Shown piece by piece: positions 1-64,000 of a stretch of DNA of 64,000 nt (positions are counted from its first letter, which is position 1; every line of letters begins with the position of its first letter). The notes beneath the pieces are model-generated. The model was not told where the DNA came from, did not search any database, and saw only the letters and a list, made by a program, of their open reading frames with translations. This DNA comes from Flavobacterium swingsii (lineage in GTDB: Bacteria > Bacteroidota > Bacteroidia > Flavobacteriales > Flavobacteriaceae), in contig NZ_FOJT01000001.1 of NCBI RefSeq assembly GCF_900111965.1, forward strand, positions 186,001 to 250,000, written 5' to 3'. The translations under genes were made by a program, and so were the position numbers.

Positions 1-620
1 TCATTTTTAACAGCAACTTCTTTAGCTTTTTCCATAAATGAAATAGCAGTTTTCAAATCTCCTAAATGATCATTCCATTTCGAAATTCTGATTAAATAAT
101 CAAAATCTTTACTATCAGTTAAAGCATTTAGGTTTTTCTGAGCTTCAGTATAATTTCCCAATTCCATATTTACATCAAAAAGTAATTTCTGAGTTTCTTT
201 CATTCCTTCGCCAATAGCCAAAGCTTTGTTTGCCAATACTAAAGCTTCTTTAAAACGGTGTTGCGAAATATAATTTCTGCCTAAAGAACGAATCGTTCCT
301 ACTTGAGAATATTTGAAAGTTTCGTTCGATTTTAATAATAATTCTTCGGTTTTGTACAAATCATTAATATTTCCTGTTATTTCAAATAATTTCGAATAAT
401 TTGAAGCTATTTGAGATAAATAGGTAATTTGATTTGGTGCCGCGTCGAATTTTTTTTGCCAAAAATCTATTTCATACTTTGCAAAATCTAGCGATTTGTT
501 TTCTTTCATTTCTAGAAAGACATTGTAATCTTTTGGGTTGGTAACTTGATCTGATTTTTTTTCGCAACTTATCATTACTAAAGTGGCAAAAAACAGGATT
601 ACTAAATTAAATGTTTTCAT
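1..620 (-). CDS. TPR-like lipoprotein (3' part cut by window edge)
   Basis: The frame is open from an ATG at 620 to the left edge, so the C-terminus lies outside the window. The N-terminus is a lipoprotein signal: a basic start, a hydrophobic run and the lipobox MISC at about residues 16-19. The rest is alpha-helical with repeated pairs resembling tetratricopeptide repeats (for example RFKEALVLANKALAIGE and NYTEAQKNLNALTDSKDF). The likely role is a membrane-anchored scaffold in the periplasm. It lies 66 bp downstream of two DUF4331 genes on the same strand, which suggests one operon. The specific function is not recognisable. Confidence 0.8.
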   Translation of the reverse strand, partial: MKTFNLVILFFATLVMISCEKKSDQVTNPKDYNVFLEMKENKSLDFAKYEIDFWQKKFDAAPNQITYLSQIASNYSKLFEITGNINDLYKTEELLLKSNETFKYSQVGTIRSLGRNYISQHRFKEALVLANKALAIGEGMKETQKLLFDVNMELGNYTEAQKNLNALTDSKDFDYLIRISKWNDHLGDLKTAISFMEKAKEVAVKN

Positions 621-686
621 TGTGTTTGTTTTTGTTGCTTTTAAAAAATTAGAGCGCATAGTTTTATACGCTCTAATTTTAATAAT

Positions 687-1244
687 CTACCAAGCAGAAG
701 CTAAGTAAGGAAATGAGGCAGAAAAGGTTTTGTCGTTTGCACCAACATTATCGGAAGTAAGTCCTGCATTTGAAGTTCCTGTTGGACCACCAAAAATAAG
801 AAGCAATTCAACATCAATAACGTCATCAGCAAGTGCACGACCTGTTAGCACATTTGTTCCATCAAAAAATGTAGTCGTTCCAGTTTTTTTAACACCCAAA
901 ACGTCAGTAGCTAACAATCCTGTAAACTGAGCTGCAGTTTGACCTAATGCATTTGTTGTATATCCAGAATTCAGAGCCAATAATCTTGATTCAAAAACAG
1001 ATTGATAACTTGCACCCATCGTTGAAGGAATTGTAGTATTGAAAGCATCTTTAGGAGCTCCAGAAGCAATAAAAACGGTGTTTATTGCTGGTCTAGCCAT
1101 TTGGTCTTTTTGTACATAAGTTCCTGAAAAATCAGTTGTTGCTGGTGTAACAGGAGCAACTGATTCATCATCATTGTTACAACTCGTAAACATTGCTATT
1201 CCTACAATTGACAATGCTATAATTTTAAATTTATTTGTTTTCAT
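687..1244 (-). CDS. DUF4331 lipoprotein, C-terminal half of the domain
   Basis: This is a 185-residue lipoprotein with lipobox FTSC near residue 20 followed by Asn/Asp residues. I place the start at the ATG at 1244. A longer frame to 1346 would run into the neighbouring coding region and hide the signal peptide. The mature part contains the features of the C-terminal half of DUF4331: a RPAINTVFI segment, a KDAFNTTIPS segment, GRALADDVIDVELLLIFGG and a DKTFSASFPYLA end. The upstream gene carries the N-terminal half, 25 bp away, so the two products may form one functional unit on the cell surface or in the periplasm. The biochemical role of DUF4331 is unknown. Confidence 0.75.
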   Translation of the reverse strand: MKTNKFKIIALSIVGIAMFTSCNNDDESVAPVTPATTDFSGTYVQKDQMARPAINTVFIASGAPKDAFNTTIPSTMGASYQSVFESRLLALNSGYTTNALGQTAAQFTGLLATDVLGVKKTGTTTFFDGTNVLTGRALADDVIDVELLLIFGGPTGTSNAGLTSDNVGANDKTFSASFPYLASAW

Positions 1245-1269
1245 CTTTTTACTTTTATTAAAAATTAAA

Positions 1270-1920
1270 TTATTGTTTTTGTTTAGTTTCTGCCCAAACA
1301 TTGATAGTTGCAGATGTTCCCAATAAAGATTTTGGCACTTCAACAATTGTTGCTAAAACATTTGTTCCTGCAAAACTATCTGTTCCGGGATTGTTAAATC
1401 CAGTTGCAGTTCCTGCAAGAATCGCTTTAAACTGATTCAAATCGAAAAAGAACGGATCATCTCTTGGTCCTGCAAAAAATTTCATTCCGTTTGAAGTCGA
1501 AGTAATTGCTGCTCCTCCGTACGAAGAAATATCTACACTTCCTGAAGCCCCAGCCGTTTTTACAGTACTTGATGTCCCTGTTGTTCCTGGCGCAATTGGT
1601 CCAAAAAAGTACATTTTACCACCTCTCTTAATCGCTTGAATAACTAAATCTTCAACATTATCACCTGTGTTGTCAATATTAATTTCTGTCATTACATTTT
1701 CGTTAAATACCGCTGTTGCTGATGCACCCGGACTTAACAATCCTTGTGTGTTTACTACAAACACCATATTGTTTGTGTCTTGTCCCTGAAAAGCATACAC
1801 ATCGGTAATGTCATTTGCATTACCTGTTATTGCTGGAGCATCTGCGTGGTCAGCAGCAATTAATAATAGACCTGAAATCGCAACAAACGATAGACCTAAT
1901 AACATTTTTGTTTTTTTCAT
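1270..1920 (-). CDS. DUF4331 protein, N-terminal half of the domain
   Basis: 216 residues with a cleavable signal peptide (hydrophobic core about residues 8-22), giving a mature protein that begins near ADHADAP. The HADAP word and the following NDITDVYAFQGQD are typical of the start of DUF4331. The FDLNQFKAILAG and VLATIVEVPKSLLG segments belong to the middle of that domain. It stops where the second half would begin, and that half is encoded by the next gene. It lacks the Cys of its neighbour, so it is probably soluble or bound to it. It is divergent from a sigma / anti-sigma pair, which may control it. Function unknown. Confidence 0.75.
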   Translation of the reverse strand: MKKTKMLLGLSFVAISGLLLIAADHADAPAITGNANDITDVYAFQGQDTNNMVFVVNTQGLLSPGASATAVFNENVMTEINIDNTGDNVEDLVIQAIKRGGKMYFFGPIAPGTTGTSSTVKTAGASGSVDISSYGGAAITSTSNGMKFFAGPRDDPFFFDLNQFKAILAGTATGFNNPGTDSFAGTNVLATIVEVPKSLLGTSATINVWAETKQKQ

Positions 1921-2119
1921 TGTTTTAAATTTTTTAATGATTATAAATTGATTTACGCAGAATAGTTATTTATGGTTTTAAAAAAAGTAATATTTTTTAA
2001 ATTATTTTTTTAAACTACTGATTATAAGTGTTTTAAAATAAAATATATTTTTAAAAATAAATTAAAACTAAGTATTAAATAAAGTTTATATAGATTTGTA
2101 TTAATCAAAAAAACATTTT
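1921..2119. promoter_or_regulatory. Divergent intergenic region between DUF4331 and ECF sigma genes
   Basis: A very AT-rich 199-bp gap between divergent starts, which must hold both promoters. On the + strand a TAGATTTG at 2091-2098 fits the Bacteroidetes -7 box (TAnnTTTG) 21 bp before the sigma ATG, but I see no TTG at the usual distance. It may instead be read by the ECF sigma itself. No other element is visible. Confidence 0.4.
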
Positions 2120-2650
2120 ATGTCACAAGAAGAAGTTTTAGTATTAATAAAAGAAAAAGACAGTCGAGCTTATACCATATTATATGATATGTATTCGAAA
2201 AGCCTTTTTGCAGTGATTATTAATTTGGTCAAAGACCGAGAAGAATCTGAAGATGTCTTACAAGAAGTTTTTGTAAAAATCTGGAAAAACATAGATTCTT
2301 ATAACGAAAGTAAAGGTCGTTTTTATACTTGGGCACTTAATATTGCTCGAAATACGAGTATAGATAAAATGCGTTCTAAAAACTTTAACAACAGCAAAAA
2401 AAACCTATCGTCTGATAATTTCGTACATCTATTAGATGACAGTAACAAATTAATTAATAAGATTGATACTATTGGAATTCAAGAATTTGTAAAGAAGTTA
2501 AAGCCAAAGTGTATTGCCATAATAGATTTATTATTCTTTAAAGGTTACACACAGCAAGAAGCTTCCGAAGAATTAGAAATTCCTTTAGGAACTGTAAAAA
2601 CACAAAATAGAAATTGTATTAACGATTTAAGAAATTTTTTACACGTATAA
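2120..2650 (+). CDS. ECF sigma factor (SigK-like)
   Basis: 176 residues. The region-2 core is present (YDMYSKSLFAVIINLVKDRE, then EDVLQEVFVKIWKN at about residues 47-60 and FYTWALNIARNTSIDKMRS). The region-4 HTH is also present (IDLLFFKGYTQQEASEELEIPLGTVKTQNRNC, about residues 133-165). It recruits core RNA polymerase to alternative promoters. The stop is 2 bp from an RskA-type anti-sigma gene, so the two are co-expressed, and this sigma should be held inactive at the membrane by that partner. The divergent DUF4331 operon is the obvious candidate regulon, by inference only. Confidence 0.9.
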   Translation: MSQEEVLVLIKEKDSRAYTILYDMYSKSLFAVIINLVKDREESEDVLQEVFVKIWKNIDSYNESKGRFYTWALNIARNTSIDKMRSKNFNNSKKNLSSDNFVHLLDDSNKLINKIDTIGIQEFVKKLKPKCIAIIDLLFFKGYTQQEASEELEIPLGTVKTQNRNCINDLRNFLHV

Positions 2651-2652
2651 TT

Positions 2653-3441
2653 ATGGACATAAAAGAATATATAGAATCCGGAATATTAGAACTCTACGTT
2701 TATGGTTTGCTCGACGAAACCGAAAACTTAGAAGTTGCTAAAATGGCGAAAACACATAAGGAAATTGATGATGAAATTGTTTCTATAGAAAAAGCAATTG
2801 TGAATCTTTCGACTAGTTTTTCACCTTTTTTATCAGTAGAAAATTTTGCTAAAATAAAATCTAAGCTAGATATAAAACACACTAAAGTTATTGATTTGAA
2901 ATCAAAAAATAATCGATTTAACTATATAGGTTGGGCAGCAGCGGCAGTATTTCTTTTAGGAATTGGTTATCAATACAACCAACAACTAACTTTTGAAAAT
3001 GATATTGTTACACTTGAAAAAGAGAAAACAAAATTGAACGAAGTATTGGTTTCTACTGAAAATAAAAACAAACAAACTAAAGAAGCTTTGGCTGTAATTC
3101 GTGATTCTAAAAATACTATAATCAGCCTTGCGGGACAAACTGTTGCACCAACAGCATCGGCAAAAGTATATTGGAACAAAGAAACACAAGTTGTTTATGT
3201 AGACGCTTCGGGCTTACCAGAACCACCAGAAGGTATGGTTTACCAAGTTTGGTCGCTAAAACTAAAACCTGCACTTACGCCCACAAGTATCGGATTGTTG
3301 TCTGACTTTACAGCAGAAAATAATAAAATATTTGCTGTAAGTAAAACTGGAAATGCGGAAGCTTTTGGAATTACACTCGAACCAACTGGCGGAAGCAAAT
3401 CACCTACCATGGAACAATTATATACTTTGGGAGTAGTTTAA
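2653..3441 (+). CDS. RskA-type membrane anti-sigma factor
   Basis: 262 residues. An N-terminal helical sigma-binding region (about 1-85) is followed by a single membrane helix (YIGWAAAAVFLLGIGY, about 95-112), a charged coiled coil (about 115-150) and a C-terminal periplasmic RskA domain. The RskA domain shows VYWNKETQVVYVDASGLP, GMVYQVWSLK, and FGITLEPTGG near the end. It should sequester the sigma factor encoded 2 bp upstream and release it on a periplasmic signal. Family assignment is from the C-terminal motif series; the stimulus is unknown. Confidence 0.85.
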   Translation: MDIKEYIESGILELYVYGLLDETENLEVAKMAKTHKEIDDEIVSIEKAIVNLSTSFSPFLSVENFAKIKSKLDIKHTKVIDLKSKNNRFNYIGWAAAAVFLLGIGYQYNQQLTFENDIVTLEKEKTKLNEVLVSTENKNKQTKEALAVIRDSKNTIISLAGQTVAPTASAKVYWNKETQVVYVDASGLPEPPEGMVYQVWSLKLKPALTPTSIGLLSDFTAENNKIFAVSKTGNAEAFGITLEPTGGSKSPTMEQLYTLGVV

Positions 3442-3466
3442 AAACTCAATGTATTTATAAAAAAGT

Positions 3467-3493
3467 AAAACCACTCGTTTGAGTGGTTTTTTT
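3467..3493 (+). terminator. Rho-independent terminator after anti-sigma gene
   Basis: Perfect 10-bp arms (AAAACCACTC and GAGTGGTTTT) around a 4-nt loop, ending in a T-run, 25 bp after the anti-sigma stop. The A-rich left arm means it could also act for the small minus-strand gene that ends at 3498. Confidence 0.9.
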
Positions 3494-3497
3494 ATTC

Positions 3498-3677
3498 TTA
3501 TTTTTTCTTAATCTGCTTAATCAAAGCCAATACATAAAGAATTAAAGTAGCAAAAAGGCAACCCGTTTCGAAAGCAAAATTGTCTTTTGTTGTGCGTGCT
3601 AAAAGCATAAATACTGTTCCGAATATAAATAAATGCAACGGATTTAAGCTTTTGTAATAGTCAGTTAGTTTACTCAT
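3498..3677 (-). CDS. Small membrane protein downstream of ftsY
   Basis: A 59-residue reading frame starting at ATG 3677, 3 bp after the ftsY stop, and ending at TAA beside a terminator. Two hydrophobic stretches (about residues 14-27 and 38-53) are separated by a polar ARTTKDNFAFETG turn, and the C-terminus is lysine-rich (KQIKKK). This predicts a small two-helix inner membrane protein. Tight coupling to ftsY implies co-translation. I do not recognise a family. Confidence 0.6.
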   Translation of the reverse strand: MSKLTDYYKSLNPLHLFIFGTVFMLLARTTKDNFAFETGCLFATLILYVLALIKQIKKK

Positions 3678-3680
3678 ATC

Positions 3681-4634
3681 TTATTTAAAAAAAGAATCTA
3701 CAAATTCGTATTTGTTGAAAACCTGCAAGTCATTGATGCCTTCTCCAACACCAATATATTTTACAGGAATCTGAAATTGGTCAGAAATTCCTATAACAAC
3801 GCCACCTTTTGCGGTTCCGTCTAGTTTTGTAACAGCAAGGCAAGTCACTTCGGTTGCAGCAGTAAATTGTTTGGCTTGTTCGAATGCGTTTTGACCAGTA
3901 GAACCATCAAGAACCAACATCACGTCGTGTGGCGCGTCTGAAATTACTTTTTCCATAACACGTTTTATCTTGGTTAGTTCGTTCATTAAACCAACTTTAT
4001 TGTGCAAACGACCAGCAGTATCTATAATGACAACATCGGCATTTTGTGCTACGGCACTTTGCAAAGTATCGAAAGCTACTGATGCTGGATCACTTCCCAT
4101 TTGTTGTCTTATGATAGGTACGCCTACTCTATCCGCCCAAATTTGTAATTGATCGATGGCAGCGGCTCTAAAAGTATCGCCAGCACCAAGAACTACGCTA
4201 TATCCTGATTTTTTGAACTGATTGGCTAGTTTCCCAATAGTTGTGGTTTTTCCCACTCCGTTTACACCAACTACCATAATCACGTATGGTTTTTTGTCTT
4301 TTGGAACTTCAAATTCAGAAGCTTCGCCTGAGTTGGTTTCGGATAAAAGTCCTGCTATTTCTTCTCGAAGTATTTTGTTCAGTTCGTCGGTTCCTAAATA
4401 TTTGTCATTAGAAACTCGAGCTTCGATTCGTTGTATTATTTTTAAAGTCGTATTTACTCCTACGTCTGATGATACTAAGATTTCCTCAAGATTATCGAGA
4501 ACATCGTCATCTACTTTAGATTTTCCTGCTACGGCTTTTGTAAGTTTTGATAAAAAAGAGGTGCTCGATTTTTCGAGCCCTTTGTCTAAGTCTTCTTTTT
4601 TTTCGGAGGAGAATATTTTTTTGAAAAAATTCAT
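3681..4634 (-). CDS. ftsY: Signal recognition particle receptor FtsY
   Basis: 317 residues, the NG-domain form with a short acidic/basic N-terminus. The SRP GTPase motifs are clear: GVNGVGKTTT (G1, about residue 123), DTFRAAAIDQL, DTAGRLHN (G3), TKLDGTAKGG (G4) and a final GVGEGINDLQVF. It docks ribosome-SRP complexes at the SecYEG translocon by reciprocal GTP hydrolysis with Ffh. It sits downstream of the DUF4295-rpmG-rpmB group but behind a terminator, so it probably has its own promoter near 4852. Its leader would contain a dispersed hairpin repeat. Confidence 0.97.
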   Translation of the reverse strand: MNFFKKIFSSEKKEDLDKGLEKSSTSFLSKLTKAVAGKSKVDDDVLDNLEEILVSSDVGVNTTLKIIQRIEARVSNDKYLGTDELNKILREEIAGLLSETNSGEASEFEVPKDKKPYVIMVVGVNGVGKTTTIGKLANQFKKSGYSVVLGAGDTFRAAAIDQLQIWADRVGVPIIRQQMGSDPASVAFDTLQSAVAQNADVVIIDTAGRLHNKVGLMNELTKIKRVMEKVISDAPHDVMLVLDGSTGQNAFEQAKQFTAATEVTCLAVTKLDGTAKGGVVIGISDQFQIPVKYIGVGEGINDLQVFNKYEFVDSFFK

Positions 4635-4715
4635 TTGGTTTTGGTTGTTAGTTTTGTTGGATTTTTAGTTTTATACCAAAATTCCGAAATTTAATAGATG
4701 CCTACAGTTTTTATT

Positions 4716-4812
4716 TAGCCCTGATGGAAGTGAAAATCCTTTATATACCTGACAGGTTTTAAAAACCTGTCAGGTATATAAAGATTGTAACGAACAGCAG
4801 GAAAATGGCTTA
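4716..4812 (+). repeat. Dispersed hairpin element, copy A
   Basis: Conserved left part begins TAGCCCTGATGGAAGTG and reaches AATCCTTT; the right part runs AAGATTGTAACGAACAGCAG. Between them is a near-perfect hairpin with 22-bp arms (4739-4760 and 4762-4783) containing CCTGACAGG. It lies between the DUF4295 terminator and ftsY. In the direction of these minus-strand genes it reads as the complement, the same relative orientation as the other copies. Confidence 0.8.
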
Positions 4813-4851
4813 ATAAATTCGAAAATGTTTTGCTTCTAAAAAAATTACGTA

Positions 4852-4859
4852 CAAATATA
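4852..4859 (-). promoter_or_regulatory. Candidate -7 box for ftsY
   Basis: On the minus strand a TATATTTG (TAnnTTTG) lies immediately after the DUF4295 terminator. No TTG is visible at 17-23 bp upstream, so support is partial. If used, the ftsY leader would be about 215 nt. Confidence 0.35.
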
Positions 4860-4860
4860 A

Positions 4861-4894
4861 AATAAAAAAGCTACTTCCGAAAGAAAGTAGCTTT
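4861..4894 (-). terminator. Terminator of the rpmB-rpmG-DUF4295 transcript
   Basis: Perfect 10-bp arms (AAAGCTACTT at 4867-4876 and its inverse at 4885-4894) followed on the minus strand by a T-rich tail, 20 bp after the DUF4295 stop. It separates the ribosomal group from ftsY. Confidence 0.85.
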
Positions 4895-4913
4895 AGTATA
4901 TTGTTATGTTAGA

Positions 4914-5066
4914 TTATTTCTTTTTCAAGAATGTATCTACCTCTTCTGGTGTCATAATTGCTTCAACAAAAGTGTAAGCTCCAGTTGTTGGAGATTTTAC
5001 CATTTTGATTGCTTTAGATAATCTCTTAGAAGCTGTTTGTAAAGTTGCTACGGTTTTCTTTGCCAT
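4914..5066 (-). CDS. DUF4295 small basic protein
   Basis: A 50-residue frame starting MAKKTVATLQTASKRLSKAI and ending TFLKKK. This tiny lysine-rich family is found next to rpmG/rpmB in Bacteroidetes. The gap to rpmG is 8 bp and the strand is the same, so it is part of the ribosomal protein operon; a terminator follows it. A ribosome-associated role is inferred from charge, size and context, not from a known activity. Confidence 0.9.
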   Translation of the reverse strand: MAKKTVATLQTASKRLSKAIKMVKSPTTGAYTFVEAIMTPEEVDTFLKKK

Positions 5067-5074
5067 GACTTATA

Positions 5075-5257
5075 TTATTTAATTTCTTTATGAACAGTTA
5101 CTCTTTTCAATACTGGATTGAATTTTTTGATCTCCAAACGATCTGGAGTATTCTTTTTGTTTTTAGTTGTAATGTAACGTGAAGTTCCAGCTACGCCAGA
5201 AGCTTTGTGCTCAGTACATTCTAAAATTACTTGGATTCTATTACCTTTCTTTGCCAT
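5075..5257 (-). CDS. rpmG: Ribosomal protein bL33
   Basis: 60 residues, full length, beginning [18 protein letters not shown] and ending in the conserved YNP-equivalent region [17 protein letters not shown]. It is a large-subunit protein near the E site. It shows only one Cys (ECTEHK) rather than the two CxxC pairs of zinc-binding forms, so it is a zinc-independent (C-minus) type. Operon with rpmB (26 bp upstream) and DUF4295 (8 bp downstream). Confidence 0.97.
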
Positions 5258-5283
5258 CTTGCTATATAGTTTTTAGGACCGGA

Positions 5284-5520
5284 TTATTTTATAAATCCTT
5301 CTGACTGCGCTTTTTTCAAAACTGCAGAAATTCCGTTTTTGTTAATCGTTTTGATTGTAGAAGCTGCTACTCTTAGAGTAATCCATCTGTCTTCTTCAGG
5401 AAGGTAAAAACGCTTTTTGATCAAGTTCACAGAGAATTTTCTCTTTGTCTTGTTCATTGCGTGAGAAACGTTATTTCCTACCATCGCTCTTTTACCAGTA
5501 AGGTCACAAATTCTTGACAT
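5284..5520 (-). CDS. rpmB: Ribosomal protein bL28
   Basis: 78 residues with the standard start [20 protein letters not shown], the [10 protein letters not shown] segment and a [18 protein letters not shown] core. Large-subunit protein. First gene of the rpmB-rpmG-DUF4295 operon. The ATG at 5520 lies about 30 bp downstream of a promoter-like pair. Confidence 0.97.
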
Positions 5521-5556
5521 TATATTATCTTTTATCGTTATTCAAAATTCAGAGTG

Positions 5557-5587
5557 CAAAAGAACGAAAAATAAATGGTTGTAGCAA
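5557..5587 (-). promoter_or_regulatory. Candidate promoter of rpmB operon
   Basis: On the minus strand TTG at 5587-5585, a 20-bp spacer, and TTCTTTTG at 5564-5557. The second box differs from TAnnTTTG at one base. It starts just past the cinA stop, so the ribosomal operon can be transcribed independently of cinA. Confidence 0.45.
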
Positions 5588-5594
5588 ATTATTT

Positions 5595-6845
5595 TTAGTA
5601 GTTTTTTAAAATTTCTTTATAAATTATTTCTAAACCTTGATTTACCGTTCTATCTATCACTTTTTCACGGGGTTGGCCAAAATTGAATTTTTCAGAAAAA
5701 ACTCCTTTTGGAGTAGCGATTGCGATAAAAACTGTCCCGACTTCTGCATCTGCATCACCTTTATCGGGTCCTGCATTTCCTGTTGTGGCAATTGCAAAAT
5801 CTGTTTTAAATATTTTTTGTGATTGTAAAGCCATTGCTTCGGCAACTTGTTTACTTACTACCGAAAATTCATCGATAATTTCTTGCGAAATACCTAAAAC
5901 ATTCACTTTTGTTTCGGTTGCATAACTTACAATACTTCCTTTGAAATAATTTGAAGCACCTGAAACTGATGTTATTATTGATGCAATTTTTCCGCCCGAA
6001 CAACTTTCTGCGGTAGAAATGGTTAGCTTTTTATTGGTTAACAATTTTCCTAAAACGACTTCGATGGTTTCATCTTCCTCGAAACCAACAATACAGTCGG
6101 AAATGATTAATTGTAGTTTTTCGACTTGTGTGCTAATTTCTTTTTTCAATAAATTTTCGTCAACGCCACGAGCCGACAATCTTAATCTTACTCGTCCTGG
6201 ATTTGGCAAATAGGCCAATTTGATAAATTCTGGCAAATTGTCTTCCCAAGTTTCTATTCTTTCGGCTAATAAACTTTCCCCAACGCCATAAGTTAGAATC
6301 GTTTTGTGAATAATAAACGGTCGTTCGTATTTTGTTATTAATCTTGGAATCACTTCGTTTTCTATCAAGTATTTCATCTCGTACGGGACACCTGGCAAGG
6401 AAATAAAAACAGTATTTTCCTTTTGTAACCACATGCCCGGAGCGGTTCCTACTTGATTAAAAAGCACTTCACATTTTGACGGAACTAATGCTTGGTCTTG
6501 ATTGAGTTTTGTAATTGGTCGTTTGAAATATTGCTCTATAAGTTGTGTTACGTGAGTTAACACTTTTTCGTTAATTATTAATTGATCATCAAAATATTCG
6601 CAAAGTGTTTTCTTAGTAATGTCGTCTTTTGTTGGTCCTAAACCACCTGTTATAATGACAACATCAACTTTATTTTGTAATGATGAAAGTGTATTTAGTA
6701 TATGTTGCTTATCATCAGTTATTGACAACATTTCGTGTACACCAATTCCTATTTTGTCTAACGATTTGGCTATTACCCCCGAATTTGTATCAATAATTTG
6801 ACCTATAAGTATTTCGTCACCTACGGTTACTATGGTTGCTTTCAT
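5595..6845 (-). CDS. cinA: CinA-type nicotinamide-nucleotide amidohydrolase
   Basis: 416 residues, the full two-domain form. The N-terminal MoCF-like domain begins [16 protein letters not shown] and contains [15 protein letters not shown] (about residues 66-80) and [14 protein letters not shown]. The C-terminal PncC-like domain has [13 protein letters not shown] and [20 protein letters not shown] (about residues 355-375). The family deamidates NMN in pyridine nucleotide salvage and hydrolyses ADP-ribose-type substrates. It is not specific for competence despite the name. It is followed by rpmB on the same strand after 74 bp that contain a promoter. Confidence 0.95.
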
Positions 6846-6890
6846 TTTTGAGGCTCTAAGGTTCTTAGGAACTAAGGTTCAAAGGTTTTG
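6846..6890. repeat. Degenerate TTCTAAGG-type repeat before cinA start
   Basis: Imperfect repeats of a word like AGGTTCTNAG directly upstream of the cinA ATG (minus strand). The same word family fills 7944-8010 before the FAH-family gene. Confidence 0.55.
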
Positions 6891-6983
6891 AGATAAAGAT
6901 TAAAATGTATAAATTTTTGAAAATTTATTGTAACCGAATTATCTATTTTTAATTACTTATAGCATATTACTTATTGCCTAAAG

Positions 6984-7328
6984 CTATAAGTTAAAGTCTT
7001 TTTTAATCTCAGCTAAAGCCAAATCGATGCGACCTGACATGCTTTTGTATATTTCTTTAATTTCTTTTTTCTTGCCTTTGTCTTTTGTCCATTGTTCTAT
7101 TTGCAGAATTTCTTCATAGGAAGCTTCCATTCCTAACAAATCGAGTGTAGGTTTTATTTTATGGGCATAACCATACGCATGGGAATGATCCTTAGAATTA
7201 ATTCCCTCCTTAATTTGCTCTACATCCGACGGAACTTCTTCTATAAATAAATTAATTATTTGAAGTACAAAATCCTTGTCATCGTCAGAAATTGCATAAA
7301 CTTTTGCTAAATTATAATGTATTGCCAT
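6984..7328 (-). CDS. Stand-alone Hpt phosphotransfer protein
   Basis: 114 residues, all helical. An Hpt signature AHKIKPTLDLLGM lies at about residues 51-63; the first His is the predicted phospho-acceptor. The N-terminal DFVLQIINLFIEEVPSDVEQI is the typical first helix. Such proteins shuttle phosphate between a hybrid sensor kinase and a response regulator. No cognate kinase or receiver is nearby. The start is 2 bp after the stop of the FAH-family gene, so they are co-transcribed, but a functional link is not evident. Confidence 0.85.
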   Translation of the reverse strand: MAIHYNLAKVYAISDDDKDFVLQIINLFIEEVPSDVEQIKEGINSKDHSHAYGYAHKIKPTLDLLGMEASYEEILQIEQWTKDKGKKKEIKEIYKSMSGRIDLALAEIKKDFNL

Positions 7329-7330
7329 GA

Positions 7331-7942
7331 TTACTTTACTTGAATTCTAAATAATTTATTTTCTTCTAAAAAACCTTCTAAAACATCATTAGGATTTACT
7401 TTTGCAACTCCTGCTGGCGTTCCGGTAAAAATAATATCACCAATTTTTAGGGTGAAATATTGCGAAACATAAGCAATTAACTCATCTATTTTCCACAACA
7501 TATTCGTTGTATTTCCCTTTTGAACTGTTTCTCCATTGTTGGTTAATTCAAATGTAATATTTTCTAGGGAATTGAAATTTTTTTTCGATAAAAAGTCACC
7601 TATCACCGCTGAACCGTCAAAAGCCTTTGCTTTTTCCCATGGCAAACCTTTGTCTTTTAGTTTTTGTTGCAAATCACGCGCTGTAAAATCGATTCCGACA
7701 CTAATTTCATCATAATATTTATGTGCAAACTTGGCATCGATATATTTTCCAACTTTATTTATTCGCACAATAATTTCTATTTCGTGGTGAATATCGTCAG
7801 AAAATTCAGGAATTACAAACGGATGTTGCTTAAGCAATACCGCCGAATCTGGTTTTAAAAAAACTACTGGTTCCGTTGGACGTTCGTTTTGTAATTCGGC
7901 AATGTGTTCGGTATAATTTCTACCTATGCAGATTATTTTCAT
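7331..7942 (-). CDS. Fumarylacetoacetate hydrolase family protein
   Basis: 203 residues, the short single-domain FAH fold. Motifs: MKIICIGRNYTEHIAEL, PVVFLKPDSAV, the metal-binding DIHHEIEIIVRI segment (about residues 50-61), GIDFTARDLQQKLKDKGLPW and FTGTPAGVAKV (about residues 172-182). Members cleave or decarboxylate beta-diketo acids with a divalent metal, many of them as acylpyruvases. The exact substrate cannot be read from sequence. Tight spacing to the Hpt gene. Confidence 0.9.
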   Translation of the reverse strand: MKIICIGRNYTEHIAELQNERPTEPVVFLKPDSAVLLKQHPFVIPEFSDDIHHEIEIIVRINKVGKYIDAKFAHKYYDEISVGIDFTARDLQQKLKDKGLPWEKAKAFDGSAVIGDFLSKKNFNSLENITFELTNNGETVQKGNTTNMLWKIDELIAYVSQYFTLKIGDIIFTGTPAGVAKVNPNDVLEGFLEENKLFRIQVK

Positions 7943-8010
7943 ATTCTTTGAGGTTCTGAGGTTCTAAGAATCTAAGGTTCTGAGCTACTTAGCGTCTCAG
8001 AACCTTAGCG
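7943..8010. repeat. Degenerate TTCTAAGG-type repeat before FAH-family start
   Basis: About seven imperfect copies of a word like AGGTTCTGAG/AGGTTCTAAG, some inverted (TCAGAACCTTAG), fill the whole gap to the next gene. It resembles the repeat at 6846-6890 and again touches a start codon. Confidence 0.6.
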
Positions 8011-8012
8011 CC

Positions 8013-8783
8013 TTACTTTGTATTTAACTTTCTTAATTTAATAGCTGTTAAAACCTTCTTGGTATATAAAGGAAAGTCAGCATTTTGAATCCAACTGAAA
8101 TAACCTGGTTCGGTTTCTAATACTTTATCTACTTTTGCGCCTTTGTGTTTTCCGAAGGTAAAAATCTCTTCATTATCCTTATCGAAAGCTATCATTCCTG
8201 CAAAATCAGCGATTTTTTTTCTGGTTGTGAATTCTGAAAGTGATTTCATGTCGTTTTCTAATTCAGGATAACGATCCAATTGTGCTTTTAGTATTTCGTA
8301 AGTCGCCATTGTGTCCGCTTCGGCAGAATGGGCATTTTCTAATGATTTTCCTGTATAAAATTTTAGAGCTGCACTTAATGTACGTTCTTCCATTTTATGA
8401 AAAACAGTTTGCACATCGACAGAAACGCGTCCTTTCATATCGAAATCGACTCCGGCACGAAGTAATTCTTCTGCTAATAAAGGAATATCGAATCGATCAG
8501 AATTAAATCCTGCTAAATCGGAATCTTTTATCATATTATATACTTGCGAAGCCAATTCGTTGAAAGTTGGTTCGTTTGCTACTTTTTCGTCTGTTATTCC
8601 GTGAACTGCTGTGGTTTGTGCGGGAATTGGAATGGTAGGATTTACCAACCACGTTTTGCTTTCTTTGTTTCCGTTTGGAAAAACTTTAAATACTGATATT
8701 TCTACAATTCTGTCTTTTCCTATGTCGATTCCTGTGGTTTCTAGGTCGAAAAAGCAAATTGGACGTGTTAATTTGAGCTCCAT
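8013..8783 (-). CDS. DnaQ-family 3'-5' exonuclease
   Basis: 256 residues from ATG 8783, which I prefer over an upstream in-frame start at 8837 because a promoter box lies between them. The DEDDh exonuclease motifs are complete: FFDLETTG (Exo I, about residues 11-18), GFNSDRFDIPLLAEE (Exo II) and AHSAEADTMATYEI (Exo III with the catalytic His). A C-terminal extension, FTFGKHKGAKVDKVL and YFSWIQNADF, resembles a DUF3820-like module. It is like the DNA polymerase III epsilon subunit, but as a free exonuclease its role in proofreading or in DNA/RNA trimming is uncertain. Confidence 0.9.
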   Translation of the reverse strand: MELKLTRPICFFDLETTGIDIGKDRIVEISVFKVFPNGNKESKTWLVNPTIPIPAQTTAVHGITDEKVANEPTFNELASQVYNMIKDSDLAGFNSDRFDIPLLAEELLRAGVDFDMKGRVSVDVQTVFHKMEERTLSAALKFYTGKSLENAHSAEADTMATYEILKAQLDRYPELENDMKSLSEFTTRKKIADFAGMIAFDKDNEEIFTFGKHKGAKVDKVLETEPGYFSWIQNADFPLYTKKVLTAIKLRKLNTK

Positions 8784-8803
8784 TTGGTTTGTTTGTGTTG
8801 GTA

Positions 8804-8837
8804 CAAATGTAAAAGTTTCAGAGCTGTAAAGTAACAA
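8804..8837 (-). promoter_or_regulatory. Promoter of the exonuclease gene
   Basis: Minus strand TTG (8837-8835), 23-bp spacer, TACATTTG (8811-8804). The predicted transcription start near 8798 lies 15 nt before ATG 8783. Confidence 0.55.
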
Positions 8838-8930
8838 AGTTTCAAAGTTTTTTTTTGAACGCTCATGACTCGGATTAAACGGATTTTCTCAGATTAAATA
8901 AATGTAATTTTAACGACAACCGTTTCTTTA

Positions 8931-9050
8931 TAGCCCTGATTGCAGTGAAAATCCTTTTTTCGTCAGTTCGAGTAGCTTGCAAAGCGTATCGAGAACAAGA
9001 AAAAAGATTGCAATCTCGTCTTTTGGGACGAGACAGGAAATAGCTCCTAA
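8931..9050 (+). repeat. Dispersed hairpin element, copy B
   Basis: Left arm TAGCCCTGATTGCAGTGAAA followed by ATCCTTTTTT, right arm AAAAAAGATTG, then a second small hairpin (TCTCGTC ... GACGAGA) and the end ACAGGAAATAGCTCCT. The core is about 40 bp and unlike copy A. It lies between the E2 terminator and the exonuclease promoter. Confidence 0.75.
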
Positions 9051-9079
9051 AAAAAAGCGACTCAAAATTTGAATCGCTT
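9051..9079 (-). terminator. Terminator of the E2 gene
   Basis: AAGCGA ... TCGCTT outer arms with an inner TCAAA/TTTGA pair, followed on the minus strand by eight T. The T-run merges directly into the AGGAGC end of hairpin element B. It is 22 bp after the E2 stop. Confidence 0.8.
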
Positions 9080-9101
9080 AATTATATTGTGCTTATTTTT
9101 T

Positions 9102-10397
9102 TTAGAAATCTCTGTTTACATCGAATGCTTCTAAGTAATCAGCAACGCGTTTTACGAAGCTTCCTCCTAATGCACCATCGACAACTCGGTGATCGTATGA
9201 GTGCGAAAGGAACATTTTTTGACGAATTCCGATGAAATCCCCTTCTGGAGTTTCGATAACTGCTGGCACTTTACGAATGGCTCCAAGCGCTAGAATTCCT
9301 ACTTGTGGCTGGTTGATAATTGGTGTTCCGAAAACTGAACCAAAAGTCCCAACATTCGTTACTGTATAAGTTCCCCCTTGTGTATCGTCTGGTTTCAATT
9401 TTCCTGCTTTTGCACGATTTCCTAAATCATTTACCGCTTTTGCCATGCCTACCAAGTTTAATTGATCTGCATTTTTTATTACTGGAACGATTAAGTTTCC
9501 GTTTGGTAAGGCTGCTGCCATTCCTAGATTGATATTTTTCTTTTTGATGATATAATCACCATCAACTGAGATATTCATTCCTGGAAAATCTTTTAAGGCT
9601 TTTGCCACAGCTTCCATCATAATTGGTGTAAAAGTTAGTTTTTCGCCTTCACGTTTTTCGAAAGCATCTTTAACTTTATTTCTCCATTTTACAATATTCG
9701 TCACATCGACTTCGATAAACGACTGTACGTGTGCCGATGTTTGTACCGAGGCAACCATGTAACCAGAAATTAGCTTACGCATTCTGTCCATTTCAACGAT
9801 TTCGTCGCCTCCATTTACAGAAACTGGTGCTGCTTTTTGTACTACTGGAGCTACATTTTGAGTCGCTGCAACTGGCGTAGAAACCACTGCGGGTTGATTT
9901 CCTCTATTTTTTATGTAATTTAAAAGATCTTCTTTAGTAATTCTTCCGTCTTTTCCAGAACCTTTGATACTTTCTAGTTCAGCTACTGAAACACCCTCCT
10001 CTTTAGCGATATTTTTAACTAATGGAGAAAAGAATTTATCTGAATCTGAAAAATTAGCTGGAGCTGAAACTGATTCTTTTGCAGCTTCTACCGTTTTAGT
10101 AACTTCTGCAACAGCAACTGGAGTTGCTTCTTGTTTTGCTACAACAACATCTCCACCTTCGGTTTCGATAATAGCAATAGTTTGTCCTACCTGAACTAAA
10201 TCATCTTTATTGAATAATTGTTCTACCAAAATTCCTGAAACTTCACTAGGAACTTCGCTATCTACTTTATCGGTAGCAATTTCTAGAACGGCTTCGTCCA
10301 TTTCGATTTTGTCACCAACTTGTTTTAACCAATTTGTGATAGTCGCTTCTGCAACGCTTTCTCCCATTTTTGGAAGTTTCAATTCAAATCTTGCCAT
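9102..10397 (-). CDS. 2-oxoacid dehydrogenase E2 (dihydrolipoamide acyltransferase)
   Basis: 431 residues. An N-terminal lipoyl domain (about 1-77) has the lipoylated Lys44 in ATDKVDSEV. A Pro/Ala/Val-rich linker is followed by the E1/E3-binding domain (FSPLVKNIAKEEGVSVAEL, about 120-155), another linker and the catalytic domain. The active-site SHSYDHRVVDGALGG has His403 and Asp407. It transfers acyl groups from lipoyl-Lys to CoA in a mitochondrial-type complex. The sequence fits the branched-chain / 2-oxoglutarate group, and I cannot decide between bkdB and sucB; E1 and E3 genes are not adjacent. Confidence 0.93.
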   Translation of the reverse strand: MARFELKLPKMGESVAEATITNWLKQVGDKIEMDEAVLEIATDKVDSEVPSEVSGILVEQLFNKDDLVQVGQTIAIIETEGGDVVVAKQEATPVAVAEVTKTVEAAKESVSAPANFSDSDKFFSPLVKNIAKEEGVSVAELESIKGSGKDGRITKEDLLNYIKNRGNQPAVVSTPVAATQNVAPVVQKAAPVSVNGGDEIVEMDRMRKLISGYMVASVQTSAHVQSFIEVDVTNIVKWRNKVKDAFEKREGEKLTFTPIMMEAVAKALKDFPGMNISVDGDYIIKKKNINLGMAAALPNGNLIVPVIKNADQLNLVGMAKAVNDLGNRAKAGKLKPDDTQGGTYTVTNVGTFGSVFGTPIINQPQVGILALGAIRKVPAVIETPEGDFIGIRQKMFLSHSYDHRVVDGALGGSFVKRVADYLEAFDVNRDF

Positions 10398-10450
10398 ATT
10401 GTTTGCCTAAAAGGTTGTTTTGGTTTTGATGATGCAAAAATAATAAATTT

Positions 10451-10480
10451 AACACTAATTTCACGAATTAACATCAATTA
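10451..10480. repeat. Single copy of the AACACGAATTTCACGAATT repeat family
   Basis: A degenerate 30-bp copy (AACACTAATTTCACGAATT...) in the E2 leader. Two inverted copies of the same family lie at 13570-13664. Confidence 0.5.
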
Positions 10481-10495
10481 AAAAAAAATTGAAAT

Positions 10496-11662
10496 CTAGC
10501 TTTTAAAATCTGATATTAAAATTACTTCTCCGCGATCATTACTACTATTGCTACCTATAAGAAAATCAGCGGTTTGCGGAAGTGTTTTATAGGTTATATT
10601 TTTACCCTTATTCGATTGCATTATTTGAATTATATCTTTAAAATTGATGAAATTATTATCAAATATAAATTCAAAAGTCGATTTTTTAGATAAATTTTGC
10701 GAATAGTTTATATTTAAAACCTCTTTTTCAACAAGAAAAACCTCTTTTTTTAATTCCGTTTGAAGCTTTTCTTTTAATAATTCATTATCCGAGATTAAAA
10801 CATAACTTTCTGGTAATAATCTAGCCTTTTGTTGACCTTGAAACATTTTGATAAATGAGAAAAATACAATTCCAATTTTCATAAATAATGAAAAGAAAAC
10901 AGATACTTTAAAATGTTTTTTATAAAAGAAATTCATCGCTTCCTGAAAGCGTTTCATATATGTTTTGTCCTTAATTGTGCTTTCTCCTTTATAATGAATT
11001 ACTGTTGTTTCGTGGAAATAATAATTCGATTTTCCTTTTTGCAAAACCATATAACTCAAATCGATATCGTCCGAATACATAAAACAATTTTCGTCGAAGC
11101 CACCTATTTCTAAATACAATTCTCGTTTCATTACCATAAAAGCTCCAACCAAAATATCGACTTTTCCCGTTTCGTTTTCGTGTAAATGTTGTGCGTAATA
11201 TTTTCCAAAATAATTTGAAAATTTATACAGTCCGAAAATTTTAGTAAATGCTACAAATGGAGTTGGAATGCCTCGTTTACTTTCTGGTAAGAAATTTCCT
11301 GTTCCGTCTATGAGTTTGCAGCCTATAATTCCTAAGTTTTTTTGCCTTTCGGCGAAAGCCAAAGTTTTTACAAAAGTATCTTCAGCAACGACTGTATCTG
11401 GATTAAGAATACAAATATATTCGCCTTTTGCCTGAGCAACTCCTATATTGTTTCCTTTTGGAAAACCTGAATTCTCTTTGTTTTCGATGAGTTTCACATT
11501 TGGAAAACGAGATTTCATCATTTCGCAACTGTCATCGGAAGAATTATTATCGATTACAATTATTTCTGCATCAATAGTTGAAAGTGCTTTTTGAACACTT
11601 AAAACGCAAAGTTCGAGAAAATAACGAACATTATAATTAAGAATGATAACTGATAGTTGCAT
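10496..11662 (-). CDS. Family 2 glycosyltransferase
   Basis: 388 residues. A GT-A domain begins MQLSVIILNYNVRYFLELC. It has the acidic EIIVIDNNSSDDS (about residues 33-45), GFPKGNNIGV, the DXD-like ILNPDTV (about residue 90) and a rhamnosyltransferase-like FDENCFMYSDDIDLSYMVLQ (about residues 190-210). An FSLFMKIGIVFFSFIKMF segment near 255-275 may be a membrane anchor. The C-terminal 100 residues are unrelated to the catalytic fold. Likely a cell-surface polysaccharide or lipid glycosylation enzyme; sugar and acceptor are unknown. Confidence 0.9.
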   Translation of the reverse strand: MQLSVIILNYNVRYFLELCVLSVQKALSTIDAEIIVIDNNSSDDSCEMMKSRFPNVKLIENKENSGFPKGNNIGVAQAKGEYICILNPDTVVAEDTFVKTLAFAERQKNLGIIGCKLIDGTGNFLPESKRGIPTPFVAFTKIFGLYKFSNYFGKYYAQHLHENETGKVDILVGAFMVMKRELYLEIGGFDENCFMYSDDIDLSYMVLQKGKSNYYFHETTVIHYKGESTIKDKTYMKRFQEAMNFFYKKHFKVSVFFSLFMKIGIVFFSFIKMFQGQQKARLLPESYVLISDNELLKEKLQTELKKEVFLVEKEVLNINYSQNLSKKSTFEFIFDNNFINFKDIIQIMQSNKGKNITYKTLPQTADFLIGSNSSNDRGEVILISDFKS

Positions 11663-11685
11663 TTGACAAATATAAATTACTTTTG
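11657..11685 (+). promoter_or_regulatory. Promoter of uup
   Basis: TTG at 11657-11659, 18-bp spacer, TACTTTTG at 11678-11685, a full Bacteroidetes housekeeping promoter. It overlaps the 5' end of the divergent glycosyltransferase gene. The start it predicts (about 11690) excludes a TTG start at 11683 and favours GTG 11701 for uup. Confidence 0.7.
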
Positions 11686-11700
11686 CAAAAAAATACTCTT

Positions 11701-13563
11701 GTGAATTACTTATCTGTAGAAAATATTTCGAAATCTTTTGGTGAACGAACTTTGTTTGATAAAATTTCTTTTGGAATAAACAAAGACCAAAAAATTGCCT
11801 TCATTGCTAAAAATGGTTCTGGAAAAACCACGATTATGAATATCTTAAACGGTATTGATGATCCTGACACTGGGCAAGTCGTGATTCGCAAAGATATTCG
11901 AATGGCTTTTTTGTCTCAAAATCATAATTTACAAGACGAATTAACTATTGAAGAAAGTATTTTTGCTTCAGATAACGAAACGCTAAAAATAATTGAAGCC
12001 TACGAAAATGCATTAGAAAATCCTGAAGACGAAGAAGTTTACCAAAAAGCTTTCGACGGAATGGACCAACACAATGCTTGGGATTTTGAAACTCAATACA
12101 AGCAAATTTTATTCAAATTAAAGTTAGAAGACTTTAAATTGAAAGTTAAAAATCTTTCGGGTGGACAAAAAAAACGTCTTTCATTGGCTATTATCCTGAT
12201 TAATCGTCCTGATTTATTAATTCTTGACGAACCTACGAATCACTTGGATTTAGAAATGATTGAATGGCTAGAATCTTATTTTGCTAAAGAAAACATCACC
12301 TTGTTTATGGTAACGCACGACCGTTTCTTTTTGGAACGTGTTTGTAACGAAATTATCGAATTAGACAACGGAAAACTATACCAATACAAAGGAAATTACT
12401 CTTATTATTTGGAGAAAAAAGAAGAACGTCTTATTTCCGAAAACGCCAGTGTTGACAAGGCACAAAACTTATTTGTAAAAGAATTGGCTTGGATGCGTCG
12501 TCAGCCAAAAGCAAGAACGACCAAGTCGAAATCACGACAAGACGATTTTTATGTTATTAAAGAAAAAGCAGAAAGCCGCCGAAGAGAAAACGTAGTCGAA
12601 TTGGAAATTAATATGGAACGCATGGGAAGCAAAATTATCGAGCTTCACAAGGTTTCTAAAAAGTTTAATGACAAAGTTATTTTAGACGAATTTTCTTTCG
12701 ATTTTCAGCGTGGTGCCCGAATTGGTATTATAGGAAAAAATGGAACTGGAAAATCTACTTTTTTAAATTTACTAACCAGTACAATTCCCGCAGACAGTGG
12801 TAAAGTTGTGGTTGGAGATACTATCAAAATTGGTTATTACACACAAAGTGGTATCAATCCGAAGCCAGGACAGCGTGTTATAGATATTATAAAAGAATAT
12901 GGAGAATATATTCCGCTTACAAAAGGAAAAATTATTTCGGCTTCACAACTGTTAGAGCGTTTTCTTTTTGACAGCAAAAAACAATACGATTATGTCGAAA
13001 AACTGAGTGGTGGCGAGCTAAAACGCTTGTATTTGTGTACCGTTTTGATTCAGAATCCTAACTTTTTGATTCTCGATGAGCCAACAAATGATTTAGACAT
13101 TGTTACATTAAATGTCCTTGAAAGTTTCCTTCTTGATTACCCTGGTTGCTTGCTTGTAGTGTCGCACGACCGCTATTTTATGGATAAAATTGTAGATCAT
13201 TTATTTGTTTTTCGTGGCGAAGGAGAAATTGAAAATTTCCCAGGAAATTATTCAGATTTCCGTGCTTATGAAGACAGTGCCGATGTTGCTCAGAAAGAAG
13301 AAAATAAAGCTGAAAAGAAAGATTGGAAACAAAACAATCCGACAGGAAATTTGAGTTTCAATGAGCAAAAAGAATATCAAAAAATTGAAAGAGAAATTAA
13401 GGATTTAGAAGTTCAAAAAATCGCAATCGAGCAATTATTTTCTGACGGAAAAGTTGATGATGCTGATATTTCTGCCAAAGCCAAAGAGTTAGAAAATATT
13501 ATTAATAAAATGGAAGATAAAGAAGAACGTTGGTTCGAATTATCTGCAAAAATTGAAGGGTAA
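11701..13563 (+). CDS. uup: ABC-F ATPase of the Uup type
   Basis: 620 residues from GTG 11701. Two ABC domains in one chain: the first has AKNGSGKTT and LSGGQKKRLSLA with LILDEPTNHLDLEM; the second has GKNGTGKSTFLNLL, LSGGELKRLYLC and LDEPTNDLD. No membrane domain. A linker rich in Arg/Lys (MRRQPKARTTKSKSRQDDF) and a C-terminal coiled coil (about residues 555-620) are typical of Uup, which binds ribosomes or branched DNA. The first Walker A starts with Ala where Gly is usual. Confidence 0.92.
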   Translation: MNYLSVENISKSFGERTLFDKISFGINKDQKIAFIAKNGSGKTTIMNILNGIDDPDTGQVVIRKDIRMAFLSQNHNLQDELTIEESIFASDNETLKIIEAYENALENPEDEEVYQKAFDGMDQHNAWDFETQYKQILFKLKLEDFKLKVKNLSGGQKKRLSLAIILINRPDLLILDEPTNHLDLEMIEWLESYFAKENITLFMVTHDRFFLERVCNEIIELDNGKLYQYKGNYSYYLEKKEERLISENASVDKAQNLFVKELAWMRRQPKARTTKSKSRQDDFYVIKEKAESRRRENVVELEINMERMGSKIIELHKVSKKFNDKVILDEFSFDFQRGARIGIIGKNGTGKSTFLNLLTSTIPADSGKVVVGDTIKIGYYTQSGINPKPGQRVIDIIKEYGEYIPLTKGKIISASQLLERFLFDSKKQYDYVEKLSGGELKRLYLCTVLIQNPNFLILDEPTNDLDIVTLNVLESFLLDYPGCLLVVSHDRYFMDKIVDHLFVFRGEGEIENFPGNYSDFRAYEDSADVAQKEENKAEKKDWKQNNPTGNLSFNEQKEYQKIEREIKDLEVQKIAIEQLFSDGKVDDADISAKAKELENIINKMEDKEERWFELSAKIEG

Positions 13564-13569
13564 AAAGTC

Positions 13570-13664
13570 AAACACGAATTTCACAAATTTTCACAAATTT
13601 TTTTTAACCTTAAATTTAGTTTGTATAATTTTTTAATTCGTGTCAATTAGTGAAATTTGTGTTT
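13570..13664. repeat. Inverted pair of AACACGAATTTCAC repeats
   Basis: Left AAACACGAATTTCAC (13570-13584) and right GTGAAATTTGTGTTT (13650-13664) are inverse with one mismatch. The similarity continues inward for about 30 bp per arm with more mismatches. It fills the gap between uup and the methyltransferase gene and could fold in the leader RNA. Confidence 0.65.
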
Positions 13665-13671
13665 AAATTTT

Positions 13672-14451
13672 ATGATTCACATTTTAAAATCATACTTAAG
13701 ATTCCTTTGGAACTCCAAAAACGAACACGGAGTGCATTCTCCATTTGTATTCGATTTGGTGACCAAATGTTTTTATGACAAATCTTCAAAACCAGAATAC
13801 TTACTTCTAAAAGAGTATCGAAACTCACTTTTAAAGAATAAAAATACAATTGAAGTTACGGATTTTGGAGCTGGTTCAAGAGTTTTTAAATCCAATACAC
13901 GACAAATTTCTAAAATTGCAAAAACGGCAGGAATTACTTCAAAACGAGCAGAATTATTGTTTCGAATTGTTAATTATTTTCAACCAAATTCTATTTTAGA
14001 AATAGGAACTTCATTAGGATTAGCCACTTCTGCCCTTTCGTTAGGAAACTTAAAGGCTAAAATTACTACTTTAGAAGGTTGTCCTGAAACTGCTTCAATT
14101 GCAAAAAATCAATTGCAAAAAATCAATTGTAATAATGTAGAATCGGTTGTAACGGAATTTGAAAGTTATTTCAAAAATCATCCATTATCAACTATCGATT
14201 ATCAATTAATTTACTTTGACGGAAACCATTCTAAAAAAGCTACTTTAAATTATTTCGAACTTTTATTACCAACAATTACTAACGATTCTGTTTGGATTTT
14301 CGATGATATACATTGGTCACACGATATGGAAGAAGCTTGGGGAATTATCAAAAACCACGAAAAAGTAAAAGTCACGATTGATACTTTTCAATGGGGAATT
14401 GTATTTTTTAGAGCCGAACAGCAAAAAGAACATTTTGTGATTCGAACATAA
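13672..14451 (+). CDS. Class I SAM-dependent methyltransferase (COMT-like)
   Basis: 259 residues from ATG 13672; a TTG 15 bp earlier lies inside the repeat and is not preferred. Motif I is SILEIGTSLGLATSALSLG (about residues 108-126), followed by ITTLEGCPETASIAKNQL (post-I acidic), LIYFDGNHSKKATLNYFE and WIFDDIHWSHDMEEAW, the metal/substrate region of catechol-O-methyltransferase-like enzymes. The N-terminal WNSKNEHGVHSPFVFDLVTK is conserved in Bacteroidetes relatives. Substrate unknown. Followed by an ABC ATPase on the same strand. Confidence 0.87.
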   Translation: MIHILKSYLRFLWNSKNEHGVHSPFVFDLVTKCFYDKSSKPEYLLLKEYRNSLLKNKNTIEVTDFGAGSRVFKSNTRQISKIAKTAGITSKRAELLFRIVNYFQPNSILEIGTSLGLATSALSLGNLKAKITTLEGCPETASIAKNQLQKINCNNVESVVTEFESYFKNHPLSTIDYQLIYFDGNHSKKATLNYFELLLPTITNDSVWIFDDIHWSHDMEEAWGIIKNHEKVKVTIDTFQWGIVFFRAEQQKEHFVIRT

Positions 14452-14535
14452 AAATTGTAACATAATCCTAAAATTTTAGTCTAATTCATCAAGTTATACT
14501 TTAAACTTTTTAACTTTAGACTTTAAATTCAAAAA

Positions 14536-15225
14536 ATGGCAAATCCATTAATCAAAATAACCAATATCAAACGAGATTTTGTTCTCGGTAGCGAAATTAT
14601 CAATGTTCTAAAAGGCATCGATTTACAAATAAACAAAGGTGAATATGTCGCGCTCATGGGACCTTCAGGTTCTGGAAAATCGACATTAATGAATCTTTTG
14701 GGTTGTTTAGATACGCCAACTTCTGGAACTTATATTCTGAACAATAAAGATGTTTCGCAGATGATTGATGATGAATTGGCAGAAATTCGCAACAAAGAAA
14801 TAGGATTTGTTTTTCAAACTTTCAACCTTTTGCCAAGAACAACTGCTTTAGATAATGTGGCGCTGCCAATGATTTATGCAGGATTTTCAAAATCTGACCG
14901 TAATATTCGTGCCACCGAAGTGCTCGAACAAGTAAATTTAGGTGATAGAATGGACCACCAACCGAACCAACTTTCGGGCGGACAAAGACAACGAGTTGCG
15001 ATTGCAAGAGCATTGGTAAACAAACCTTCAATTATTCTTGCCGACGAACCAACAGGAAATTTAGACAGCAAAACATCGGAAGAAATTATGAAACTTTTTG
15101 GCGAAATTCACGCCAACGGAAACACAGTAATCCTTGTTACTCACGAAGAAGAAATCGCACATCATGCACACAGAATAATTCGTTTGCGAGACGGATTAAT
15201 TGAAAGCGACACTATTAAAAATTAA
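14536..15225 (+). CDS. ABC transporter ATPase, LolD/MacB type
   Basis: 229 residues with Walker [16 protein letters not shown] (about residues 41-55), Q-loop [22 protein letters not shown], signature [15 protein letters not shown] and Walker [18 protein letters not shown]. The [12 protein letters not shown] region is characteristic of the MacB/LolD/FtsE group, which works with FtsX-fold permeases without moving substrate through the inner membrane. No permease gene is adjacent, so its partner is encoded elsewhere. The stop lies at the edge of a 7-bp repeat array. Confidence 0.9.
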
Positions 15226-15232
15226 CAATTGA

Positions 15233-15300
15233 TAATTATCAATTATCAATTATCAATTATCAATTATCAATTATCAATTATCAATTATCAATTATCAATT
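15233..15300. repeat. 7-bp tandem repeat array (CAATTAT)
   Basis: About nine units of CAATTAT in perfect register from 15240 to 15300, preceded by one variant unit. It starts with a partly palindromic CAATTGATAATTATCAATT and ends 3 bp before the cobalamin adenosyltransferase ATG, so it replaces any ribosome binding region. Slipped-strand changes would alter spacing by 7 bp. Confidence 0.95.
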
Positions 15301-15303
15301 GCA

Positions 15304-15873
15304 ATGAAAGTATATACAAAAACTGGCGATAAAGGAACCACAGCACTTTTTGGAGGAACTCGTGTCCCAAAAGACCATATTCGAATAGAAAGTTACGGAA
15401 CAGTCGATGAATTAAATTCCTATATCGGACTCATTCGCGACCAAGAAATAAACCAACATTACAAAGACATTCTAATCGAAGTTCAAGACCGATTATTTAC
15501 CGTCGGAGCAATTCTTGCCACACCACCAGAAAAAGAAGTGATGAAAAACGGAGAATTACGTCTTCAAAAACTCGGAATCATAGAAAGCGATATCGAATTA
15601 TTAGAAAACGAAATCGATACTATGGAAGATTCTCTTCCGCAAATGACACATTTCGTGCTACCAGGCGGACATACAACTGTGTCATATTGTCATATTGCCC
15701 GTTGCGTTTGTCGTCGTGCCGAACGATTAGCCGTGCATTTAAGCCATAACGAACCAGTTGCTGACATAGCAATTAAGTATTTGAACCGACTTTCTGACTA
15801 CCTTTTTGTCTTGGCACGAAAGTTGACTTCAGACTTAAACGCTGACGAAGTACAATGGATTCCGCGTAAATAG
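15304..15873 (+). CDS. PduO-type cob(I)alamin adenosyltransferase
   Basis: 189 residues from ATG 15304. Upstream in-frame codons only translate the 7-bp repeat. Motifs: MKVYTKTGDKGTTALFGG (ATP-binding N-terminus), VDELNSYIGLIRD (about residues 37-49), CHIARCVCRRAERLAVHL (about residues 122-139) and KYLNRLSDYLFVLAR near the C-terminus. It makes adenosylcobalamin from cob(I)alamin and ATP. meaB at 26132 implies an adenosylcobalamin-dependent methylmalonyl-CoA mutase elsewhere. No cobalamin riboswitch is visible upstream. Confidence 0.94.
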   Translation: MKVYTKTGDKGTTALFGGTRVPKDHIRIESYGTVDELNSYIGLIRDQEINQHYKDILIEVQDRLFTVGAILATPPEKEVMKNGELRLQKLGIIESDIELLENEIDTMEDSLPQMTHFVLPGGHTTVSYCHIARCVCRRAERLAVHLSHNEPVADIAIKYLNRLSDYLFVLARKLTSDLNADEVQWIPRK

Positions 15874-15878
15874 TTTTT

Positions 15879-16007
15879 GAAGCTATTTCCTGCTATTCAT
15901 TTCAAACGAAGTTCACTGAACTCCTATGAAAATAAAAGTATAGTGAAGTAATCTTTTCTTTTTTTAAAGAAAAAAAAGAAAAGGATTTCCACTTCTATCA
16001 GGGCTAA
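15879..16007 (-). repeat. Dispersed hairpin element, copy C
   Basis: Reads in reverse: AAGCTATTTCCTGCTAT, a 50-bp inserted module (contains AGTTCAGTGAACT complement and TATAGTGAAGTAATC), the hairpin CTTTTCTTTTTTT / AAAAAAAAGAAAAG, then GGATTTCCACTTCTATCAG and GGCTA. It begins 6 bp after the adenosyltransferase stop and follows the direction of that gene. Confidence 0.8.
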
Positions 16008-16103
16008 AAATCACGTTCTTAACTTTATTTAAAAATAAATCAAAAAAAACTTGATTTTTTCAGTAGAAAAATTATTTTTGCATTAAAATTAAAATTCAAC
16101 AAA

Positions 16104-16325
16104 ATGTATTGGACATTAGAATTAGCATCTTATTTAAGTGATGCACCTTGGCCTGCTACCAAAGACGAATTAATCGACTACGCAATACGAACTGGAGCTC
16201 CTCTAGAAGTTGTAGAAAACCTACAATCTATAGAAGATGAAGACGAAACGTACGAATCGATGGAAGAAATTTGGCCTGATTATCCAACCGACGAAGATTA
16301 TCTTTGGAACGAGGATGAATATTAG
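16104..16325 (+). CDS. DUF2795-family small acidic protein
   Basis: 73 residues: MYWTLELASYLSDAPWPATK, then DELIDYAIRTGAPLEVVENL, then a very acidic tail (EDEDETYESMEEIWPDYPTD). This resembles DUF2795, short acidic proteins with a compact helical fold. Function unknown. Followed by its own terminator, so it is probably not transcribed with secA. Confidence 0.8.
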   Translation: MYWTLELASYLSDAPWPATKDELIDYAIRTGAPLEVVENLQSIEDEDETYESMEEIWPDYPTDEDYLWNEDEY

Positions 16326-16340
16326 AAATAAAAGCTATTA

Positions 16341-16368
16341 AAAAAGTCTCTACACGAGACTTTTTTTT
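16341..16368 (+). terminator. Terminator after DUF2795 gene
   Basis: AAAAAGTCTC and GAGACTTTTT arms, 5-nt loop, eight T, 15 bp after the stop. Confidence 0.9.
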
Positions 16369-16401
16369 GGTTAATTATATAAAATTATAAACAGAATTAT
16401 T

Positions 16402-19400
16402 ATGAGTTTCATAAACAATATCTTAAAAGTATTTGTAGGCGACAAATCTCAAAAAGACGTCAAAGCTATACAGCCAATTATCGCTAAAATTAGAGCTTTA
16501 GAAAGCAGTTTAAGTAATTTATCTCACGATGAATTAAGAGCTAAAACCGCTTATTTTAAAGAAATAATCAAAAAAGCACGTTCTGAAAAAGACACTAAAA
16601 TTGAAAGCCTAAAGCTTGAAGTTGAAGCCATTCAGGATATCGATGCTCGTGAAGACGTATACGCACAAATTGACGTTCTTGAAAAAGAAGCTTACGAAAT
16701 TTCTGAAAAAACACTAAACGAAATTCTTCCTGAAGCATTTGCAGTTATCAAGGAAACAGCAAAACGTTTCAAAGAAAACACACAAGTTACAGTTACTGCT
16801 ACTGCAAAAGACAGAGAACTTTCAGCAACAAAATCATACATCAATATTGTTGGAGACACTGCCGTTTGGGCAAATTCTTGGAGTGCTGCAGGAAAAGAAA
16901 TCACTTGGGATATGATTCACTACGACGTTCAGCTTATAGGTGGAGTTGTGTTGCATCAAGGAAAAATTTCTGAAATGCAAACAGGTGAAGGAAAAACTTT
17001 GGTTGCTACGCTTCCACTTTATTTGAATGCTTTAACTGGAAACGGAGTGCATTTAGTAACCGTAAATGACTACTTAGCAAAACGTGATAGCGCTTGGAAA
17101 GCACCTTTATTCGAGTTTCACGGATTGATGGTAGACTGTATCGATTTACACCAACCAAACTCAGACGCACGTCGCAAGGCCTACGATGCCGACATTACTT
17201 ACGGAACAAATAACGAATTTGGTTTCGATTACCTTCGTGATAACATGGCACATTCACCAGAAGATTTGGTTCAAAGAAAACACAATTTTGCTATTGTCGA
17301 TGAGGTCGATTCTGTGTTAATTGATGATGCTCGTACGCCATTAATTATTTCTGGTCAAGTTGTAGATGGCGATCGTCATGAATTTACAGAATTAAAACCA
17401 AAAATCGAAAACTTAGTAAACATTCAACGTCAATTAGCAAACGGATTTCTTACCGAAGCCAAACGTTTAATAAAAGAAGGTAATACTAAAGATGGTGGTT
17501 TTCAGTTATTGAGAGCACACAGAGCATTGCCTAAAAATAAAGCATTAATTAAGTTTTTGAGTGAAGAAGGTATCAAAGCCCTTTTACAAAAAACGGAAAA
17601 CCAATACATGTCCGATAACAATCGTGAAATGCCAAAAGTAGATGAGGCATTATATTTTGTTATTGAAGAAAAAAACAATCAAGTAGAATTGACTGATAGC
17701 GGAATCGAAATCATGTCTAAAGATACTGAAGAAACATTCTTCGTATTACCAGATATTGGAACCGAAATTGCACGCATCGAAAAATTAAATCTTTCGACTG
17801 AAGAACAAGGAGAGCAAAAAGAAAAATTATTTCAAGATTTTAGTGTCAAAAGTGAGCGTATTCACACCTTAACACAACTTCTAAAAGCTTACACATTATT
17901 CGAAAAAGATACAGAATATGTATTGATGGACAATAAAGTAATGATTGTCGATGAGCAAACTGGTCGTATCATGGACGGTCGTCGTTATTCTGACGGATTA
18001 CACCAAGCAATTGAAGCTAAAGAAAATGTAAAAATTGAAGATGCAACCCAAACATATGCCACGGTAACTTTGCAAAATTATTTCAGAATGTACAGCAAAT
18101 TAGCTGGTATGACTGGAACAGCAACGACTGAAGCAGGTGAACTTTGGGAAATATACAAACTTGATGTTGTTGAGGTTCCTACAAATAGAGGAATGTCACG
18201 TATAGACAAGGAAGACTTAATATACCGTTCGGTTCGTGAAAAATTTAATGCAGTTATCGAAGATGTTGTAGTACTTTCTCAATCTGGAAGACCAGTTCTT
18301 ATTGGTACAACATCAGTAGAAATTTCTGAACTATTAAGCCGAATGCTTAAAATGAGAAACATTCCACACAATGTTTTGAATGCAAAAATGCACAAGCAAG
18401 AAGCACAAATTGTTGAAGAAGCAGGAAAACCTGGAGTGGTAACTATTGCTACAAACATGGCAGGTCGTGGTACCGATATCAAATTAACTCCTGAAGTAAA
18501 AGCAGCCGGAGGTTTAGCAATCATTGGTACAGAACGTCACGATTCTCGTCGTGTCGATCGTCAGTTACGTGGTCGTGCAGGTCGTCAAGGTGATCCAGGA
18601 AGCTCACAATTTTATGTATCTCTAGAAGATAACTTGATGCGTCTTTTTGGTTCTGACAGAGTTGCAAAAATCATGGACAGAATGGGACTGAAAGAAGGTG
18701 AAGTGATTCAGCATTCTATGATGACCAAATCTATCGAACGTGCTCAGAAAAAAGTAGAAGAAAATAATTTCGGAACTCGTAAACGTCTATTAGAATATGA
18801 TGATGTTATGAATTCGCAACGTGAAGTTGTGTACAAACGTCGTCGTCACGCATTACATGGTGAGCGTCTAAAACTGGACATCGCCAATATGATGTACGAC
18901 ACTTGTGAAGTAATTGTAGAAAAAAATAAATTAACAGGTGATTTCAAAAATTTTGAATTCGATTTAATTAAAAATTTATCTATCACATCTCCAGTTACAC
19001 AAGCGGAATTTGCTAAACTTACGGATATTGAATTAACAGGAAAAGCATACAAAGCAGCTTCTGAATATTATACCGAAAAAAATATTCGCGATGCACACGA
19101 AGCATTTCCAATTATTAGAAATGTGTACGAAAACCCAGGTAATAATTTCGAACGTATTATCGTTCCGTTTACCGATGGTGTAAAATCGTTGAATGTAGTT
19201 ACCAATTTGAAAAAAGCATACGACAGTCAAGGGAAGCAATTGGTTGCTGATTTTGAAAAAAATATCACACTAGCCATTGTTGACGATGCTTGGAAAAAGC
19301 ATTTACGTAAAATGGACGAGATGAAACAATCTGTTCAACTAGCAGTTCACGAACAAAAAGATCCTTTGCTTATTTATAAGTTTGAAGCTTTCAAATTGTT

Positions 19401-19752
19401 TAAAAACATGTTAGATGGTATTAATAAAGAAGTAATTTCATTCTTATTTAAAGGAGATTTGCCTCAACAACAAAATAATATTCAAGAAGCAACGCAAGTT
19501 CGTCAGAAAGAAAATTATATTGAAAGTAAAGATGAAATTCTTAATATAGAAGAACAAGCAGAACGCAATCATGAAGCTGGACAAACGCAACAACGTCAAG
19601 TTACAGAAACTATAGTTCGTGATATGCCAAAAATAAATCGTAACGATACGGTTATAATCCAACAAGTTTCTTCAGGAAAAACAGAAGAAATGAAATTCAA
19701 AAAAGCTGAAAGTTTATTAGCTTCTGGAGAATGGGTTTTGGTTAATGAATAA
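16402..19752 (+). CDS. secA: Preprotein translocase ATPase SecA
   Basis: 1116 residues, longer than the E. coli enzyme (901) as is usual in Bacteroidetes, with extra sequence in the preprotein cross-linking and helical regions (about residues 330-430). Walker [17 protein letters not shown] lies near residue 192, Walker [17 protein letters not shown] near 300, then [16 protein letters not shown] and [12 protein letters not shown] (about 685-696) with [14 protein letters not shown]. The C-terminal zinc-binding SEC-C motif is absent; the protein ends GEWVLVNE. It drives secretory proteins through SecYEG with ATP. Confidence 0.98.
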
Positions 19753-19772
19753 CTAAATAATCTAAATTTATT

Positions 19773-19808
19773 AATCCTCAATTGTGAAAACAGTTGGGGA
19801 TTTTTTTT
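19773..19808 (+). terminator. Terminator after secA
   Basis: AATCCTCAATTG pairs with CAGTTGGGGATT (two G:U pairs) around TGAAAA, then eight T. Located 20 bp after the secA stop. A similar stem ends the transcript at 22710. Confidence 0.88.
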
Positions 19809-19819
19809 GAAATTTATCT

Positions 19820-19849
19820 TTGATATAAAGCTTATGAAAGCTAAATTTG
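19820..19849 (+). promoter_or_regulatory. Promoter of the small-protein/TonB receptor operon
   Basis: TTG at 19820-19822, exactly 19 bp, TAAATTTG at 19842-19849. One of the best matches in the window to the Bacteroidetes housekeeping promoter. Transcription would start near 19855, so translation must begin after that. Confidence 0.7.
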
Positions 19850-19865
19850 CATAAAATATTTTTTT

Positions 19866-20234
19866 CTGAAATACTTATTTACCATATTATTATCTGCTGC
19901 GCTTTTATTTCCTTCTTTTGGAAATATGGTCGTTTATTTTACTTTCAAAATAAACCAAGATGAGATTGCAAAAACAATTTGTATTCAACGACAATTGGTA
20001 AATAATACTTGTAATGGTCGTTGCGAGCTTCAAAAAAGTTTAAAAAAATTAGATTCAGAAAAAAAAGCAGAATCAAGTTTTAAAGAAAAATTAGAGCTAA
20101 TTTACACACAATTCATACCTAAATATGAATTTGCTTCTATTACATTTTCAGAAGACAAACAACAACCGTTTACACCTATTTCTAGCAAACCAACTTCGGT
20201 TTATTTTACTGTTTTTCGCCCACCACTCGTTTAA
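19866..20234 (+). CDS. Small Cys-containing secreted/membrane protein preceding TonB receptor
   Basis: About 122 residues if translation begins at CTG 19866; the first ATG (19926) would cut inside the hydrophobic segment. The upstream codons give a good signal or anchor (KYLFTILLSAALLFPSFG), so I prefer the longer form although CTG starts are rare. After it come INQDEIAKTICIQRQLVNNT and CNGRCELQKSLKKLDSEKK, with Cys residues spaced TIC...TCNGRC, then a charged helix and a C-terminus FRPPLV. It lies 94 bp before the TonB receptor with no terminator between. Metal or redox handling for that receptor is a guess from the Cys pattern. Confidence 0.65.
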   Translation: MKYLFTILLSAALLFPSFGNMVVYFTFKINQDEIAKTICIQRQLVNNTCNGRCELQKSLKKLDSEKKAESSFKEKLELIYTQFIPKYEFASITFSEDKQQPFTPISSKPTSVYFTVFRPPLV

Positions 20235-20328
20235 TTATAATTTTTAATAGCTCATTTCAAATTCTTGAAATGCATTTTTTGTTGGTTTCCAATCAACGAA
20301 AAAAATATTAATATTTATAATTATCTTA

Positions 20329-22473
20329 ATGAAAAATATATTTTTCGCCCTAATTATTATTGGGCAATTTACTTATGCACAAAATAAAATAGCAAAAGAC
20401 ACTATTAAAACCGAACAACAATTAGACGAAGTGATTGTAACTGCCAATCGTGGTGTAACAAAACGTTCTGAAATTCCAGTTTCGGTAAGTAAACTAACCG
20501 CAAAAACAATTTCAGAAACCAAACCAACAGCAGTTTATGAAATAATTAATAAAACGTCGGGCGTACTTATGGTAAACCTCGGTAACGAGCAACATGCGAT
20601 GGCAGTTCGCCAACCTATTTCGTATTCTAGTTATTTTTTATACTTGGAAGACGGTCTGCCAATAAGACCTTTAGGTGTTTTTAATCACAATGCATTATTA
20701 GAAATAAATCAGTTTTCACTCAATAGTATCGAAGTAGTAAAAGGACCAGTTTCCTCCATTTACGGACCAGAAGCCATTGGAGGAACAATCAATTTTATAA
20801 CTCAAAATCCAACATTAGAGCCTACGTTCAAAATTGGACTTCAAGCTGACCAATTTGGTTACAAACGAATGCAAGTTGCAGGCGGAGCAACTGTGGGCAA
20901 GGTTGGTTTTTATGTTTCGGGTTTAACTTCTGATCAGAAAAATTCTTGGATGGCAGCTTCAGATTATGACAAAAACAATATTAATTTAAGATTGGATTAT
21001 GCTATAACACCAAGGACAAAATTAATAACCACTTTTATGCAAGGAAAATACTATTCGCAAACAAGTGGAAGCATAAACGAAGAAACTTTCTATTCTAGAA
21101 ATTATTCTAGCACAACCGATTTTACTTATAGAAGTTCTGATGCAATGAGAACCCGATTAACTTTAGAACACAAATGGAATGACAAGTCAGAAAGTTTTGT
21201 CACCGTTTTTCATAGAAATAACAAACTCGGGCAAAATCCGTCTTACGGAATCCGATGGACAACTGGACAAACAACTGCCAAAGGAGAAATAAACTCTAAC
21301 AATTTTAAAAGTTATGGTGTTTTGGCGCAACACTCTCAAAAATTCGATTTTTTAAATTCAAATTTAATTATTGGAGGATTATTTGACCGTTCGCCTAATG
21401 ATTATTATTCTAATCAAATCAACTTAAAAGCCAACTTAAATCTTGGCGGACAATCTGTAAATACTTATGAGAATCTTGGAGAAAACGGAGTAAAACTAGC
21501 CGATTATAATGCAATTATCAAAAATACAGCTGGTTATTTACAATATAGTTTTAATGTTATCGACAAACTTAAATTTACATTAGGAACTCGTTTTGATCAA
21601 ATGGATTTAAGTTATACAAACAATGTAGGCATTGTCGCATCGGGCGAAAAAAAATACAGTCAACTGACTAGCGAGATTGGGTTAAATTTTAATTTGAATA
21701 AAAACATTGGCTTTTATGGAAATGTAGCGCAAGGTTTTGCTCCTCCAGGATTAACATCAATTTTTAGAAAAAAACCAAATACAGGAACAACAACCGTTTC
21801 AGCCGAATTTTATTACAATTTAGAACCTGCAAAATTCAACAATTGCGAAGTTGGCGGCTTTTTAAACTTGTTACAAAACAAATTAACTTTTGATTATGCC
21901 GTTTATTATCTACAAGGAAAAAACGAATTATTAAACATTCGTCAACCTGATAACTCGACCGATTATCAATCGGCAGGAGAAACGCAACACAAAGGAATTG
22001 AGTTTGGGGTGAATTATAGACCAATCCAAGAATTGCATTTTAGAATTGGAGGAACAACAGCAAAACACAAATTTATTGACTTCAAAGTAAGCGATAAAAC
22101 AACTGATCCTGTTCAAAGATTAGATGGCTTCGAAATGCCACAAGCACCAAAATGGGTAGGAAATTCAGAAGTTAGTTATTACCCAAAATGGTTACCAAAT
22201 TTCAGGACAGCTATCGAATGGCAATACGTTTCCAGTTATTACCAAGACCAAATAAACACGGTTAAAGATTCTGGCTACAACTTTTTTAATGCAAGAATTG
22301 GTTATGCTTATAAAGGCATCGAGTTTTACACAAACATTCTAAATCTAACCGATAAATTATATGCTTACAGCGTTACCAAAGGAAATAATGCAAGCGACAA
22401 AGCCACTTATACAGCTTCTGCTCCAAGAACTTTCATGATGGGGATCCAATATAATTTCGATTTAAAAAAGTAA
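20329..22473 (+). CDS. TonB-dependent outer membrane receptor
   Basis: 714 residues. Signal peptide (about 1-17, ending TYAQ), a TonB-box-like DEVIVTANRGV (about 34-44), and a plug domain with SVSKLTAKTISETKPTAVYE, DGLPIRPLG and the IEVVKGPVSSIYGPEAIGGT anchor (about 138-157). A long beta-barrel follows, ending in an aromatic strand (FMMGIQYNFDLKK). No CarboxypepD_reg domain, so not of the SusC type. Substrate unknown. It shares a promoter with the small Cys protein upstream. Confidence 0.93.
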   Translation: MKNIFFALIIIGQFTYAQNKIAKDTIKTEQQLDEVIVTANRGVTKRSEIPVSVSKLTAKTISETKPTAVYEIINKTSGVLMVNLGNEQHAMAVRQPISYSSYFLYLEDGLPIRPLGVFNHNALLEINQFSLNSIEVVKGPVSSIYGPEAIGGTINFITQNPTLEPTFKIGLQADQFGYKRMQVAGGATVGKVGFYVSGLTSDQKNSWMAASDYDKNNINLRLDYAITPRTKLITTFMQGKYYSQTSGSINEETFYSRNYSSTTDFTYRSSDAMRTRLTLEHKWNDKSESFVTVFHRNNKLGQNPSYGIRWTTGQTTAKGEINSNNFKSYGVLAQHSQKFDFLNSNLIIGGLFDRSPNDYYSNQINLKANLNLGGQSVNTYENLGENGVKLADYNAIIKNTAGYLQYSFNVIDKLKFTLGTRFDQMDLSYTNNVGIVASGEKKYSQLTSEIGLNFNLNKNIGFYGNVAQGFAPPGLTSIFRKKPNTGTTTVSAEFYYNLEPAKFNNCEVGGFLNLLQNKLTFDYAVYYLQGKNELLNIRQPDNSTDYQSAGETQHKGIEFGVNYRPIQELHFRIGGTTAKHKFIDFKVSDKTTDPVQRLDGFEMPQAPKWVGNSEVSYYPKWLPNFRTAIEWQYVSSYYQDQINTVKDSGYNFFNARIGYAYKGIEFYTNILNLTDKLYAYSVTKGNNASDKATYTASAPRTFMMGIQYNFDLKK

Positions 22474-22588
22474 TTTTGAAAGTTTTTCAATCAGAATATT
22501 AAGGATGTTTTAAATGTATTAAAGAAGGTAAATTTCTGTATCTTTACTAAAGTTCAATTCAGAAAACTAACTTAAAAAACATATTATC

Positions 22589-22699
22589 ATGGCAAAAAGT
22601 CAAGACGCAAAGAAAACAGAGAAAAAGGAACCGCTAAAAACAGCAAAGGAGAAGAAGGAAGAAAAAAGAGAAAAGAAAAATAATCCTAAAAGAGATTAA
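22589..22699 (+). CDS. Small lysine-rich protein
   Basis: 36 residues beginning MAKSQDAKKTEKKEPLKTAK, more than half Lys/Glu, ending NNPKRD. It has its own ATG, stop and terminator (22710-22745), and the MAKSQDAKK start resembles short basic Flavobacteriia proteins I have seen as hypotheticals. Charge suggests nucleic-acid association; no domain is recognisable. Confidence 0.55.
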   Translation: MAKSQDAKKTEKKEPLKTAKEKKEEKREKKNNPKRD

Positions 22700-22709
22700 A
22701 AAATACTTA

Positions 22710-22745
22710 AATCCTCAATTACTAAAAGTGATTGGGGATTTTTTA
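22710..22745 (+). terminator. Terminator after small lysine-rich gene
   Basis: AATCCTCAATTAC pairs with GTGATTGGGGATT around TAAAA, followed by six T. Confidence 0.88.
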
Positions 22746-22793
22746 TTAGAATTAAAAAACAAAAACTACTTTTGTAAAAAATAATTATCAAAA

Positions 22794-23183
22794 ATGCCAA
22801 ATAGTCAAACTTACACAACGATTTTCAATAAATTTAAAGAAAGCATCAATGATGGAACTTTTGCAAAACTAACATTTGCAAAAACGATTGGTAATACGCA
22901 ATTGATGAATATTTACATTAGAACAATTATTGAAGATGGTAAACTATTATTGTGCTTAAAATTCAAATTTCAGCAAGAAGAAATTATTGAAAATCATAGT
23001 ATTGACGAAGCAATTTTCATACTAACTCCATATATAAACAATCCGTTTTTATCTGTTTTATTGTTTACCACCGAAGCAGATATTACCATGAAACTAAACA
23101 AAAAACGTGTTGCAACTATAACGGAACAAGCTCCAACTTTCAAAAATGCAGATCCGACTTTATTAGAATTTATGGCTCAATAA
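22794..23183 (+). CDS. Conserved hypothetical, possible stand-alone methyltransferase N-terminal domain
   Basis: 129 residues, no signal peptide or membrane helix. Segments such as SINDGTFAKLTFAKTIGNTQ, LKFKFQQEEIIENHSIDEAI and LFTTEADITMKLNKKR remind me of the N-terminal domain of a family of Bacteroidetes class I SAM methyltransferases, here without the catalytic half. This is recollection, not a search. Its TAA stop directly abuts the stop of the convergent glcD gene. Confidence 0.5.
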   Translation: MPNSQTYTTIFNKFKESINDGTFAKLTFAKTIGNTQLMNIYIRTIIEDGKLLLCLKFKFQQEEIIENHSIDEAIFILTPYINNPFLSVLLFTTEADITMKLNKKRVATITEQAPTFKNADPTLLEFMAQ

Positions 23184-24587
23184 TTAAAATTCATCTGGGA
23201 AAATTTTCCCTGGATTTAAAATATTATTGGGGTCAAAAACAAATTTTATCCTTTCCATAAGTTCTAAATGGGTTTTAGAAAAAGCAATATCCATATAGTT
23301 TTTTTGCACCAAACCAATTCCGTGCTCTCCTGACAAAGTCCCTTTGAGCGAAACTGTAAGTTCGAAAATTTCACGAATTCCTACAGGAACTTGTGTCTCC
23401 CAATTATCGTCGGTCATATCACCTTTGATGATGTTTACGTGCAAGTTTCCGTCACCAGCATGGCCATAACAAACCGATTTAAAACCGTGTTTTGCACCAA
23501 TTTCTTTAATTCCTGAAAGTAATTTTGGCAATTCATATCTTGGGACAACAGTGTCTTCTTCTTTATAAATAGAATTTGATTTTACGGCTTCGGCAACTGA
23601 ACGACGCATTTTCCAAAGTGCATTTTTCTGATCTTCGGTGTCGGCAAAAAGGATTTCATCGATCTCGAATTTTTCGACCACATTCATGATTTTTTCAGCT
23701 TCTTGCATGAGAATTTCAGGATAATTTCCGTCAACTTCAATCAGTAAATGCGCTTGAATTTCTGGTTTTACTTCGACAGAAATATTTGGATTGAATTTTA
23801 AAGTCCAATCAATCGCATCACGTTCCATAAATTCTAAAGCGCTTGGTATAATTCCTGCTCTAAAAATGGCCGAAACCGCTTCGCAAGCTTGATTGGCTTT
23901 GTAAAAAGGAACCAACATTAACACATTGTGGTTCACTTTTGGCAATAGCTTCATGACAATTTTGGTAATAACTCCCAAAGTTCCTTCGCTTCCTACCATA
24001 AGCTGAGTGAGGTTATAACCCGTAGAATTTTTTAAAGTATTTGCTCCTGTCCAAATGATTTCGCCGTTAGGTAAAACAACTTCGAGATTTAGGACATAAT
24101 CTTTGGTTACTCCATATTTTACAGCTCTTGCTCCGCCTGCATTTTCGGCAACGTTCCCTCCTATCCAACAACTTCCTTGGCTACTTGGATCAGGTGGATA
24201 AAACAATCCTTTTTCGGCAACGGCTTCACGTAAAACTTGCGTAATTACGGCTGATTCGACAATGACTTGTAAGTTTTGTTCATCGATATTTAGGATTTTG
24301 TTAAAACGTTCCATTGATAGACCAATTCCTTGATAAATTGACAATGCACCACCGCTTAGTCCTGTTCTGGCTCCGATTGGTGTTGTTGGGATTTTGTATT
24401 GGTTTGCTAGTTTTAGAATTTCTGAAACTTCATGAGCATTTGCAGGTTTTACAACCACGTTTGGTGGAAAAACATAATCTTCGGTTTCGTCGTGTCCGTA
24501 ATGGTTACGGGTTTCTTGGTCGATAAAAACAAAGGTTTCTCCTATAATTTGGTTTAATTTTTGAAGTATTTCTGGTGTGATTTGCAT
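23184..24587 (-). CDS. glcD: FAD-linked 2-hydroxyacid oxidase (GlcD-like)
   Basis: 467 residues from ATG 24587; the in-frame extension to 24635 adds a sequence atypical for the family. FAD_binding_4 domain with PPNVVVKPANAHEVSEILKL, PIGARTGLSGGAL, PPDPSSQGSCWIGGNVAENA and GSEGTLGVITKI (about residues 205-216). The C-terminal FAD-oxidase domain has CYGHAGDGNLHVNII and a final LSGEHGIGLVQKNY. Members oxidise glycolate or D-lactate and pass electrons to the respiratory chain. No glcE/glcF partners are adjacent, so D-lactate dehydrogenase is equally possible. Confidence 0.88.
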   Translation of the reverse strand: MQITPEILQKLNQIIGETFVFIDQETRNHYGHDETEDYVFPPNVVVKPANAHEVSEILKLANQYKIPTTPIGARTGLSGGALSIYQGIGLSMERFNKILNIDEQNLQVIVESAVITQVLREAVAEKGLFYPPDPSSQGSCWIGGNVAENAGGARAVKYGVTKDYVLNLEVVLPNGEIIWTGANTLKNSTGYNLTQLMVGSEGTLGVITKIVMKLLPKVNHNVLMLVPFYKANQACEAVSAIFRAGIIPSALEFMERDAIDWTLKFNPNISVEVKPEIQAHLLIEVDGNYPEILMQEAEKIMNVVEKFEIDEILFADTEDQKNALWKMRRSVAEAVKSNSIYKEEDTVVPRYELPKLLSGIKEIGAKHGFKSVCYGHAGDGNLHVNIIKGDMTDDNWETQVPVGIREIFELTVSLKGTLSGEHGIGLVQKNYMDIAFSKTHLELMERIKFVFDPNNILNPGKIFPDEF

Positions 24588-24620
24588 TATGTTGTAAATT
24601 GATAAGTAAAAGTAAAATAT

Positions 24621-24660
24621 TTCACAGAGATTCACAAAGAAGACACAAAGATTCTCAAAG
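24621..24660. repeat. CACAAAGA-type degenerate repeat before glcD
   Basis: Imperfect tandem words (TTCACAGAGA, TTCACAAAGA, GACACAAAGA, TTCTCAAAG) about 35 bp upstream of the glcD start. Same style as the repeats before cinA and the FAH-family gene but a different word. Confidence 0.55.
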
Positions 24661-24681
24661 TTTAAATTTAAGACCGAAGCC

Positions 24682-24809
24682 TAGCCCAGATTACTTCACT
24701 ATACTTTTATTTTCATTGGAGTTCAGTGAACTTCGTTTGTAGAGGAAATCCTTTTTGAGGTTTTTTGCCGAAAAAAGATTGGAACGGATAGCTGGAATAG
24801 CTCCTAGAA
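24682..24809 (+). repeat. Dispersed hairpin element, copy D
   Basis: TAGCCCAGATT, then the same 50-bp module as in copy C (TACTTCACTATACTTTTATT ... AGTTCAGTGAACTTCG), then GGAAATCCTTTTT, a short hairpin, AAAAAAGATTGG and GGAATAGCTCCT. It ends 3 bp after the MFS gene stop, in the same relative orientation as the other copies. The module sits in the left arm here but in the right arm in copy C. Confidence 0.78.
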
Positions 24810-24812
24810 AAA

Positions 24813-26021
24813 TTACTTCTTTTTCATATTTGGTAAGAAATAACAAACTACCCCAAAAATTGGTAAGTAGGAACATATTTGATACACGAAAGTAATCGAG
24901 GTGTGATCGGCAAGAATTCCGAGTAATGCTGAGCCTAAAGCGCCCATTCCGAAGGCAAAACCATAGAAAAGTCCTGATACCATTCCTAGTTTTTTAGGTA
25001 ATAATTCCTGTGCATAAACGATAATAGCTGGAAAGGCTGATGATATGATAATTCCGATAATTATCATGAGAACATCGGTATAAAAAAGGTTGGCATAAGG
25101 CAATAGTAATGCGAATGGTGTGGCTCCAAAAACGGAAAACCAAATGATGTATTTTCGACCGAATTTATCTCCTAATGGCCCGCCAAGTATTGTTCCCAAA
25201 GCGTAAGCTATCAGGTAAATAAACATGTGATATTGTGCTTGTTGTATGCTTAAATTAAATTTTTCGATGACAAAAAACTGGTAATAAGTTGATAGACTTG
25301 CCGAGTAGAAAAATTTAGTAAAAATCACAAAAAGCAATATTGCAATTGCCATATTTACCTTTTTATCTGACAAATCATGTTGCTCGATAAAAAGTCTTTT
25401 TTTATCTAATTTTAGTTTTAAATTATCTCGATACCAAAAAGCGATTTTAGAAATTATCATTAATCCTAAAGTAGAACCTATCAGAAACCAAAGTATGTAT
25501 TTTTGTGAATTTGGCACTACGATTGCAGCGACCAATAATGGTGCAATTGCTGTTCCGAGATTGCCTCCTACTTGAAAAATAGATTGTGCCAAGCCTCGTC
25601 TTCCGCCCGATGCCATGTTAGAAATTCGTGCTGATTCTGGATGAAAAATCGCTGAACCTAAACCGATAAGCATTACCGAAACGATTATCCAAGGTAAATT
25701 ATTAGCATAAGAAAGAGAAATGATTCCCAATGTGGAGAAAATCATGCCGTAAACTTGCGAAAATGGTTTCGGATATTTGTCTGTATAATAACCTACAAAT
25801 GGCTGAAAAACAGACGCTGTGATTTGAAAAGCAAAGGTAATTATCCCGATTTGAGTAAAAGTTAATCCGTAATTCTGTTTCAGAATTGGATAAACTGATG
25901 GAATTATAGCTTGAATTAAATCGTTGAGTAAATGTGCGAAACTAATAGAGAAAAGGATTGAAAAAATAGTTTTTTGAACTAAATCACTTTTATTTTCTAA
26001 GATTGAACTTTCTGTAGCCAC
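24813..26021 (-). CDS. MFS transporter, Fsr (fosmidomycin resistance-like) family
   Basis: 402 residues with about 12 hydrophobic helices. The first loop carries FAHLLNDLIQAIIPSVYPIL, the second has PFVGYYTDKYPKP, and helix 4 ends with GLGSAIFHPESAR, a signature of the Fsr/YnfM-type drug:H+ antiporters. The mid-protein loop (about residues 200-222) is basic. Probably exports a small toxic compound; substrate specificity cannot be read. A -7 box TACTTTTG on the minus strand lies at 26043-26050. Confidence 0.88.
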   Translation of the reverse strand: MATESSILENKSDLVQKTIFSILFSISFAHLLNDLIQAIIPSVYPILKQNYGLTFTQIGIITFAFQITASVFQPFVGYYTDKYPKPFSQVYGMIFSTLGIISLSYANNLPWIIVSVMLIGLGSAIFHPESARISNMASGGRRGLAQSIFQVGGNLGTAIAPLLVAAIVVPNSQKYILWFLIGSTLGLMIISKIAFWYRDNLKLKLDKKRLFIEQHDLSDKKVNMAIAILLFVIFTKFFYSASLSTYYQFFVIEKFNLSIQQAQYHMFIYLIAYALGTILGGPLGDKFGRKYIIWFSVFGATPFALLLPYANLFYTDVLMIIIGIIISSAFPAIIVYAQELLPKKLGMVSGLFYGFAFGMGALGSALLGILADHTSITFVYQICSYLPIFGVVCYFLPNMKKK

Positions 26022-26131
26022 AAGAATTTATTTTTGATAGTGCAAAAGTACCATTTATAGATTTGAAATGAGTCCCATTTATAAATTTTAGCATTTATTT
26101 AATTTTTATAGTAATTTTACACAAAGTAGAT

Positions 26132-27223
26132 TTGAAATTGAAAAACCAAGATAAAAAATCGGCATTAACAGAAAACCAAGGAATAGAAAGACCTGAAATT
26201 ATCAGTGCCGTTTCTGTTGAGCAAATTCAGCAATTTAGAAAAATTCAACCATCGTCTGAAGAATTGGTAAACGGGATTTTATCAGGAAATATAACTGCTT
26301 TAAGTCGTGCCATTACACTCGTAGAAAGTACAAATATTTCGCATTTAGAAAAAGCTAACGAAGTAATAAATGCTTGTTTGCCACACGCCAATAAATCCGT
26401 CAGAATAGGAATTACAGGTGTTCCTGGTGTTGGAAAAAGTACATTTATAGAAGCATTTGGAAAATATTTAACTGGTTTGGGTAAAAAAGTGGCTGTTTTG
26501 GCTGTCGATCCTTCCAGCACGATTTCTCACGGAAGTATTTTGGGCGACAAAACCCGAATGGAAGAATTGGTAAAAGACAAAAATGCTTACATAAGACCAA
26601 GTGCATCGGGCGAAACTTTAGGTGGCGTGGCTCGAAAAACCAGAGAAACAATTACGCTTTGCGAAGCTGCTGGTTTTGACACTATAATTATTGAAACTGT
26701 TGGTGTTGGCCAAAGTGAAACTGCGGTGCATAGCATGGTAGATTTCTTTTTATTACTAAAAATTTCCGGAGCTGGCGATGAGCTACAAGGCATCAAACGT
26801 GGTATTATGGAAATGGCCGATGCTATTGTCATTAACAAAGCTGATGGAGATAATGTTAGAAAAGCAAATTTAGCAAAAACCGAATTCAATAGAGCTTTGC
26901 ATTTGTTTCCCGCAAAAAAATCAGGCTGGACTCCAACAACTTCGACTTGTAGTGCAATTACTCATGATGGAATTCCTGATGTTTGGAAAACGATTTGTGA
27001 TTTTACAGAACTAACAAAATCTAATAATTATTTCTTCGAAAAACGCAAAGAACAAAACCAATATTGGATGTTGGAAACTATTAATGAGCAATTGAAAACA
27101 AATTTCTTCAATCATCCAGAAATTTATAAATTATTAGAAGAAAACAAAAAAGCAGTTGCAAATGATGAAATTTCACCTTTTGCAGCCGCTCAGATTTTGT
27201 TAGAAAAGTATTTTAAAAAATAA
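26132..27223 (+). CDS. meaB: MeaB/ArgK-type GTPase for methylmalonyl-CoA mutase
   Basis: 363 residues from TTG 26132; TTG 26138 is also possible because a TAGATTTG box overlaps the first. G-domain motifs: GITGVPGVGKSTFIEAFG (P-loop, about residues 90-107), AVDPSS, GETLGGVARKTRETI, ETVGVGQSE (switch II), INKADGDN (G4). It loads and protects adenosylcobalamin on methylmalonyl-CoA mutase using GTP. The mutase genes are not in the window, but the PduO adenosyltransferase at 15304 supplies its cofactor. Confidence 0.93.
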   Translation: MKLKNQDKKSALTENQGIERPEIISAVSVEQIQQFRKIQPSSEELVNGILSGNITALSRAITLVESTNISHLEKANEVINACLPHANKSVRIGITGVPGVGKSTFIEAFGKYLTGLGKKVAVLAVDPSSTISHGSILGDKTRMEELVKDKNAYIRPSASGETLGGVARKTRETITLCEAAGFDTIIIETVGVGQSETAVHSMVDFFLLLKISGAGDELQGIKRGIMEMADAIVINKADGDNVRKANLAKTEFNRALHLFPAKKSGWTPTTSTCSAITHDGIPDVWKTICDFTELTKSNNYFFEKRKEQNQYWMLETINEQLKTNFFNHPEIYKLLEENKKAVANDEISPFAAAQILLEKYFKK

Positions 27224-27225
27224 AC

Positions 27226-27456
27226 TTATTCTTTTTCGTAAAGTTCCATTTCTCGATCATAGAAAGCGTTTGCTTGTTCTATTAATCCTTCCATTTCGGT
27301 ATTTAGTTCGGCTTCGTCGAGATCTTCGGCTTCTTCCATAAACTCAACTTCATCATCTTTTAGATTGATAATAAATCGAGGATAATCTAGGTGAATGATG
27401 AAAATATCATCTGGAAAATCGGTATTGTCGCCTAATAAAAATTTTGGTAATTCCAT
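27226..27456 (-). CDS. Small acidic conserved hypothetical
   Basis: 76 residues with about one third Asp/Glu. It has an N-terminal MELPKFLLGDNTDFPDDIFI, a hydrophobic IIHLDYPRFIIN core and a helical acidic tail. No signal peptide. It is convergent with meaB (2 bp between stops) and 25 bp after the MATE gene start region ends in the same strand order. I know no function; a small cytosolic protein is all that can be said. Confidence 0.75.
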   Translation of the reverse strand: MELPKFLLGDNTDFPDDIFIIHLDYPRFIINLKDDEVEFMEEAEDLDEAELNTEMEGLIEQANAFYDREMELYEKE

Positions 27457-27481
27457 GTTTATTGTTGATTTGTTTATTCGA

Positions 27482-28870
27482 TTAATTGGTTAATCGGTTA
27501 TTAATTTTAATTAGTTTTTTAGTCAAATTATGAAATCTAATGTATAAAAACAGAGCCGCAGATGTAAGTCCTGCTAATAACCCTATCCAGATTCCTGCTG
27601 CTTTTAAGTTTGTATACAATCCTAAATAAAAAGAAATAGGAAAACCTACAATCCAATATGCTACAAAAGTAATATACATCGGAATTTTTACATCTTGTAA
27701 ACCACGCAAAGCCCCTAAAACAACGACTTGTATTCCGTCAGATATTTGAAAAACTGCCGCTACTAATAGTAATTGTGCTGCAATAGAAATTACTTCTTTA
27801 TTGTCTAAAATTTGATTAGAATTTTCCATATCAAGAAACAAATGTGGCAAATAAGTATGAAAAAGAATAAAGAATAATGCAAAAACAATCTCTACAATTA
27901 TAGCTAACAAAAAGATAGATTTTGCTACTACAACTAGATTTTTATAATCATTTAATCCTTTCTGATTACCTACTCTAATCATTGCTGTAACACTTAATCC
28001 CATGGCAAACATAAATGTCATAGTGGCTAATGTTAGTGCAATTTGATTTGCCGCTTGACTGTTTTTACTAATAGTTCCTGAAAGCCAAATTGCTGCTGTA
28101 AATAAAGCAACTTCAAACAACATTTGCATTGCCGAAGGAAAACCTAGATTGACAATTTTTCGAATCATCGATTTTTTTATTTGCTTGAAACTAAAATCTT
28201 TGAAATAAATTTTCATGCGTTTGTTATATTTCAAGATATAATGCATAAAAACAACCATCATAATTCTAGAAATAACAGTTCCTAAAGCAGCACCAAGAAT
28301 TCCCAGTTTAGGAAAAATCCAAACACCATAAATTAAAACATAGTTGAAGAAAATATGCACCACATTTGCCATAAAAATAGCATACATAGAATATTTAGTT
28401 TCAGACAATCCGTCGGCAAATTGCTTGTAACCTTGGTAAACAATTACGGGTATTAACGAAAAAGCAACCCAATCGATATAAGGATTAGCCAAATCGACTA
28501 CTTCTTTTGGTTGATGCATTAAGTACATGAGTGGTTTTGCCAAAACAATCAAAACAAATAAAGCAACTCCTAGAATCGTACACAATAACAAGCCGTGATG
28601 AAAAGCAGAACGAATCTTTTTATCATCATTTTCGGCATCGGCTTCTGCTATAATGGGCGTAATTGCTGTCGAAAAACCTATCCCTAAAGACATCGCTACG
28701 AATATAAAACTATTCCCTAACGAAACAGCAGCCAACTCGGTCGAACCCAATTTTCCAACCATAATATTGTCGACAATTCCTATTAAGGTATGTCCTAACA
28801 TTCCTAAAATAACAGGATATGCTAGTTTTATGTTTTCGGAAAATTCTTTTGTGTATTGAGAAAAATTCAA
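27482..28870 (-). CDS. MATE family efflux transporter
   Basis: 462 residues, 12 predicted membrane helices in two halves. N-half motifs AYPVILGMLGHTLIGIVDNI MVGKLGSTELAAVSLGNS and the second-half NLGFPSAMQMLFEVALFTA show the internal repeat of MATE proteins. ISDGIQVVVLGALRGLQDVK is the conserved second-half motif. It exports cationic compounds using Na+ or H+. A -7 box TATCTTTG on the minus strand is at 28891-28898. Confidence 0.93.
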   Translation of the reverse strand: MNFSQYTKEFSENIKLAYPVILGMLGHTLIGIVDNIMVGKLGSTELAAVSLGNSFIFVAMSLGIGFSTAITPIIAEADAENDDKKIRSAFHHGLLLCTILGVALFVLIVLAKPLMYLMHQPKEVVDLANPYIDWVAFSLIPVIVYQGYKQFADGLSETKYSMYAIFMANVVHIFFNYVLIYGVWIFPKLGILGAALGTVISRIMMVVFMHYILKYNKRMKIYFKDFSFKQIKKSMIRKIVNLGFPSAMQMLFEVALFTAAIWLSGTISKNSQAANQIALTLATMTFMFAMGLSVTAMIRVGNQKGLNDYKNLVVVAKSIFLLAIIVEIVFALFFILFHTYLPHLFLDMENSNQILDNKEVISIAAQLLLVAAVFQISDGIQVVVLGALRGLQDVKIPMYITFVAYWIVGFPISFYLGLYTNLKAAGIWIGLLAGLTSAALFLYIRFHNLTKKLIKINNRLTN

Positions 28871-29065
28871 TTTAATATTTTTTAGGTTGACAAAGATAAA
28901 TAGAACAATTGAATTCTATCGTTACAATTTCAATAATAAAGAAATTTTTGCAAACAATAAACTAGTAATTATATAACAAAACACATTAATTCTATAAAAT
29001 CTAAAATAGTCTCTTACTCTACTTTTGCAATGTTGTTTAATAAATAACAACACAAAAAATAAATT

Positions 29066-29617
29066 ATGAAAATTACACAAAAAATTAAGTTTCTATTGGT
29101 TTTTGCAATCTCAATGTTATTTGCAAATAATTCAAATGCTCAAGAAGTACAAGACACAAAAAACTATGATCAAGGATTTCGTTTAGGATTGGGAGTAAAT
29201 GCAGGGTATGCATTTGCAGATCCATACAAATTAGCTTTAGGTGCTGATGCCCGATTACAATATGACCTTACAAAAAGATACTCTCTTACCTTGACAACAG
29301 GATTTACAAATCTATTTGTAAGTAAAGCAGACGGATCTGATTTAGGATTTATCCCTGTTAAAGCAGGGTTTAAAGCTTTCGTTTGGAATGACCAATTTTA
29401 TTTAATGGGTGAAGCTGGAGCTGCTTTTGCAGTGACAAATGATTACAACAAAACTTCCTTGCTACTAGCACCAAGCATTGGTTATGCGACCAAACGCATC
29501 GATATTTCCTTACGATATGAACACTATAATGACTTTGCACGACTTAATAATGATGGCTCTCTAGCTAAAGGTTTTGGTCAATTAGGGGTTCGTCTAGCAT
29601 ACGGTTTCGAATTGTAA
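29066..29617 (+). CDS. Outer membrane beta-barrel protein
   Basis: 183 residues. Signal peptide (about 1-25, ending NSNAQ), then alternating hydrophobic strands (GFRLGLGVNAGYAF, YSLTLTTGFTNLF, FYLMGEAGAAFAV, IDISLRYEHYN) and a C-terminal strand LGVRLAYGFEL. This fits a small 8-stranded OmpA/OmpW-type barrel. A TACTTTTG box lies at 29020-29027 and a small hairpin precedes the ATG. Role unknown. Confidence 0.85.
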   Translation: MKITQKIKFLLVFAISMLFANNSNAQEVQDTKNYDQGFRLGLGVNAGYAFADPYKLALGADARLQYDLTKRYSLTLTTGFTNLFVSKADGSDLGFIPVKAGFKAFVWNDQFYLMGEAGAAFAVTNDYNKTSLLLAPSIGYATKRIDISLRYEHYNDFARLNNDGSLAKGFGQLGVRLAYGFEL

Positions 29618-29627
29618 AAATTCAAAA

Positions 29628-29670
29628 GACATAAAAAAATGCGCTGTAATTCAGCGCATTTTTTTATGTC
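29628..29670. terminator. Bidirectional terminator between OMP and PPK2 genes
   Basis: Perfect 19-bp arms: a GACAT end, a run of seven A, and the GC-rich ATGCGCTG / CAGCGCAT core, around a 5-nt loop. A and T runs flank the core on both strands, so it can stop both convergent genes. Confidence 0.93.
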
Positions 29671-29694
29671 TATATATTTTGCAAATCACATGCC

Positions 29695-30573
29695 TCACTC
29701 CTTTTCTAGCTGTTTTTTAAATTCCGAAAAATTCGCTCTCACTTTAGGATCTAATTCAGGTTCTTTAATATCTGTGAGTTTTTGCATTTCTTCCCAAATA
29801 ATTTTCGCTACAATATAACGCGCCATATCTTTATCATCGGCAGGAATAATAAACCAAGGCGCCTTTTCGTTCGATGTTTTGTTTATCGCCTCTTCATAAT
29901 ACATCATATAATCGTCCCAGCGTTCTCTTTCTTTCATATCTCCCGCCGAAAACTTCCAGTTATCCTCTGCATTTTCTAAACGATTCAATAATCGTTTGCG
30001 TTGCTCTTCCCTACTCATATGAAAATAAAATTTCAAAACAATCGTTCCGTTTTGAGCAATATGTTTTTCGAAATTATTAATCTGCTCGAAGCGATTTTCC
30101 CAAAAATCCGATTTTATATCTTCTACTTTTTCAATTCCTGGCAAATTCTCATACATAATGTATTCAGGATGCACACGAGTAACCAAAACATTCTCGTAAT
30201 GCGTTCTATTAAAAACCGAAAACTTCCCTTTTTCTGGCAAAGCTAAATAATGACGCCACAAATAATCATGTTCTAACTCGGTCGAGTTTGGAGTTTTGAA
30301 ACTATGCACAACCACGCCACGAGGATTAAATTCTTTGAAAACTTCCCGAATCAAACTATCTTTTCCCGACGTATCCATTCCTTGCAAACAAATCAAAAAA
30401 CTGTATTTATTATGAGCATACATCGCGTCTTGCTTTTTGCTCAATTTAATTTGAACCTTGTCTAAAGCTTCTTCTTTCTCATCATCATCGGCATCAACTT
30501 TTAGTTCAGTCGGAATTTTAGACAACGTAATTTTATCAATTACTTTAAAATCATCAGGATTTATCGAATTCAT
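29695..30573 (-). CDS. ppk2: Polyphosphate kinase 2 family protein
   Basis: 292 residues, single PPK2 domain. Walker A GMDTSGKDSLIREVF (about residues 65-79), the HSFKTPNSTELEHDYLWRHY segment, Walker B-like NRTHYENVLVTRVHPE (about residues 121-136), and lid residues in FHMSREEQRKRLLNRLENAE. It moves phosphate between polyphosphate and nucleotides. The class (ADP versus AMP or both) cannot be fixed by eye. Cytosolic. Convergent with the OMP gene through a shared terminator. Confidence 0.93.
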   Translation of the reverse strand: MNSINPDDFKVIDKITLSKIPTELKVDADDDEKEEALDKVQIKLSKKQDAMYAHNKYSFLICLQGMDTSGKDSLIREVFKEFNPRGVVVHSFKTPNSTELEHDYLWRHYLALPEKGKFSVFNRTHYENVLVTRVHPEYIMYENLPGIEKVEDIKSDFWENRFEQINNFEKHIAQNGTIVLKFYFHMSREEQRKRLLNRLENAEDNWKFSAGDMKERERWDDYMMYYEEAINKTSNEKAPWFIIPADDKDMARYIVAKIIWEEMQKLTDIKEPELDPKVRANFSEFKKQLEKE

Positions 30574-30615
30574 AGGAAATATTTTATATTTACAATCTCA
30601 AATATACTAATTATG

Positions 30616-30698
30616 AGGAGCTATTTCCAGCTGTACGTTACAATCTTTTCTTTTTTTAAAGAAAAAAAAGAAAAGGATTTTCACTTCCATCTGGGCTA
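30616..30698 (-). repeat. Dispersed hairpin element, copy E
   Basis: Reverse orientation: GGAGCTATTTCCAGCTGTAC, GTTACAATC, the CTTTTCTTTTTTT hairpin identical in sequence to copy C, then GGATTTTCACTTCCATCTGG and GCTA. It lies between divergent genes (PPK2 and a small membrane protein), the only copy not placed downstream of a gene. Confidence 0.8.
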
Positions 30699-30730
30699 TG
30701 GCATTACGTTTTCAAAATTAAACTGAATTT

Positions 30731-30934
30731 ATGAGTAATACAGAGAGTACAGCACTAATAATCTATCTTATTATTTCTTGTGTGTGTTTATTTTTCTTTA
30801 TTAGATTTAAATTAAAACAATTTAAGAAAAAAGAACCTGAATTATTGAAAACGGAAATGAAAAAAAACTCAAATAGAGCAAGTCTAGCTAACCAAATTAA
30901 AGATATTCTAGAGATTTTTATTCCTTTTACATAA
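30731..30934 (+). CDS. Small single-pass membrane protein
   Basis: 67 residues: a short polar N-terminus, one membrane helix (ALIIYLIISCVCLFFFIRF, about 8-26) and a basic cytoplasmic tail (KLKQFKKKEPELLKTEMKK). It starts 33 bp after hairpin element E and ends 19 bp before the next gene. No family recognised; the coding status rests on start, spacing and the clean membrane topology. Confidence 0.5.
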   Translation: MSNTESTALIIYLIISCVCLFFFIRFKLKQFKKKEPELLKTEMKKNSNRASLANQIKDILEIFIPFT

Positions 30935-30953
30935 CTTACATGCATTCAATACT

Positions 30954-31766
30954 ATGGAAAAATTTTTACTTACCGTCTTTTTTAAAATCGCTGGAATTGG
31001 ATCAGCGTCAGGAATCGTTTACAAAGACAATTCAGTATTTATAGTAAGTGATAATTCTGGATTTTTATACGAATACAATATCCCGTCAGTTAGTTTAAAG
31101 CAGCATGCATTAATAGACAATTCAACCGAAAACATTCTCAAAAAAAACAAACCTGATTTTGAAGCCATTACTTTAAATGGAAACGAATTACATATTTTTG
31201 GTTCAGGTTCTACCGAAAAAAGAAATAGAAAACTCATTTTCAACATAAAAACTCAGAAAGTCGAAGAAAATGATTTGTCTGAAATGTATCAAAACATAAA
31301 AAAAACCATTCAAATTTCTGATGAGGAATTAAATATTGAAGGCGCTTTGTTTCACCATGAAAAACTGTATTTATTTCAACGAGGAAATGGAGCAAATACT
31401 AAAAATGGGATTGTGATTATCAATGATAATATCAATTTTCAAAATATAAAGCTTCCAAAAATAAAACATGTAGAAACCACATTTACAGATGCTATTTTAG
31501 TGAATAACAAAATTTATTTCCTAGCCGCTGCCGAAGACACACTTTCTACTTATGATGACGGCGAAGTTTTGGGGAGTATCATTGGTTGCATCGATATTGA
31601 AACTTTCAAAATCGATTTTACACTTCAAATTTCCGATTCACATAAATTTGAAGGATTAACCTTACTCAAAAATTCAGAATCTCATTTAGAATTCTTACTT
31701 TGCGAGGACAATGACACCGAAGCATTAGAAACTAAAATTTATAAACTAATTATACCTAAAAAATGA
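30954..31766 (+). CDS. DUF6929-like beta-propeller-type hypothetical
   Basis: 270 residues, no clear signal peptide (the start MEKFLLTVFFKIAGIGSASG is only mildly hydrophobic). Strand-rich pattern with repeated segments: GIVYKDNSVFIVSDNSGFLYEYNI (split here as VFIVSDNSGFLYEY), NELHIFGSGSTEKRNRKL, KLYLFQRGNGANTKNGIVII, KIYFLAAAEDTLSTYDDGEV and KFEGLTLL near the end. It resembles DUF6929. It overlaps the next gene by 4 bp (ATGA). Function unknown. Confidence 0.7.
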   Translation: MEKFLLTVFFKIAGIGSASGIVYKDNSVFIVSDNSGFLYEYNIPSVSLKQHALIDNSTENILKKNKPDFEAITLNGNELHIFGSGSTEKRNRKLIFNIKTQKVEENDLSEMYQNIKKTIQISDEELNIEGALFHHEKLYLFQRGNGANTKNGIVIINDNINFQNIKLPKIKHVETTFTDAILVNNKIYFLAAAEDTLSTYDDGEVLGSIIGCIDIETFKIDFTLQISDSHKFEGLTLLKNSESHLEFLLCEDNDTEALETKIYKLIIPKK

Positions 31767-32350
31767 ATCCATTATTAAACGAAAAACTTTTCTTAATTAA
31801 GGAAAAAGTAGGAATGTTCAAAGCGTCAAACAGTTATGACATTTTCAATCCTGAGTCGAACAAACACTTAATGACCAGTACCGAACCTGATTTAGGAACT
31901 TTTACTAAAATTTTTCGATTTACAAAATACAAAAGACACACACCGTTTAACGTACTTGTAACCACAACCGAAGGAAAACCAATCGTAAACATAAAACGTG
32001 GCGTAGCATTTTTCCGTTCAGACATAGAAGTTTTCGACGAAAAAGGGCAACTAATTGGGCATTTTAACCAGAAATTCTGGTCTTTTGGAGGTAAATTTGA
32101 AATTGTAGACAAACAACAAAAACCAGTTTGCACACTAGAAGGAAAATGGACAGGTTGGGATTTCAAGTTTAATAAAGACGGCAAAGAATTAGCATCAGTT
32201 AGTAAAAAATGGGCAGGAATTGGAAAAGAGTTTTTTACCAGCGCCGATAATTATGTGCTTTCTATAAACGAAATCGTACCACAAGATTCTGTCGAAAGGC
32301 AACTTATTTTTGCAGCTGTTATGGTGATTGATATGGTTTTGAAAGAGTAA
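31763..32350 (+). CDS. LURP-one/phospholipid-scramblase-like protein
   Basis: 195 residues with a twelve-strand LOR/scramblase-like pattern: KLFLIKEKVGMFKASNSYDI at the start, FRSDIEVFDEKGQLIGHFNQ and VCTLEGKWTGWDFKFNKDGK in the middle, and a C-terminal hydrophobic helix RQLIFAAVMVIDMVLKE (about 178-195). That helix is the membrane-dipping end of this fold. Translationally coupled to the DUF6929-like gene. Bacterial members have no established function. Confidence 0.75.
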   Translation: MNPLLNEKLFLIKEKVGMFKASNSYDIFNPESNKHLMTSTEPDLGTFTKIFRFTKYKRHTPFNVLVTTTEGKPIVNIKRGVAFFRSDIEVFDEKGQLIGHFNQKFWSFGGKFEIVDKQQKPVCTLEGKWTGWDFKFNKDGKELASVSKKWAGIGKEFFTSADNYVLSINEIVPQDSVERQLIFAAVMVIDMVLKE

Positions 32351-32407
32351 TAATAAAAATAATTATAGACAAAGCCAATACTTACCAGCCATTTTACGAC
32401 AAACAAT

Positions 32408-33313
32408 ATGAGAGTTTTTTATATAATCCTATCGCTCCTTACTTTTATTTCTTGCAAAGATGACCACGAAAGAATGCACGAAGAAATGGATAAAGTTTCT
32501 AATGAACTCAGAAATTTTGATGTTCAATTAATTAAACTTTACAAAGAATCAGAAAATAACCCAAAAGGAGTAATCTCTAAAATAGACAGTCTCTTAGTTG
32601 CTAATAAAAAAGAAACAGATAAATATAAATCACAGATAAAATCAAGTATTGAAAGTAGTTTACACTATTTTAAAGCAGAGTTATTCTATAAAATAGGAAA
32701 ATATGACAAATCAATTAGTGAATTAGATTTTGAAGATTATAAGAAAGGTGATGCCGCAATTGCTTATACAGCAAATTATGTTAAACTAAAGGATTTCAAA
32801 ACTGCAAAATCATTTATCGATAGCATTGGGCGTTGTAATGGAAATTATTATGCGCTTGGAAATTATTATGAAAGCATCGGAGACAAAACTTCTGCTCTTA
32901 AAACATATAAGTATAATCTTGAAAATGATAAATCGAGAAAACATTTTATTTATTACAAATGGGCTGAAAGAAGAGTTGAAGAACTTGAACAAAATAGACC
33001 TTTAATCAATGAAATTTTTTTTCCAACAGGAAATTCAAGTTTTGAAATTTGCGAGGTTTGTAATCTCGACAATGAAAAAAGAGGAAAGATTATGAAGTTA
33101 ATTGAGGGAATTCCAGAAAATCAAAATGACTGGTCATCAACTTCTTTTAAAGAATCTCCATATGATACTGGAAAAAGTTACTATTGGGTTAAAGTCAAAG
33201 CTGGGAATAAAGAATTTAATTATTACGTTGACCAAAATACTTTTGAAATAAAATACTTCAATCCAAAAACTAAAACTGTAATGACATTGGAAGATTGGAG
33301 GAAAGGGAAATAA
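32408..33313 (+). CDS. Cassette 1: TPR-like lipoprotein
   Basis: 301 residues. Lipobox FISC at about residues 13-16. A charged coiled-coil stretch (DDHERMHEEMDKVSNELRNF) is followed by TPR-like helices (AELFYKIGKYDKSISELDFE, YALGNYYESIGDKTSALKTY) and an unrelated C-terminal domain of about 90 residues ending MTLEDWRKGK. Its stop is 12 bp before the AAC of an attC-like site. The left end of this unit has no matching site, so it may be the first cassette or the resident neighbour. Function unknown. Confidence 0.75.
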   Translation: MRVFYIILSLLTFISCKDDHERMHEEMDKVSNELRNFDVQLIKLYKESENNPKGVISKIDSLLVANKKETDKYKSQIKSSIESSLHYFKAELFYKIGKYDKSISELDFEDYKKGDAAIAYTANYVKLKDFKTAKSFIDSIGRCNGNYYALGNYYESIGDKTSALKTYKYNLENDKSRKHFIYYKWAERRVEELEQNRPLINEIFFPTGNSSFEICEVCNLDNEKRGKIMKLIEGIPENQNDWSSTSFKESPYDTGKSYYWVKVKAGNKEFNYYVDQNTFEIKYFNPKTKTVMTLEDWRKGK

Positions 33314-33317
33314 AAAC

Positions 33318-33456
33318 GGCTTATAACAGCTACTACAACGGATTTGGGCATTTGGCTTAATGGGAAAATGGTTTTGTATTTGGCAGTTTAGTGATAACCG
33401 AAAAATAAATTTTAATTTAGTCCCAAACCCGCTGTAGTACCAGAACGTTAGGCGTC
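33318..33456 (+). repeat. attC-like cassette site 1
   Basis: AAC (33325-33327) to GTT (33447-33449), 125 bp. Left arm AACAGCTACTACAACGGATT then TGGGC; right arm GTCCCAAACCCGCTGTAGTA then CCAGAACG. The 18-nt TACTACARCGGRTTTGGG pairs between arms. The end GTTAGGC fits GTTRRRY exactly. The conserved centre has TTTGGCTTAAT and TTAATTTAGTCCC. The left core, TTATAAC, deviates from RYYYAAC. Confidence 0.85.
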
Positions 33457-33481
33457 ACTTTGACAAACGAAATCGAGAATT

Positions 33482-34027
33482 ATGATTGATAAAGAAAGAA
33501 GAAAAAAATTAGCATATCATTTGAGACATTTATCAATTGGATTAATAACTAATGATGAGTTTGAAGAATATATTACTGACGATGTAACGTTTGGCTGGCT
33601 TCCAGAACAATATTATAGAGCGAAAGAAGCTAAAATTGACGATGCTATAATTAGACCTATGCTGGAATTAAGTTGGTGTTTATATAGTGATTTGAAAGAA
33701 TATAAATTAAAAGGTCATAACAAACTTAATGAGAAACAACTAAAAGATATAGCAAGGTTCATTTTATTCTTACACTCTGATAGCGAATATGAATGGCCAT
33801 ACATTGACCCAACAAGTCCGTTCATAAGATTCTCATTTAAAGATATCATTTTGAGCGTAATTACTTTGGGTCAACATTATAAAGACAAAAAAATTGAAAG
33901 AGAAAATGAATTTGCTGAAATGCAAAAAGTAGGTGATTTTGATTATTGGCCATTCATAACTAAAGAACAATACGAAGAACAACTAAAACATCAACCATTC
34001 TTATCGGAAAGAAAAGCGAACGCCTAA
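33482..34027 (+). CDS. Cassette 2: unknown cytosolic protein
   Basis: 181 residues, no signal or membrane helix. A helical N-terminus (KERRKKLAYHLRHLSIGLIT, NDEFEEYITDD) resembles small bacterial stress-island proteins with a DEFE motif; the rest is rich in Trp/Tyr (FGWLPEQYYRAKE, EYEWPYIDPTSPF). The TAA stop is inside the GCCTAAC core of the following site, so the gene runs right up to the recombination point. Only 34 bp separate the left junction from the ATG, leaving no room for a promoter. Function unknown. Confidence 0.8.
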   Translation: MIDKERRKKLAYHLRHLSIGLITNDEFEEYITDDVTFGWLPEQYYRAKEAKIDDAIIRPMLELSWCLYSDLKEYKLKGHNKLNEKQLKDIARFILFLHSDSEYEWPYIDPTSPFIRFSFKDIILSVITLGQHYKDKKIERENEFAEMQKVGDFDYWPFITKEQYEEQLKHQPFLSERKANA

Positions 34028-34158
34028 CAGCTACTACAACGGATTTGGGCATTTGGCTTAATTTAAAGTTGGTTTTGCATCCTTGAAGTCAGTGATTAAC
34101 CGAAAGTTTCGGCTTCTTTAGTTCGCAACCTCGCCAAGTGGCGGAACGTTGTATACAT
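34018..34158 (+). repeat. attC-like cassette site 2 (mismatched arms)
   Basis: CGCCTAAC (34021-34028) fits RYYYAAC; right end ACGTTGTATAC (junction 34148/34149). AAC to GTT is 125 bp. The left half is identical to site 1 for about 35 bp (AACAGCTACTACAACGG...), but the right half (CTCGCCAAGTGGCGGAACG) does not pair with it and instead resembles the right half of site 5. This site looks like a chimera of two site types. Confidence 0.8.
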
Positions 34159-34198
34159 TTTACCAAAATATGGACGAATTTCAATATTAATTAAACAT

Positions 34199-35011
34199 AT
34201 GTACTTAAAAATTAATAGATATAATCAATTTGACTCGCTTGAAGTTAAAGAATCAATGTTTAAAGAATTTAATTTACCAAATCACTTTCACGACACATAT
34301 TGTATAGGTTTACTTAATAATGGAATCAAAAAATGCACAATAGAAAATACTCCGCAATTAATTCATTCTAATAGTGTTAGTATAATAAATCCTTATCAAA
34401 TTCATTCTGATAAAAACGTAGATAATGAGGATTGTTTATTTCGAATGATTTACTTGAATAAAGATGTATTAAACTATTTTACTAAAAAAATTACAGGAAA
34501 AAATAATGAAAATATAATTTTTACGAATGATTTAATAACAGATTCTTTAGTTAATTCATCTATCTTAAGTTTTTTTAATGAAACAGATAATGGAATTTTA
34601 CTTGAACATAAATTAGAAAAGTTAATCCAAATTCTAATCAATAATAAATATTCAATCGACAATATTGATATTAATTATGATAATAAAAATGCAATTGATG
34701 ATAGTATCCAGAAAGCAAGATTAAATTTTTTCGATAAAATTGATATTGCTAAAATGTCACAAGAAAGTAAAATTAGTAAATATCAATTCATAAGATATTT
34801 TAAAAAGAAAACAGGACTTACACCTGCTTCCTATATTTTACTTCATAGAATAAATTGTTCTAAAACACTACTAATGAAAGATATTCCAATAGGAGAAATT
34901 GCTTTAGAAGTAGGTTTTTATGACCATGCCCAATTTTGTAAATTCTTTAAATATTACACCAATACTTCACCAACAGAATATCGATATAGCTGCAATATAA
35001 TACAAGCATAA
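34199..35011 (+). CDS. Cassette 3a: AraC-family transcriptional regulator
   Basis: 270 residues. N-terminal cupin sensor (NHFHDTYCIGLLNNGIKKCT, SNSVSIINPYQIHSD, about residues 1-85), helical linker, and the C-terminal double HTH: DIAKMSQESKISKYQFIRYF then KKKTGLTPASYILLHRIN and IGEIALEVGFYDHAQFCKFF (about 175-262). The ligand is not known. It shares one cassette with the secreted protein at 35075, which it may control. Starts 50 bp after the junction. Confidence 0.9.
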   Translation: MYLKINRYNQFDSLEVKESMFKEFNLPNHFHDTYCIGLLNNGIKKCTIENTPQLIHSNSVSIINPYQIHSDKNVDNEDCLFRMIYLNKDVLNYFTKKITGKNNENIIFTNDLITDSLVNSSILSFFNETDNGILLEHKLEKLIQILINNKYSIDNIDINYDNKNAIDDSIQKARLNFFDKIDIAKMSQESKISKYQFIRYFKKKTGLTPASYILLHRINCSKTLLMKDIPIGEIALEVGFYDHAQFCKFFKYYTNTSPTEYRYSCNIIQA

Positions 35012-35074
35012 TCAAATAATCTGCGATATATTTGCTCACTTGAAAATTATTCAAGAATTAATTTAAACATAAAA

Positions 35075-36244
35075 ATGAAAAATTGCTTAACATTTCTATT
35101 CGTATTTCTTTGTCCATTTTTATCAATTGCACAAAACAATTCTTTAATTATTTCTAAAATTATTGCACTACCAAAAGACAGTCTTGAAACTAAAAAATTG
35201 GTATCCTCATTTAATAATTTATTGATTGCAAAAGAAAAACCAAATGAAGAAAACAATTTTGTTTGGAACAAAGAAAATGTAGAAACCTATATTTTACTTG
35301 ATGAAATGAATGGAATCGAAAAAAGCGGAAAGTATAAAGATGATTTCTTCTTTAAACCCTATTTAACCAATGTTGTTAAATTAAGTAATACAGAATATTT
35401 TTTACAGTTTTCTTATATTGGAATTAGTGAAAATACTCCAACATTAAGAGGAAGTTTTGAACTAATTGCTCATAAAGAAAATGACCAATTCAAGTTTTCA
35501 TCAACATTAACACGTAATTCATCTAGTTGGGAAATAAAAAAAATTGGTAACTGCACTTTTCATTATAAAAAATCAATAAATGAAAAAACAGCAGTCAAAT
35601 ACGAAAAAGCAGTAGCTTCATTTGACAAAAAACTAAACGCTACAAATCAACAAACTGATATTTATTTTGGAGCAGATTTTCCTGAACTTTTGAAAATGAT
35701 AGGTGTTGAATATAAATTGGATTATAATAGCAGAGTATCTAGTACTTTTTCTTCTAAATCAGGAAACAGATTGTTAATTGTAAAAGGTGATAATGATACT
35801 AATTTCAACAACTTTGACTTACATGATTTATGGCATGAAAGACTTAAAAATGTTGTTTCATCAAAAATAATAAACAAACCAGTCGATGAAGGTTGTGCCT
35901 ATCTTTATGGTGGAAGTTGGGGTATAAGTTGGAAGGATATTTTTAAAACATTTAAGTTAAAAGTTGCTAATGATAGCAAAAAAAATTGGTTAGAAGTGTA
36001 TGGGAAATTTGATAATTTTGGAGAAACAAAAGAAACCCATTTAATGGCTGAATATGTAATAAACGCATTAATTGTGCAAAAAATAGAAAAGGAAAAAGGA
36101 TTTGAAAGTGTTTTAGAATTTGTAAGCTGTGGAAAATACAATAAAGAAAACGACAATTACTTTCAATCACTTGAGAAGCTAACAGGTATTAATAAAGTAA
36201 ATTTTAATCAAAAAGTTTGGGAATTAATTAATAATGAAAAATAA
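35075..36244 (+). CDS. Cassette 3b: secreted HDxxH-motif protein
   Basis: 389 residues. Signal peptide (about 1-20, ending SIAQ). Middle section strand-rich. At about residues 250-256 is LHDLWHERL and 20 residues on VDEGCAYLYGG; this matches the HExxH...EG(L/A)A layout of gluzincin metallopeptidases but with Asp in place of the catalytic Glu. It is therefore a degenerate or atypical peptidase, or a coincidence. It follows the AraC gene by 63 bp within the same cassette. The stop is 11 bp before the AAC of site 3. Confidence 0.75.
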   Translation: MKNCLTFLFVFLCPFLSIAQNNSLIISKIIALPKDSLETKKLVSSFNNLLIAKEKPNEENNFVWNKENVETYILLDEMNGIEKSGKYKDDFFFKPYLTNVVKLSNTEYFLQFSYIGISENTPTLRGSFELIAHKENDQFKFSSTLTRNSSSWEIKKIGNCTFHYKKSINEKTAVKYEKAVASFDKKLNATNQQTDIYFGADFPELLKMIGVEYKLDYNSRVSSTFSSKSGNRLLIVKGDNDTNFNNFDLHDLWHERLKNVVSSKIINKPVDEGCAYLYGGSWGISWKDIFKTFKLKVANDSKKNWLEVYGKFDNFGETKETHLMAEYVINALIVQKIEKEKGFESVLEFVSCGKYNKENDNYFQSLEKLTGINKVNFNQKVWELINNEK

Positions 36245-36245
36245 A

Positions 36246-36388
36246 AATGTCGTACAACAGCCCTTTGGCAAGATTTGGGTTTTAGGCTTAATTTGAAGTT
36301 GGTTTTGTATTTGGAAGATTTGGCAAATCCGAAGAATGAACTTAATTTAGTCCCAAACTGCGTGTAGCGCGGGAACGTTAGCAGAAAA
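36246..36388 (+). repeat. attC-like cassette site 3
   Basis: CGTACAAC (36251-36258) to ACGTTAGCAG (junction 36377/36378), AAC to GTT 124 bp. Conserved inner parts: GATTTGGGTTTTAGGCTTAA, TTTGAAGTTGGTTTTGTATT and CTTAATTTAGTCCCAAAC. The outer arms (CCCTTTGGCAA versus TGTAGCGCGGGAACG) pair poorly. Confidence 0.82.
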
Positions 36389-36472
36389 TTTCAACCAGTG
36401 TTCGGAGAAAAAAAAGACCCGCTCAATCTAATTCTAATGTGAGTATTGATTTACGTTTTAAATAATAATATT

Positions 36473-38029
36473 ATGAAATCTAATTTGTTAATATATGTTG
36501 CCTGTTTACTTTGTTTAAACGCATTCTCACAAGTGCCTAATATAGAGTGGCAAAAATCATTTGGAGGAAATATTCATGAAGAAGCATTCAATATTCAGCA
36601 AACAACTGATAATGGATATATAGTTTTAGGTTACACAAATTCAACTAATGGAAGTGTAATTACAGGACATCCTGGAGGTTACGATATTTGGATAGCAAAA
36701 TTAAGTTCGATTGGGAATATTGTTTGGCAAAGAACTTTAGGGGGTTCACAACATGATTGGGCATATAACATTCAGCAGACTTCTGATGGTGGATACATTT
36801 TAGCAGGGAGTACTGATTCAAATAATGGTGATGTTACAGGAAATAATGGTAACCTAGATTATTGGATTGTTAGATTAAATTCTGTTGGCGATATTATTTG
36901 GCAAAAAAACTATGGTGGTTCAGATCATGATTATGCAAGAAGTATAAAACAAACTTTGGATGGTGGTTTTATTGTTGTAGGTGGTACAAGTTCAAATAAC
37001 GGTGATGTATCTGGAAATCATAATGCTTTATCTGATTATTGGATATTAAAATTAAACTCATCAGGTGAAATTATTTGGAAAAAATGTTTAGGTGGTACAA
37101 GTCATGATGCGGCTTATGATATTCAAATTACTTCAGATGGAGGCTATATTATTACAGGTGTATCTAGTTCATTAGATGGAAATGTCACAGGGAACCATGG
37201 TGGTGGGAGTAGAGATTTTTGGGTTGTAAAAACGAATGCAACTGGAGATATTATTTGGCAGAAATCATTAGGTGGTACTAGTGAAGATTTTTCTCATAAC
37301 ATTCAACAAACCACAGATAATGGGTTTATTGTCACTGGATATAGTTCTTCAAATAATAGTGATGTTACCGGCAATCATGGTAACTACGATTGTTGGATTG
37401 TCAAATTGAATGCAACAGGTGATATTATTTGGCAAAAATCATTAGGAGGAACAAATATAGATTCGGCTTACTCAACCAAACAAACTACGGATGGTGGGTA
37501 TATTGTTGCAGGATATTCGAGTTCAAATGATGGTGATGTATCTGGAAATCATGGGAATAATGATATGTGGATTATTAAACTAAATAATTCTGGTGATATT
37601 GTTTGGCAAAAAACATTAGGGGGTTCAGCTGATGACAGAGCATTTAGTATAATTCAAACCATTGATGGAGGTTATGTTGTTGCAGGAGTTTCTTGGTCAA
37701 ATGATGGTGATTTGATTAATAATCAAGGATATGGAGATGTTTGGATTGTAAAATTATCTCCTGAAAATTTATCAATTTCTGAACATGATGCATCAAAATT
37801 TTCTATTTACCCTAATCCTACAAACAATTATATAAAAATTCAAAATAAAGAAAATTCAACTGCAAATTTTGATTACAAGATTATTGATTTAATAGGTAGA
37901 ATTATAAAAATTGGAAAATCAAAATTTAATGAACAAATTAATATTGAAAGTCTAACCAACGGAAATTATATAATTCAAGTTGAAACTGAAAATGGAAAAA
38001 AAACAACTAAAAAACTGATTAAAAATTAA
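36473..38029 (+). CDS. Cassette 4: secreted seven-repeat propeller with T9SS sorting domain
   Basis: 518 residues from ATG 36473. Signal peptide (about 1-20, ending AFSQ). Then seven repeats of about 57 residues, each like IWQKSLGGTSxDxAxxIQQT, DGGYIVAGxSSSNxGDVTG and DxWIVKLNxxGDI, as expected of a seven-bladed beta-propeller. The last 75 residues (SIYPNPTNNYIKIQ ... NGNYIIQVETENGKKTTKKL) form a type A type IX secretion sorting domain, so the protein is exported through T9SS and anchored or released at the cell surface. Ligand unknown. Confidence 0.9.
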   Translation: MKSNLLIYVACLLCLNAFSQVPNIEWQKSFGGNIHEEAFNIQQTTDNGYIVLGYTNSTNGSVITGHPGGYDIWIAKLSSIGNIVWQRTLGGSQHDWAYNIQQTSDGGYILAGSTDSNNGDVTGNNGNLDYWIVRLNSVGDIIWQKNYGGSDHDYARSIKQTLDGGFIVVGGTSSNNGDVSGNHNALSDYWILKLNSSGEIIWKKCLGGTSHDAAYDIQITSDGGYIITGVSSSLDGNVTGNHGGGSRDFWVVKTNATGDIIWQKSLGGTSEDFSHNIQQTTDNGFIVTGYSSSNNSDVTGNHGNYDCWIVKLNATGDIIWQKSLGGTNIDSAYSTKQTTDGGYIVAGYSSSNDGDVSGNHGNNDMWIIKLNNSGDIVWQKTLGGSADDRAFSIIQTIDGGYVVAGVSWSNDGDLINNQGYGDVWIVKLSPENLSISEHDASKFSIYPNPTNNYIKIQNKENSTANFDYKIIDLIGRIIKIGKSKFNEQINIESLTNGNYIIQVETENGKKTTKKLIKN

Positions 38030-38030
38030 A

Positions 38031-38174
38031 TCTTCTGCTAACAGCGGTTTCCCAAGATTTGGGTTTTAGGTTTGATTTTAAGTTGGTCTTGCATTTCTAA
38101 AATTTGTATTTATCCAAAAATTAAATCTTAATTTAGTCCCAAACCTCGCGAAACCGCAGGACGTTGGCAGAAAC
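38031..38174 (+). repeat. attC-like cassette site 4
   Basis: TTCTGCTAAC (38033-38042) to GACGTTGGCAGAA (junction 38163/38164), AAC to GTT 126 bp. Arms pair well: GCGGTTTCCCAAGATTTGGG against the inverse of CCCAAACCTCGCGAAACCGC. Conserved GTTTTAGGTTTGATTTTAAG and TTAATTTAGTCCC. The best-folded of the five sites with site 1. Confidence 0.87.
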
Positions 38175-38209
38175 CATAACAAAAAAATAACCAAGAGAAA
38201 ACCTTTTTT

Positions 38210-39553
38210 ATGAAATACATTTTATTAATTCCCTTTTTATTAGTTTCCCAATTAATCCAATCACAATGTTGGTCAAAAATTTCAACTGGTAATTTTTTTA
38301 CTTTAGCTATAAAAAACGATGGAACTTTATGGGGCTGGGGTGATAACATTCATTATCAATTAGGCGGAAATTCAAGTACGAATAAATTAATTCCAACACA
38401 AATAGGTACAGATAGTAACTGGCTTGACGTTTCTGCTGGATCAAGTCATGTTATTGCATTAAAATCAAATGGTACACTTTGGGCTTGGGGAATGATGGTT
38501 TACCCATTTGCTCAAACACCAACTCAAATAGGTATTAATACAGATTGGCTTAAAATTTCTGCAGGCTTTGCACATAATTTAGCATTAAAAAACAATGGAA
38601 CTCTTTGGGCATGGGGTGATAATTCATTCGGACAAATAGGTAACGGTACGAATAATTTTGCGATTCAACCCACTCAGGTTGATACCTCAACGAATTGGTC
38701 TGAAATAAGTACGCAAAATTCTCATAATTTAGCTATTAAAACAGATGGTACACTTTGGTCTTGGGGACTAAATAATGATGGACAATTAGGTGACAATAGC
38801 TTAGTAAATAAAAACATTCCTGTACAAGTTGGAACTAACACTAATTGGTCAAAAATTTCTGCAGGTTATTATCATTCTTTAGCTATTAAAACTAATACTA
38901 CTTTATGGTCTTTTGGGTCAAACACTTTTGGCCAGTTGGGAGACAATTCCAACACCAATAAATTAATTCCTGTACAAGTAGGAACAAACTGGTTAAATGT
39001 TTCAGCAGGAGGCTTTCATTCATTGGTTATAAAAGACAATCATGAACTATATGCTTTTGGACACAATAATTATGGTCAATTAGGAGACAATAGCATGACT
39101 GAAAGAGCCATTCCAACATTAATTGGAACGACACAAGACTTGTCTGATATTTCAAGTGGATATTATCATTCATTCGTAATTAAATCGGACAATTCCATCT
39201 TAGGGACAGGCAACAATAATCATGGACAAATTGGTGATAATTCAATAAATGAAAAACACATCTATACTTTCATTGATTGTTCAACTTTAGGAAACAGTGA
39301 GTTTGAAGTTGATTCTAATAATTTAATAGTTTATCCTAATCCAACATCTGGAATAATAAATGTGGGGGGCTCGAAAATTGTTGAAATTTTAACTATTGAA
39401 GTTAGCGATATGAATGGTAGAATAGTTTTTTCAAATACGTCCGGAAAAAACACAAATTATTTAGATTTAAATACTTTTCAAAATGGTATTTATTTAATTA
39501 AAGTAATAACAAGCGAAGGAATTAAAGTTAGAAAAATAATAAAAATGGATTAA
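38210..39553 (+). CDS. Cassette 5: secreted RCC1-repeat protein with T9SS sorting domain
   Basis: 447 residues. Signal peptide (about 1-18, ending LIQSQ). Seven RCC1-type repeats of about 50 residues with NGTLWAWGDNSFGQIGNG, TDGTLWSWGLNNDGQLGDNS and similar words, predicting a seven-bladed propeller. The C-terminus (IVYPNPTSGIINVGG ... NGIYLIKVITSEGIKVRKI) is a type A T9SS sorting domain. It starts 46 bp after the junction and stops 12 bp before the AAC of site 5. Possibly surface adhesion or contact recognition; not provable here. Confidence 0.9.
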   Translation: MKYILLIPFLLVSQLIQSQCWSKISTGNFFTLAIKNDGTLWGWGDNIHYQLGGNSSTNKLIPTQIGTDSNWLDVSAGSSHVIALKSNGTLWAWGMMVYPFAQTPTQIGINTDWLKISAGFAHNLALKNNGTLWAWGDNSFGQIGNGTNNFAIQPTQVDTSTNWSEISTQNSHNLAIKTDGTLWSWGLNNDGQLGDNSLVNKNIPVQVGTNTNWSKISAGYYHSLAIKTNTTLWSFGSNTFGQLGDNSNTNKLIPVQVGTNWLNVSAGGFHSLVIKDNHELYAFGHNNYGQLGDNSMTERAIPTLIGTTQDLSDISSGYYHSFVIKSDNSILGTGNNNHGQIGDNSINEKHIYTFIDCSTLGNSEFEVDSNNLIVYPNPTSGIINVGGSKIVEILTIEVSDMNGRIVFSNTSGKNTNYLDLNTFQNGIYLIKVITSEGIKVRKIIKMD

Positions 39554-39554
39554 A

Positions 39555-39697
39555 TGGCATCTGCCAACAGCGGTTTCCCAAAATGTGAGCTTTAGTCTTT
39601 AATTTAAACTTTGTTTTGTCCTTTCGTGTTCTGTGATTTACCGAAAGTTAAGGCATACCAAATCCCACACTTCGCCAAGCCGAAAAACGTCGTCAGG
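39555..39697 (+). repeat. attC-like cassette site 5 (right end of array)
   Basis: ATCTGCCAAC (39559-39568) to AACGTCGTCAGG (junction about 39689/39690), 126 bp to the degenerate GTC. The left half is close to site 4 (AACAGCGGTTTCCCAAAATG), the right half (CCACACTTCGCCAAGCCG) close to site 2. The final core has C where GTT is expected, fitting the last, non-recombining edge. Confidence 0.75.
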
Positions 39698-39753
39698 TAA
39701 AAGACAAAAGCCAATAGTTAAAACTCATTTAACTATTGGCTTTTACCTTTTTT
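39696..39753 (+). terminator. Terminator/hairpin right of the cassette array
   Basis: Stem AAAAGCCAATAGTTA / TAACTATTGGCTTTT extended by GGT/ACC after a 7-nt duplication (AAAAGAC, AAAAGCC) in the left arm; a T-run follows. It isolates the array from the sigma operon. Confidence 0.75.
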
Positions 39754-39833
39754 CTAATGCCTTAAAAAAAATATTTTACCTTCGTCCCAACCTTTTTATA
39801 AAAAATAGTCTCTTTAGTATAAAGACATCAATT

Positions 39834-40370
39834 GTGATAAACGAAAACTTAATATTAGCCTGCAAAAAAATGCACCGAGACGCACAACGTGAGGTGTACG
39901 AGCTTATGGCTCCAAAATTGTATCGCACTTGCAAGCGTTACCTGAAGAAAGAGGAAGAAATAGAAGAAGTGTTGGCCGATGCTTTTTATACTATTTTCAC
40001 AAAGTTAGACACGCTAAAAGAGCTTGGTGCTTTTGAAGCTTGGGCTCGAAAAATTACAGTAAATAACTGTCTTCATCAGCTGAAACGCAATGTGAATTTC
40101 AATATATATCTTGAAGACACAAAGATTCAGCTACAACCTGAGAGTTTGCCAAACACACATTTGGAAGAAGAAGATTTACTCAAATTGCTAGATTATATTC
40201 CTGCTGGCTGCAAAACAATTTTTAATTTATTTGCTATTGAAGGTTACAGCCACAAGGAAATAGCAACTATGTTGAACATTTCTGAAGGCACATCGAAATC
40301 ACAATTGAATGTAGCAAAAACCAAGTTGAAAGATTTAGTAAATAATCTTTATTACAAACAAGCAAAGTAA
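39834..40370 (+). CDS. ECF-type sigma-70 factor
   Basis: 178 residues from GTG 39834. A longer frame from 39633 would cross the array edge and the terminator, so it is rejected. Region 2: MHRDAQREVYELMAPKLYRT, EEEIEEVLADAFYTIFTKLD and FEAWARKITVNNCLHQLKR. Region 4: AGCKTIFNLFAIEGYSHKEI followed by ATMLNISEGTSKSQLNVAK. A TACCTTCG box at 39777-39784 could be its promoter. The next gene, 1 bp away, is a single-pass membrane protein likely to act as its anti-sigma. Confidence 0.9.
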   Translation: MINENLILACKKMHRDAQREVYELMAPKLYRTCKRYLKKEEEIEEVLADAFYTIFTKLDTLKELGAFEAWARKITVNNCLHQLKRNVNFNIYLEDTKIQLQPESLPNTHLEEEDLLKLLDYIPAGCKTIFNLFAIEGYSHKEIATMLNISEGTSKSQLNVAKTKLKDLVNNLYYKQAK

Positions 40371-40371
40371 A

Positions 40372-41316
40372 ATGGAAAATCAAGATAAAATATTCGAAGA
40401 ATTTAAAAACGCTGCCCAAAAAGCAGAAACCAAAGACTTTCCCGAAATGGAGAAAATTTGGTCGCGAGTAGATGCAAAACTCGATACTGTTGTTTACAAA
40501 AAACAAAACAACAATTGGAGAAAATTGGCTGTTGCAGCTTCGGTAGTTATAGTGGGAATTATTGCGTTTCAGTTTTTGAAAACTGAGGATCAAATAATGA
40601 CTCCTAAAAACGAAATCGTAGTTTCTGATGCAAAAAAAGAAATTGTACCAGAAACTATTACAGAAGAAAATCCGATTGTAAGTACCGAAGAAAACAATAG
40701 TATTATTAAAGCCAATGCCGAAAAAATCATCAAAAAACAAATTGAAACCAATAACGTAATTGTTTCAGCCGGAAATTGTGAAGATCCACCAATGGATAAA
40801 ATAGCAGAAGAAATGGTTGTTGAAGCTTATTCGACAGCAGAAAGAAGTAAAAAATCAGCTGCAGCACCTTTAAGTAACAATACCAATTATGTATTAAAAG
40901 GTCGTGTTTTTGATGCTATGGGTGTTCACAGTTCATCTCAAGATTCAGAAGATGATAAAAACACTAAAAGTGAAGCTCCGCAAACACAAAATCCACCTTT
41001 GATTGTTGTAGATGGTAAAGCAGTAATAACAAGCAGGAAAAAATCATCTGAAAAAGCACTGTCTGAAATCAATAAAGACAATGTAGAAATGGTTTACTTA
41101 AAAGAACCATTGTATATTATTAACGGAGTTCATTATACCGAAGAATCATTATTTGGTAAAAATCCAACCAGTCCTTATGCACCATTAAACAAGCAAGAAA
41201 TTAAAACTATAAAAATCTTGCAAGACGAAAATGCAACCGCTATTTATGGCGAAAAAGGAAAAAAAGGTGTCGTGATTATAACCACAAAAACAGGAAAACC
41301 AGTAGCGCCAAAGTAG
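40372..41316 (+). CDS. Membrane anti-sigma-like protein with TonB-plug fragments
   Basis: 314 residues. A helical N-terminus (about 1-45) precedes one membrane helix (LAVAASVVIVGIIAFQF, about 48-64) and a Glu/Lys-rich linker. The C-terminal third has two segments that look like the end of a SusC/TonB plug: PPLIVVDGKAV (about 204-214), and EPLYIINGVHY ... IKTIKILQDENATAIYG followed by KGVVIITTK (about 243-310). The plug barrel is missing. Placed 1 bp after a sigma gene, it probably inhibits that sigma; the plug part may sense or bind a receptor partner. Inference. Confidence 0.75.
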   Translation: MENQDKIFEEFKNAAQKAETKDFPEMEKIWSRVDAKLDTVVYKKQNNNWRKLAVAASVVIVGIIAFQFLKTEDQIMTPKNEIVVSDAKKEIVPETITEENPIVSTEENNSIIKANAEKIIKKQIETNNVIVSAGNCEDPPMDKIAEEMVVEAYSTAERSKKSAAAPLSNNTNYVLKGRVFDAMGVHSSSQDSEDDKNTKSEAPQTQNPPLIVVDGKAVITSRKKSSEKALSEINKDNVEMVYLKEPLYIINGVHYTEESLFGKNPTSPYAPLNKQEIKTIKILQDENATAIYGEKGKKGVVIITTKTGKPVAPK

Positions 41317-41352
41317 GCAAAAAACACAAAATTAATCTTAAATATTTATATT

Positions 41353-43251
41353 ATGAAAAGCTTAAAATCTATTTCGTTAGGCATTGCTATGCTTATTTCT
41401 GTCCTAACTTTCGGGCAAGACAAAACAATTACAGGAGTTGTAACTGATGCTTCTGGACCATTACCTGGCGTAAACGTCGTGGTAAAAGGAACGCAACGAG
41501 GCGTTGCAACAAATTTTGATGGAACTTATAAAATCCAAGCGAAAGCTGGAGATAAATTAGTTTACAGTTTTATGGGAATGAACAATGTGATTAGAGTCGT
41601 TGGCACTTCAAATGTTATTAATGTTAGGATGCAGGATAATCAACAAAAATTGGAAGAAGTTGTGGTTACAGGTTTAGGAATTAAAAGAAAGCAAGATGCA
41701 GTATCTTCAAGCTATCAAGTTGTTAAATCGTCTGAAATTTATCAATCTGCAAATCCAAATGTTGTCTCATCTCCAAATCGCCCTATAGATTCAAAAGATG
41801 GGAAATATATGCAACACGATAACAATCAAAAACCAAATCCTAATGATGAAGATTACAACAGTTTGATAGAAAACGCTTTCGAAAGCCCAAAAACAGCGCC
41901 ACTTTCTACTTTTTCTATCGATGTTGATAATGCGTCTTACACCAACATTCGCCGTTTCATCAACAACGGGCAAAAGGTTCCAAAAGATGCCGTTCGTGTC
42001 GAAGAAATGATGAATTTCTTTAAATACCAATATCCACAACCTAAAAATGAACATCCATTTTCGATTAATACAGAATATTCTGACTGTCCATGGAATGCGA
42101 AAAACAAACTGATTCGCATTGGTTTGCAAGGAAAAAATATAGATAATGATAATTTACCAGCTTCTAACTTGGTTTTCTTGGTCGATGTTTCAGGTTCAAT
42201 GAATTCTGTAAATCGTTTGCCATTGGTAATTCAATCTATGAAAATTTTAACCCAACAACTTCGCGAAGAAGATAAAGTTGCTATTGTAGTTTATGCTGGA
42301 GCAGCCGGATTGGTTTTGCCGCCAACTTCTGGAAGTAACAAGCAAGCAATTACCAATGCTTTAGAAAAATTACAAGCTGGTGGTAGCACGGCTGGTGGTG
42401 CAGGAATTCTTTTGGCTTATAAAACTGCGGAAGAAAATTTCATTAAAGGTGGAAATAATCGTGTAATTCTTGCTACCGATGGCGATTTTAATGTTGGGAT
42501 TTCATCAAATGGAGATATGGAAACTTTAATCGAAGAAAAAAGAAAATCAGGAGTGTTTTTAACTTGTTTGGGTTACGGAATGGGTAATTACAAAGACAGC
42601 AAATTAGAAACTTTAGCCGATAAAGGAAACGGAAACTATGCTTACATCGACAACATTCAGGAAGCCAATCGCTTTTTAGGAAAAGAATTTAAAGGCTCGA
42701 TGTTTGCCATTGCTAAAGATGTAAAAATTCAAATTGAATTCAATCCAAAACACGTTCAATCGTACCGATTAATTGGTTATGAAAACAGAAAATTACGTCC
42801 AGAAGATTTCAAAAACGATGCGATTGATGCTGGAGAATTAGGAAGTAACCACACGGTAACTGCTTTGTATGAAATTATTCCAACAGGAACAAACAGTGAT
42901 TTTTTCAACGAAAGTTCAGAATTAAAATACACAAAAGTTGAACCAACAGGAAATAATTTTAACGACGAACTGGCAACCATAAAATTCCGTTACAAAAAAC
43001 CTGATGGCGACAAAAGTATCGAAATGGTTCAGATTATTGAAAATAAATCGAACGCAGCTGAAAATGCAACCAATGATTTCAAATTCACAACCGCTGTCGC
43101 TTGGTTCGGATTGAAATTGAGAGATTCAAAACTTATTTCAAACAAATCTTTAGTTGATATTAAAAAACTCGCAAAAGAAGGTTTATCAAATGATACTGAT
43201 GGTTACAAAGCCGAATTCGTGAGATTAATAGAAAGTTACGATAATTTATAA
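41353..43251 (+). CDS. VWA protein with carboxypeptidase-regulatory N-domain
   Basis: 632 residues. Signal peptide (about 1-21, ending TFGQ). CarboxypepD_reg-like domain (about 25-98: ITGVVTDASGPLPGVNVVVK). A SusC-style VVVTGLGIKRKQDAVSSS (about 105-122) where a plug would begin, then a linker and a YfbK-type region (STFSIDVDNASYTNIRRFIN). The VWA domain has the MIDAS FLVDVSGSMNS (about 275-285), TDGDFNVG and a C-terminal DUF3520-like part. Periplasmic or outer-membrane metal-dependent binding protein. Operon with the sigma / anti-sigma pair. Confidence 0.88.
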   Translation: MKSLKSISLGIAMLISVLTFGQDKTITGVVTDASGPLPGVNVVVKGTQRGVATNFDGTYKIQAKAGDKLVYSFMGMNNVIRVVGTSNVINVRMQDNQQKLEEVVVTGLGIKRKQDAVSSSYQVVKSSEIYQSANPNVVSSPNRPIDSKDGKYMQHDNNQKPNPNDEDYNSLIENAFESPKTAPLSTFSIDVDNASYTNIRRFINNGQKVPKDAVRVEEMMNFFKYQYPQPKNEHPFSINTEYSDCPWNAKNKLIRIGLQGKNIDNDNLPASNLVFLVDVSGSMNSVNRLPLVIQSMKILTQQLREEDKVAIVVYAGAAGLVLPPTSGSNKQAITNALEKLQAGGSTAGGAGILLAYKTAEENFIKGGNNRVILATDGDFNVGISSNGDMETLIEEKRKSGVFLTCLGYGMGNYKDSKLETLADKGNGNYAYIDNIQEANRFLGKEFKGSMFAIAKDVKIQIEFNPKHVQSYRLIGYENRKLRPEDFKNDAIDAGELGSNHTVTALYEIIPTGTNSDFFNESSELKYTKVEPTGNNFNDELATIKFRYKKPDGDKSIEMVQIIENKSNAAENATNDFKFTTAVAWFGLKLRDSKLISNKSLVDIKKLAKEGLSNDTDGYKAEFVRLIESYDNL

Positions 43252-43254
43252 ATT

Positions 43255-44172
43255 ATGAAACATCTAATCTTAATTTTCCTCTTAGCATTTAGTATTTCGA
43301 TATTCAGCCAGAATAATGATACTATTGCTTTAGAGGAAAATCAGAAAACCGTAAAACTATCGAGCAAAATTACCGATTGTGAAGATGTAACTCTTCAGAA
43401 TGTTAACGTTGTTAATTTAACTTCCGGAGAAGAAAATCTTTCAGATGGTAATGGAAACTATACAATTAGCGTTCGTAAAAATGAAGTTTTATTGTTTTCA
43501 TTAAACGGATTTATATCGCAAAAAGTTGTTTTTGAAAATCAGAAGGAAATAAATATTTCATTGAAAGTGAAACAAAGACCACATGAAATGATGGTTAAAA
43601 AACCAGTCATTTATCTTTATCCAACTCATAAAACCAACATTCATTTGGTTTTAGATTTTAAAGGACAATTGCTGACTACTTTCCCAAAATATGAAAATAA
43701 TTGGCAAGTAACAGCGTATCCCGATGGTCGTATTTTTGATAAAAAAACGAATCGCTTTTATAACTCATTGTTTTGGGATGGAAACATTATTTTTCCGGAA
43801 GGTCATTACGATTATAAAAGCGGATTTGTGGTTTCAAAAAAGGATTTAACCAGTTTTTTAATTCAAAAATTAGAAAATATTGGATTAAACACGACTGAAA
43901 CCAACGATTTTGTTCAGTATTGGCTTCCTATTTTAGAAAAGAATGAGTTTAATTTTATTCACTTTCGTGTAAATAATGATTACGATGTGATTTCTAAAAA
44001 TAATATCACTCCAAAACCAGATACGTCAATTAGAGTTTTTATGGATTTTTATGCTTTGGATAAACCAAAAATAATTCCCGAACAAATCCTACGAAAAACC
44101 GAAAGAAAAGGGTTTACTCTTGTAGAATGGGGAGGCTCTGATGTTAGTAATGCAATGAAAAGTAATTTATAA
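43255..44172 (+). CDS. Secreted protein with carboxypeptidase-regulatory-like domain
   Basis: 305 residues. Signal peptide (about 1-19, ending IFSQ). Residues about 30-105 are a CarboxypepD_reg-like fold (DCEDVTLQNVNVVNLTSGEE, LSDGNGNYTISVRKNEVLLF). The following 200 residues, starting KKPVIYLYPTHKTNIHLVLD, contain many aromatic residues (WQVTAYPDGRIFD, FVQYWLPILEKNEFNFIHFR) and are not assigned to a family I can name. Starts 3 bp after the VWA gene; last gene of the operon before a terminator. Confidence 0.75.
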   Translation: MKHLILIFLLAFSISIFSQNNDTIALEENQKTVKLSSKITDCEDVTLQNVNVVNLTSGEENLSDGNGNYTISVRKNEVLLFSLNGFISQKVVFENQKEINISLKVKQRPHEMMVKKPVIYLYPTHKTNIHLVLDFKGQLLTTFPKYENNWQVTAYPDGRIFDKKTNRFYNSLFWDGNIIFPEGHYDYKSGFVVSKKDLTSFLIQKLENIGLNTTETNDFVQYWLPILEKNEFNFIHFRVNNDYDVISKNNITPKPDTSIRVFMDFYALDKPKIIPEQILRKTERKGFTLVEWGGSDVSNAMKSNL

Positions 44173-44176
44173 AAAG

Positions 44177-44217
44177 AAAAAAGCCAATAGTTTTGATAAC
44201 AACTATTGGCTTTTTTT
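44177..44217. terminator. Terminator after the VWA operon
   Basis: AAAAAAGCCAATAGTT and AACTATTGGCTTTTTT around TTGATAAC. The inner GCCAATAGTT stem is the same as in the hairpin at 39696-39753, so the operon is bracketed by twin stems. Confidence 0.9.
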
Positions 44218-44249
44218 CTTTTGGCTAATGCTTTTTGGCTTTTGCCTAA

Positions 44250-45884
44250 TTATTTTTCAATTTCTCTCATACTATCCATTTTCTTGTGGGCTAAGAAACC
44301 AGAAATATCTTCGAAATGCTCTTTGACACGCTTGTTACCAAATTCAAAAACTTTGGTTGCCAATCCGTCCAAGAAATCACGATCGTGAGAAACAAGAATT
44401 AATGTTCCGTCGAAATCACGCAACGCTTCTTTAATAATATCTTTGGTTTTCATATCCAAATGATTAGAAGGTTCATCTAGAATCAATAAATTAACAGGTT
44501 CTAGCAATAATTTTATCATTGCCAAACGCGTTTTTTCTCCACCAGAAAGTACTTTTACTTTTTTGGTAATATCATCACCTTGAAACATAAAGGCTCCTAA
44601 AATATCTTTTATTTTGGTACGAACATCACCAACGGCAATATCATCAATAGTAGAAAATATGGTACCATTCTCGTCTAATAATGAGGCTTGATTTTGAGCA
44701 AAATAACCAATTTGAGAGTTATGACCGATTTCGACCGAACCAGAATTGATTTCAATTTCTTTCATTATGGCTTTAATCATGGTCGATTTTCCTTCTCCAT
44801 TTTTACCCACAAAAGCTACTTTTTCGCCACGTTCTATAACAATATTTGCGTCTTGAAAAATAACTTTATCCCCGTAAGATTTCGTCATATCTTTTACAAC
44901 TACAGGATATTGACCTGAACGAACGGCTGGTGGAAATTTAAGTTTCAATGCAGAAGTATCAACCTCATCAACCTGAACAATAACTAATTTTTCTAACATT
45001 TTAACACGAGATTGAACCGCATCAGTTTTAGAAAATGTTCCTTTGAAACGGTCGATAAAAGTTCTGTTATCGGCAATCATTCGTTGTTGCTCGTCGTAAG
45101 CTTTTTGCTGATGAATTCTTCGGTCTTTTCTGAGTTCTAAATAATGAGAATATTTTGCTTTATAGTCGTAAATTCTTCCCATCGTGACTTCGATAGTACG
45201 ATTTGTGATATTATCGACAAACGCTCTATCGTGCGAAATTACCACAACCGCTTTGGCAGAATTTATCAAGAAATCCTCTAACCATTGGATACTTTCGATA
45301 TCCATGTGATTGGTTGGCTCATCTAATAAAATTAAATCTGGTTTTTGTAATAAGATTTTTGCTAGTTCGATTCGCATTCTCCAACCTCCAGAAAACTCTG
45401 AAGTTTGGCGTGTAAAATCTTCACGCATAAATCCTAAACCAGTTAAAATTTTCTCAACTTCGGCTTCATAATTTATTTCTTCGATAGCATAAAATTTCTC
45501 AGATAAGTCCGAAACTCTTTCAATCAATTTCATGTAATCGTCACTTTCGTAATCGGTACGAACGGTTAATTGCTCGTTTATTTCGTCGATTTCGGCTTTC
45601 ATGGCAAAAACTTCTCCGAATGCTTTCGAAGTTTCTTCCATAACCGTAGCGCCATCGGTAGTTAGCAAATGCTGAGGTAAATAGGCCACGACTGCGTCTT
45701 TTGGAGCCGACACATTTCCTGTTGATGGTTTACTTTGACCCGAAATTATTTTTAATAACGTAGATTTTCCTGCACCATTCTTACCCATTAAGGCAATTTT
45801 GTCATTTTCATTGATAGCAAAAGAAACATCGCTAAATAAAGTGGTTCCGCCAAATTGTACGGAAATATCGTTTACTGTAATCAT
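44250..45884 (-). CDS. ABC-F ATPase (YbiT/EttA-like)
   Basis: 544 residues, two ABC domains without membrane part. Domain 1: MGKNGAGKSTLLKIISGQ (about residues 33-50) and FSGGWRMRIELAKILLQKPD with LDEPTNHMDIESIQWLE. Domain 2: GKNGEGKSTMIKAI, LSGGEKTRLAMIKLLLEPVN, LDEPSNHLDMKTKD. Linker about 240-310 (PtIM) with KYSHYLELRKDRRIHQQKAY. Acts on the ribosome; the exact ABC-F class is not certain. It has a full promoter at 45919-45948 and is convergent with the VWA operon. Confidence 0.92.
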   Translation of the reverse strand: MITVNDISVQFGGTTLFSDVSFAINENDKIALMGKNGAGKSTLLKIISGQSKPSTGNVSAPKDAVVAYLPQHLLTTDGATVMEETSKAFGEVFAMKAEIDEINEQLTVRTDYESDDYMKLIERVSDLSEKFYAIEEINYEAEVEKILTGLGFMREDFTRQTSEFSGGWRMRIELAKILLQKPDLILLDEPTNHMDIESIQWLEDFLINSAKAVVVISHDRAFVDNITNRTIEVTMGRIYDYKAKYSHYLELRKDRRIHQQKAYDEQQRMIADNRTFIDRFKGTFSKTDAVQSRVKMLEKLVIVQVDEVDTSALKLKFPPAVRSGQYPVVVKDMTKSYGDKVIFQDANIVIERGEKVAFVGKNGEGKSTMIKAIMKEIEINSGSVEIGHNSQIGYFAQNQASLLDENGTIFSTIDDIAVGDVRTKIKDILGAFMFQGDDITKKVKVLSGGEKTRLAMIKLLLEPVNLLILDEPSNHLDMKTKDIIKEALRDFDGTLILVSHDRDFLDGLATKVFEFGNKRVKEHFEDISGFLAHKKMDSMREIEK

Positions 45885-45918
45885 TTTCGGTTATTTTTTA
45901 ATCGCTTTTTTGAAGCTG

Positions 45919-45948
45919 CAAAGATAGATTAATTAAGGAATTTGACAA
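45919..45948 (-). promoter_or_regulatory. Promoter of the second ABC-F gene
   Basis: Minus strand TTG (45948-45946), 19-bp spacer, TATCTTTG (45926-45919), 34 bp before the ATG. An exact match to the Bacteroidetes consensus. Confidence 0.7.
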
Positions 45949-46015
45949 TTTTAAAAATGAATTTGAATTATGAAAAAAAGAATTCGGATATTTGATTTTT
46001 AATATATTAAAAACA

Positions 46016-46501
46016 ATGAACATTCTTTATCTGCACGGACTTGACAGTAATTTAAGCGACGAAAAAAATCTTGTTTTGGAACCATTCGGAAATATTATTG
46101 CTCCAAATTTAGATTACAGAGCAAATCCTAACATGATTGAAACTTTGTATACTGAATATAAAAACCAAAATATAGATGCAATTATTGGCAGTAGTATGGG
46201 CGGTTTTGCAGGTTTTTATCTTTCCAAATTAATGCAAATTCCTGCTTTGTTATTTAATCCAGCTTTGCCTTATCGGACTTCTGTTTTACAAAATATTCCA
46301 ATTATTAATGACGACCACAATCATTTGTTACAAATTGTAATTGGAAACCAAGATGATGTAATTTTGGCAAAAGATAATCTTAATTTTATCATGAAATTAT
46401 TGCCGCTAAAAAACAATTTCAGATTACACCTTCTCAGCGAATTGGGTCATGGAATTCCTTTGGATGTTTTTGAGAGCGAAGTAAATTCGTTTTTTAAATA
46501 A
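46016..46501 (+). CDS. YqiA/YcfP-like alpha/beta hydrolase
   Basis: 161 residues from ATG 46016 (MNILYLHGLDSNLSDEKN), preferred over an in-frame start 24 bp earlier. Short alpha/beta-hydrolase: LHGLDSN oxyanion region, nucleophile elbow GSSMGGFAGFY (about residues 60-70), acid loop NQDDVIL and the catalytic His in LGHGIPL (about 148). Members of this family hydrolyse esters; the physiological substrate is unknown. Ends in a terminator that overlaps the convergent fic gene. Confidence 0.87.
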   Translation: MNILYLHGLDSNLSDEKNLVLEPFGNIIAPNLDYRANPNMIETLYTEYKNQNIDAIIGSSMGGFAGFYLSKLMQIPALLFNPALPYRTSVLQNIPIINDDHNHLLQIVIGNQDDVILAKDNLNFIMKLLPLKNNFRLHLLSELGHGIPLDVFESEVNSFFK

Positions 46502-46527
46502 AAAGACCACTTTACAGCAGTCTTTTT
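46500..46527. terminator. Terminator overlapping the fic stop codon
   Basis: AAAAAGAC and GTCTTTTT arms around 12 nt. The right arm and loop are inside the 3' end of the convergent fic coding sequence (stop 46512). Confidence 0.6.
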
Positions 46528-47471
46528 CGTTGTCTATTTTCTATATAATTATCGATAGCTTTTTTTGTAGTAAGCCAATTTCGACCTTCTTTATAAGCAT
46601 CTATTTTTCCTTGACGTGCCAACAAACTAATATATTCCTGACCATAAGGCGAACTAGGCTCACTTACAATATTTGAAATCGTATCGTATTCCTCTTCGTT
46701 ATCAGGTAAAGCATTCAAATAAATATTTAGCGTTCTTTCTTGCGCCTGACACATAAGCAAAATTAACTTTTGATAATTGCCATTATTAGCCTGATTGAGA
46801 GCTTCATAATATTTTTTTCGATCATTTTTAAGAATAATGGCTGGCGGAAAACCTTTTTTCATCAATAATAAATTCATAGCCAGACGAACTGTTCGACCGT
46901 TTCCATCAAAAAAAGGATGAATCCAAACAAACTTATGATGAAAAATAGTAGCCAACTCGATATCATTCATTCCTAATGGATTGGTATTGATAAAATTGAC
47001 CAATTCATCTAACAAATCTGAAACCTTATTTGCATTTGGAGGAACAAAATTTGCACCTGAAATACGAACACCACCATTTCTAATTCGACCTGCAAAATCA
47101 TCTTCAATAGTTCTTAAAACATAACCATGCAAAGACAAAATATCGATGCTTCGCAAATTGTAATCTTCATTGATAATAGAATACAAATAATTGATAGCTT
47201 TTTCGTGATTTTTAGCCTCAAAATGTTCTCGAAGTGACTTTCCTCTTATAGTGATTCCATCTTGGAGAACCATTTGAGTTTCCTGTAAACTCAGCGTATT
47301 CCCTTCAATACTATTCGAATTATAAGTCCATTCGACAGAAAGCGCTTCTTTAATTTTACTTAAAGCACTGTTTGACAAAGGTCTGTTTTTAGAAAGCATC
47401 GCTTGTTTGTCATACAATCTTTCGAAAGTTGACTCAAAATCCGGCAAGTATGTTCTATTTATATTCCACAT
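46512..47471 (-). CDS. Fic-family protein with C-terminal HTH
   Basis: 319 residues. Fic core motif HPFFDGNGRTVRLAMN starts at His185, complete for AMP transfer. An inhibitory-helix motif SNSIEGN lies at about 52-58 (the class II position, N-terminal), so activity should be self-inhibited. The C-terminal 50 residues (EYISLLARQGKIDAYKEGRN, WLTTKKAIDNYI) look like an excisionase-type winged HTH, suggesting DNA binding. It AMPylates an unknown target protein. A palindromic operator sits in its promoter. No partner antitoxin is adjacent. Confidence 0.92.
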   Translation of the reverse strand: MWNINRTYLPDFESTFERLYDKQAMLSKNRPLSNSALSKIKEALSVEWTYNSNSIEGNTLSLQETQMVLQDGITIRGKSLREHFEAKNHEKAINYLYSIINEDYNLRSIDILSLHGYVLRTIEDDFAGRIRNGGVRISGANFVPPNANKVSDLLDELVNFINTNPLGMNDIELATIFHHKFVWIHPFFDGNGRTVRLAMNLLLMKKGFPPAIILKNDRKKYYEALNQANNGNYQKLILLMCQAQERTLNIYLNALPDNEEEYDTISNIVSEPSSPYGQEYISLLARQGKIDAYKEGRNWLTTKKAIDNYIENRQRKRLL

Positions 47472-47478
47472 AACACCA

Positions 47479-47527
47479 CAAATATACTAATATCGGTTAG
47501 ATTAAAAAATTATTTTATCCGATATTA
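47479..47527 (-). promoter_or_regulatory. fic promoter with inverted-repeat operator
   Basis: Minus strand TATATTTG (-7 box, 47486-47479). Inverted words AATATCGG (47489-47496) and CCGATATT (47519-47526) flank the spacer and the place of the -33 box; similarity extends to TAATATCGGNTA. Binding here would block the promoter. Self-binding by the Fic HTH is a hypothesis. Confidence 0.55.
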
Positions 47528-47531
47528 AAAA

Positions 47532-47583
47532 TTTAAACATAAAAAAAGTCAAAATAATTATTTTGACTTTTTTTATGTTTAAA
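47532..47583. terminator. 52-bp perfect palindrome after DUF2007 gene
   Basis: Each half is 26 bp: TTTAAACAT, seven A, GTCAAAATAA and its exact inverse. The TAA stop of the DUF2007 gene lies within it. Terminator for the minus-strand genes; the T-run also works on the + strand. Confidence 0.9.
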
Positions 47584-47797
47584 TACTCATTCTAAATTCT
47601 TCGATTACTGGATTTGCTTTTCCAAAATCGATTTCTTGAATAAAAACTTCTACCGCTTGGTCAGCAGTACCAAAACCTGCTAATTTAGCCGATTGAATGT
47701 TATTTTTTATAATTGTATTTACACCAACTGCTTCAATTTTTGCTTGTAATGCTTGTGCTAAAATTTCGCTTCCCGAAAATATTTTCATCAATCCCAT
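47579..47797 (-). CDS. DUF2007 protein
   Basis: 72 residues: MGLMKIFSGSEILAQALQAK at the start, then IEAVGVNTIIKNN, and QAVEVFIQEIDFGKANPVIE near the end. A small ferredoxin-like signal-transducing-type domain (DUF2007, PII-like size). A start three codons later (MKIFSG) is equally possible. 18 bp after the half DEAD-box gene, so co-transcribed. Function unknown. Confidence 0.88.
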   Translation of the reverse strand: MGLMKIFSGSEILAQALQAKIEAVGVNTIIKNNIQSAKLAGFGTADQAVEVFIQEIDFGKANPVIEEFRMSI

Positions 47798-47815
47798 ATC
47801 CTATTTTATTTTAAA

Positions 47816-48469
47816 TTAATCTTCGCTTTCTTCTTCTTCATCCTCATCTTCGTCTTCTTCGTCCATTTCGAAAAACAAAGGTTCTATCATTATTTTATCT
47901 GCCAGAGATTCTACTCTTTCCGTTAAATCGGTTGTAAAAAAAAGACGCTGTGTTTTATCGATACTATTTGACAAACGGTGAATGACAGCGTCCATACGGT
48001 TTCTGAAAAGAATATCAGCATCATCGACCACAAACATTTTTACTGTACTAATATTAAATCCTGCCGAAGCAAACATGGCATTTATCCTATTTGGTGTTCC
48101 AATAAGTACATCTAATCCTAACGAAATGATGTTTTTATCATAATCGATATCACCTTTGTCATGAACTCCTAAAATGCTTAAATCATGATATTTTGCATAC
48201 TTTAAGAACATTTCTTCCATTTCTAGAACACGTTCTTTGTTTTCAACAATGATTAACGCTCTGGTACTTTCACCAATGGATTTCTCCATTCGCTGAATGA
48301 CATTAATAATTATTGTTGTCGATTTTCCAGAACCTTTTGGCGCTACTACAACTGCATCGGCACCACTTTTTATAGTGCTAAATGTTTCTTGTTGCAACTC
48401 ATTGGCTTCGGTTAGACCGTTTTCGATAAGTGCTTGTTGCAGGTTTTCGTTTATTTTCTTTAGTTTCAT
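47816..48469 (-). CDS. Half DEAD-box protein (N-terminal RecA domain only)
   Basis: 217 residues. Q-motif-like NELQQETFSTIKSGADAVVV, Walker A APKGSGKSTTIII (about residues 43-55), GTPNRINAM (motif Ib) and motif II VVDDADILF (about residue 150), that is DDAD and not DEAD; motif III is TTD. After it the chain ends in an acidic tail (EEDEDEDEEEESED). The second RecA domain needed for helicase activity is absent. It may bind RNA or work with a partner; ATPase activity is uncertain. Confidence 0.85.
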   Translation of the reverse strand: MKLKKINENLQQALIENGLTEANELQQETFSTIKSGADAVVVAPKGSGKSTTIIINVIQRMEKSIGESTRALIIVENKERVLEMEEMFLKYAKYHDLSILGVHDKGDIDYDKNIISLGLDVLIGTPNRINAMFASAGFNISTVKMFVVDDADILFRNRMDAVIHRLSNSIDKTQRLFFTTDLTERVESLADKIMIEPLFFEMDEEDEDEDEEEESED

Positions 48470-48518
48470 TTTTTATGATTCAAAGATTAAAAATTAAAAT
48501 TCTCAATCTTTTAATTTA

Positions 48519-49682
48519 TTATTTACTTGCAAACAGTTTTACATCGTCTTCAGAAATTTCGTTTCCACCTAAAATAATTAAGCGTTCTACTACGTTTCTT
48601 AGTTCCCGAATATTTCCTGTCCAATCATATTCTTGTAATAATTTTATAGCTTGTTTTGAGAATTTTTTTGATGAGTTTCCTTGTTCTGAGGCAATCTTAT
48701 CATTGAAATATTCTATTAATAACGGAATATCATCACGACGCTCATTTAAAGCTGGGACTTTTATCAAAATTACCGCCAAACGATGGTATAAATCCTCACG
48801 GAAACGACCTTCGGCAATTTCTACTTTTAAATCTTTATTGGTTGCCGCTACGACACGAACATTTACTTTGATGTCTTTGTCCGCTCCTACTCTTTGTATC
48901 AAACTTTCTTGCAAAGCTCTTAAAACCTTGGCTTGCGCCGAAAGACTCATATCTCCTATTTCATCAAGAAAAATAGTTCCACCATCGGCGGCTTCAAATT
49001 TTCCTGCTCTGTCTTTTACTGCCGATGTAAACGCTCCTTTTACGTGTCCAAATAATTCACTTTCTATCAATTCTGATGGAATGGCTGCACAGTTTACTTC
49101 AATTATAGGAAAATTTGCTCTTTCGCTTTTTTCGTGTAATTGATGCGCTACGAGTTCTTTTCCTGTTCCATTTGGTCCAGTTATAAGTACACGAGCTTCG
49201 GTTAGTGCTACTTTTTCAATCATGTCTTTTATATGATTGATGGGTTGGCTCTCGCCTATCATTTCGTAGTTTTTAGAAACTTTCTTTTTTAGAATTTTGT
49301 TTTCTACAACCAACTTCGTTTTGTCTAAAGCGTTGCGAACAGTATTTAACAGACGGTTTAAATCTGGTGGTTTTGATATATAATCGAAAGCACCCAAACG
49401 CATTGTATTTACAGCAGTTTCTAGATCTCCGTGACCAGAAATCATAACCATTTGTATTTCGGGTTTTATTTTTTTTGCGGCTTCAAGAACCTCGACACCG
49501 TCCATTTTTGGCATTTTGATATCACAAAGAACTAAATCGTAGTCTTCGTTTTTTATTTTTTCCAGACCTTGTATGCCGTCTTCAGCTTCGTCAACAATAT
49601 ATGTATCGCTTTCTTCGGTTAGTATTTTGGTTAATACCCGTCGGATTGCTGGTTCGTCTTCGATGATAAGGATTTTTGACAT
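48519..49682 (-). CDS. Sigma-54-type response regulator lacking HTH
   Basis: 387 residues from ATG 49682 (MSKILIIEDEPAIRRVL). Receiver domain with phospho-Asp in YDLVLCDIKMPKMDG (about residue 52). The AAA+ domain has Walker A GPNGTGKELVA, FGHVKGAFTSAVKDRAG where sigma-54 activators have GAFTGA, Walker B GGTIFLDEIGDMSL and FREDLYHRLAVI. The end is at NEISEDDVKLFASK; the usual Fis-type DNA-binding domain is not present. Such a protein might activate from solution or do something else. AtoC/NtrC-like otherwise. Confidence 0.87.
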   Translation of the reverse strand: MSKILIIEDEPAIRRVLTKILTEESDTYIVDEAEDGIQGLEKIKNEDYDLVLCDIKMPKMDGVEVLEAAKKIKPEIQMVMISGHGDLETAVNTMRLGAFDYISKPPDLNRLLNTVRNALDKTKLVVENKILKKKVSKNYEMIGESQPINHIKDMIEKVALTEARVLITGPNGTGKELVAHQLHEKSERANFPIIEVNCAAIPSELIESELFGHVKGAFTSAVKDRAGKFEAADGGTIFLDEIGDMSLSAQAKVLRALQESLIQRVGADKDIKVNVRVVAATNKDLKVEIAEGRFREDLYHRLAVILIKVPALNERRDDIPLLIEYFNDKIASEQGNSSKKFSKQAIKLLQEYDWTGNIRELRNVVERLIILGGNEISEDDVKLFASK

Positions 49683-49742
49683 CTGTTTCTTTGTTGATTC
49701 GGTTATTCTTTTAATCGCCAAAAGTACGAAAAAATTTCTCTT

Positions 49743-49816
49743 TAGCCCTGATGGAAGTGGAAATCCTTGTCTCGTTTTTTTGACGAGACAAGATTGTAAC
49801 GGACAGCAGGAATATG
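49743..49816 (+). repeat. Dispersed hairpin element, copy F
   Basis: TAGCCCTGATGGAAGTGG, AAATC, hairpin CTTGTCTCGT / ACGAGACAAG with a T-rich loop, ATTGTAACGGACAGCAGG. The shortest copy. On the minus strand it follows the exporter permease gene by about 54 bp. Confidence 0.8.
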
Positions 49817-49869
49817 GTTTGCTGAAAATGCCCGAGCGATTCGCTCCCGATTTTCCAAATTACCTAATT

Positions 49870-51174
49870 CTAATATTTAAGCCATTTGTATAATTCTTTC
49901 CATGTTGGTTTTTTGCCATACATTAGGATTCCTATTCTATATATTTTTGAAGCAAACCAGACTACGCCTAGGAATGTTGCAAATAATATGGTGATAGATA
50001 GCGCTAATTGCCACCATGGCACGCCAAACGGGATTCGCATTAGCATTACGATTGGTGATGTGAGTGGAATCATTGAAAAGACTGTAGCTACTGTTCCGTG
50101 CGGATCATTGACTACGGTAAAAAATCCGATGTAAACACCTAACATAAGTGGCATTATGATTGGCAATAAGAATTGTTGTGAATCAGTTTCGGAATCGACA
50201 GCGGCTCCGATAGCTGCGTAAAATGAGCTATAAAGGAAATAACCTCCTATGAAATATATTACAAAACAAGTGATTAGTGTTCCTAATGGTAAGTTGAAAA
50301 TTTCTTTGATGTAACTTTGCATTGTTGTTCCCAATTCATGCTGAACAGCATTCATCATAGCTGGATCGACGCTGGCTTGTGTTCCTGTTTGAATACCAAA
50401 AAATGCAGAAACTCCAAACAACAAAATGGCTCCTACGATTGCCCAAATGGCAAATTGTAGAATTCCTGCTAATGAATTTCCTATGATTTTTCCCATCATT
50501 AGTTGATACGGTTTTACCGATGAGATGATGATTTCGATAATTCGAGATGTTTTTTCTTCGATAACACTTCGCATTACAAAATTTCCATAAATAATAATGA
50601 ACATCATAATTAGATAACCAAATGAACCACCTATGATAATTTTCATTTCGTTGATACCTTTTATAGTGTCTTCTCCAGAAAATTTAGTTAAATGAATGTT
50701 AGAATCTACTTTTGCTTTTTCGATTTTATCGTAATCGAAACCTATCGTAGTCAGATTATTTTTGGTTAGTTTGGTATCGATTACTTTTTCCATTCCCATG
50801 ATGAATTCCATACTTGGGCTTTCATCTGAAATATATTCAACTTTAGAAGATAATTCCTGAATATCGGCTACTTTTGGAACAAAAATAAGTCCTTCGTAGT
50901 TCTTGCTTGCAGTATCTTTTGCCAATTGTAACGGCATTCCGGATAAATCGACGTAAGCGGTTTGTTTGGTGTTTTTGAAATCGGATTTTAAAACTCCTGA
51001 TTCGTCATGAATAGCGATTTTTGTTACCTCATCTTTATTCATACTAGCGAGATAGCCTACAAAAAATGACAATCCTACGATTAGTAATGGACTCAAAAAA
51101 GTCATTATAATAAATGATTTATTACGAACTTTTGCAATAAATTCTCTTTTTATGATCAATGATAATACTCCCAT
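49870..51174 (-). CDS. ABC-2 type permease (NatB-like)
   Basis: 434 residues. First membrane helix about 20-42 (FIIMTFLSPLLIVGLSFFVG), a periplasmic region (about 45-180), then five hydrophobic segments from FGYLIMMFIIIYGNFVMRSV onward. The RSVIEEKTSRIIEIIISSVK motif (about 200-219) is diagnostic of NatB/ABC-2 exporters. A start shared with the ATPase stop (one base overlap) indicates strict co-translation. Na+ or drug export is possible; substrate unknown. Confidence 0.9.
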   Translation of the reverse strand: MGVLSLIIKREFIAKVRNKSFIIMTFLSPLLIVGLSFFVGYLASMNKDEVTKIAIHDESGVLKSDFKNTKQTAYVDLSGMPLQLAKDTASKNYEGLIFVPKVADIQELSSKVEYISDESPSMEFIMGMEKVIDTKLTKNNLTTIGFDYDKIEKAKVDSNIHLTKFSGEDTIKGINEMKIIIGGSFGYLIMMFIIIYGNFVMRSVIEEKTSRIIEIIISSVKPYQLMMGKIIGNSLAGILQFAIWAIVGAILLFGVSAFFGIQTGTQASVDPAMMNAVQHELGTTMQSYIKEIFNLPLGTLITCFVIYFIGGYFLYSSFYAAIGAAVDSETDSQQFLLPIIMPLMLGVYIGFFTVVNDPHGTVATVFSMIPLTSPIVMLMRIPFGVPWWQLALSITILFATFLGVVWFASKIYRIGILMYGKKPTWKELYKWLKY

Positions 51175-52097
51175 TATTTCTGACTTACTGTTTGAATAAA
51201 TATATCGTTTACGCTCGGAATGTTTTCTGCAAAATGAGTTACTTGACCTCTACTTGTCAGAATACTTAACAATTCGTTTGATGTTGAATTTCCTAAATCT
51301 ATTTCTAATTTCAAGTCATCATTTAGCGATTTGAAATTCGTTTGACCTACTGTAAATTTCTGAGTTAAATCATACATTAAACCTTCTACATTGTTTGTCA
51401 TAATTCCTACTTGGAACGTATTTTTTCTGTACTGACGTTTTACATCTTCCAGTTTTCCTTCAATCAATTTATTCGATTTGTGTATTAAAGCAATATCGTC
51501 GCATAGTTCTTCGACACTTTCCATACGATGTGTCGAGAAAATAATAGTAGATCCTTTTTTCTTTAATTCTAAAATTTCGTCTTTGATTAAATTTGCATTC
51601 ACAGGATCGAACCCTGAAAATGGTTCATCAAAAATCAACAATTTAGGTTGATGCAAAACCGTAACTACAAACTGTACTTTTTGCGCCATTCCTTTGGATA
51701 GTTCCTGAATTTTTTTGTTCCACCAACCTTCAATTTCGAATTTTTCGAACCAATATTTGAGTTGTTTTTGCGCTTCTGTTTTAGACAATCCTTTTAGTTG
51801 TGCGAGATACAAACATTGTTCCCCAACTTTCATTGTTTTATACAAACCACGTTCTTCTGGCATATAACCAATATGTTGCACGTGATGCGGTGATAATTTT
51901 TCGCCATCAAGAATTATCTCACCACTATCTGGCATTGTAATTTGATTGATGATACGAATTAAGGAGGTTTTTCCAGCACCATTTGGACCCAAAAGCCCAT
52001 AAATACTACCTTTAGGAACTTGTAATGAAACACTATTTAAGGCAGTATAATCGCCGTATTGTTTGACTACATTTTTAACTTCAAGAATATTACTCAT
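51174..52097 (-). CDS. ABC exporter ATPase (NatA-like)
   Basis: 307 residues. Walker A GLLGPNGAGKTSLIRII (about residues 33-49), Q-loop region GYMPEERGLYKTMKVGEQ, signature ELSKGMAQKVQFVVTVLHQP, Walker B LLIFDEPFSGFDPVNANLIK and H-loop IIFSTHRMESVEE. The C-terminal 80 residues (DUF4162-like) follow the ABC domain. Signature LSKGM is typical of NatA. Pairs with the permease gene that overlaps its stop. Confidence 0.92.
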   Translation of the reverse strand: MSNILEVKNVVKQYGDYTALNSVSLQVPKGSIYGLLGPNGAGKTSLIRIINQITMPDSGEIILDGEKLSPHHVQHIGYMPEERGLYKTMKVGEQCLYLAQLKGLSKTEAQKQLKYWFEKFEIEGWWNKKIQELSKGMAQKVQFVVTVLHQPKLLIFDEPFSGFDPVNANLIKDEILELKKKGSTIIFSTHRMESVEELCDDIALIHKSNKLIEGKLEDVKRQYRKNTFQVGIMTNNVEGLMYDLTQKFTVGQTNFKSLNDDLKLEIDLGNSTSNELLSILTSRGQVTHFAENIPSVNDIFIQTVSQK

Positions 52098-52212
52098 TGT
52101 AGAAAATTGATTGGTGTAAATGTAAGATTATTTTTTCGAAACATATAAGTCATATAAGTTCATTTAAGTTTTTTCTGACTCTTTAATAAGTAGAAAAAAG
52201 CAGATTTATGTT

Positions 52213-52246
52213 ACAAAAAACCCACCCTAATTTTCACTAGGATGGG
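52213..52246 (-). terminator. Terminator of the dnaJ transcript
   Basis: CCCATCCTA / TAGGGTGGG on the minus strand with one G:U pair, followed by six T. 38 bp after the dnaJ stop. Confidence 0.85.
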
Positions 52247-52283
52247 AAAAAAAATAAAACGGATATAAAACCCGTTCTATAAA

Positions 52284-53405
52284 TTATGAAAACATATCTT
52301 TTACTTTCTCAAAGAATGATTTTTCTGATTTTTCTGGACTCGGAACAAAATTTTCGTTTGAAAGATTACTTTCAAAGAATTGCTTTTGCTCTTTGTTTAA
52401 CGTTTTTGGCGTCCAAACATTTACATGAACTAGCAAATCTCCGTTTCCGTAACTATTTATACTAGGAATTCCTTTTCCTTTTAGTCGGAGAATTTTTCCT
52501 GATTGTATTCCTTCTTCTAATTTAATGCGAACTTTTCCGTTTACGGCTTCAATATCTTTAGAAACCCCCAGAACTGCTTCGGCAAAACTAATATACAAAT
52601 CGTAATGTAAATTTTCGCCTTCACGCTTTAAGAATTCGTGTTCTATTTCTTCGATAGCAACAATCAAATCACCTGGGATTCCGTTTCCTGGCGCATCGTT
52701 TCCTTTGTTAGAAACTTTTAGTTGCATTCCATCAACAACACCAGCAGGGATTTTTATAGAAACTGTTTCGTCTTCTAAAATCATTCCTTGTGCATCGGCA
52801 TTGGCTGGTTTTTTCTCGATAATTTGACCAGAACCTCCACAAGTTGGACAAGTTGAAGCCGATTGCATACGACCCAAAATAGTATTGGTTACGCGCATTA
52901 CTTGACCTTGACCATTACAAGTAGAACATGTTTTATATGAAACTCCTTGCGCCTGAATTTTGCGTTTTACTTTAACTTTTTTCTCGACACCGTTGGCAAT
53001 TTCTTCTAGCGTTAATTTGACTTTGATTCTCAAATTACTTCCTTTAGTACGACGTTGACCTCCGCCACCGCCACCAAATCCGCCAAAACCACCACCACCA
53101 AAAATATCTCCAAACTGGCTGAAAATATCGTCCATGTTCATTCCGCCGCCGTGAAAACCTCCGCCTCCACCACCGTTACCACCTTCAAAGGCTTGGTGTC
53201 CGAAACGGTCGTATTGCGCTTTCTTTTGTGCGTCACTTAACACTTCATAAGCTTCGGCTGCTTCCTTAAATTTTTCTTCGGCAGCAGCATCACCAGGATT
53301 TTTGTCAGGGTGAAACTCGATTGCTTTTTTGCGATAAGCTTTTTTTATTTCGGCTTCGTTTGCACTTTTTGTGATGCCTAATATTTCGTAAAAATCTTTT
53401 TTCAT
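52284..53405 (-). CDS. dnaJ: Chaperone DnaJ (two-zinc-motif form)
   Basis: 373 residues. J-domain with IEFHPDKNPGD (His-Pro-Asp at about 32-34), Gly-rich G/F region (about 75-115), a zinc region and the C-terminal substrate-binding domains. Only two CxxCxGxG motifs are visible (CSTCNGQG about 157-164 and CPTCGGSG about 183-190), not the usual four. This is the form I know from Flavobacteriia. It is the Hsp70 co-chaperone and follows grpE by 46 bp. Confidence 0.96.
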   Translation of the reverse strand: MKKDFYEILGITKSANEAEIKKAYRKKAIEFHPDKNPGDAAAEEKFKEAAEAYEVLSDAQKKAQYDRFGHQAFEGGNGGGGGGFHGGGMNMDDIFSQFGDIFGGGGFGGFGGGGGGQRRTKGSNLRIKVKLTLEEIANGVEKKVKVKRKIQAQGVSYKTCSTCNGQGQVMRVTNTILGRMQSASTCPTCGGSGQIIEKKPANADAQGMILEDETVSIKIPAGVVDGMQLKVSNKGNDAPGNGIPGDLIVAIEEIEHEFLKREGENLHYDLYISFAEAVLGVSKDIEAVNGKVRIKLEEGIQSGKILRLKGKGIPSINSYGNGDLLVHVNVWTPKTLNKEQKQFFESNLSNENFVPSPEKSEKSFFEKVKDMFS

Positions 53406-53450
53406 CTTTATAATTTTACCCTTTGACTCTGCTCAGGGTGACAATTTGAT

Positions 53451-53990
53451 TTAATTTCCAATAACTACTTTAGGAAAACGGATGATTTTATCACCTAATT
53501 TGTAACCTTTTTCAATTACATCAACTACTTTTCCTTTTAGTTTGTCACCCGCTGGAATTTGTGTAATTGCTTCAGCAAAATCGGCATTAAAAGCATCTCC
53601 AGTTCTTACTTCCATAACCTCTAATCCTTTAGAAAATAAAGTATCTTTTAGTTTTGTATGTATAAGTTCTACTCCTTTTACTAGATTTTCGTCTTCAGAT
53701 TTAGAAATTTCGACAGTAGCTCTGTCAAAATCGTCCATAACTGGCAACATGGCTTGTAAAACTTCTTGATTGGCAGTTTTAAACAAGTCTATTCTTTCTT
53801 TTGTAGTACGTTTTTTGTAATTTTCAAATTCAGCAAAAAGACGTAAAAATTTATCTTTTTCGTGCGCTAAATCTTTAGATAATTGTTCTTCAGCGCTTAA
53901 TTCTTCTATGATTAATTGCTCACCATTAGCATTTTCTTCTAATGTTATTTCATCTAACTCTTTATCAATTTCAGTATTCTCAGTAGTCAT
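53451..53990 (-). CDS. grpE: Nucleotide exchange factor GrpE
   Basis: 179 residues from ATG 53990 (MTTENTEIDKELDEITLEEN). An in-frame ATG at 54023 adds 11 residues, but the promoter at 54037 would then leave almost no leader, so the shorter form is slightly preferred. A long N-terminal helix (LSKDLAHEKDKFLRLFAEFE, NYKKRTTKERIDLFKTANQE) is followed by the beta domain (GLEVMEVRTGDAFNADFAEA, KGYKLGDKIIRFPKVVIGN). Exchanges ADP on DnaK. Acidic start typical of the family. Confidence 0.95.
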   Translation of the reverse strand: MTTENTEIDKELDEITLEENANGEQLIIEELSAEEQLSKDLAHEKDKFLRLFAEFENYKKRTTKERIDLFKTANQEVLQAMLPVMDDFDRATVEISKSEDENLVKGVELIHTKLKDTLFSKGLEVMEVRTGDAFNADFAEAITQIPAGDKLKGKVVDVIEKGYKLGDKIIRFPKVVIGN

Positions 53991-54036
53991 CTTTGATTTA
54001 TTTTTAAATATATTTTGAAACATTCTTTACCCATTG

Positions 54037-54068
54037 CAAAATTACTGCCAATTATAAAACAATGTCAA
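54037..54068 (-). promoter_or_regulatory. Promoter of grpE-dnaJ
   Basis: Minus strand TTG (54068-54066), 21-bp spacer, TAATTTTG (54044-54037). Housekeeping-type boxes; no CIRCE (TTAGCACTC-N9-GAGTGCTAA) is seen. Confidence 0.55.
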
Positions 54069-54189
54069 ATTGTCATTAAAAACTTTAATATAATTTTAAG
54101 AGAAAAATGTGATTAATTTTTTAAATTTGGAAATAATAAGTAGAAATTATACAATACCTTTTTATATACAATTATTAATTCACCATACT

Positions 54190-54221
54190 AAAAAAGCGTT
54201 TGTTGCGGCAAGCGCTTTTTT
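54190..54221. terminator. Bidirectional terminator near epimerase gene end
   Basis: AAAAAGCGTTTG against CAAGCGCTTTTT (one G:U pair) around TTGCGG. The right arm touches the stop of the minus-strand epimerase gene. It also lies after a + strand T-run, so it can act both ways. Confidence 0.8.
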
Positions 54222-55128
54222 ATTTTTCTAGAAGTTGTTTTAGAGCCGGTTGTATTGATTTGTATTGAAATTCGAAACCAGCATTTTTTATTTTTTGTGC
54301 GTTTACATTTTGACTTTCGAAAAGTAAGGTATGCATTTCTCCTAAAATTAATTTCATAACAAATCGAGGAACATTTGGCATAAAGAAAGGTTTTTCTAAA
54401 ATTTGTGCCGCTGTATAGTTCAGTTCATAGTTAGTAATTGGTGATGGAGCCACTGCATTATACACACCTTGAAGATTATTTTGTATCACAAACAAAAACA
54501 TATTGGCTAAGTCATGAATATGTATCCAAGATTGCATTTGTTTTCCTGAGCCAAATGCAGCACCAATTCCTAACTTTATGGGTTTTAATATTTCAGGAAG
54601 CGCACCGCCTTTTGTAGAAAGAACCAAACCAGTTCGAAGTTTACAAACATTTATACCCAATCTTTCGATTTGATTTACGGATTTTTCCCATTTCACAACT
54701 ACATTAGAAAGAAATGTATCCTCAAATTTTGTAAAATCCTCAGAATAATAATTTTTTAAACTATCTGGATAAATTCCTATAGCTGACGACGAAATGACTT
54801 GTTTTACTTGGTGTGGATTATTTTTTAAAGCACTATATAATAAGTTTGCTGATAATACTCTGCTTTCAATTATTTCTTGTTTGTATTTTGGCGTCCAACT
54901 TTTTGCAATACTTGCTCCTGCTAAGTGTATAATTGTTTTTACACCTATCAGGCAATTTTCGTCGATAACTCCAGATTCAGGACTCCAGTAAAACCCATTA
55001 TAATTGGGTTGGTGTTCGATTTTGTTTTTGCTTGTTGTTAGATAATTAATTTTTATACCATTTTGCAACAGCAATTCGGTAAGCGCCGTTCCGACAAGAC
55101 CAGTTGCACCAGTAATAAGGACTTTCAT
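54220..55128 (-). CDS. TIGR01777-type NAD-dependent epimerase
   Basis: 302 residues. Rossmann start MKVLITGATGLVGTAL (about 1-16), GVKTIIHLAGASIAKSWTPK, the SSSAIGIYPDSLKNYYSED motif where YPDS replaces YxxxK, and a C-terminal DUF1731-like region (FFMPNVPRFVMKLILGEMHT). This matches the TIGR01777 group of extended SDR proteins (YfcH-like), for which the substrate is unknown. The catalytic Tyr/Lys dyad appears incomplete, as is common in this group. Confidence 0.9.
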   Translation of the reverse strand: MKVLITGATGLVGTALTELLLQNGIKINYLTTSKNKIEHQPNYNGFYWSPESGVIDENCLIGVKTIIHLAGASIAKSWTPKYKQEIIESRVLSANLLYSALKNNPHQVKQVISSSAIGIYPDSLKNYYSEDFTKFEDTFLSNVVVKWEKSVNQIERLGINVCKLRTGLVLSTKGGALPEILKPIKLGIGAAFGSGKQMQSWIHIHDLANMFLFVIQNNLQGVYNAVAPSPITNYELNYTAAQILEKPFFMPNVPRFVMKLILGEMHTLLFESQNVNAQKIKNAGFEFQYKSIQPALKQLLEK

Positions 55129-55209
55129 TCTAATTTTTATTTAAAATTAATAAATGATTGTCTTAAGTATTTATTAATTGTATAGAATTTAACTATTGTT
55201 GAAATTATT

Positions 55210-55662
55210 TTATTTCAGTCGAATACTCCATTCGAAATCCATTTCAGAAACTTGTTCTCCTTTTTCGTTAGTTCCTATCGATTTCATCCAGAAAGTTTGA
55301 CCTTCTCCAGTTTCGATAGTTTTTTTTACTGCTTCTTCTATAAGATGCCCGTCGTTACAAGTAAAAGTGATTCTTCCTGTGGCTTTTTTGGTGAAATTTC
55401 CTTTGTTGTTAGCCACTAACATAGAAATGTTCCGCTTACTTTTTTGAATATGTAGCATAACCATTGCTCCTGTTGTGAGTTCGGCAGCCATTGCTTGTAC
55501 TGCAAAATACATCGATTTGAATGGATTTTGATTTACCCAACGGTGCTTTACAGAAACAACACATTGTGTTTCGGTAATGCTTTTTGCTCTAACTCCAGAC
55601 CAAAAAGCTGATGGTAATTTGAAAAATAAAAATTTATTTAAATTTGATGCTGAAAACTCCAT
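55210..55662 (-). CDS. DUF4442 hotdog-fold protein
   Basis: 150 residues from ATG 55662 (MEFSASNLNKFLFFKLPSAF), preferred over a start 27 bp upstream. Motifs: HRWVNQNPFKSMYFAVQAMA (about 40-59), the AAELTTGAMVMLHI helix and GHLIEEAVKKTIETGEG. DUF4442 is a thioesterase-like hotdog family. NPFKSMYFAVQ resembles the acyl-CoA thioesterase substrate helix, but activity is not established. No adjacent partner on the same strand. Confidence 0.85.
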   Translation of the reverse strand: MEFSASNLNKFLFFKLPSAFWSGVRAKSITETQCVVSVKHRWVNQNPFKSMYFAVQAMAAELTTGAMVMLHIQKSKRNISMLVANNKGNFTKKATGRITFTCNDGHLIEEAVKKTIETGEGQTFWMKSIGTNEKGEQVSEMDFEWSIRLK

Positions 55663-55777
55663 AACGCTATATTTTTCGCTAATGTACAAAAAAATACTAT
55701 GTACGCATAATATTTTTAATTGTTAAATAAATGTTAATATTTAGTACTTTGTAATGCATAATAGCTTTTTTTAACCG

Positions 55778-55785
55778 TATCTTTG
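55778..55785 (+). promoter_or_regulatory. Candidate -7 box for the envelope cluster
   Basis: TATCTTTG (TAnnTTTG) 62 bp before the DUF4870 ATG. No TTG at 17-23 bp; the nearest upstream is 26 bp away. Confidence 0.4.
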
Positions 55786-55846
55786 CATAAGAAATTAATA
55801 GCTAAAAGAAAGTACTATTTATTTTATCATCAAAAAAATCAAAATT

Positions 55847-56311
55847 ATGGAAGCAGTTCTAACATCAAACAAAGAAAAAAATTACGCCTCATTTATCCAT
55901 TTGAGTGCTTTGACAAAATATTTTATTCCTTTTGGAAATTATATTTTACCTATTGTGTTATGGGGAAGCAAAAAAGATTCATCGGAATTTATAAATCATA
56001 ACGGAAAGCAAGTTTTGAATTTTCAACTAAGCATGTTATTATATTCAATTCTGTTATTAATCGTTTCTATTCCTACTTTATTGTTTTCGATATTCAATAA
56101 TGTAAGTTTTAACGAAATTGAAAATGGTAATTTTCTAATCGAAAAATTATCTACTGGAAACATTACAGGCATTGTAACCATTGCTTTAATTGCCATCGGA
56201 TTATTTTGTTTTATGAAAATCGCCGAATTTTTCCTAATCATATATGGTGCTATGAAAACCAATGAAGGAGAATATTTTAAATACCCGTTAACTATTAATT
56301 TTCTAAAATAA
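55847..56311 (+). CDS. DUF4870 membrane protein
   Basis: 154 residues. Cytosolic N-terminus, then helix 1 (ALTKYFIPFGNYILPIVLWG, about 21-40), the loop KKDSSEFINHNGKQVLNFQL that marks DUF4870, helix 2 (about 63-85) and helix 3 (GIVTIALIAIGLFCFMKIAE). First gene of a cluster with PadR, PspC, M23 and DUF2807 genes, all + strand. The family is linked to envelope stress in such clusters; function not established. Confidence 0.85.
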   Translation: MEAVLTSNKEKNYASFIHLSALTKYFIPFGNYILPIVLWGSKKDSSEFINHNGKQVLNFQLSMLLYSILLLIVSIPTLLFSIFNNVSFNEIENGNFLIEKLSTGNITGIVTIALIAIGLFCFMKIAEFFLIIYGAMKTNEGEYFKYPLTINFLK

Positions 56312-56387
56312 GTTTCAATCATCAGCCGAAAGGCAAATCAAAAATCAATCAAAAAATGAACAGTTTAATCATTAAAAAAGAAAATCT

Positions 56388-56717
56388 ATGAACATTGAAA
56401 ACACGAAAGCGCAAATGCGAAAAGGTGTACTCGAGTTTTGTATCTTATCGGTCTTAAAAGACAAAGAAGCATACACCTCAGAAATTTTAGACACCTTAAA
56501 AAACGCAAAGCTACTGGTTGTAGAAGGAACAGTATATCCTTTACTTACCAGGCTTAAAAACGATGAGTTACTCAGCTATCGCTGGGAAGAATCTACTTCT
56601 GGACCACCAAGAAAATATTACGGATTGACAGAAGAAGGACAAACATTTTTAAACGAATTAAATAGCACTTGGACAGAATTGTCTGATGCAGTAAACATTA
56701 TAACTATCCAAAAATAA
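56388..56717 (+). CDS. PadR-family transcriptional regulator
   Basis: 109 residues: KGVLEFCILSVLKDKEAYTS, the winged HTH core EILDTLKNAKLLVVEGTVYP LLTRLKNDELLSY, then ESTSGPPRKYYGLTEEGQTF and a C-terminal dimer helix. Complete PadR (PF03551-like) fold. 5 bp before the PspC gene, which it may repress, as PadR/PspC pairs do in Bacteroidetes. Confidence 0.93.
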   Translation: MNIENTKAQMRKGVLEFCILSVLKDKEAYTSEILDTLKNAKLLVVEGTVYPLLTRLKNDELLSYRWEESTSGPPRKYYGLTEEGQTFLNELNSTWTELSDAVNIITIQK

Positions 56718-56722
56718 TAGCC

Positions 56723-58429
56723 ATGAACAAAACAGTAAATATGAATTTAGGAGGTTTTTTCTTTCACATAGATGAAGACGCCTATCAGAAATTAAATCGC
56801 TATTTTGATGCTATAAAGAGATCTCTTTCTAGCGACGGTCGTGACGAAATCATGAACGATATTGAAAGTAGGATTTCGGAACTTTTTTCAGAAAAATTAA
56901 CTTCTGAAAAACAAGTGATTGGTCTAAAAGATATCGACGATGTTATAGCCGTTATGGGACAACCTGAGGACTATAAAATTGAAGACGACAATTCAACTCA
57001 AATGAATTACACTTCTGCTTCAACTCGTTCAAAAAAACTATATCGCGACAAAGAATCAGGTATTATTGGAGGTGTTGCATCTGGTTTAGGACACTACTTT
57101 GGTATGGATCCTGTATGGATAAGAATTATTTTAGTACTACTGGTTTTTGCTGGTTTTGGAACAGGAATATTGGCTTACATTATTTTATGGGCGGTAACTC
57201 CTGAAGCGGTAACTACAACTGAAAAATTAGAAATGCAAGGAGAACCTATAAACATTTCTAATATAGAAAAGAAAGTAAAGGAAGAATTTGAAAATGTTTC
57301 TGAAAAATTTAAAAATGCCGATTACGGAAAAATGGGAAGCCAAGTAGGAACAGCTGCCGGAAAAATAGGAAGTTCTTTAGGTGATGTCTTAGTTTCTATA
57401 TTCAGTGTATTTGCTAAATTTATTGGTGCATTAATAGTTATAATTGCCTCAGCAATGTTAATCTGTCTAATAATAAGTTTGTTTACCGTAGGTTCTACTT
57501 CGTTTCTAAGTGTGCCATGGATGGATTATTTTAACACTTTCAACTATACAAATACGTCAATGTGGTTTGTTGCTTTACTAACCGTTTTAGCAATCGGAAT
57601 TCCATTTTTCTTTCTACTTATTTTAGGTCTAAAAATATTAGTTAGCAACTTAAAATCTATTGGAAATATTGCAAAATATACATTATTAGCTATTTGGATT
57701 TTAGCCATTGGAGTATTAATCACTTTAGGAGTTCGTACAGCTACTGAAATCGCTTTCGAAAACAAAGTAGTTCAAAAAGAAATCATCAATATCAAGCCAA
57801 CCGATACGCTTTTTGTAAAATTCAGATACAATGATTATTACACAAAATCGATTGATAATCGTGAAGATTTTAAATTCGTTCAGGATTCAGCCAATAACAA
57901 TTTGATTTATTCTAACAATGTGAGCATCGAAATTATGCCAACTGACGAAAAGTTACCATTTATTCAAATCGAAAAAAGAGCCAATGGTAAAACTTTTACT
58001 GAAGCAAAACAAAGAGCCGAAAAAATAAACTACGGATTCAAAATTGAAGGAAACCAATTGATTCTTGATAATTATTTGTTAGCCGATGTAAAAAGCAAAT
58101 ATCGTGGTCAGGAAGTAGCATTGTACTTGTATTTACCAAAAGGAACTTTGCTAAAACCAGATGCTTCTGTAGAACGTTATAATGATTCAGATTGGGATTA
58201 TTTCCAATCAAGAGACGATTCAAATTATGCTTACAAAGTGGGAACTGACAAAGTAGAATGTTTAAACTGTCCGATAGAAAAAGACGAGGACGAAGACGAT
58301 GAACATACTGCAACTGTTACTATTGATGAAGACGGTGTGAAAATTAAAAATGACACTGTGATTTCAAATTCAAAAGAAATAAAAGAGCTTAAAATAAATG
58401 AAGATGGAATTATCATTAAAACCAAATAA
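56723..58429 (+). CDS. PspC-domain membrane protein
   Basis: 568 residues. N-terminal helical part (MNKTVNMNLGGFFFHIDEDA, RSLSSDGRDEIMNDIESRIS, about 1-90), PspC domain (KLYRDKESGIIGGVASGLGH, about 108-170, with DPVWIRIILVLLVFAG), four further membrane helices to about 345, then a periplasmic tail that is acidic at the end (EKDEDEDDEHTAT, followed by DEDGVKIKND). Envelope stress sensor/regulator type. PadR gene 5 bp upstream and peptidase gene 7 bp downstream. Confidence 0.9.
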   Translation: MNKTVNMNLGGFFFHIDEDAYQKLNRYFDAIKRSLSSDGRDEIMNDIESRISELFSEKLTSEKQVIGLKDIDDVIAVMGQPEDYKIEDDNSTQMNYTSASTRSKKLYRDKESGIIGGVASGLGHYFGMDPVWIRIILVLLVFAGFGTGILAYIILWAVTPEAVTTTEKLEMQGEPINISNIEKKVKEEFENVSEKFKNADYGKMGSQVGTAAGKIGSSLGDVLVSIFSVFAKFIGALIVIIASAMLICLIISLFTVGSTSFLSVPWMDYFNTFNYTNTSMWFVALLTVLAIGIPFFFLLILGLKILVSNLKSIGNIAKYTLLAIWILAIGVLITLGVRTATEIAFENKVVQKEIINIKPTDTLFVKFRYNDYYTKSIDNREDFKFVQDSANNNLIYSNNVSIEIMPTDEKLPFIQIEKRANGKTFTEAKQRAEKINYGFKIEGNQLILDNYLLADVKSKYRGQEVALYLYLPKGTLLKPDASVERYNDSDWDYFQSRDDSNYAYKVGTDKVECLNCPIEKDEDEDDEHTATVTIDEDGVKIKNDTVISNSKEIKELKINEDGIIIKTK

Positions 58430-58436
58430 TTTAAAA

Positions 58437-59513
58437 ATGAAATCTTTATTAAATTTAAAAAACAGTCTTTTAGCATCTGTAGTTTTTTTAGCAAGTATAA
58501 ATAGTAATGCACAAAATAATATTAAAATTGTACATTACCCAGAACAACCTTTAAAAGAAAAAAACAGCAATCAATACCATTTGAATTTCGATTTTGTTAT
58601 TGAAAATAGTTCAAAAGACACTTTGATATTAACACGTTTGGAGGTTCAAGCATTCGACAAAAATAATGTTCTTGTTCAACAAAAGTTCTTAGACAATAAC
58701 GGTACAGCGCCAAGTATAAATACCATTCCGGAAATTCAATGGAATGGTATGGCGAAAAACATTTTGTTCAATCCGTTTCCAGAAGTAAATTTGGTGATTC
58801 GCAAGTTGGAATATACTTTCACTTTCAATAATAATATTGAAGTTAAAAACACCGTTATTCCGAAAGATTACGAACAACTGAAAGATTTTAATTTACCCTT
58901 AAAAAGCAGATTATTGATTTATGATGGTCATGATTTGAATTCGCATCACCGTCGATTTAATTATGAGTTTGCTCCTATTCATCAATTAGGATTTACAGGA
59001 AATTTTATGCGATATGCGTATGATTTTGTAGTTTTAAATACTGAAAACAAGCAATTTGCGAACAAAGGTGAGAATGATACAGATTGGTTCGGATTTGGAA
59101 ATGATGTTCTTGCAGTTGCCGATGGGGAAATTGTAACTGTAGAAACTAATCAAAAAGACAACAAACAATTTGACATTCCGGCTCTAAAGGACAATCCGTT
59201 GGCATTGTACGGAAATTATGTAGTCATCAAGCACAATGACAATGTTTATAGCATGTACGGTCATTTAAAAAACCAAAGTTCTGTAGCTTTTAAAATTGGG
59301 GATAAAATAAAAAAAGGTCAGAAAATTGGTTCGATCGGAACAAGTGGAAGTTCATTTTTCCCGCATTTGCATTTCGAAGTGAGAAACAATATAAACCATG
59401 ATGCAGAAGGAGTTCCTTCTTATTTTACAAATTTTAATCTGATTTTAGGATCAGAAATAAAAGAAATCAAAAAAGGAACTGTCAATACAGGTGATATCAT
59501 TCAATCAAAATAA
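58437..59513 (+). CDS. M23-family metallopeptidase
   Basis: 358 residues from ATG 58437. Signal peptide (about 1-24, ending NSNAQ). An Ig-like N-domain (about 30-130) precedes the M23 domain: NYVVIKHNDNVYSMYGHLKN, GQKIGSIGTSGSSFFPHLHF and the HLHFEVRN zinc motif (about 315-322). Likely acts on the cell wall. The residue before GHLKN and the HxH suggest an active LytM-type site, though the first zinc His/Asp pair is not obvious. In the same cluster as PspC and DUF2807. Confidence 0.88.
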   Translation: MKSLLNLKNSLLASVVFLASINSNAQNNIKIVHYPEQPLKEKNSNQYHLNFDFVIENSSKDTLILTRLEVQAFDKNNVLVQQKFLDNNGTAPSINTIPEIQWNGMAKNILFNPFPEVNLVIRKLEYTFTFNNNIEVKNTVIPKDYEQLKDFNLPLKSRLLIYDGHDLNSHHRRFNYEFAPIHQLGFTGNFMRYAYDFVVLNTENKQFANKGENDTDWFGFGNDVLAVADGEIVTVETNQKDNKQFDIPALKDNPLALYGNYVVIKHNDNVYSMYGHLKNQSSVAFKIGDKIKKGQKIGSIGTSGSSFFPHLHFEVRNNINHDAEGVPSYFTNFNLILGSEIKEIKKGTVNTGDIIQSK

Positions 59514-59539
59514 AACAAACAACTAAAAACCAAATAATC

Positions 59540-60280
59540 ATGATAAAACTAATGGTTCATTTAGTCCGAATAGTAATTGCAGCATGCATTGCGCTATTAT
59601 TTAATTCTTGCAAATATGACATAGAATTAGGCGAAAAAATCACCGGAAGCGGTCATGTTGTTACACGAGAAAGAAACTTAGCAACATTTACAAAAATTGA
59701 AGTAAGCCAAGGTTTAGATTGCGAAGTAACACAAGGAAATGATCAAAAAGTAGTAATTGAAGCCGATGATAATTTACAAGACGGAATTATTACTACTGTT
59801 ACTAATGGTGTTTTAAAAATATCATCAAAATACAATAATTATAATAATGTGAAATCTAGAAAAATCAGAGTTCAAATACCAGAAATTTTAGGTTTAGAAA
59901 CTACAAGTGCTTCTTCTTTAGTTACTAAAAACATTATAAAAGGTAATATTATTTATTTAAAATCCAGTAGTGCAAGTAATTTAGATGCGAATATTGAAGC
60001 CGACAAAATTATACTCGAAGCCACTAGCGGAAGTGATTTAAACATTGAAGGCAAAGCGCTAGAACTAACAACAGCCTCATCTAGCGCGAGCAGTATTGAT
60101 GCCAAAAATTTACTAGCCAACGATATAAATTCTCAAAGTTCGAGTGGAAGCACAACAATTGTAAATCCAATTCTGAAACTAAAAGCACACGCATCGAGCG
60201 CAAGCTCTATAACATATTCTAAAACTCCTAAAAGTTTAACTATCGAAGAAAATTCTGGCGGAAGCGTAGACAAAGAGTAA
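59540..60280 (+). CDS. Head GIN domain (DUF2807) lipoprotein
   Basis: 246 residues. Lipobox FNSC (about residues 22-25). Then DUF2807: GSGHVVTRERNLATFTKIEV, a series of beta-turn words (ASSLVTKN, SSASNLDAN, GSDLNIEG, SSGSTTIVN) typical of the right-handed beta-helix of this domain. Probably an outer-membrane or periplasmic lipoprotein. Paralog of the gene at 60356. Confidence 0.88.
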   Translation: MIKLMVHLVRIVIAACIALLFNSCKYDIELGEKITGSGHVVTRERNLATFTKIEVSQGLDCEVTQGNDQKVVIEADDNLQDGIITTVTNGVLKISSKYNNYNNVKSRKIRVQIPEILGLETTSASSLVTKNIIKGNIIYLKSSSASNLDANIEADKIILEATSGSDLNIEGKALELTTASSSASSIDAKNLLANDINSQSSSGSTTIVNPILKLKAHASSASSITYSKTPKSLTIEENSGGSVDKE

Positions 60281-60298
60281 AATAAATTTAAATTTATT

Positions 60299-60330
60299 AA
60301 AATCATTCATCAAAAGTGAATGATTTTTTT
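60299..60330 (+). terminator. Terminator between the two DUF2807 genes
   Basis: AAATCATTCA / TGAATGATTT around a short loop, then a run of seven T. The next gene has its own -7 box (TATATTTG at 60330-60337) immediately after. Confidence 0.85.
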
Positions 60331-60355
60331 ATATTTGTGATAAACAAATTTGAAA

Positions 60356-61192
60356 ATGAAAAAAAATATCCTACTTATTTTTACAATCTTATTAACTACA
60401 ATAACTTTTGCCCAGAAAAAGGAAAAAGTAAAAGGATCTAAAATAGTTACTGTCGAAAAAGTAGAAATTGCTGCTTTTACAGAAATTGAAATCGAAGACA
60501 ATCTTGAAGTTTTTTTAGTAAAAGGTGATAAAAACAGTATCGATGTAGAAACTGACGAAAATTTGCACACTGCTATCAACCATCAAACTTATGGTACTTC
60601 TTTGCGTTTAAATACAAATAAAGAAATTTCGGGTTTCAAAAAATTAGAAATCAGAGTTACTTATACCGATAGTTTAAAATTAATATCAGTAAAACACGAA
60701 GCAAAACTAAATGCCGTTTCTGATTTAGGATTAAAAAATATTACTATAAAAACTTACGATTATAGCAAGACAGTTATTAATGCAAATGCTCCTAATTTTA
60801 CTTTGCTAGCAAACGACAAATCGAAAGTAGAACTAAACTTAAAAAGTGAAGATGCCTTTATAGAAATGAGTAAAACTGCTGAAATAAAAGCACATATTTC
60901 TGTGAATAAATTAAAATTTGATATGTACCAGAAATCTGAAGCAATTATTGATGGTGAAGTTACAGAAATGAAACTCCGTTTAGATAATAATGCCACTTAT
61001 GACGGTCAGAAATTAACTTCAAAAATGCTTAATTTAACCACCGAAAGTAGCACAAAATGTAGTATTTACACAAATGGAAGTTTGTCTATCTCTGCTGCGG
61101 GAAAATCGGAAATTTCGATATTTGGCGAACCAAAAATAGAGCTAAAAAAGTTTGGAGACGAAGCTGTTTTGTATAAAAAAGTAGTGAAGTAA
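60356..61192 (+). CDS. Head GIN domain (DUF2807) protein
   Basis: 278 residues from ATG 60356; a TTG 6 bp upstream is not preferred. Signal peptide (about 1-19, ending TFAQ). DUF2807-like beta-helix with KGSKIVTVEKVEIAAFTEIE, VFLVKGDKNSIDVETDENLH and AKLNAVSDLGLKNITIKTYD, and a C-terminus FGEPKIELKKFGDE. It lacks the lipobox Cys of its paralog at 59540. Its own TATATTTG box and the terminator upstream show separate transcription. Confidence 0.87.
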   Translation: MKKNILLIFTILLTTITFAQKKEKVKGSKIVTVEKVEIAAFTEIEIEDNLEVFLVKGDKNSIDVETDENLHTAINHQTYGTSLRLNTNKEISGFKKLEIRVTYTDSLKLISVKHEAKLNAVSDLGLKNITIKTYDYSKTVINANAPNFTLLANDKSKVELNLKSEDAFIEMSKTAEIKAHISVNKLKFDMYQKSEAIIDGEVTEMKLRLDNNATYDGQKLTSKMLNLTTESSTKCSIYTNGSLSISAAGKSEISIFGEPKIELKKFGDEAVLYKKVVK

Positions 61193-61201
61193 TTGTTACA
61201 T

Positions 61202-61250
61202 ATTCATAAAAAAAATCCCACTTCAATGAAGTGGGATTTTTTTTATGAAT
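61202..61250. terminator. Bidirectional terminator between DUF2807 gene and trxB
   Basis: Perfect 23-bp arms: ATTCAT, eight A, TCCCACTTC and its inverse around AAT. Flanking A and T runs serve both convergent genes. Confidence 0.93.
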
Positions 61251-61260
61251 CTATTTTTCG

Positions 61261-62208
61261 TTATTCTTTTGCAGCCAAATATCTTTCGGCATCTAACGCA
61301 GCCATACAACCCGTTCCTGCAGCAGTAATTGCTTGTCTGTAAACATGATCGGCAGCATCACCAGAAACAAAAACACCAGCAACATTAGTTTTAGCAGTTC
61401 CTGGAATATTTACAATGTAACCAGTTTCGTCAAGAGTGATATAATCTTTAAAAATATCGGTATTTGGTTTGTGACCAATGGCTACAAAGAAACCAGTAGC
61501 TGGAATATCAAAAATATCTCCAGTGGTTTTATTTTTTGCTTTAACAGCAGTAACCACTTGACCATCTCCTAAAACCTCGACAGTATCGTGGTTCATTAAG
61601 ATTGTAATGTTTTCGGTTTTGCGAACACGAGCTTCCATAATTTTCGAAGCTCTAAATTGCTCACTACGAACTAACATGGTTACTTTTTTACACATTTTAG
61701 ATAAATAATGTGCTTCTTCACAAGCTGAATCTCCTGCACCAACAATAACAACTTCTTGATTACGATAGAAAAATCCGTCACAAATTGCACATGCCGAAAC
61801 GCCACCACCAGTTTTTAGATAATGTTGTTCTGAATCGATTCCCAAATATTTCGCAGTTGCTCCAGTCGAAATGATTACTGTTTCACAGTGTAATTCTTTT
61901 GTGTCGTTTATCCAAACTTTATGAATACCACCAGAAAAATCGACTTTTGTAGCCCAACCATCACGAACATCAGTACCAAAACGTTTGGCTTGTTCTTCTA
62001 AACCAACCATCATTTCTGGCCCAGTTATTCCTTCTGGGTTTCCTGGAAAATTTTCTACTTCGTTTGTTGTTGTAAGCTGACCACCGGGTTGAGTTCCTTG
62101 GTATAAAACGGGGTTCATATTTGCTCTAGCAGCATATATTGCTGCCGTGTAACCTGCAGGACCTGAACCTATAATTAGGCATTTTATTTTTTCGATTGTA
62201 TCGGACAT
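61261..62208 (-). CDS. trxB: Thioredoxin reductase
   Basis: 315 residues. FAD-binding GSGPAGYTAAIYAARANMNP (about 14-33), NADPH-binding GAGDSACEEAHYLSKMCKKV and the redox-active CAICDG (about 138-143; CxxC with Ala-Ile between). C-terminal VFVSGDAADHVYRQAITAAG FAD motif. Reduces thioredoxin with NADPH. A TACATTTG box on the minus strand lies at 62231-62238. Confidence 0.97.
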   Translation of the reverse strand: MSDTIEKIKCLIIGSGPAGYTAAIYAARANMNPVLYQGTQPGGQLTTTNEVENFPGNPEGITGPEMMVGLEEQAKRFGTDVRDGWATKVDFSGGIHKVWINDTKELHCETVIISTGATAKYLGIDSEQHYLKTGGGVSACAICDGFFYRNQEVVIVGAGDSACEEAHYLSKMCKKVTMLVRSEQFRASKIMEARVRKTENITILMNHDTVEVLGDGQVVTAVKAKNKTTGDIFDIPATGFFVAIGHKPNTDIFKDYITLDETGYIVNIPGTAKTNVAGVFVSGDAADHVYRQAITAAGTGCMAALDAERYLAAKE

Positions 62209-62305
62209 AATGAATATTTTTATAAAGATGCAAATGTAAACTTTATTATAAAAAATTTACTCTTTAATAAATTGAAAAAACTTATTTATTTATAGAAAAA
62301 TACTT

Positions 62306-62932
62306 TTATTGTTTTATATGCTGGATTGCCCAGATTAGTAAGGTGTTTTTTTCTTTTGGTAAACCTAATTTTTCAATAATATTACTACGATGACCTTCTA
62401 CTGTTTTTTCAGAAAGAAACAATAATTCTGCAATTTGTTTGCTTGTTTTTTGTTGGGCAATGAGTTCGATAATTTTTCTTTCGGATAAGGTTAGTTTAGC
62501 AAGGTCATCATTGTTATTCTTATTCTTATTATCTACAACTAGATCATCTTCGAGGAATTCGCTCACATAACGATTCCCTTTTTTTACTTCCAGCAAGCAT
62601 TTTTCTAATTCTGTTTGGGCATGTTCTTTAAGAATGTATCCGTAAATTCCGTACTCACTAGCTTTTTTGAAAATGGTCATTTCTTTGTGCATGGTAAGCA
62701 AAATAATTTTAGTTTTTAGTTTGCTTTCTTGTACTTTTTTGGCAACATCTAAACCATCTAGACCTGGCATATTTATATCTAAAATAGCAATATCTGGTTG
62801 ATGAAGTGTAATTAAATTTAAAGCTGAAACTCCGTTAGAACAAGTATCGGTTACTTTATGACCGTAAGATTCTAAAAAGCTTTTTGTTCCTTGTAAAGTA
62901 AATGGATGATCGTCTGCAATTAATATTTTCAT
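62306..62932 (-). CDS. LuxR/NarL-type response regulator
   Basis: 208 residues. Receiver domain: MKILIADDHPFTLQGTKSFL, phospho-Asp in IAILDINMPGLDGLD (about 53), LLTMHKEM and YILKEHAQTELEKC. The C-terminal LuxR HTH (LTLSERKIIELIAQQKTSKQ, then IAELLFLSEKTVEGHRSNII) is complete. It overlaps the kinase stop by one base, so the two-component pair is translationally coupled. Confidence 0.95.
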   Translation of the reverse strand: MKILIADDHPFTLQGTKSFLESYGHKVTDTCSNGVSALNLITLHQPDIAILDINMPGLDGLDVAKKVQESKLKTKIILLTMHKEMTIFKKASEYGIYGYILKEHAQTELEKCLLEVKKGNRYVSEFLEDDLVVDNKNKNNNDDLAKLTLSERKIIELIAQQKTSKQIAELLFLSEKTVEGHRSNIIEKLGLPKEKNTLLIWAIQHIKQ

Positions 62933-64000
62933 TATACTTTTTTGATTTCAATTGAGATAATTGTTCCGTTTTTGTCTGATATAATTTTTGCTTCTCCACC
63001 TATTGCTCTACTTCTTTCAATGATATTATGCAATCCAAATGCATTTTTTCCGTTTAATGTTTCGGTAACATTAAATCCTTTTCCATTGTCTTTTATTTCT
63101 ACAAAAAGAGTGTTGTTTTTTTGAGAAACTGTAATTTTTGCAGCAACTGCATTGGCATATTTAATAATATTAGACAATGCTTCCTGAATAATTCGATACA
63201 CTTGCAATTCATCATTTATAGATAAGGAATTGTTATAATCAACATCTGCTGTTACCATAAAATCATTTACAGATTGTGCACGTTCGACTAATTGTTCGAC
63301 ACTTGCTTTTAATCCAATTTTGTCAAACATTATTGGATGCAAGTTTCGACTAATAATACGAATGTCATTAATAATGGCATCTATTTTATTATTGGTAACA
63401 TCTGTTTTTTCTTCAAACGAATTTTTTAGACTTAATAATTCGTGGCTCACACTATCGTGCAAATCGCTAGCAATACGTTTGCGTTCTTCCTCGGTTTTTT
63501 CTAATAATTGTTTGGTGTATTGTTGTGCATTTTGTTTTTCTAATTTTAATTTTTTCTGTTTTTGTCGAGTGATATAAACCACCACTGTTAGAAATAGTCC
63601 CAGAAACAGTGAGGCTAAAAGTGCAATTGTTGTATTTTTATTTAAAATTGTTGTTTTTTGAAGTGTGATTTGTTGTTCTTTTTTTTGGGTTTCATATATA
63701 GCTTCAAGCTCAGCTATTTTCCCTCTTGTTGCAATATCAGATATGCTATCTGCAATTATTCGTTTATCTTTTTCGATAGTAAAAGCATTTTTAAAATCAT
63801 TATTTTGAAGCGCACTTGTTTGTAAAACACCATAAAACATATTTACTTTTTCGTATTGCTGATTGGTTATTAGTATTGGTAATGCTTTTTTAATATCTTC
63901 AAACTCGGAATAATTTGGATTTTTCTTTATTTCATATTGTGCCAAGGCAACTTTGTATTCTAAGGTTAAATCATCAGAATTAATTTCTTCAACTATTGGT
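62932..64000 (-). CDS. TPR-linked sensor histidine kinase (N-terminus cut)
   Basis: At least 355 residues; the frame is still open at the right edge, so the true start is outside. TPR-like helices (NPNYSEFEDIKKALPILITN, NNDFKNAFTIEKDKR), one membrane helix (TTIALLASLFLGLFLTVVVY, about 125-145 of the visible part), a coiled coil and a HisKA_3 dimerisation box ERKRIASDLHDSVSHELLSL (phospho-His in DLHDS). The HATPase part has VYRIIQEALSNIIKYA and KDNGKGF. Signals to the LuxR-type regulator that follows; stimulus unknown. Confidence 0.93.
   Translation of the reverse strand, partial: PIVEEINSDDLTLEYKVALAQYEIKKNPNYSEFEDIKKALPILITNQQYEKVNMFYGVLQTSALQNNDFKNAFTIEKDKRIIADSISDIATRGKIAELEAIYETQKKEQQITLQKTTILNKNTTIALLASLFLGLFLTVVVYITRQKQKKLKLEKQNAQQYTKQLLEKTEEERKRIASDLHDSVSHELLSLKNSFEEKTDVTNNKIDAIINDIRIISRNLHPIMFDKIGLKASVEQLVERAQSVNDFMVTADVDYNNSLSINDELQVYRIIQEALSNIIKYANAVAAKITVSQKNNTLFVEIKDNGKGFNVTETLNGKNAFGLHNIIERSRAIGGEAKIISDKNGTIISIEIKKV

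Follow-up and report, generated by a model that had tools for sequence, protein, structure and literature searches.

The 64,000-nucleotide stretch of the Flavobacterium swingsii genome analyzed here, hereafter the window, carries an array of attC-like sites that is likely detached from an integron-like system of the Bacteroidota, whose predicted agent of gene-cassette shuffling, acting through the folded bottom strands of the sites, is a tyrosine recombinase devoid of the IntI insertion; we assign this reading a probability of about 0.85. Because sites of the kind present in the window line up behind one recombinase in many Bacteroidota, the array is probably part of a gene-collecting system that has gone unnoticed. 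The original prediction of an integron-like (CALIN-like) array lacking an integrase in the window is upheld by five sites and by a recombinase situated ~361 kb away on the same contig, and the finding is more unusual than that prediction supposed, since the enzyme lacks the IntI insertion and scores under the cut-off of the IntI model TIGR02249.

Sequence reading and alignment of the window place five attC-like sites of 124-126 bp, each running from AAC to GTT or GTC and each beginning with AACAGC, between plus-strand ORFs, much as had been described. Site s1 (33321..33453, + strand; AAC-GTT span 33325-33449, 125 bp), which was aligned and also matched by the site model, is bordered by an RYYYAAC-like core with its AAC at 33325 and by a GTTAGGC core with the G|TT point after 33447. 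Further along the + strand lie s2 (34022..34154; AAC-GTT span 34026-34150, 125 bp), recognized by alignment and with unpaired arms; s3 (36252..36383; AAC-GTT span 36256-36379, 124 bp), whose outer arms are unpaired and which was part of the training set of site model R1 as well as matched by it; s4 (38036..38169; AAC-GTT span 38040-38165, 126 bp), which folds on the bottom strand; and s5 (39562..39695; span 39566-39691, 126 bp), the final site of the array, with a GTC end. Of 22 arm positions, 19 are paired in s1 and s4 and 17 in s5; s2 (13/22) and s3 (11/22) show no improvement on mixed arms (mean 13.8), and the description of all five as imperfect palindromes thus holds for s1, s4 and s5 and fails for s2 and s3. 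Bottom-strand fold z-scores are -2.7 for s1, -3.8 for s4, -0.4 for s2, -0.5 for s3 and +0.3 for s5, and the folding of single sites is weak evidence, three of the five window sites folding no better than shuffles. The right part of s2 (34120-34150) is a 93.5% match to the site of the same cassette at another locus (L485) and its left part differs, so that s2, judged by its sequence, has the appearance of a hybrid between two sites. Both s2 and s3 look too damaged to fold well, and their unpaired arms indicate that the window array is partly decayed. One stop codon (TAA, 34025-34027) does lie inside a site core, as originally noted, and the other stops positioned 11-13 bp ahead of the core AAC number four rather than three. 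A search of Rfam returned no family for the window sites, its five matches to miRNA models all falling far below gathering scores.

These sites are real and mark cassettes, of which the five sites delimit four complete ones. Each complete cassette starts with the reverse complement of the start of its own site, over 9, 6, 10 and 9 nt, respectively, a feature absent from the earlier note. Cassette 2 (33448..34148, +) joins an ORF at 33482-34027 (181 aa, no Pfam family) to s2, starts with GTTAGGCGT, the reverse complement of the s2 start over 9 nt, and has homologs in genomes G594 (85%), G552 (87%) and G010 (80%). Cassette 3 (34149..36377, +), unlike the one-gene cassettes, holds two ORFs, an AraC-family regulator (34199-35011) and a 389-aa product without a Pfam family (35075-36244), followed by s3, whose start is matched by GTTGTA (6 nt). 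Cassette 4 (36378..38163, +; start GTTAGCAGAA, 10 nt matching the s4 start) combines s4 with an ORF at 36473-38029 encoding a repeat protein that has a C-terminal tail for type IX secretion (PF18962, 1e-13), and cassette 5 (38164..39689, +; start GTTGGCAGA, 9 nt matching the s5 start) combines s5 with an ORF at 38210-39553 for an RCC1-repeat protein that also bears a PF18962 tail. The ORF preceding s1 (301 aa; 32408..33313, +) belongs to a first cassette, for which no left edge could be found, the best start match (7 nt) lying inside that ORF. PADLOC identified no defence gene on the window cassettes and gave one 14.9-bit match. Homologous cassettes in other species begin at G|TT, the break point that had been proposed for checking, and by this comparison between species the system has mobile one-gene cassettes with G|TT edges, as integrons do.

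No integrase or attI was seen in the window, and the distance of ~361 kb to the recombinase implies that the array is either served in trans or a relic. That it is an inert fossil of the same system, retained through chance or for the genes it carries, would be compatible with the best explanation and is a serious possibility, a little short of an even chance: s2 and s3 have unpaired arms, s5 ends in GTC, and neither attI nor the distant recombinase is nearby, while s1, s4 and s5 have retained good arm pairing and many sites occupy other arrays of the same genome (C3 and C7).

The site family extends well beyond the window. The genome itself contains 40 sites, including 7 used for training, with arrays C3 and C7 rich in them, and a genome search with the site model, which the original prediction had called for, recovered sites matching that model, with different cargo, in 125 of 150 genomes of the genus and 111 of 395 sampled genomes of the phylum. 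Over 168 consecutive cassettes, complementarity with the own site averages 8.6 nt, compared with 4.0 after shuffling (200 shuffles, maximum 4.29). The longest ORF runs along the array in 154 of these cassettes and opposite to it in 4, and 10 have no ORF of 60 aa. The intergenic position of the sites and the hairpins formed by many of them might suggest unrelated repeats (terminators, REP-like elements), a reading scarcely credible for the family in view of this own-cassette complementarity, the fixed orientation behind the recombinase and the cassette-exact homology. The matching core measures 10 nt in 97 of the 168 cassettes (clear cores were present in 230 of 239 sites), and that of classical integrons 7 nt.

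As a family the sites possess the core pair and the bottom-strand fold of attC, and three of the five in the window pair well. The fold comprises 23 pairs, 18 of them with compensatory changes among 51 sites, and the bottom strand is the more stable in 169 cases, the top strand in 55. Two-base extrahelical bulges on one arm, a feature of attC, are generally missing: an arm difference of at least 2 occurs in 10 of 264 sites of the family vs 24 of 25 IntI-linked sites of the same phylum, and a difference of 1 is common (77/264). These counts come from a strict de novo site detector that reported three sites in one of 147 shuffled loci, these being recombinase loci, some from other phyla, together with three arrays of the own genome (the window, L164 and L165), and none in 20 shuffled IntI loci. 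A loose version was dropped because block-shuffled loci yielded as many chains (33/60 vs 26/60), and with an earlier version the window array yielded no chain. The count of G.T pairs per arm was likewise set aside as uninformative because the scoring favoured such pairs.

The original prediction had suggested looking for a recombinase at array ends, and a tyrosine recombinase indeed stands at array starts: within the genus, 41 of 64 recombinase loci have sites downstream, 199 in the same direction, none opposite and 1 upstream, the nearest at a median of 737 bp. With model R2, sites appear in 36 of the 39 genus loci having at least 2 kb downstream, the other 3 being siteless even under this model. 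Among 41 other loci, sites are downstream in 30 (18 of which contributed sites to R2 and 12 none), upstream only in 4 and missing in 7. Among named records, sites occur at 17 of 80 loci (L323 and L145 are apparently one contig), all Bacteroidota by name, with 39 of 42 matches downstream and in the same direction. This linkage persists down to 36% recombinase identity, and R2 gave matches at 2 of 20 IntI loci from the phylum, with a best score of 36.7 bits. The linkage count used 239 of 242 matches, leaving out a site truncated where its contig stops (L164, 1-98), a 93-nt partial that is downstream in the same direction (L116) and an other-strand reading (L150); further other-strand readings of counted sites fall at L319, L266, L297 and L269 among the other loci and at L326 among the named records. 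A recombinase at E<=1e-80 is found in 61 of 150 genus genomes and sites in 125, so no enzyme was detected for many arrays; divergence may have carried some recombinases past that threshold.

A predicted attI insertion point beside the recombinase gene, as expected of an integron, can be read from these loci. In 33 of 41 loci the first cassette starts 92-156 nt past the recombinase gene, at a conserved attI-like motif, TATAWACWA|GTT, present in 44 of 60 loci vs 185 of 12000 random windows, the motif having been written after viewing these loci. The sequence TAnnTTTG, the -7 element of Bacteroidetes promoters and a possible sign of a cassette promoter Pc, occurs near attI in 23 of 35 attI regions vs 208 of 7000 shuffles.

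In the own genome, the recombinase is a 347-aa protein followed by an attI-like junction and then more sites. It reaches 205.3 of the 265 bits demanded by TIGR02249 and 217.7 of the 220 bits of the curated cut-off of the XerA-like model NF040815. The additional domain specific to IntI is missing: ten of ten relatives aligned with four IntI lack the two-part insertion, and residues 185-242 of IntI4 face just 16 residues of the recombinase, which has the C-terminal SP.D motif in common with IntI. Among solved structures, 4a8e and 5hxy are its best relatives in both sequence and fold, residues 68-335 being the part that is well tested. Most family members possess a HARP-like N-terminus, whose ~65 residues match the SMARCAL1 HARP domain (PDB 4o66) by profile at E 5e-5; the HARP Pfam match is weak (23.1 bits vs a cut-off of 25, in one of five proteins), HARP is matched by 5 and DUF5710 by 8 of 34 proteins at E<1, and the N-terminus of the own recombinase alone matched no Pfam family. 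Relatives at 40-47% identity also occur on viral contigs, most of them devoid of the N-terminal domain.

Phylogenetic analysis drew on a first tree of 90 proteins (22 of the 64 genus loci, all 41 other loci and 27 references) and a second of 54 of these. The recombinase family groups with IntI against Xer at 100/100 support, and the proportion of 200 bootstraps that recover it as a single clade is 0%, the tree favouring IntI nested inside it. As the AU test kept a one-clade family (p 0.22), such nesting is not claimed. Tentatively, and at less than even odds, we propose that the Bacteroidota harbor an older, parallel integron branch with folded attC sites free of extrahelical bases and with recombinases that, in place of I2, often have a HARP-like annealing domain, and that classical IntI arose inside this branch. 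If true, cassettes and attC would predate I2, which would resolve the chicken-and-egg problem posed in the literature as to how integrons originated.

The grouping with IntI and the common SP.D motif might also be taken to mean that this is a classical integron with nothing more than a diverged IntI, which we judge very unlikely given that the whole two-part insertion is missing in 10/10 aligned relatives, the sites lack one-arm bulges, and some genomes (e.g. G150 and G439) encode true IntI alongside the family as a distinct gene. The guess of an IntI-type recombinase was right as to kinship and wrong as to the insertion and the TIGR02249 score. Its further suggestion, that this class could escape a standard attC model, is plausible. 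It is highly improbable, too, that XerC/XerD or an undetected IntI moves the cassettes and the linked gene is a passenger. XerC- and XerD-like genes, distinct from the linked recombinase, are present in the genome and many genomes have sites without a match to that recombinase, yet the own XerC and XerD loci carry no sites, the own genome has no IntI above cut-off, TIGR02249 at E<=1e-50 has no match in sampled genomes of the same genus, family or order, and the linked gene heads arrays in one orientation with an attI-like motif behind it, down to 36% identity.

Under the preferred reading of an integron-like system, the linked tyrosine recombinase would move the cassettes, presumably acting on the bottom strand only; its HARP-like N-terminal domain may assist in recognition or annealing of the folded site, a task for which IntI relies on the I2 helix and extrahelical bases, and a promoter next to attI would drive the cassettes. 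Annealing helicase activity is reportedly mediated by HARP domains (PMC9243424). Other papers define the classical integrase by an IntI-specific additional domain near patch III (PMC9668308) or by I2, described as occurring in no other protein (PMC7790495, PMC4792948), and treat the joint origin of I2 and extrahelical bases as a chicken-and-egg paradox for which intermediates are lacking (PMC7790495, PMC4792948). Work on IntI1 holds the I2 insertion necessary for cassette capture (PMC7790495), which counts against our insertion-less explanation. For Bacteroidetes proper, a survey from 2022 reports one additional complete integron (PMC9024848). No report of the present system was found in the open-licence literature searched, including the accessible parts of PMC2426708, PMC8618304 and PMC9371921, and our verdict is an integron-like system of a variant unreported in that literature. 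A cassette platform without I2 and, in step, without extrahelical bases renders the question of I2 origin directly testable, and sites in 111 of 395 phylum genomes point to a large gene-exchange route in the Bacteroidota.

Among known systems, the 'integron-like' simple tyrosine recombinases are described, in the available portion of PMC8138268, without attC arrays, attI or Bacteroidota systems for their members. SMARCAL1 resembles the linked recombinase in the N-terminal HARP profile, and its helicase part is missing from the recombinase. With Xer/XerA, the enzyme shares the lack of an IntI insertion and its best solved relatives, 4a8e and 5hxy, but it sits with cassette arrays and splits from Xer at 100/100; the sites, at 124-126 bp, are not the short dif-like sites of XerCD-dif modules, and none occur at the own XerC/XerD loci. 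Compared with integrons, the recombinase lacks the IntI insertion, most often has a HARP-like N-terminus and is usually encoded in the direction of the array, whereas classical intI is divergent from it, and in the sites two-base extrahelical bulges are missing and the matching cores are longer. Integrons and CALIN nonetheless resemble the system in their mostly one-direction, one-gene cassettes, RYYYAAC- and GTTRRRY-like cores, bottom-strand hairpins, G|TT edges, an insertion point beside the recombinase and arrays far from a recombinase, and the window, with five sites where a CALIN calls for at least two attC sites and no integrase nearby, is an array of that kind.

In the 2.57-Mb assembly, the window (contig C10, 186001-250000) carries five repeated sites of 124-126 bp that align with one another, s1 (33325-33449), s2 (34026-34150), s3 (36256-36379), s4 (38040-38165) and s5 (39566-39691), interspersed among six + strand ORFs; reading and alignment agree with the original description of repeated sites between six + strand genes. 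Their products comprise a 301-aa protein, two unknown proteins of 181 and 389 aa, an AraC-family regulator and two proteins bearing a type IX secretion tail, of which one has RCC1 repeats. The type IX secretion-tailed repeat proteins occupy adjacent cassettes (36473-38029 and 38210-39553), and immediately 3' of s5 an inverted repeat followed by a T-rich stretch (39692-39760) forms a terminator-like array end.

The first bases of an integron cassette are a half core, which on circularisation pairs with the beginning of that cassette's own attC. Each of the four complete cassettes of the window shows this own-site match (9, 6, 10 and 9 nt), and in 168 cassettes of the own genome and related loci the matching run has a mean length of 8.6 nt, against 4.0 nt in 200 shuffles (maximum 4.29), 4.15 nt for other cassettes of the same locus and 3.9 nt for the two cores of one site in place. 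In 154 of these cassettes the longest ORF follows the array direction, in 4 it is opposite, and the other 10 are devoid of any 60-aa ORF. The cassette signature, together with a linked recombinase elsewhere, bears out the proposed reading of the window array as a CALIN-like relative of an integron-like system, with recombination putative; we found no report of the system in open-licence literature on integron-like arrays.

An integrase model search of the own genome recovered three genes, XerD-like, XerC-like and a 347-aa tyrosine recombinase (C10:586369-587412) whose closest named relatives come from Flavobacterium. Two further sites lie downstream of it, co-directional, and C10 stops where the second ends; by eye, both cassettes behind the recombinase fit the signature (GTTGTGC / GCACAAC and GTTATGCG / CGCATAAC). 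Because the final 585 bp of C10 (9998-10582 of locus L007) are identical to the end of C7 (L165), which carries another array, that array probably continues on from the recombinase. A first site model, R1, built from seven own-genome sites, finds 40 in this genome including the training seven, on C3, C7 and C10 and as singles. Eight are lone sites (L166-L173); a cassette start matching over 9 nt is found 524-1068 bp upstream of four of them (L166, L169, L170, L173), and the stretch examined has no site ahead of that start, which suggests putative insertion at secondary targets.

Across the genus, R1 matches occur in 125 of 150 genomes and the recombinase (E<=1e-80) in 61. An encoded tyrosine recombinase at array ends, one of the proposed checks, is present: 41 of 64 genus loci have R1 sites downstream. 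Over the 64 loci, 199 sites are downstream and co-directional, none opposite and 1 upstream, the nearest downstream site lying at a median of 737 bp. Downstream DNA is shorter than 2 kb at 9 of the 41 site-bearing loci and 16 of the 23 site-less ones; where at least 2 kb is available (n=39), sites appear in 32 loci by R1 and 36 by a second model, R2, whose training sites include some from further recombinase loci. The phylum sample of 395 genomes yielded the recombinase (E<=1e-60) in 99 and R1 sites in 111. At 41 other loci, R1 places sites downstream in 22 (46 in the same direction, 0 opposite, 3 upstream), and R2 in 30, with upstream sites only in 4 and none in 7; R2 training sites came from 21 of the 41, and 12 of the 30 contributed none. 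Named-record loci, whose sites entered neither model, have matches in 17 of 80, all Bacteroidota by name (including Algoriphagus ornithinivorans, Algibacter onchidii, Seonamhaeicola aphaedonensis and Flavobacterium aciduliphilum); of the 42 matches, 39 lie downstream in the direction of the recombinase gene, and two loci, L335 and L355, have an upstream match only. As a control, R2 matched 2 of 20 loci of true IntI, the classical integron integrase, in the phylum (L313, 36.7 bits; L311, 26.6 bits). True IntI exceeds its curated cut-off in 105 of the 395 genomes, and in none of those sampled from the window's genus, family or order; the former figure is more than a 2022 survey suggests (PMC9024848).

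The first cassette starts 92-156 nt after the last recombinase codon in 33 of 41 loci, counting starts with at least 7 nt matching their own site. The attI-like junction reads TATAWACWA/GTT, a pattern derived from these same junctions and found in 44 of 60 loci versus 185 of 12000 random windows. Upstream lie repeats that vary between species, and a TAnnTTTG element, which resembles the Bacteroidetes -7 promoter element, is present there in 23 of 35 aligned attI-like regions (208 of 7000 shuffles).

An alignment of 51 diverse sites supports 23 pairs, 18 with compensatory changes; one bottom-strand G.T pair is conserved in 50 of the 51. Stability favours the bottom strand in 169 sites and the top strand in 55, and the recombinase would putatively act on single-stranded sites. 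The five window sites had been described as imperfect palindromes, a description that holds for s1, s4 and s5 (19, 19 and 17 of 22 arm positions paired) and fails for s2 and s3 (13 and 11), which pair no better than mixed arms (13.8). The counterpart of cassette 2 in another species (L485) has a site pairing at 20 of 22 positions that matches s2 in its right part and differs in its left, so that s2 looks like a putative hybrid. Because s2 and s3 pair poorly and s2 is hybrid-like, the window array is detached and partly decayed; it may still be active.

Movement was assessed as identity over 60 nt left and right of the expected edge between G and TT, for homologous cassettes in different surroundings. 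The predicted breaks are seen at several left edges in comparisons between species: L007 versus L107 (0.55/0.78; right edge at a contig end), L269 versus L298 from two taxonomic families (0.63/0.95; no clear step at the right edge, 0.83/0.72), L143 versus L269 (0.55/0.87; a mid-array cassette in L143 is first at attI in L269) and L171 versus L265 (0.58/0.75). L113 versus L120 (0.55/0.92) involves an insert, not a plain cassette, and L114 versus L117 has no edge step (0.65/0.62), homology in L114 starting 112 nt past the edge, after an insert. Cassette 2 of the window recurs in genome G552 (87%; 18/60 identical before the edge, 53/60 after), in G594, with a similar preceding site as well (39/60, 52/60), and in G010, where the match starts at 33447.

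An insert starting TCAGGCTGTGAAAAAACCTC begins exactly at site cores in L113, L114 and L120 (oriented positions near 11686, 13263 and 6014) and is perhaps an insertion element targeting the sites. L269 and L298 share a 1-kb cassette, 91% identical, and the sites of L259, L261, L298 and L319, again from different taxonomic families, are by eye very alike; judged from sequence, this is putative exchange across Bacteroidota. L319 places the system on a plasmid of Chryseobacterium sp. SNU WT5 (NZ_CP041688.1, 14001-28649), with a 69% identical recombinase, Crp/Fnr, RidA, phosphoesterase and other genes co-directional behind it, and an array broken by an IS110-family transposase, a group II intron reverse transcriptase and two more transposase genes in the opposite direction.

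The recombinase scores 205.3 bits against TIGR02249 (cut-off 265) and 217.7 against the XerA-like model (cut-off 220). Its predicted structure (mean pLDDT 81.8, pTM 0.57) is closest to XerA and IntI4, and it aligns to IntI4 (2a3v) in two pieces, 58 IntI4 residues standing opposite 16 of its own. In a tree with Xer as outgroup, the recombinase and its relatives group with IntI (100/100), IntI being a single clade adjoining L286 and L289 (94/97); the relatives are monophyletic in 0% of 200 bootstrap trees, but an AU test did not reject their being one clade (p 0.219). Most members have about 65 residues ahead of the core-binding domain. A profile of 34 such domains best matches, among solved structures, the SMARCAL1 HARP domain (4o66, E 5e-5); searched singly, one member matches PF07443 at E 5.5e-5 (23.1 bits, under the cut-off of 25), and of the 34 domains 5 match it at E<1 and 8 match DUF5710 (best 2.5e-4). 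HARP domains are described as mediators of annealing helicase activity (PMC9243424), and the HARP-like domain may read or anneal the folded site.

I2, the IntI-specific inserted helix, is reported to dock bases protruding from attC (PMC7790495). A model-free detector requiring paired arms and agreement of the cassette start gave 264 sites for the recombinase family (52 of 147 loci; 3 sites in 1 of 147 when shuffled) and 25 for IntI (6 of 20 loci; none in 20 when shuffled). Since arms differ by at least two bulged bases in 10/264 family sites versus 24/25 IntI-linked ones (Fisher p 4.5e-26), the absent insertion and the absent bulges go together; a one-base difference occurs in 77/264. L289, of the lineage closest to IntI in the tree, is the sole family locus with a median arm difference of 2.

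The window array is not classed as a classical integron because it departs from that type in two defining features that were tested. Whereas IntI-linked sites confine bulges to a few fixed positions on one arm, family sites mostly lack two-base one-arm bulges, and the run of exactly 10 nt in 97 of the 168 cassettes exceeds the 7-nt classical attC core. The two-part IntI insertion is wholly absent from ten family members aligned with four IntI; enzyme and site differ from the classical integron in a matched way. In classical integrons sites lie upstream of and divergent from the integrase gene, a layout shared by three family members without the N-terminal domain (L287, L291 and L292).
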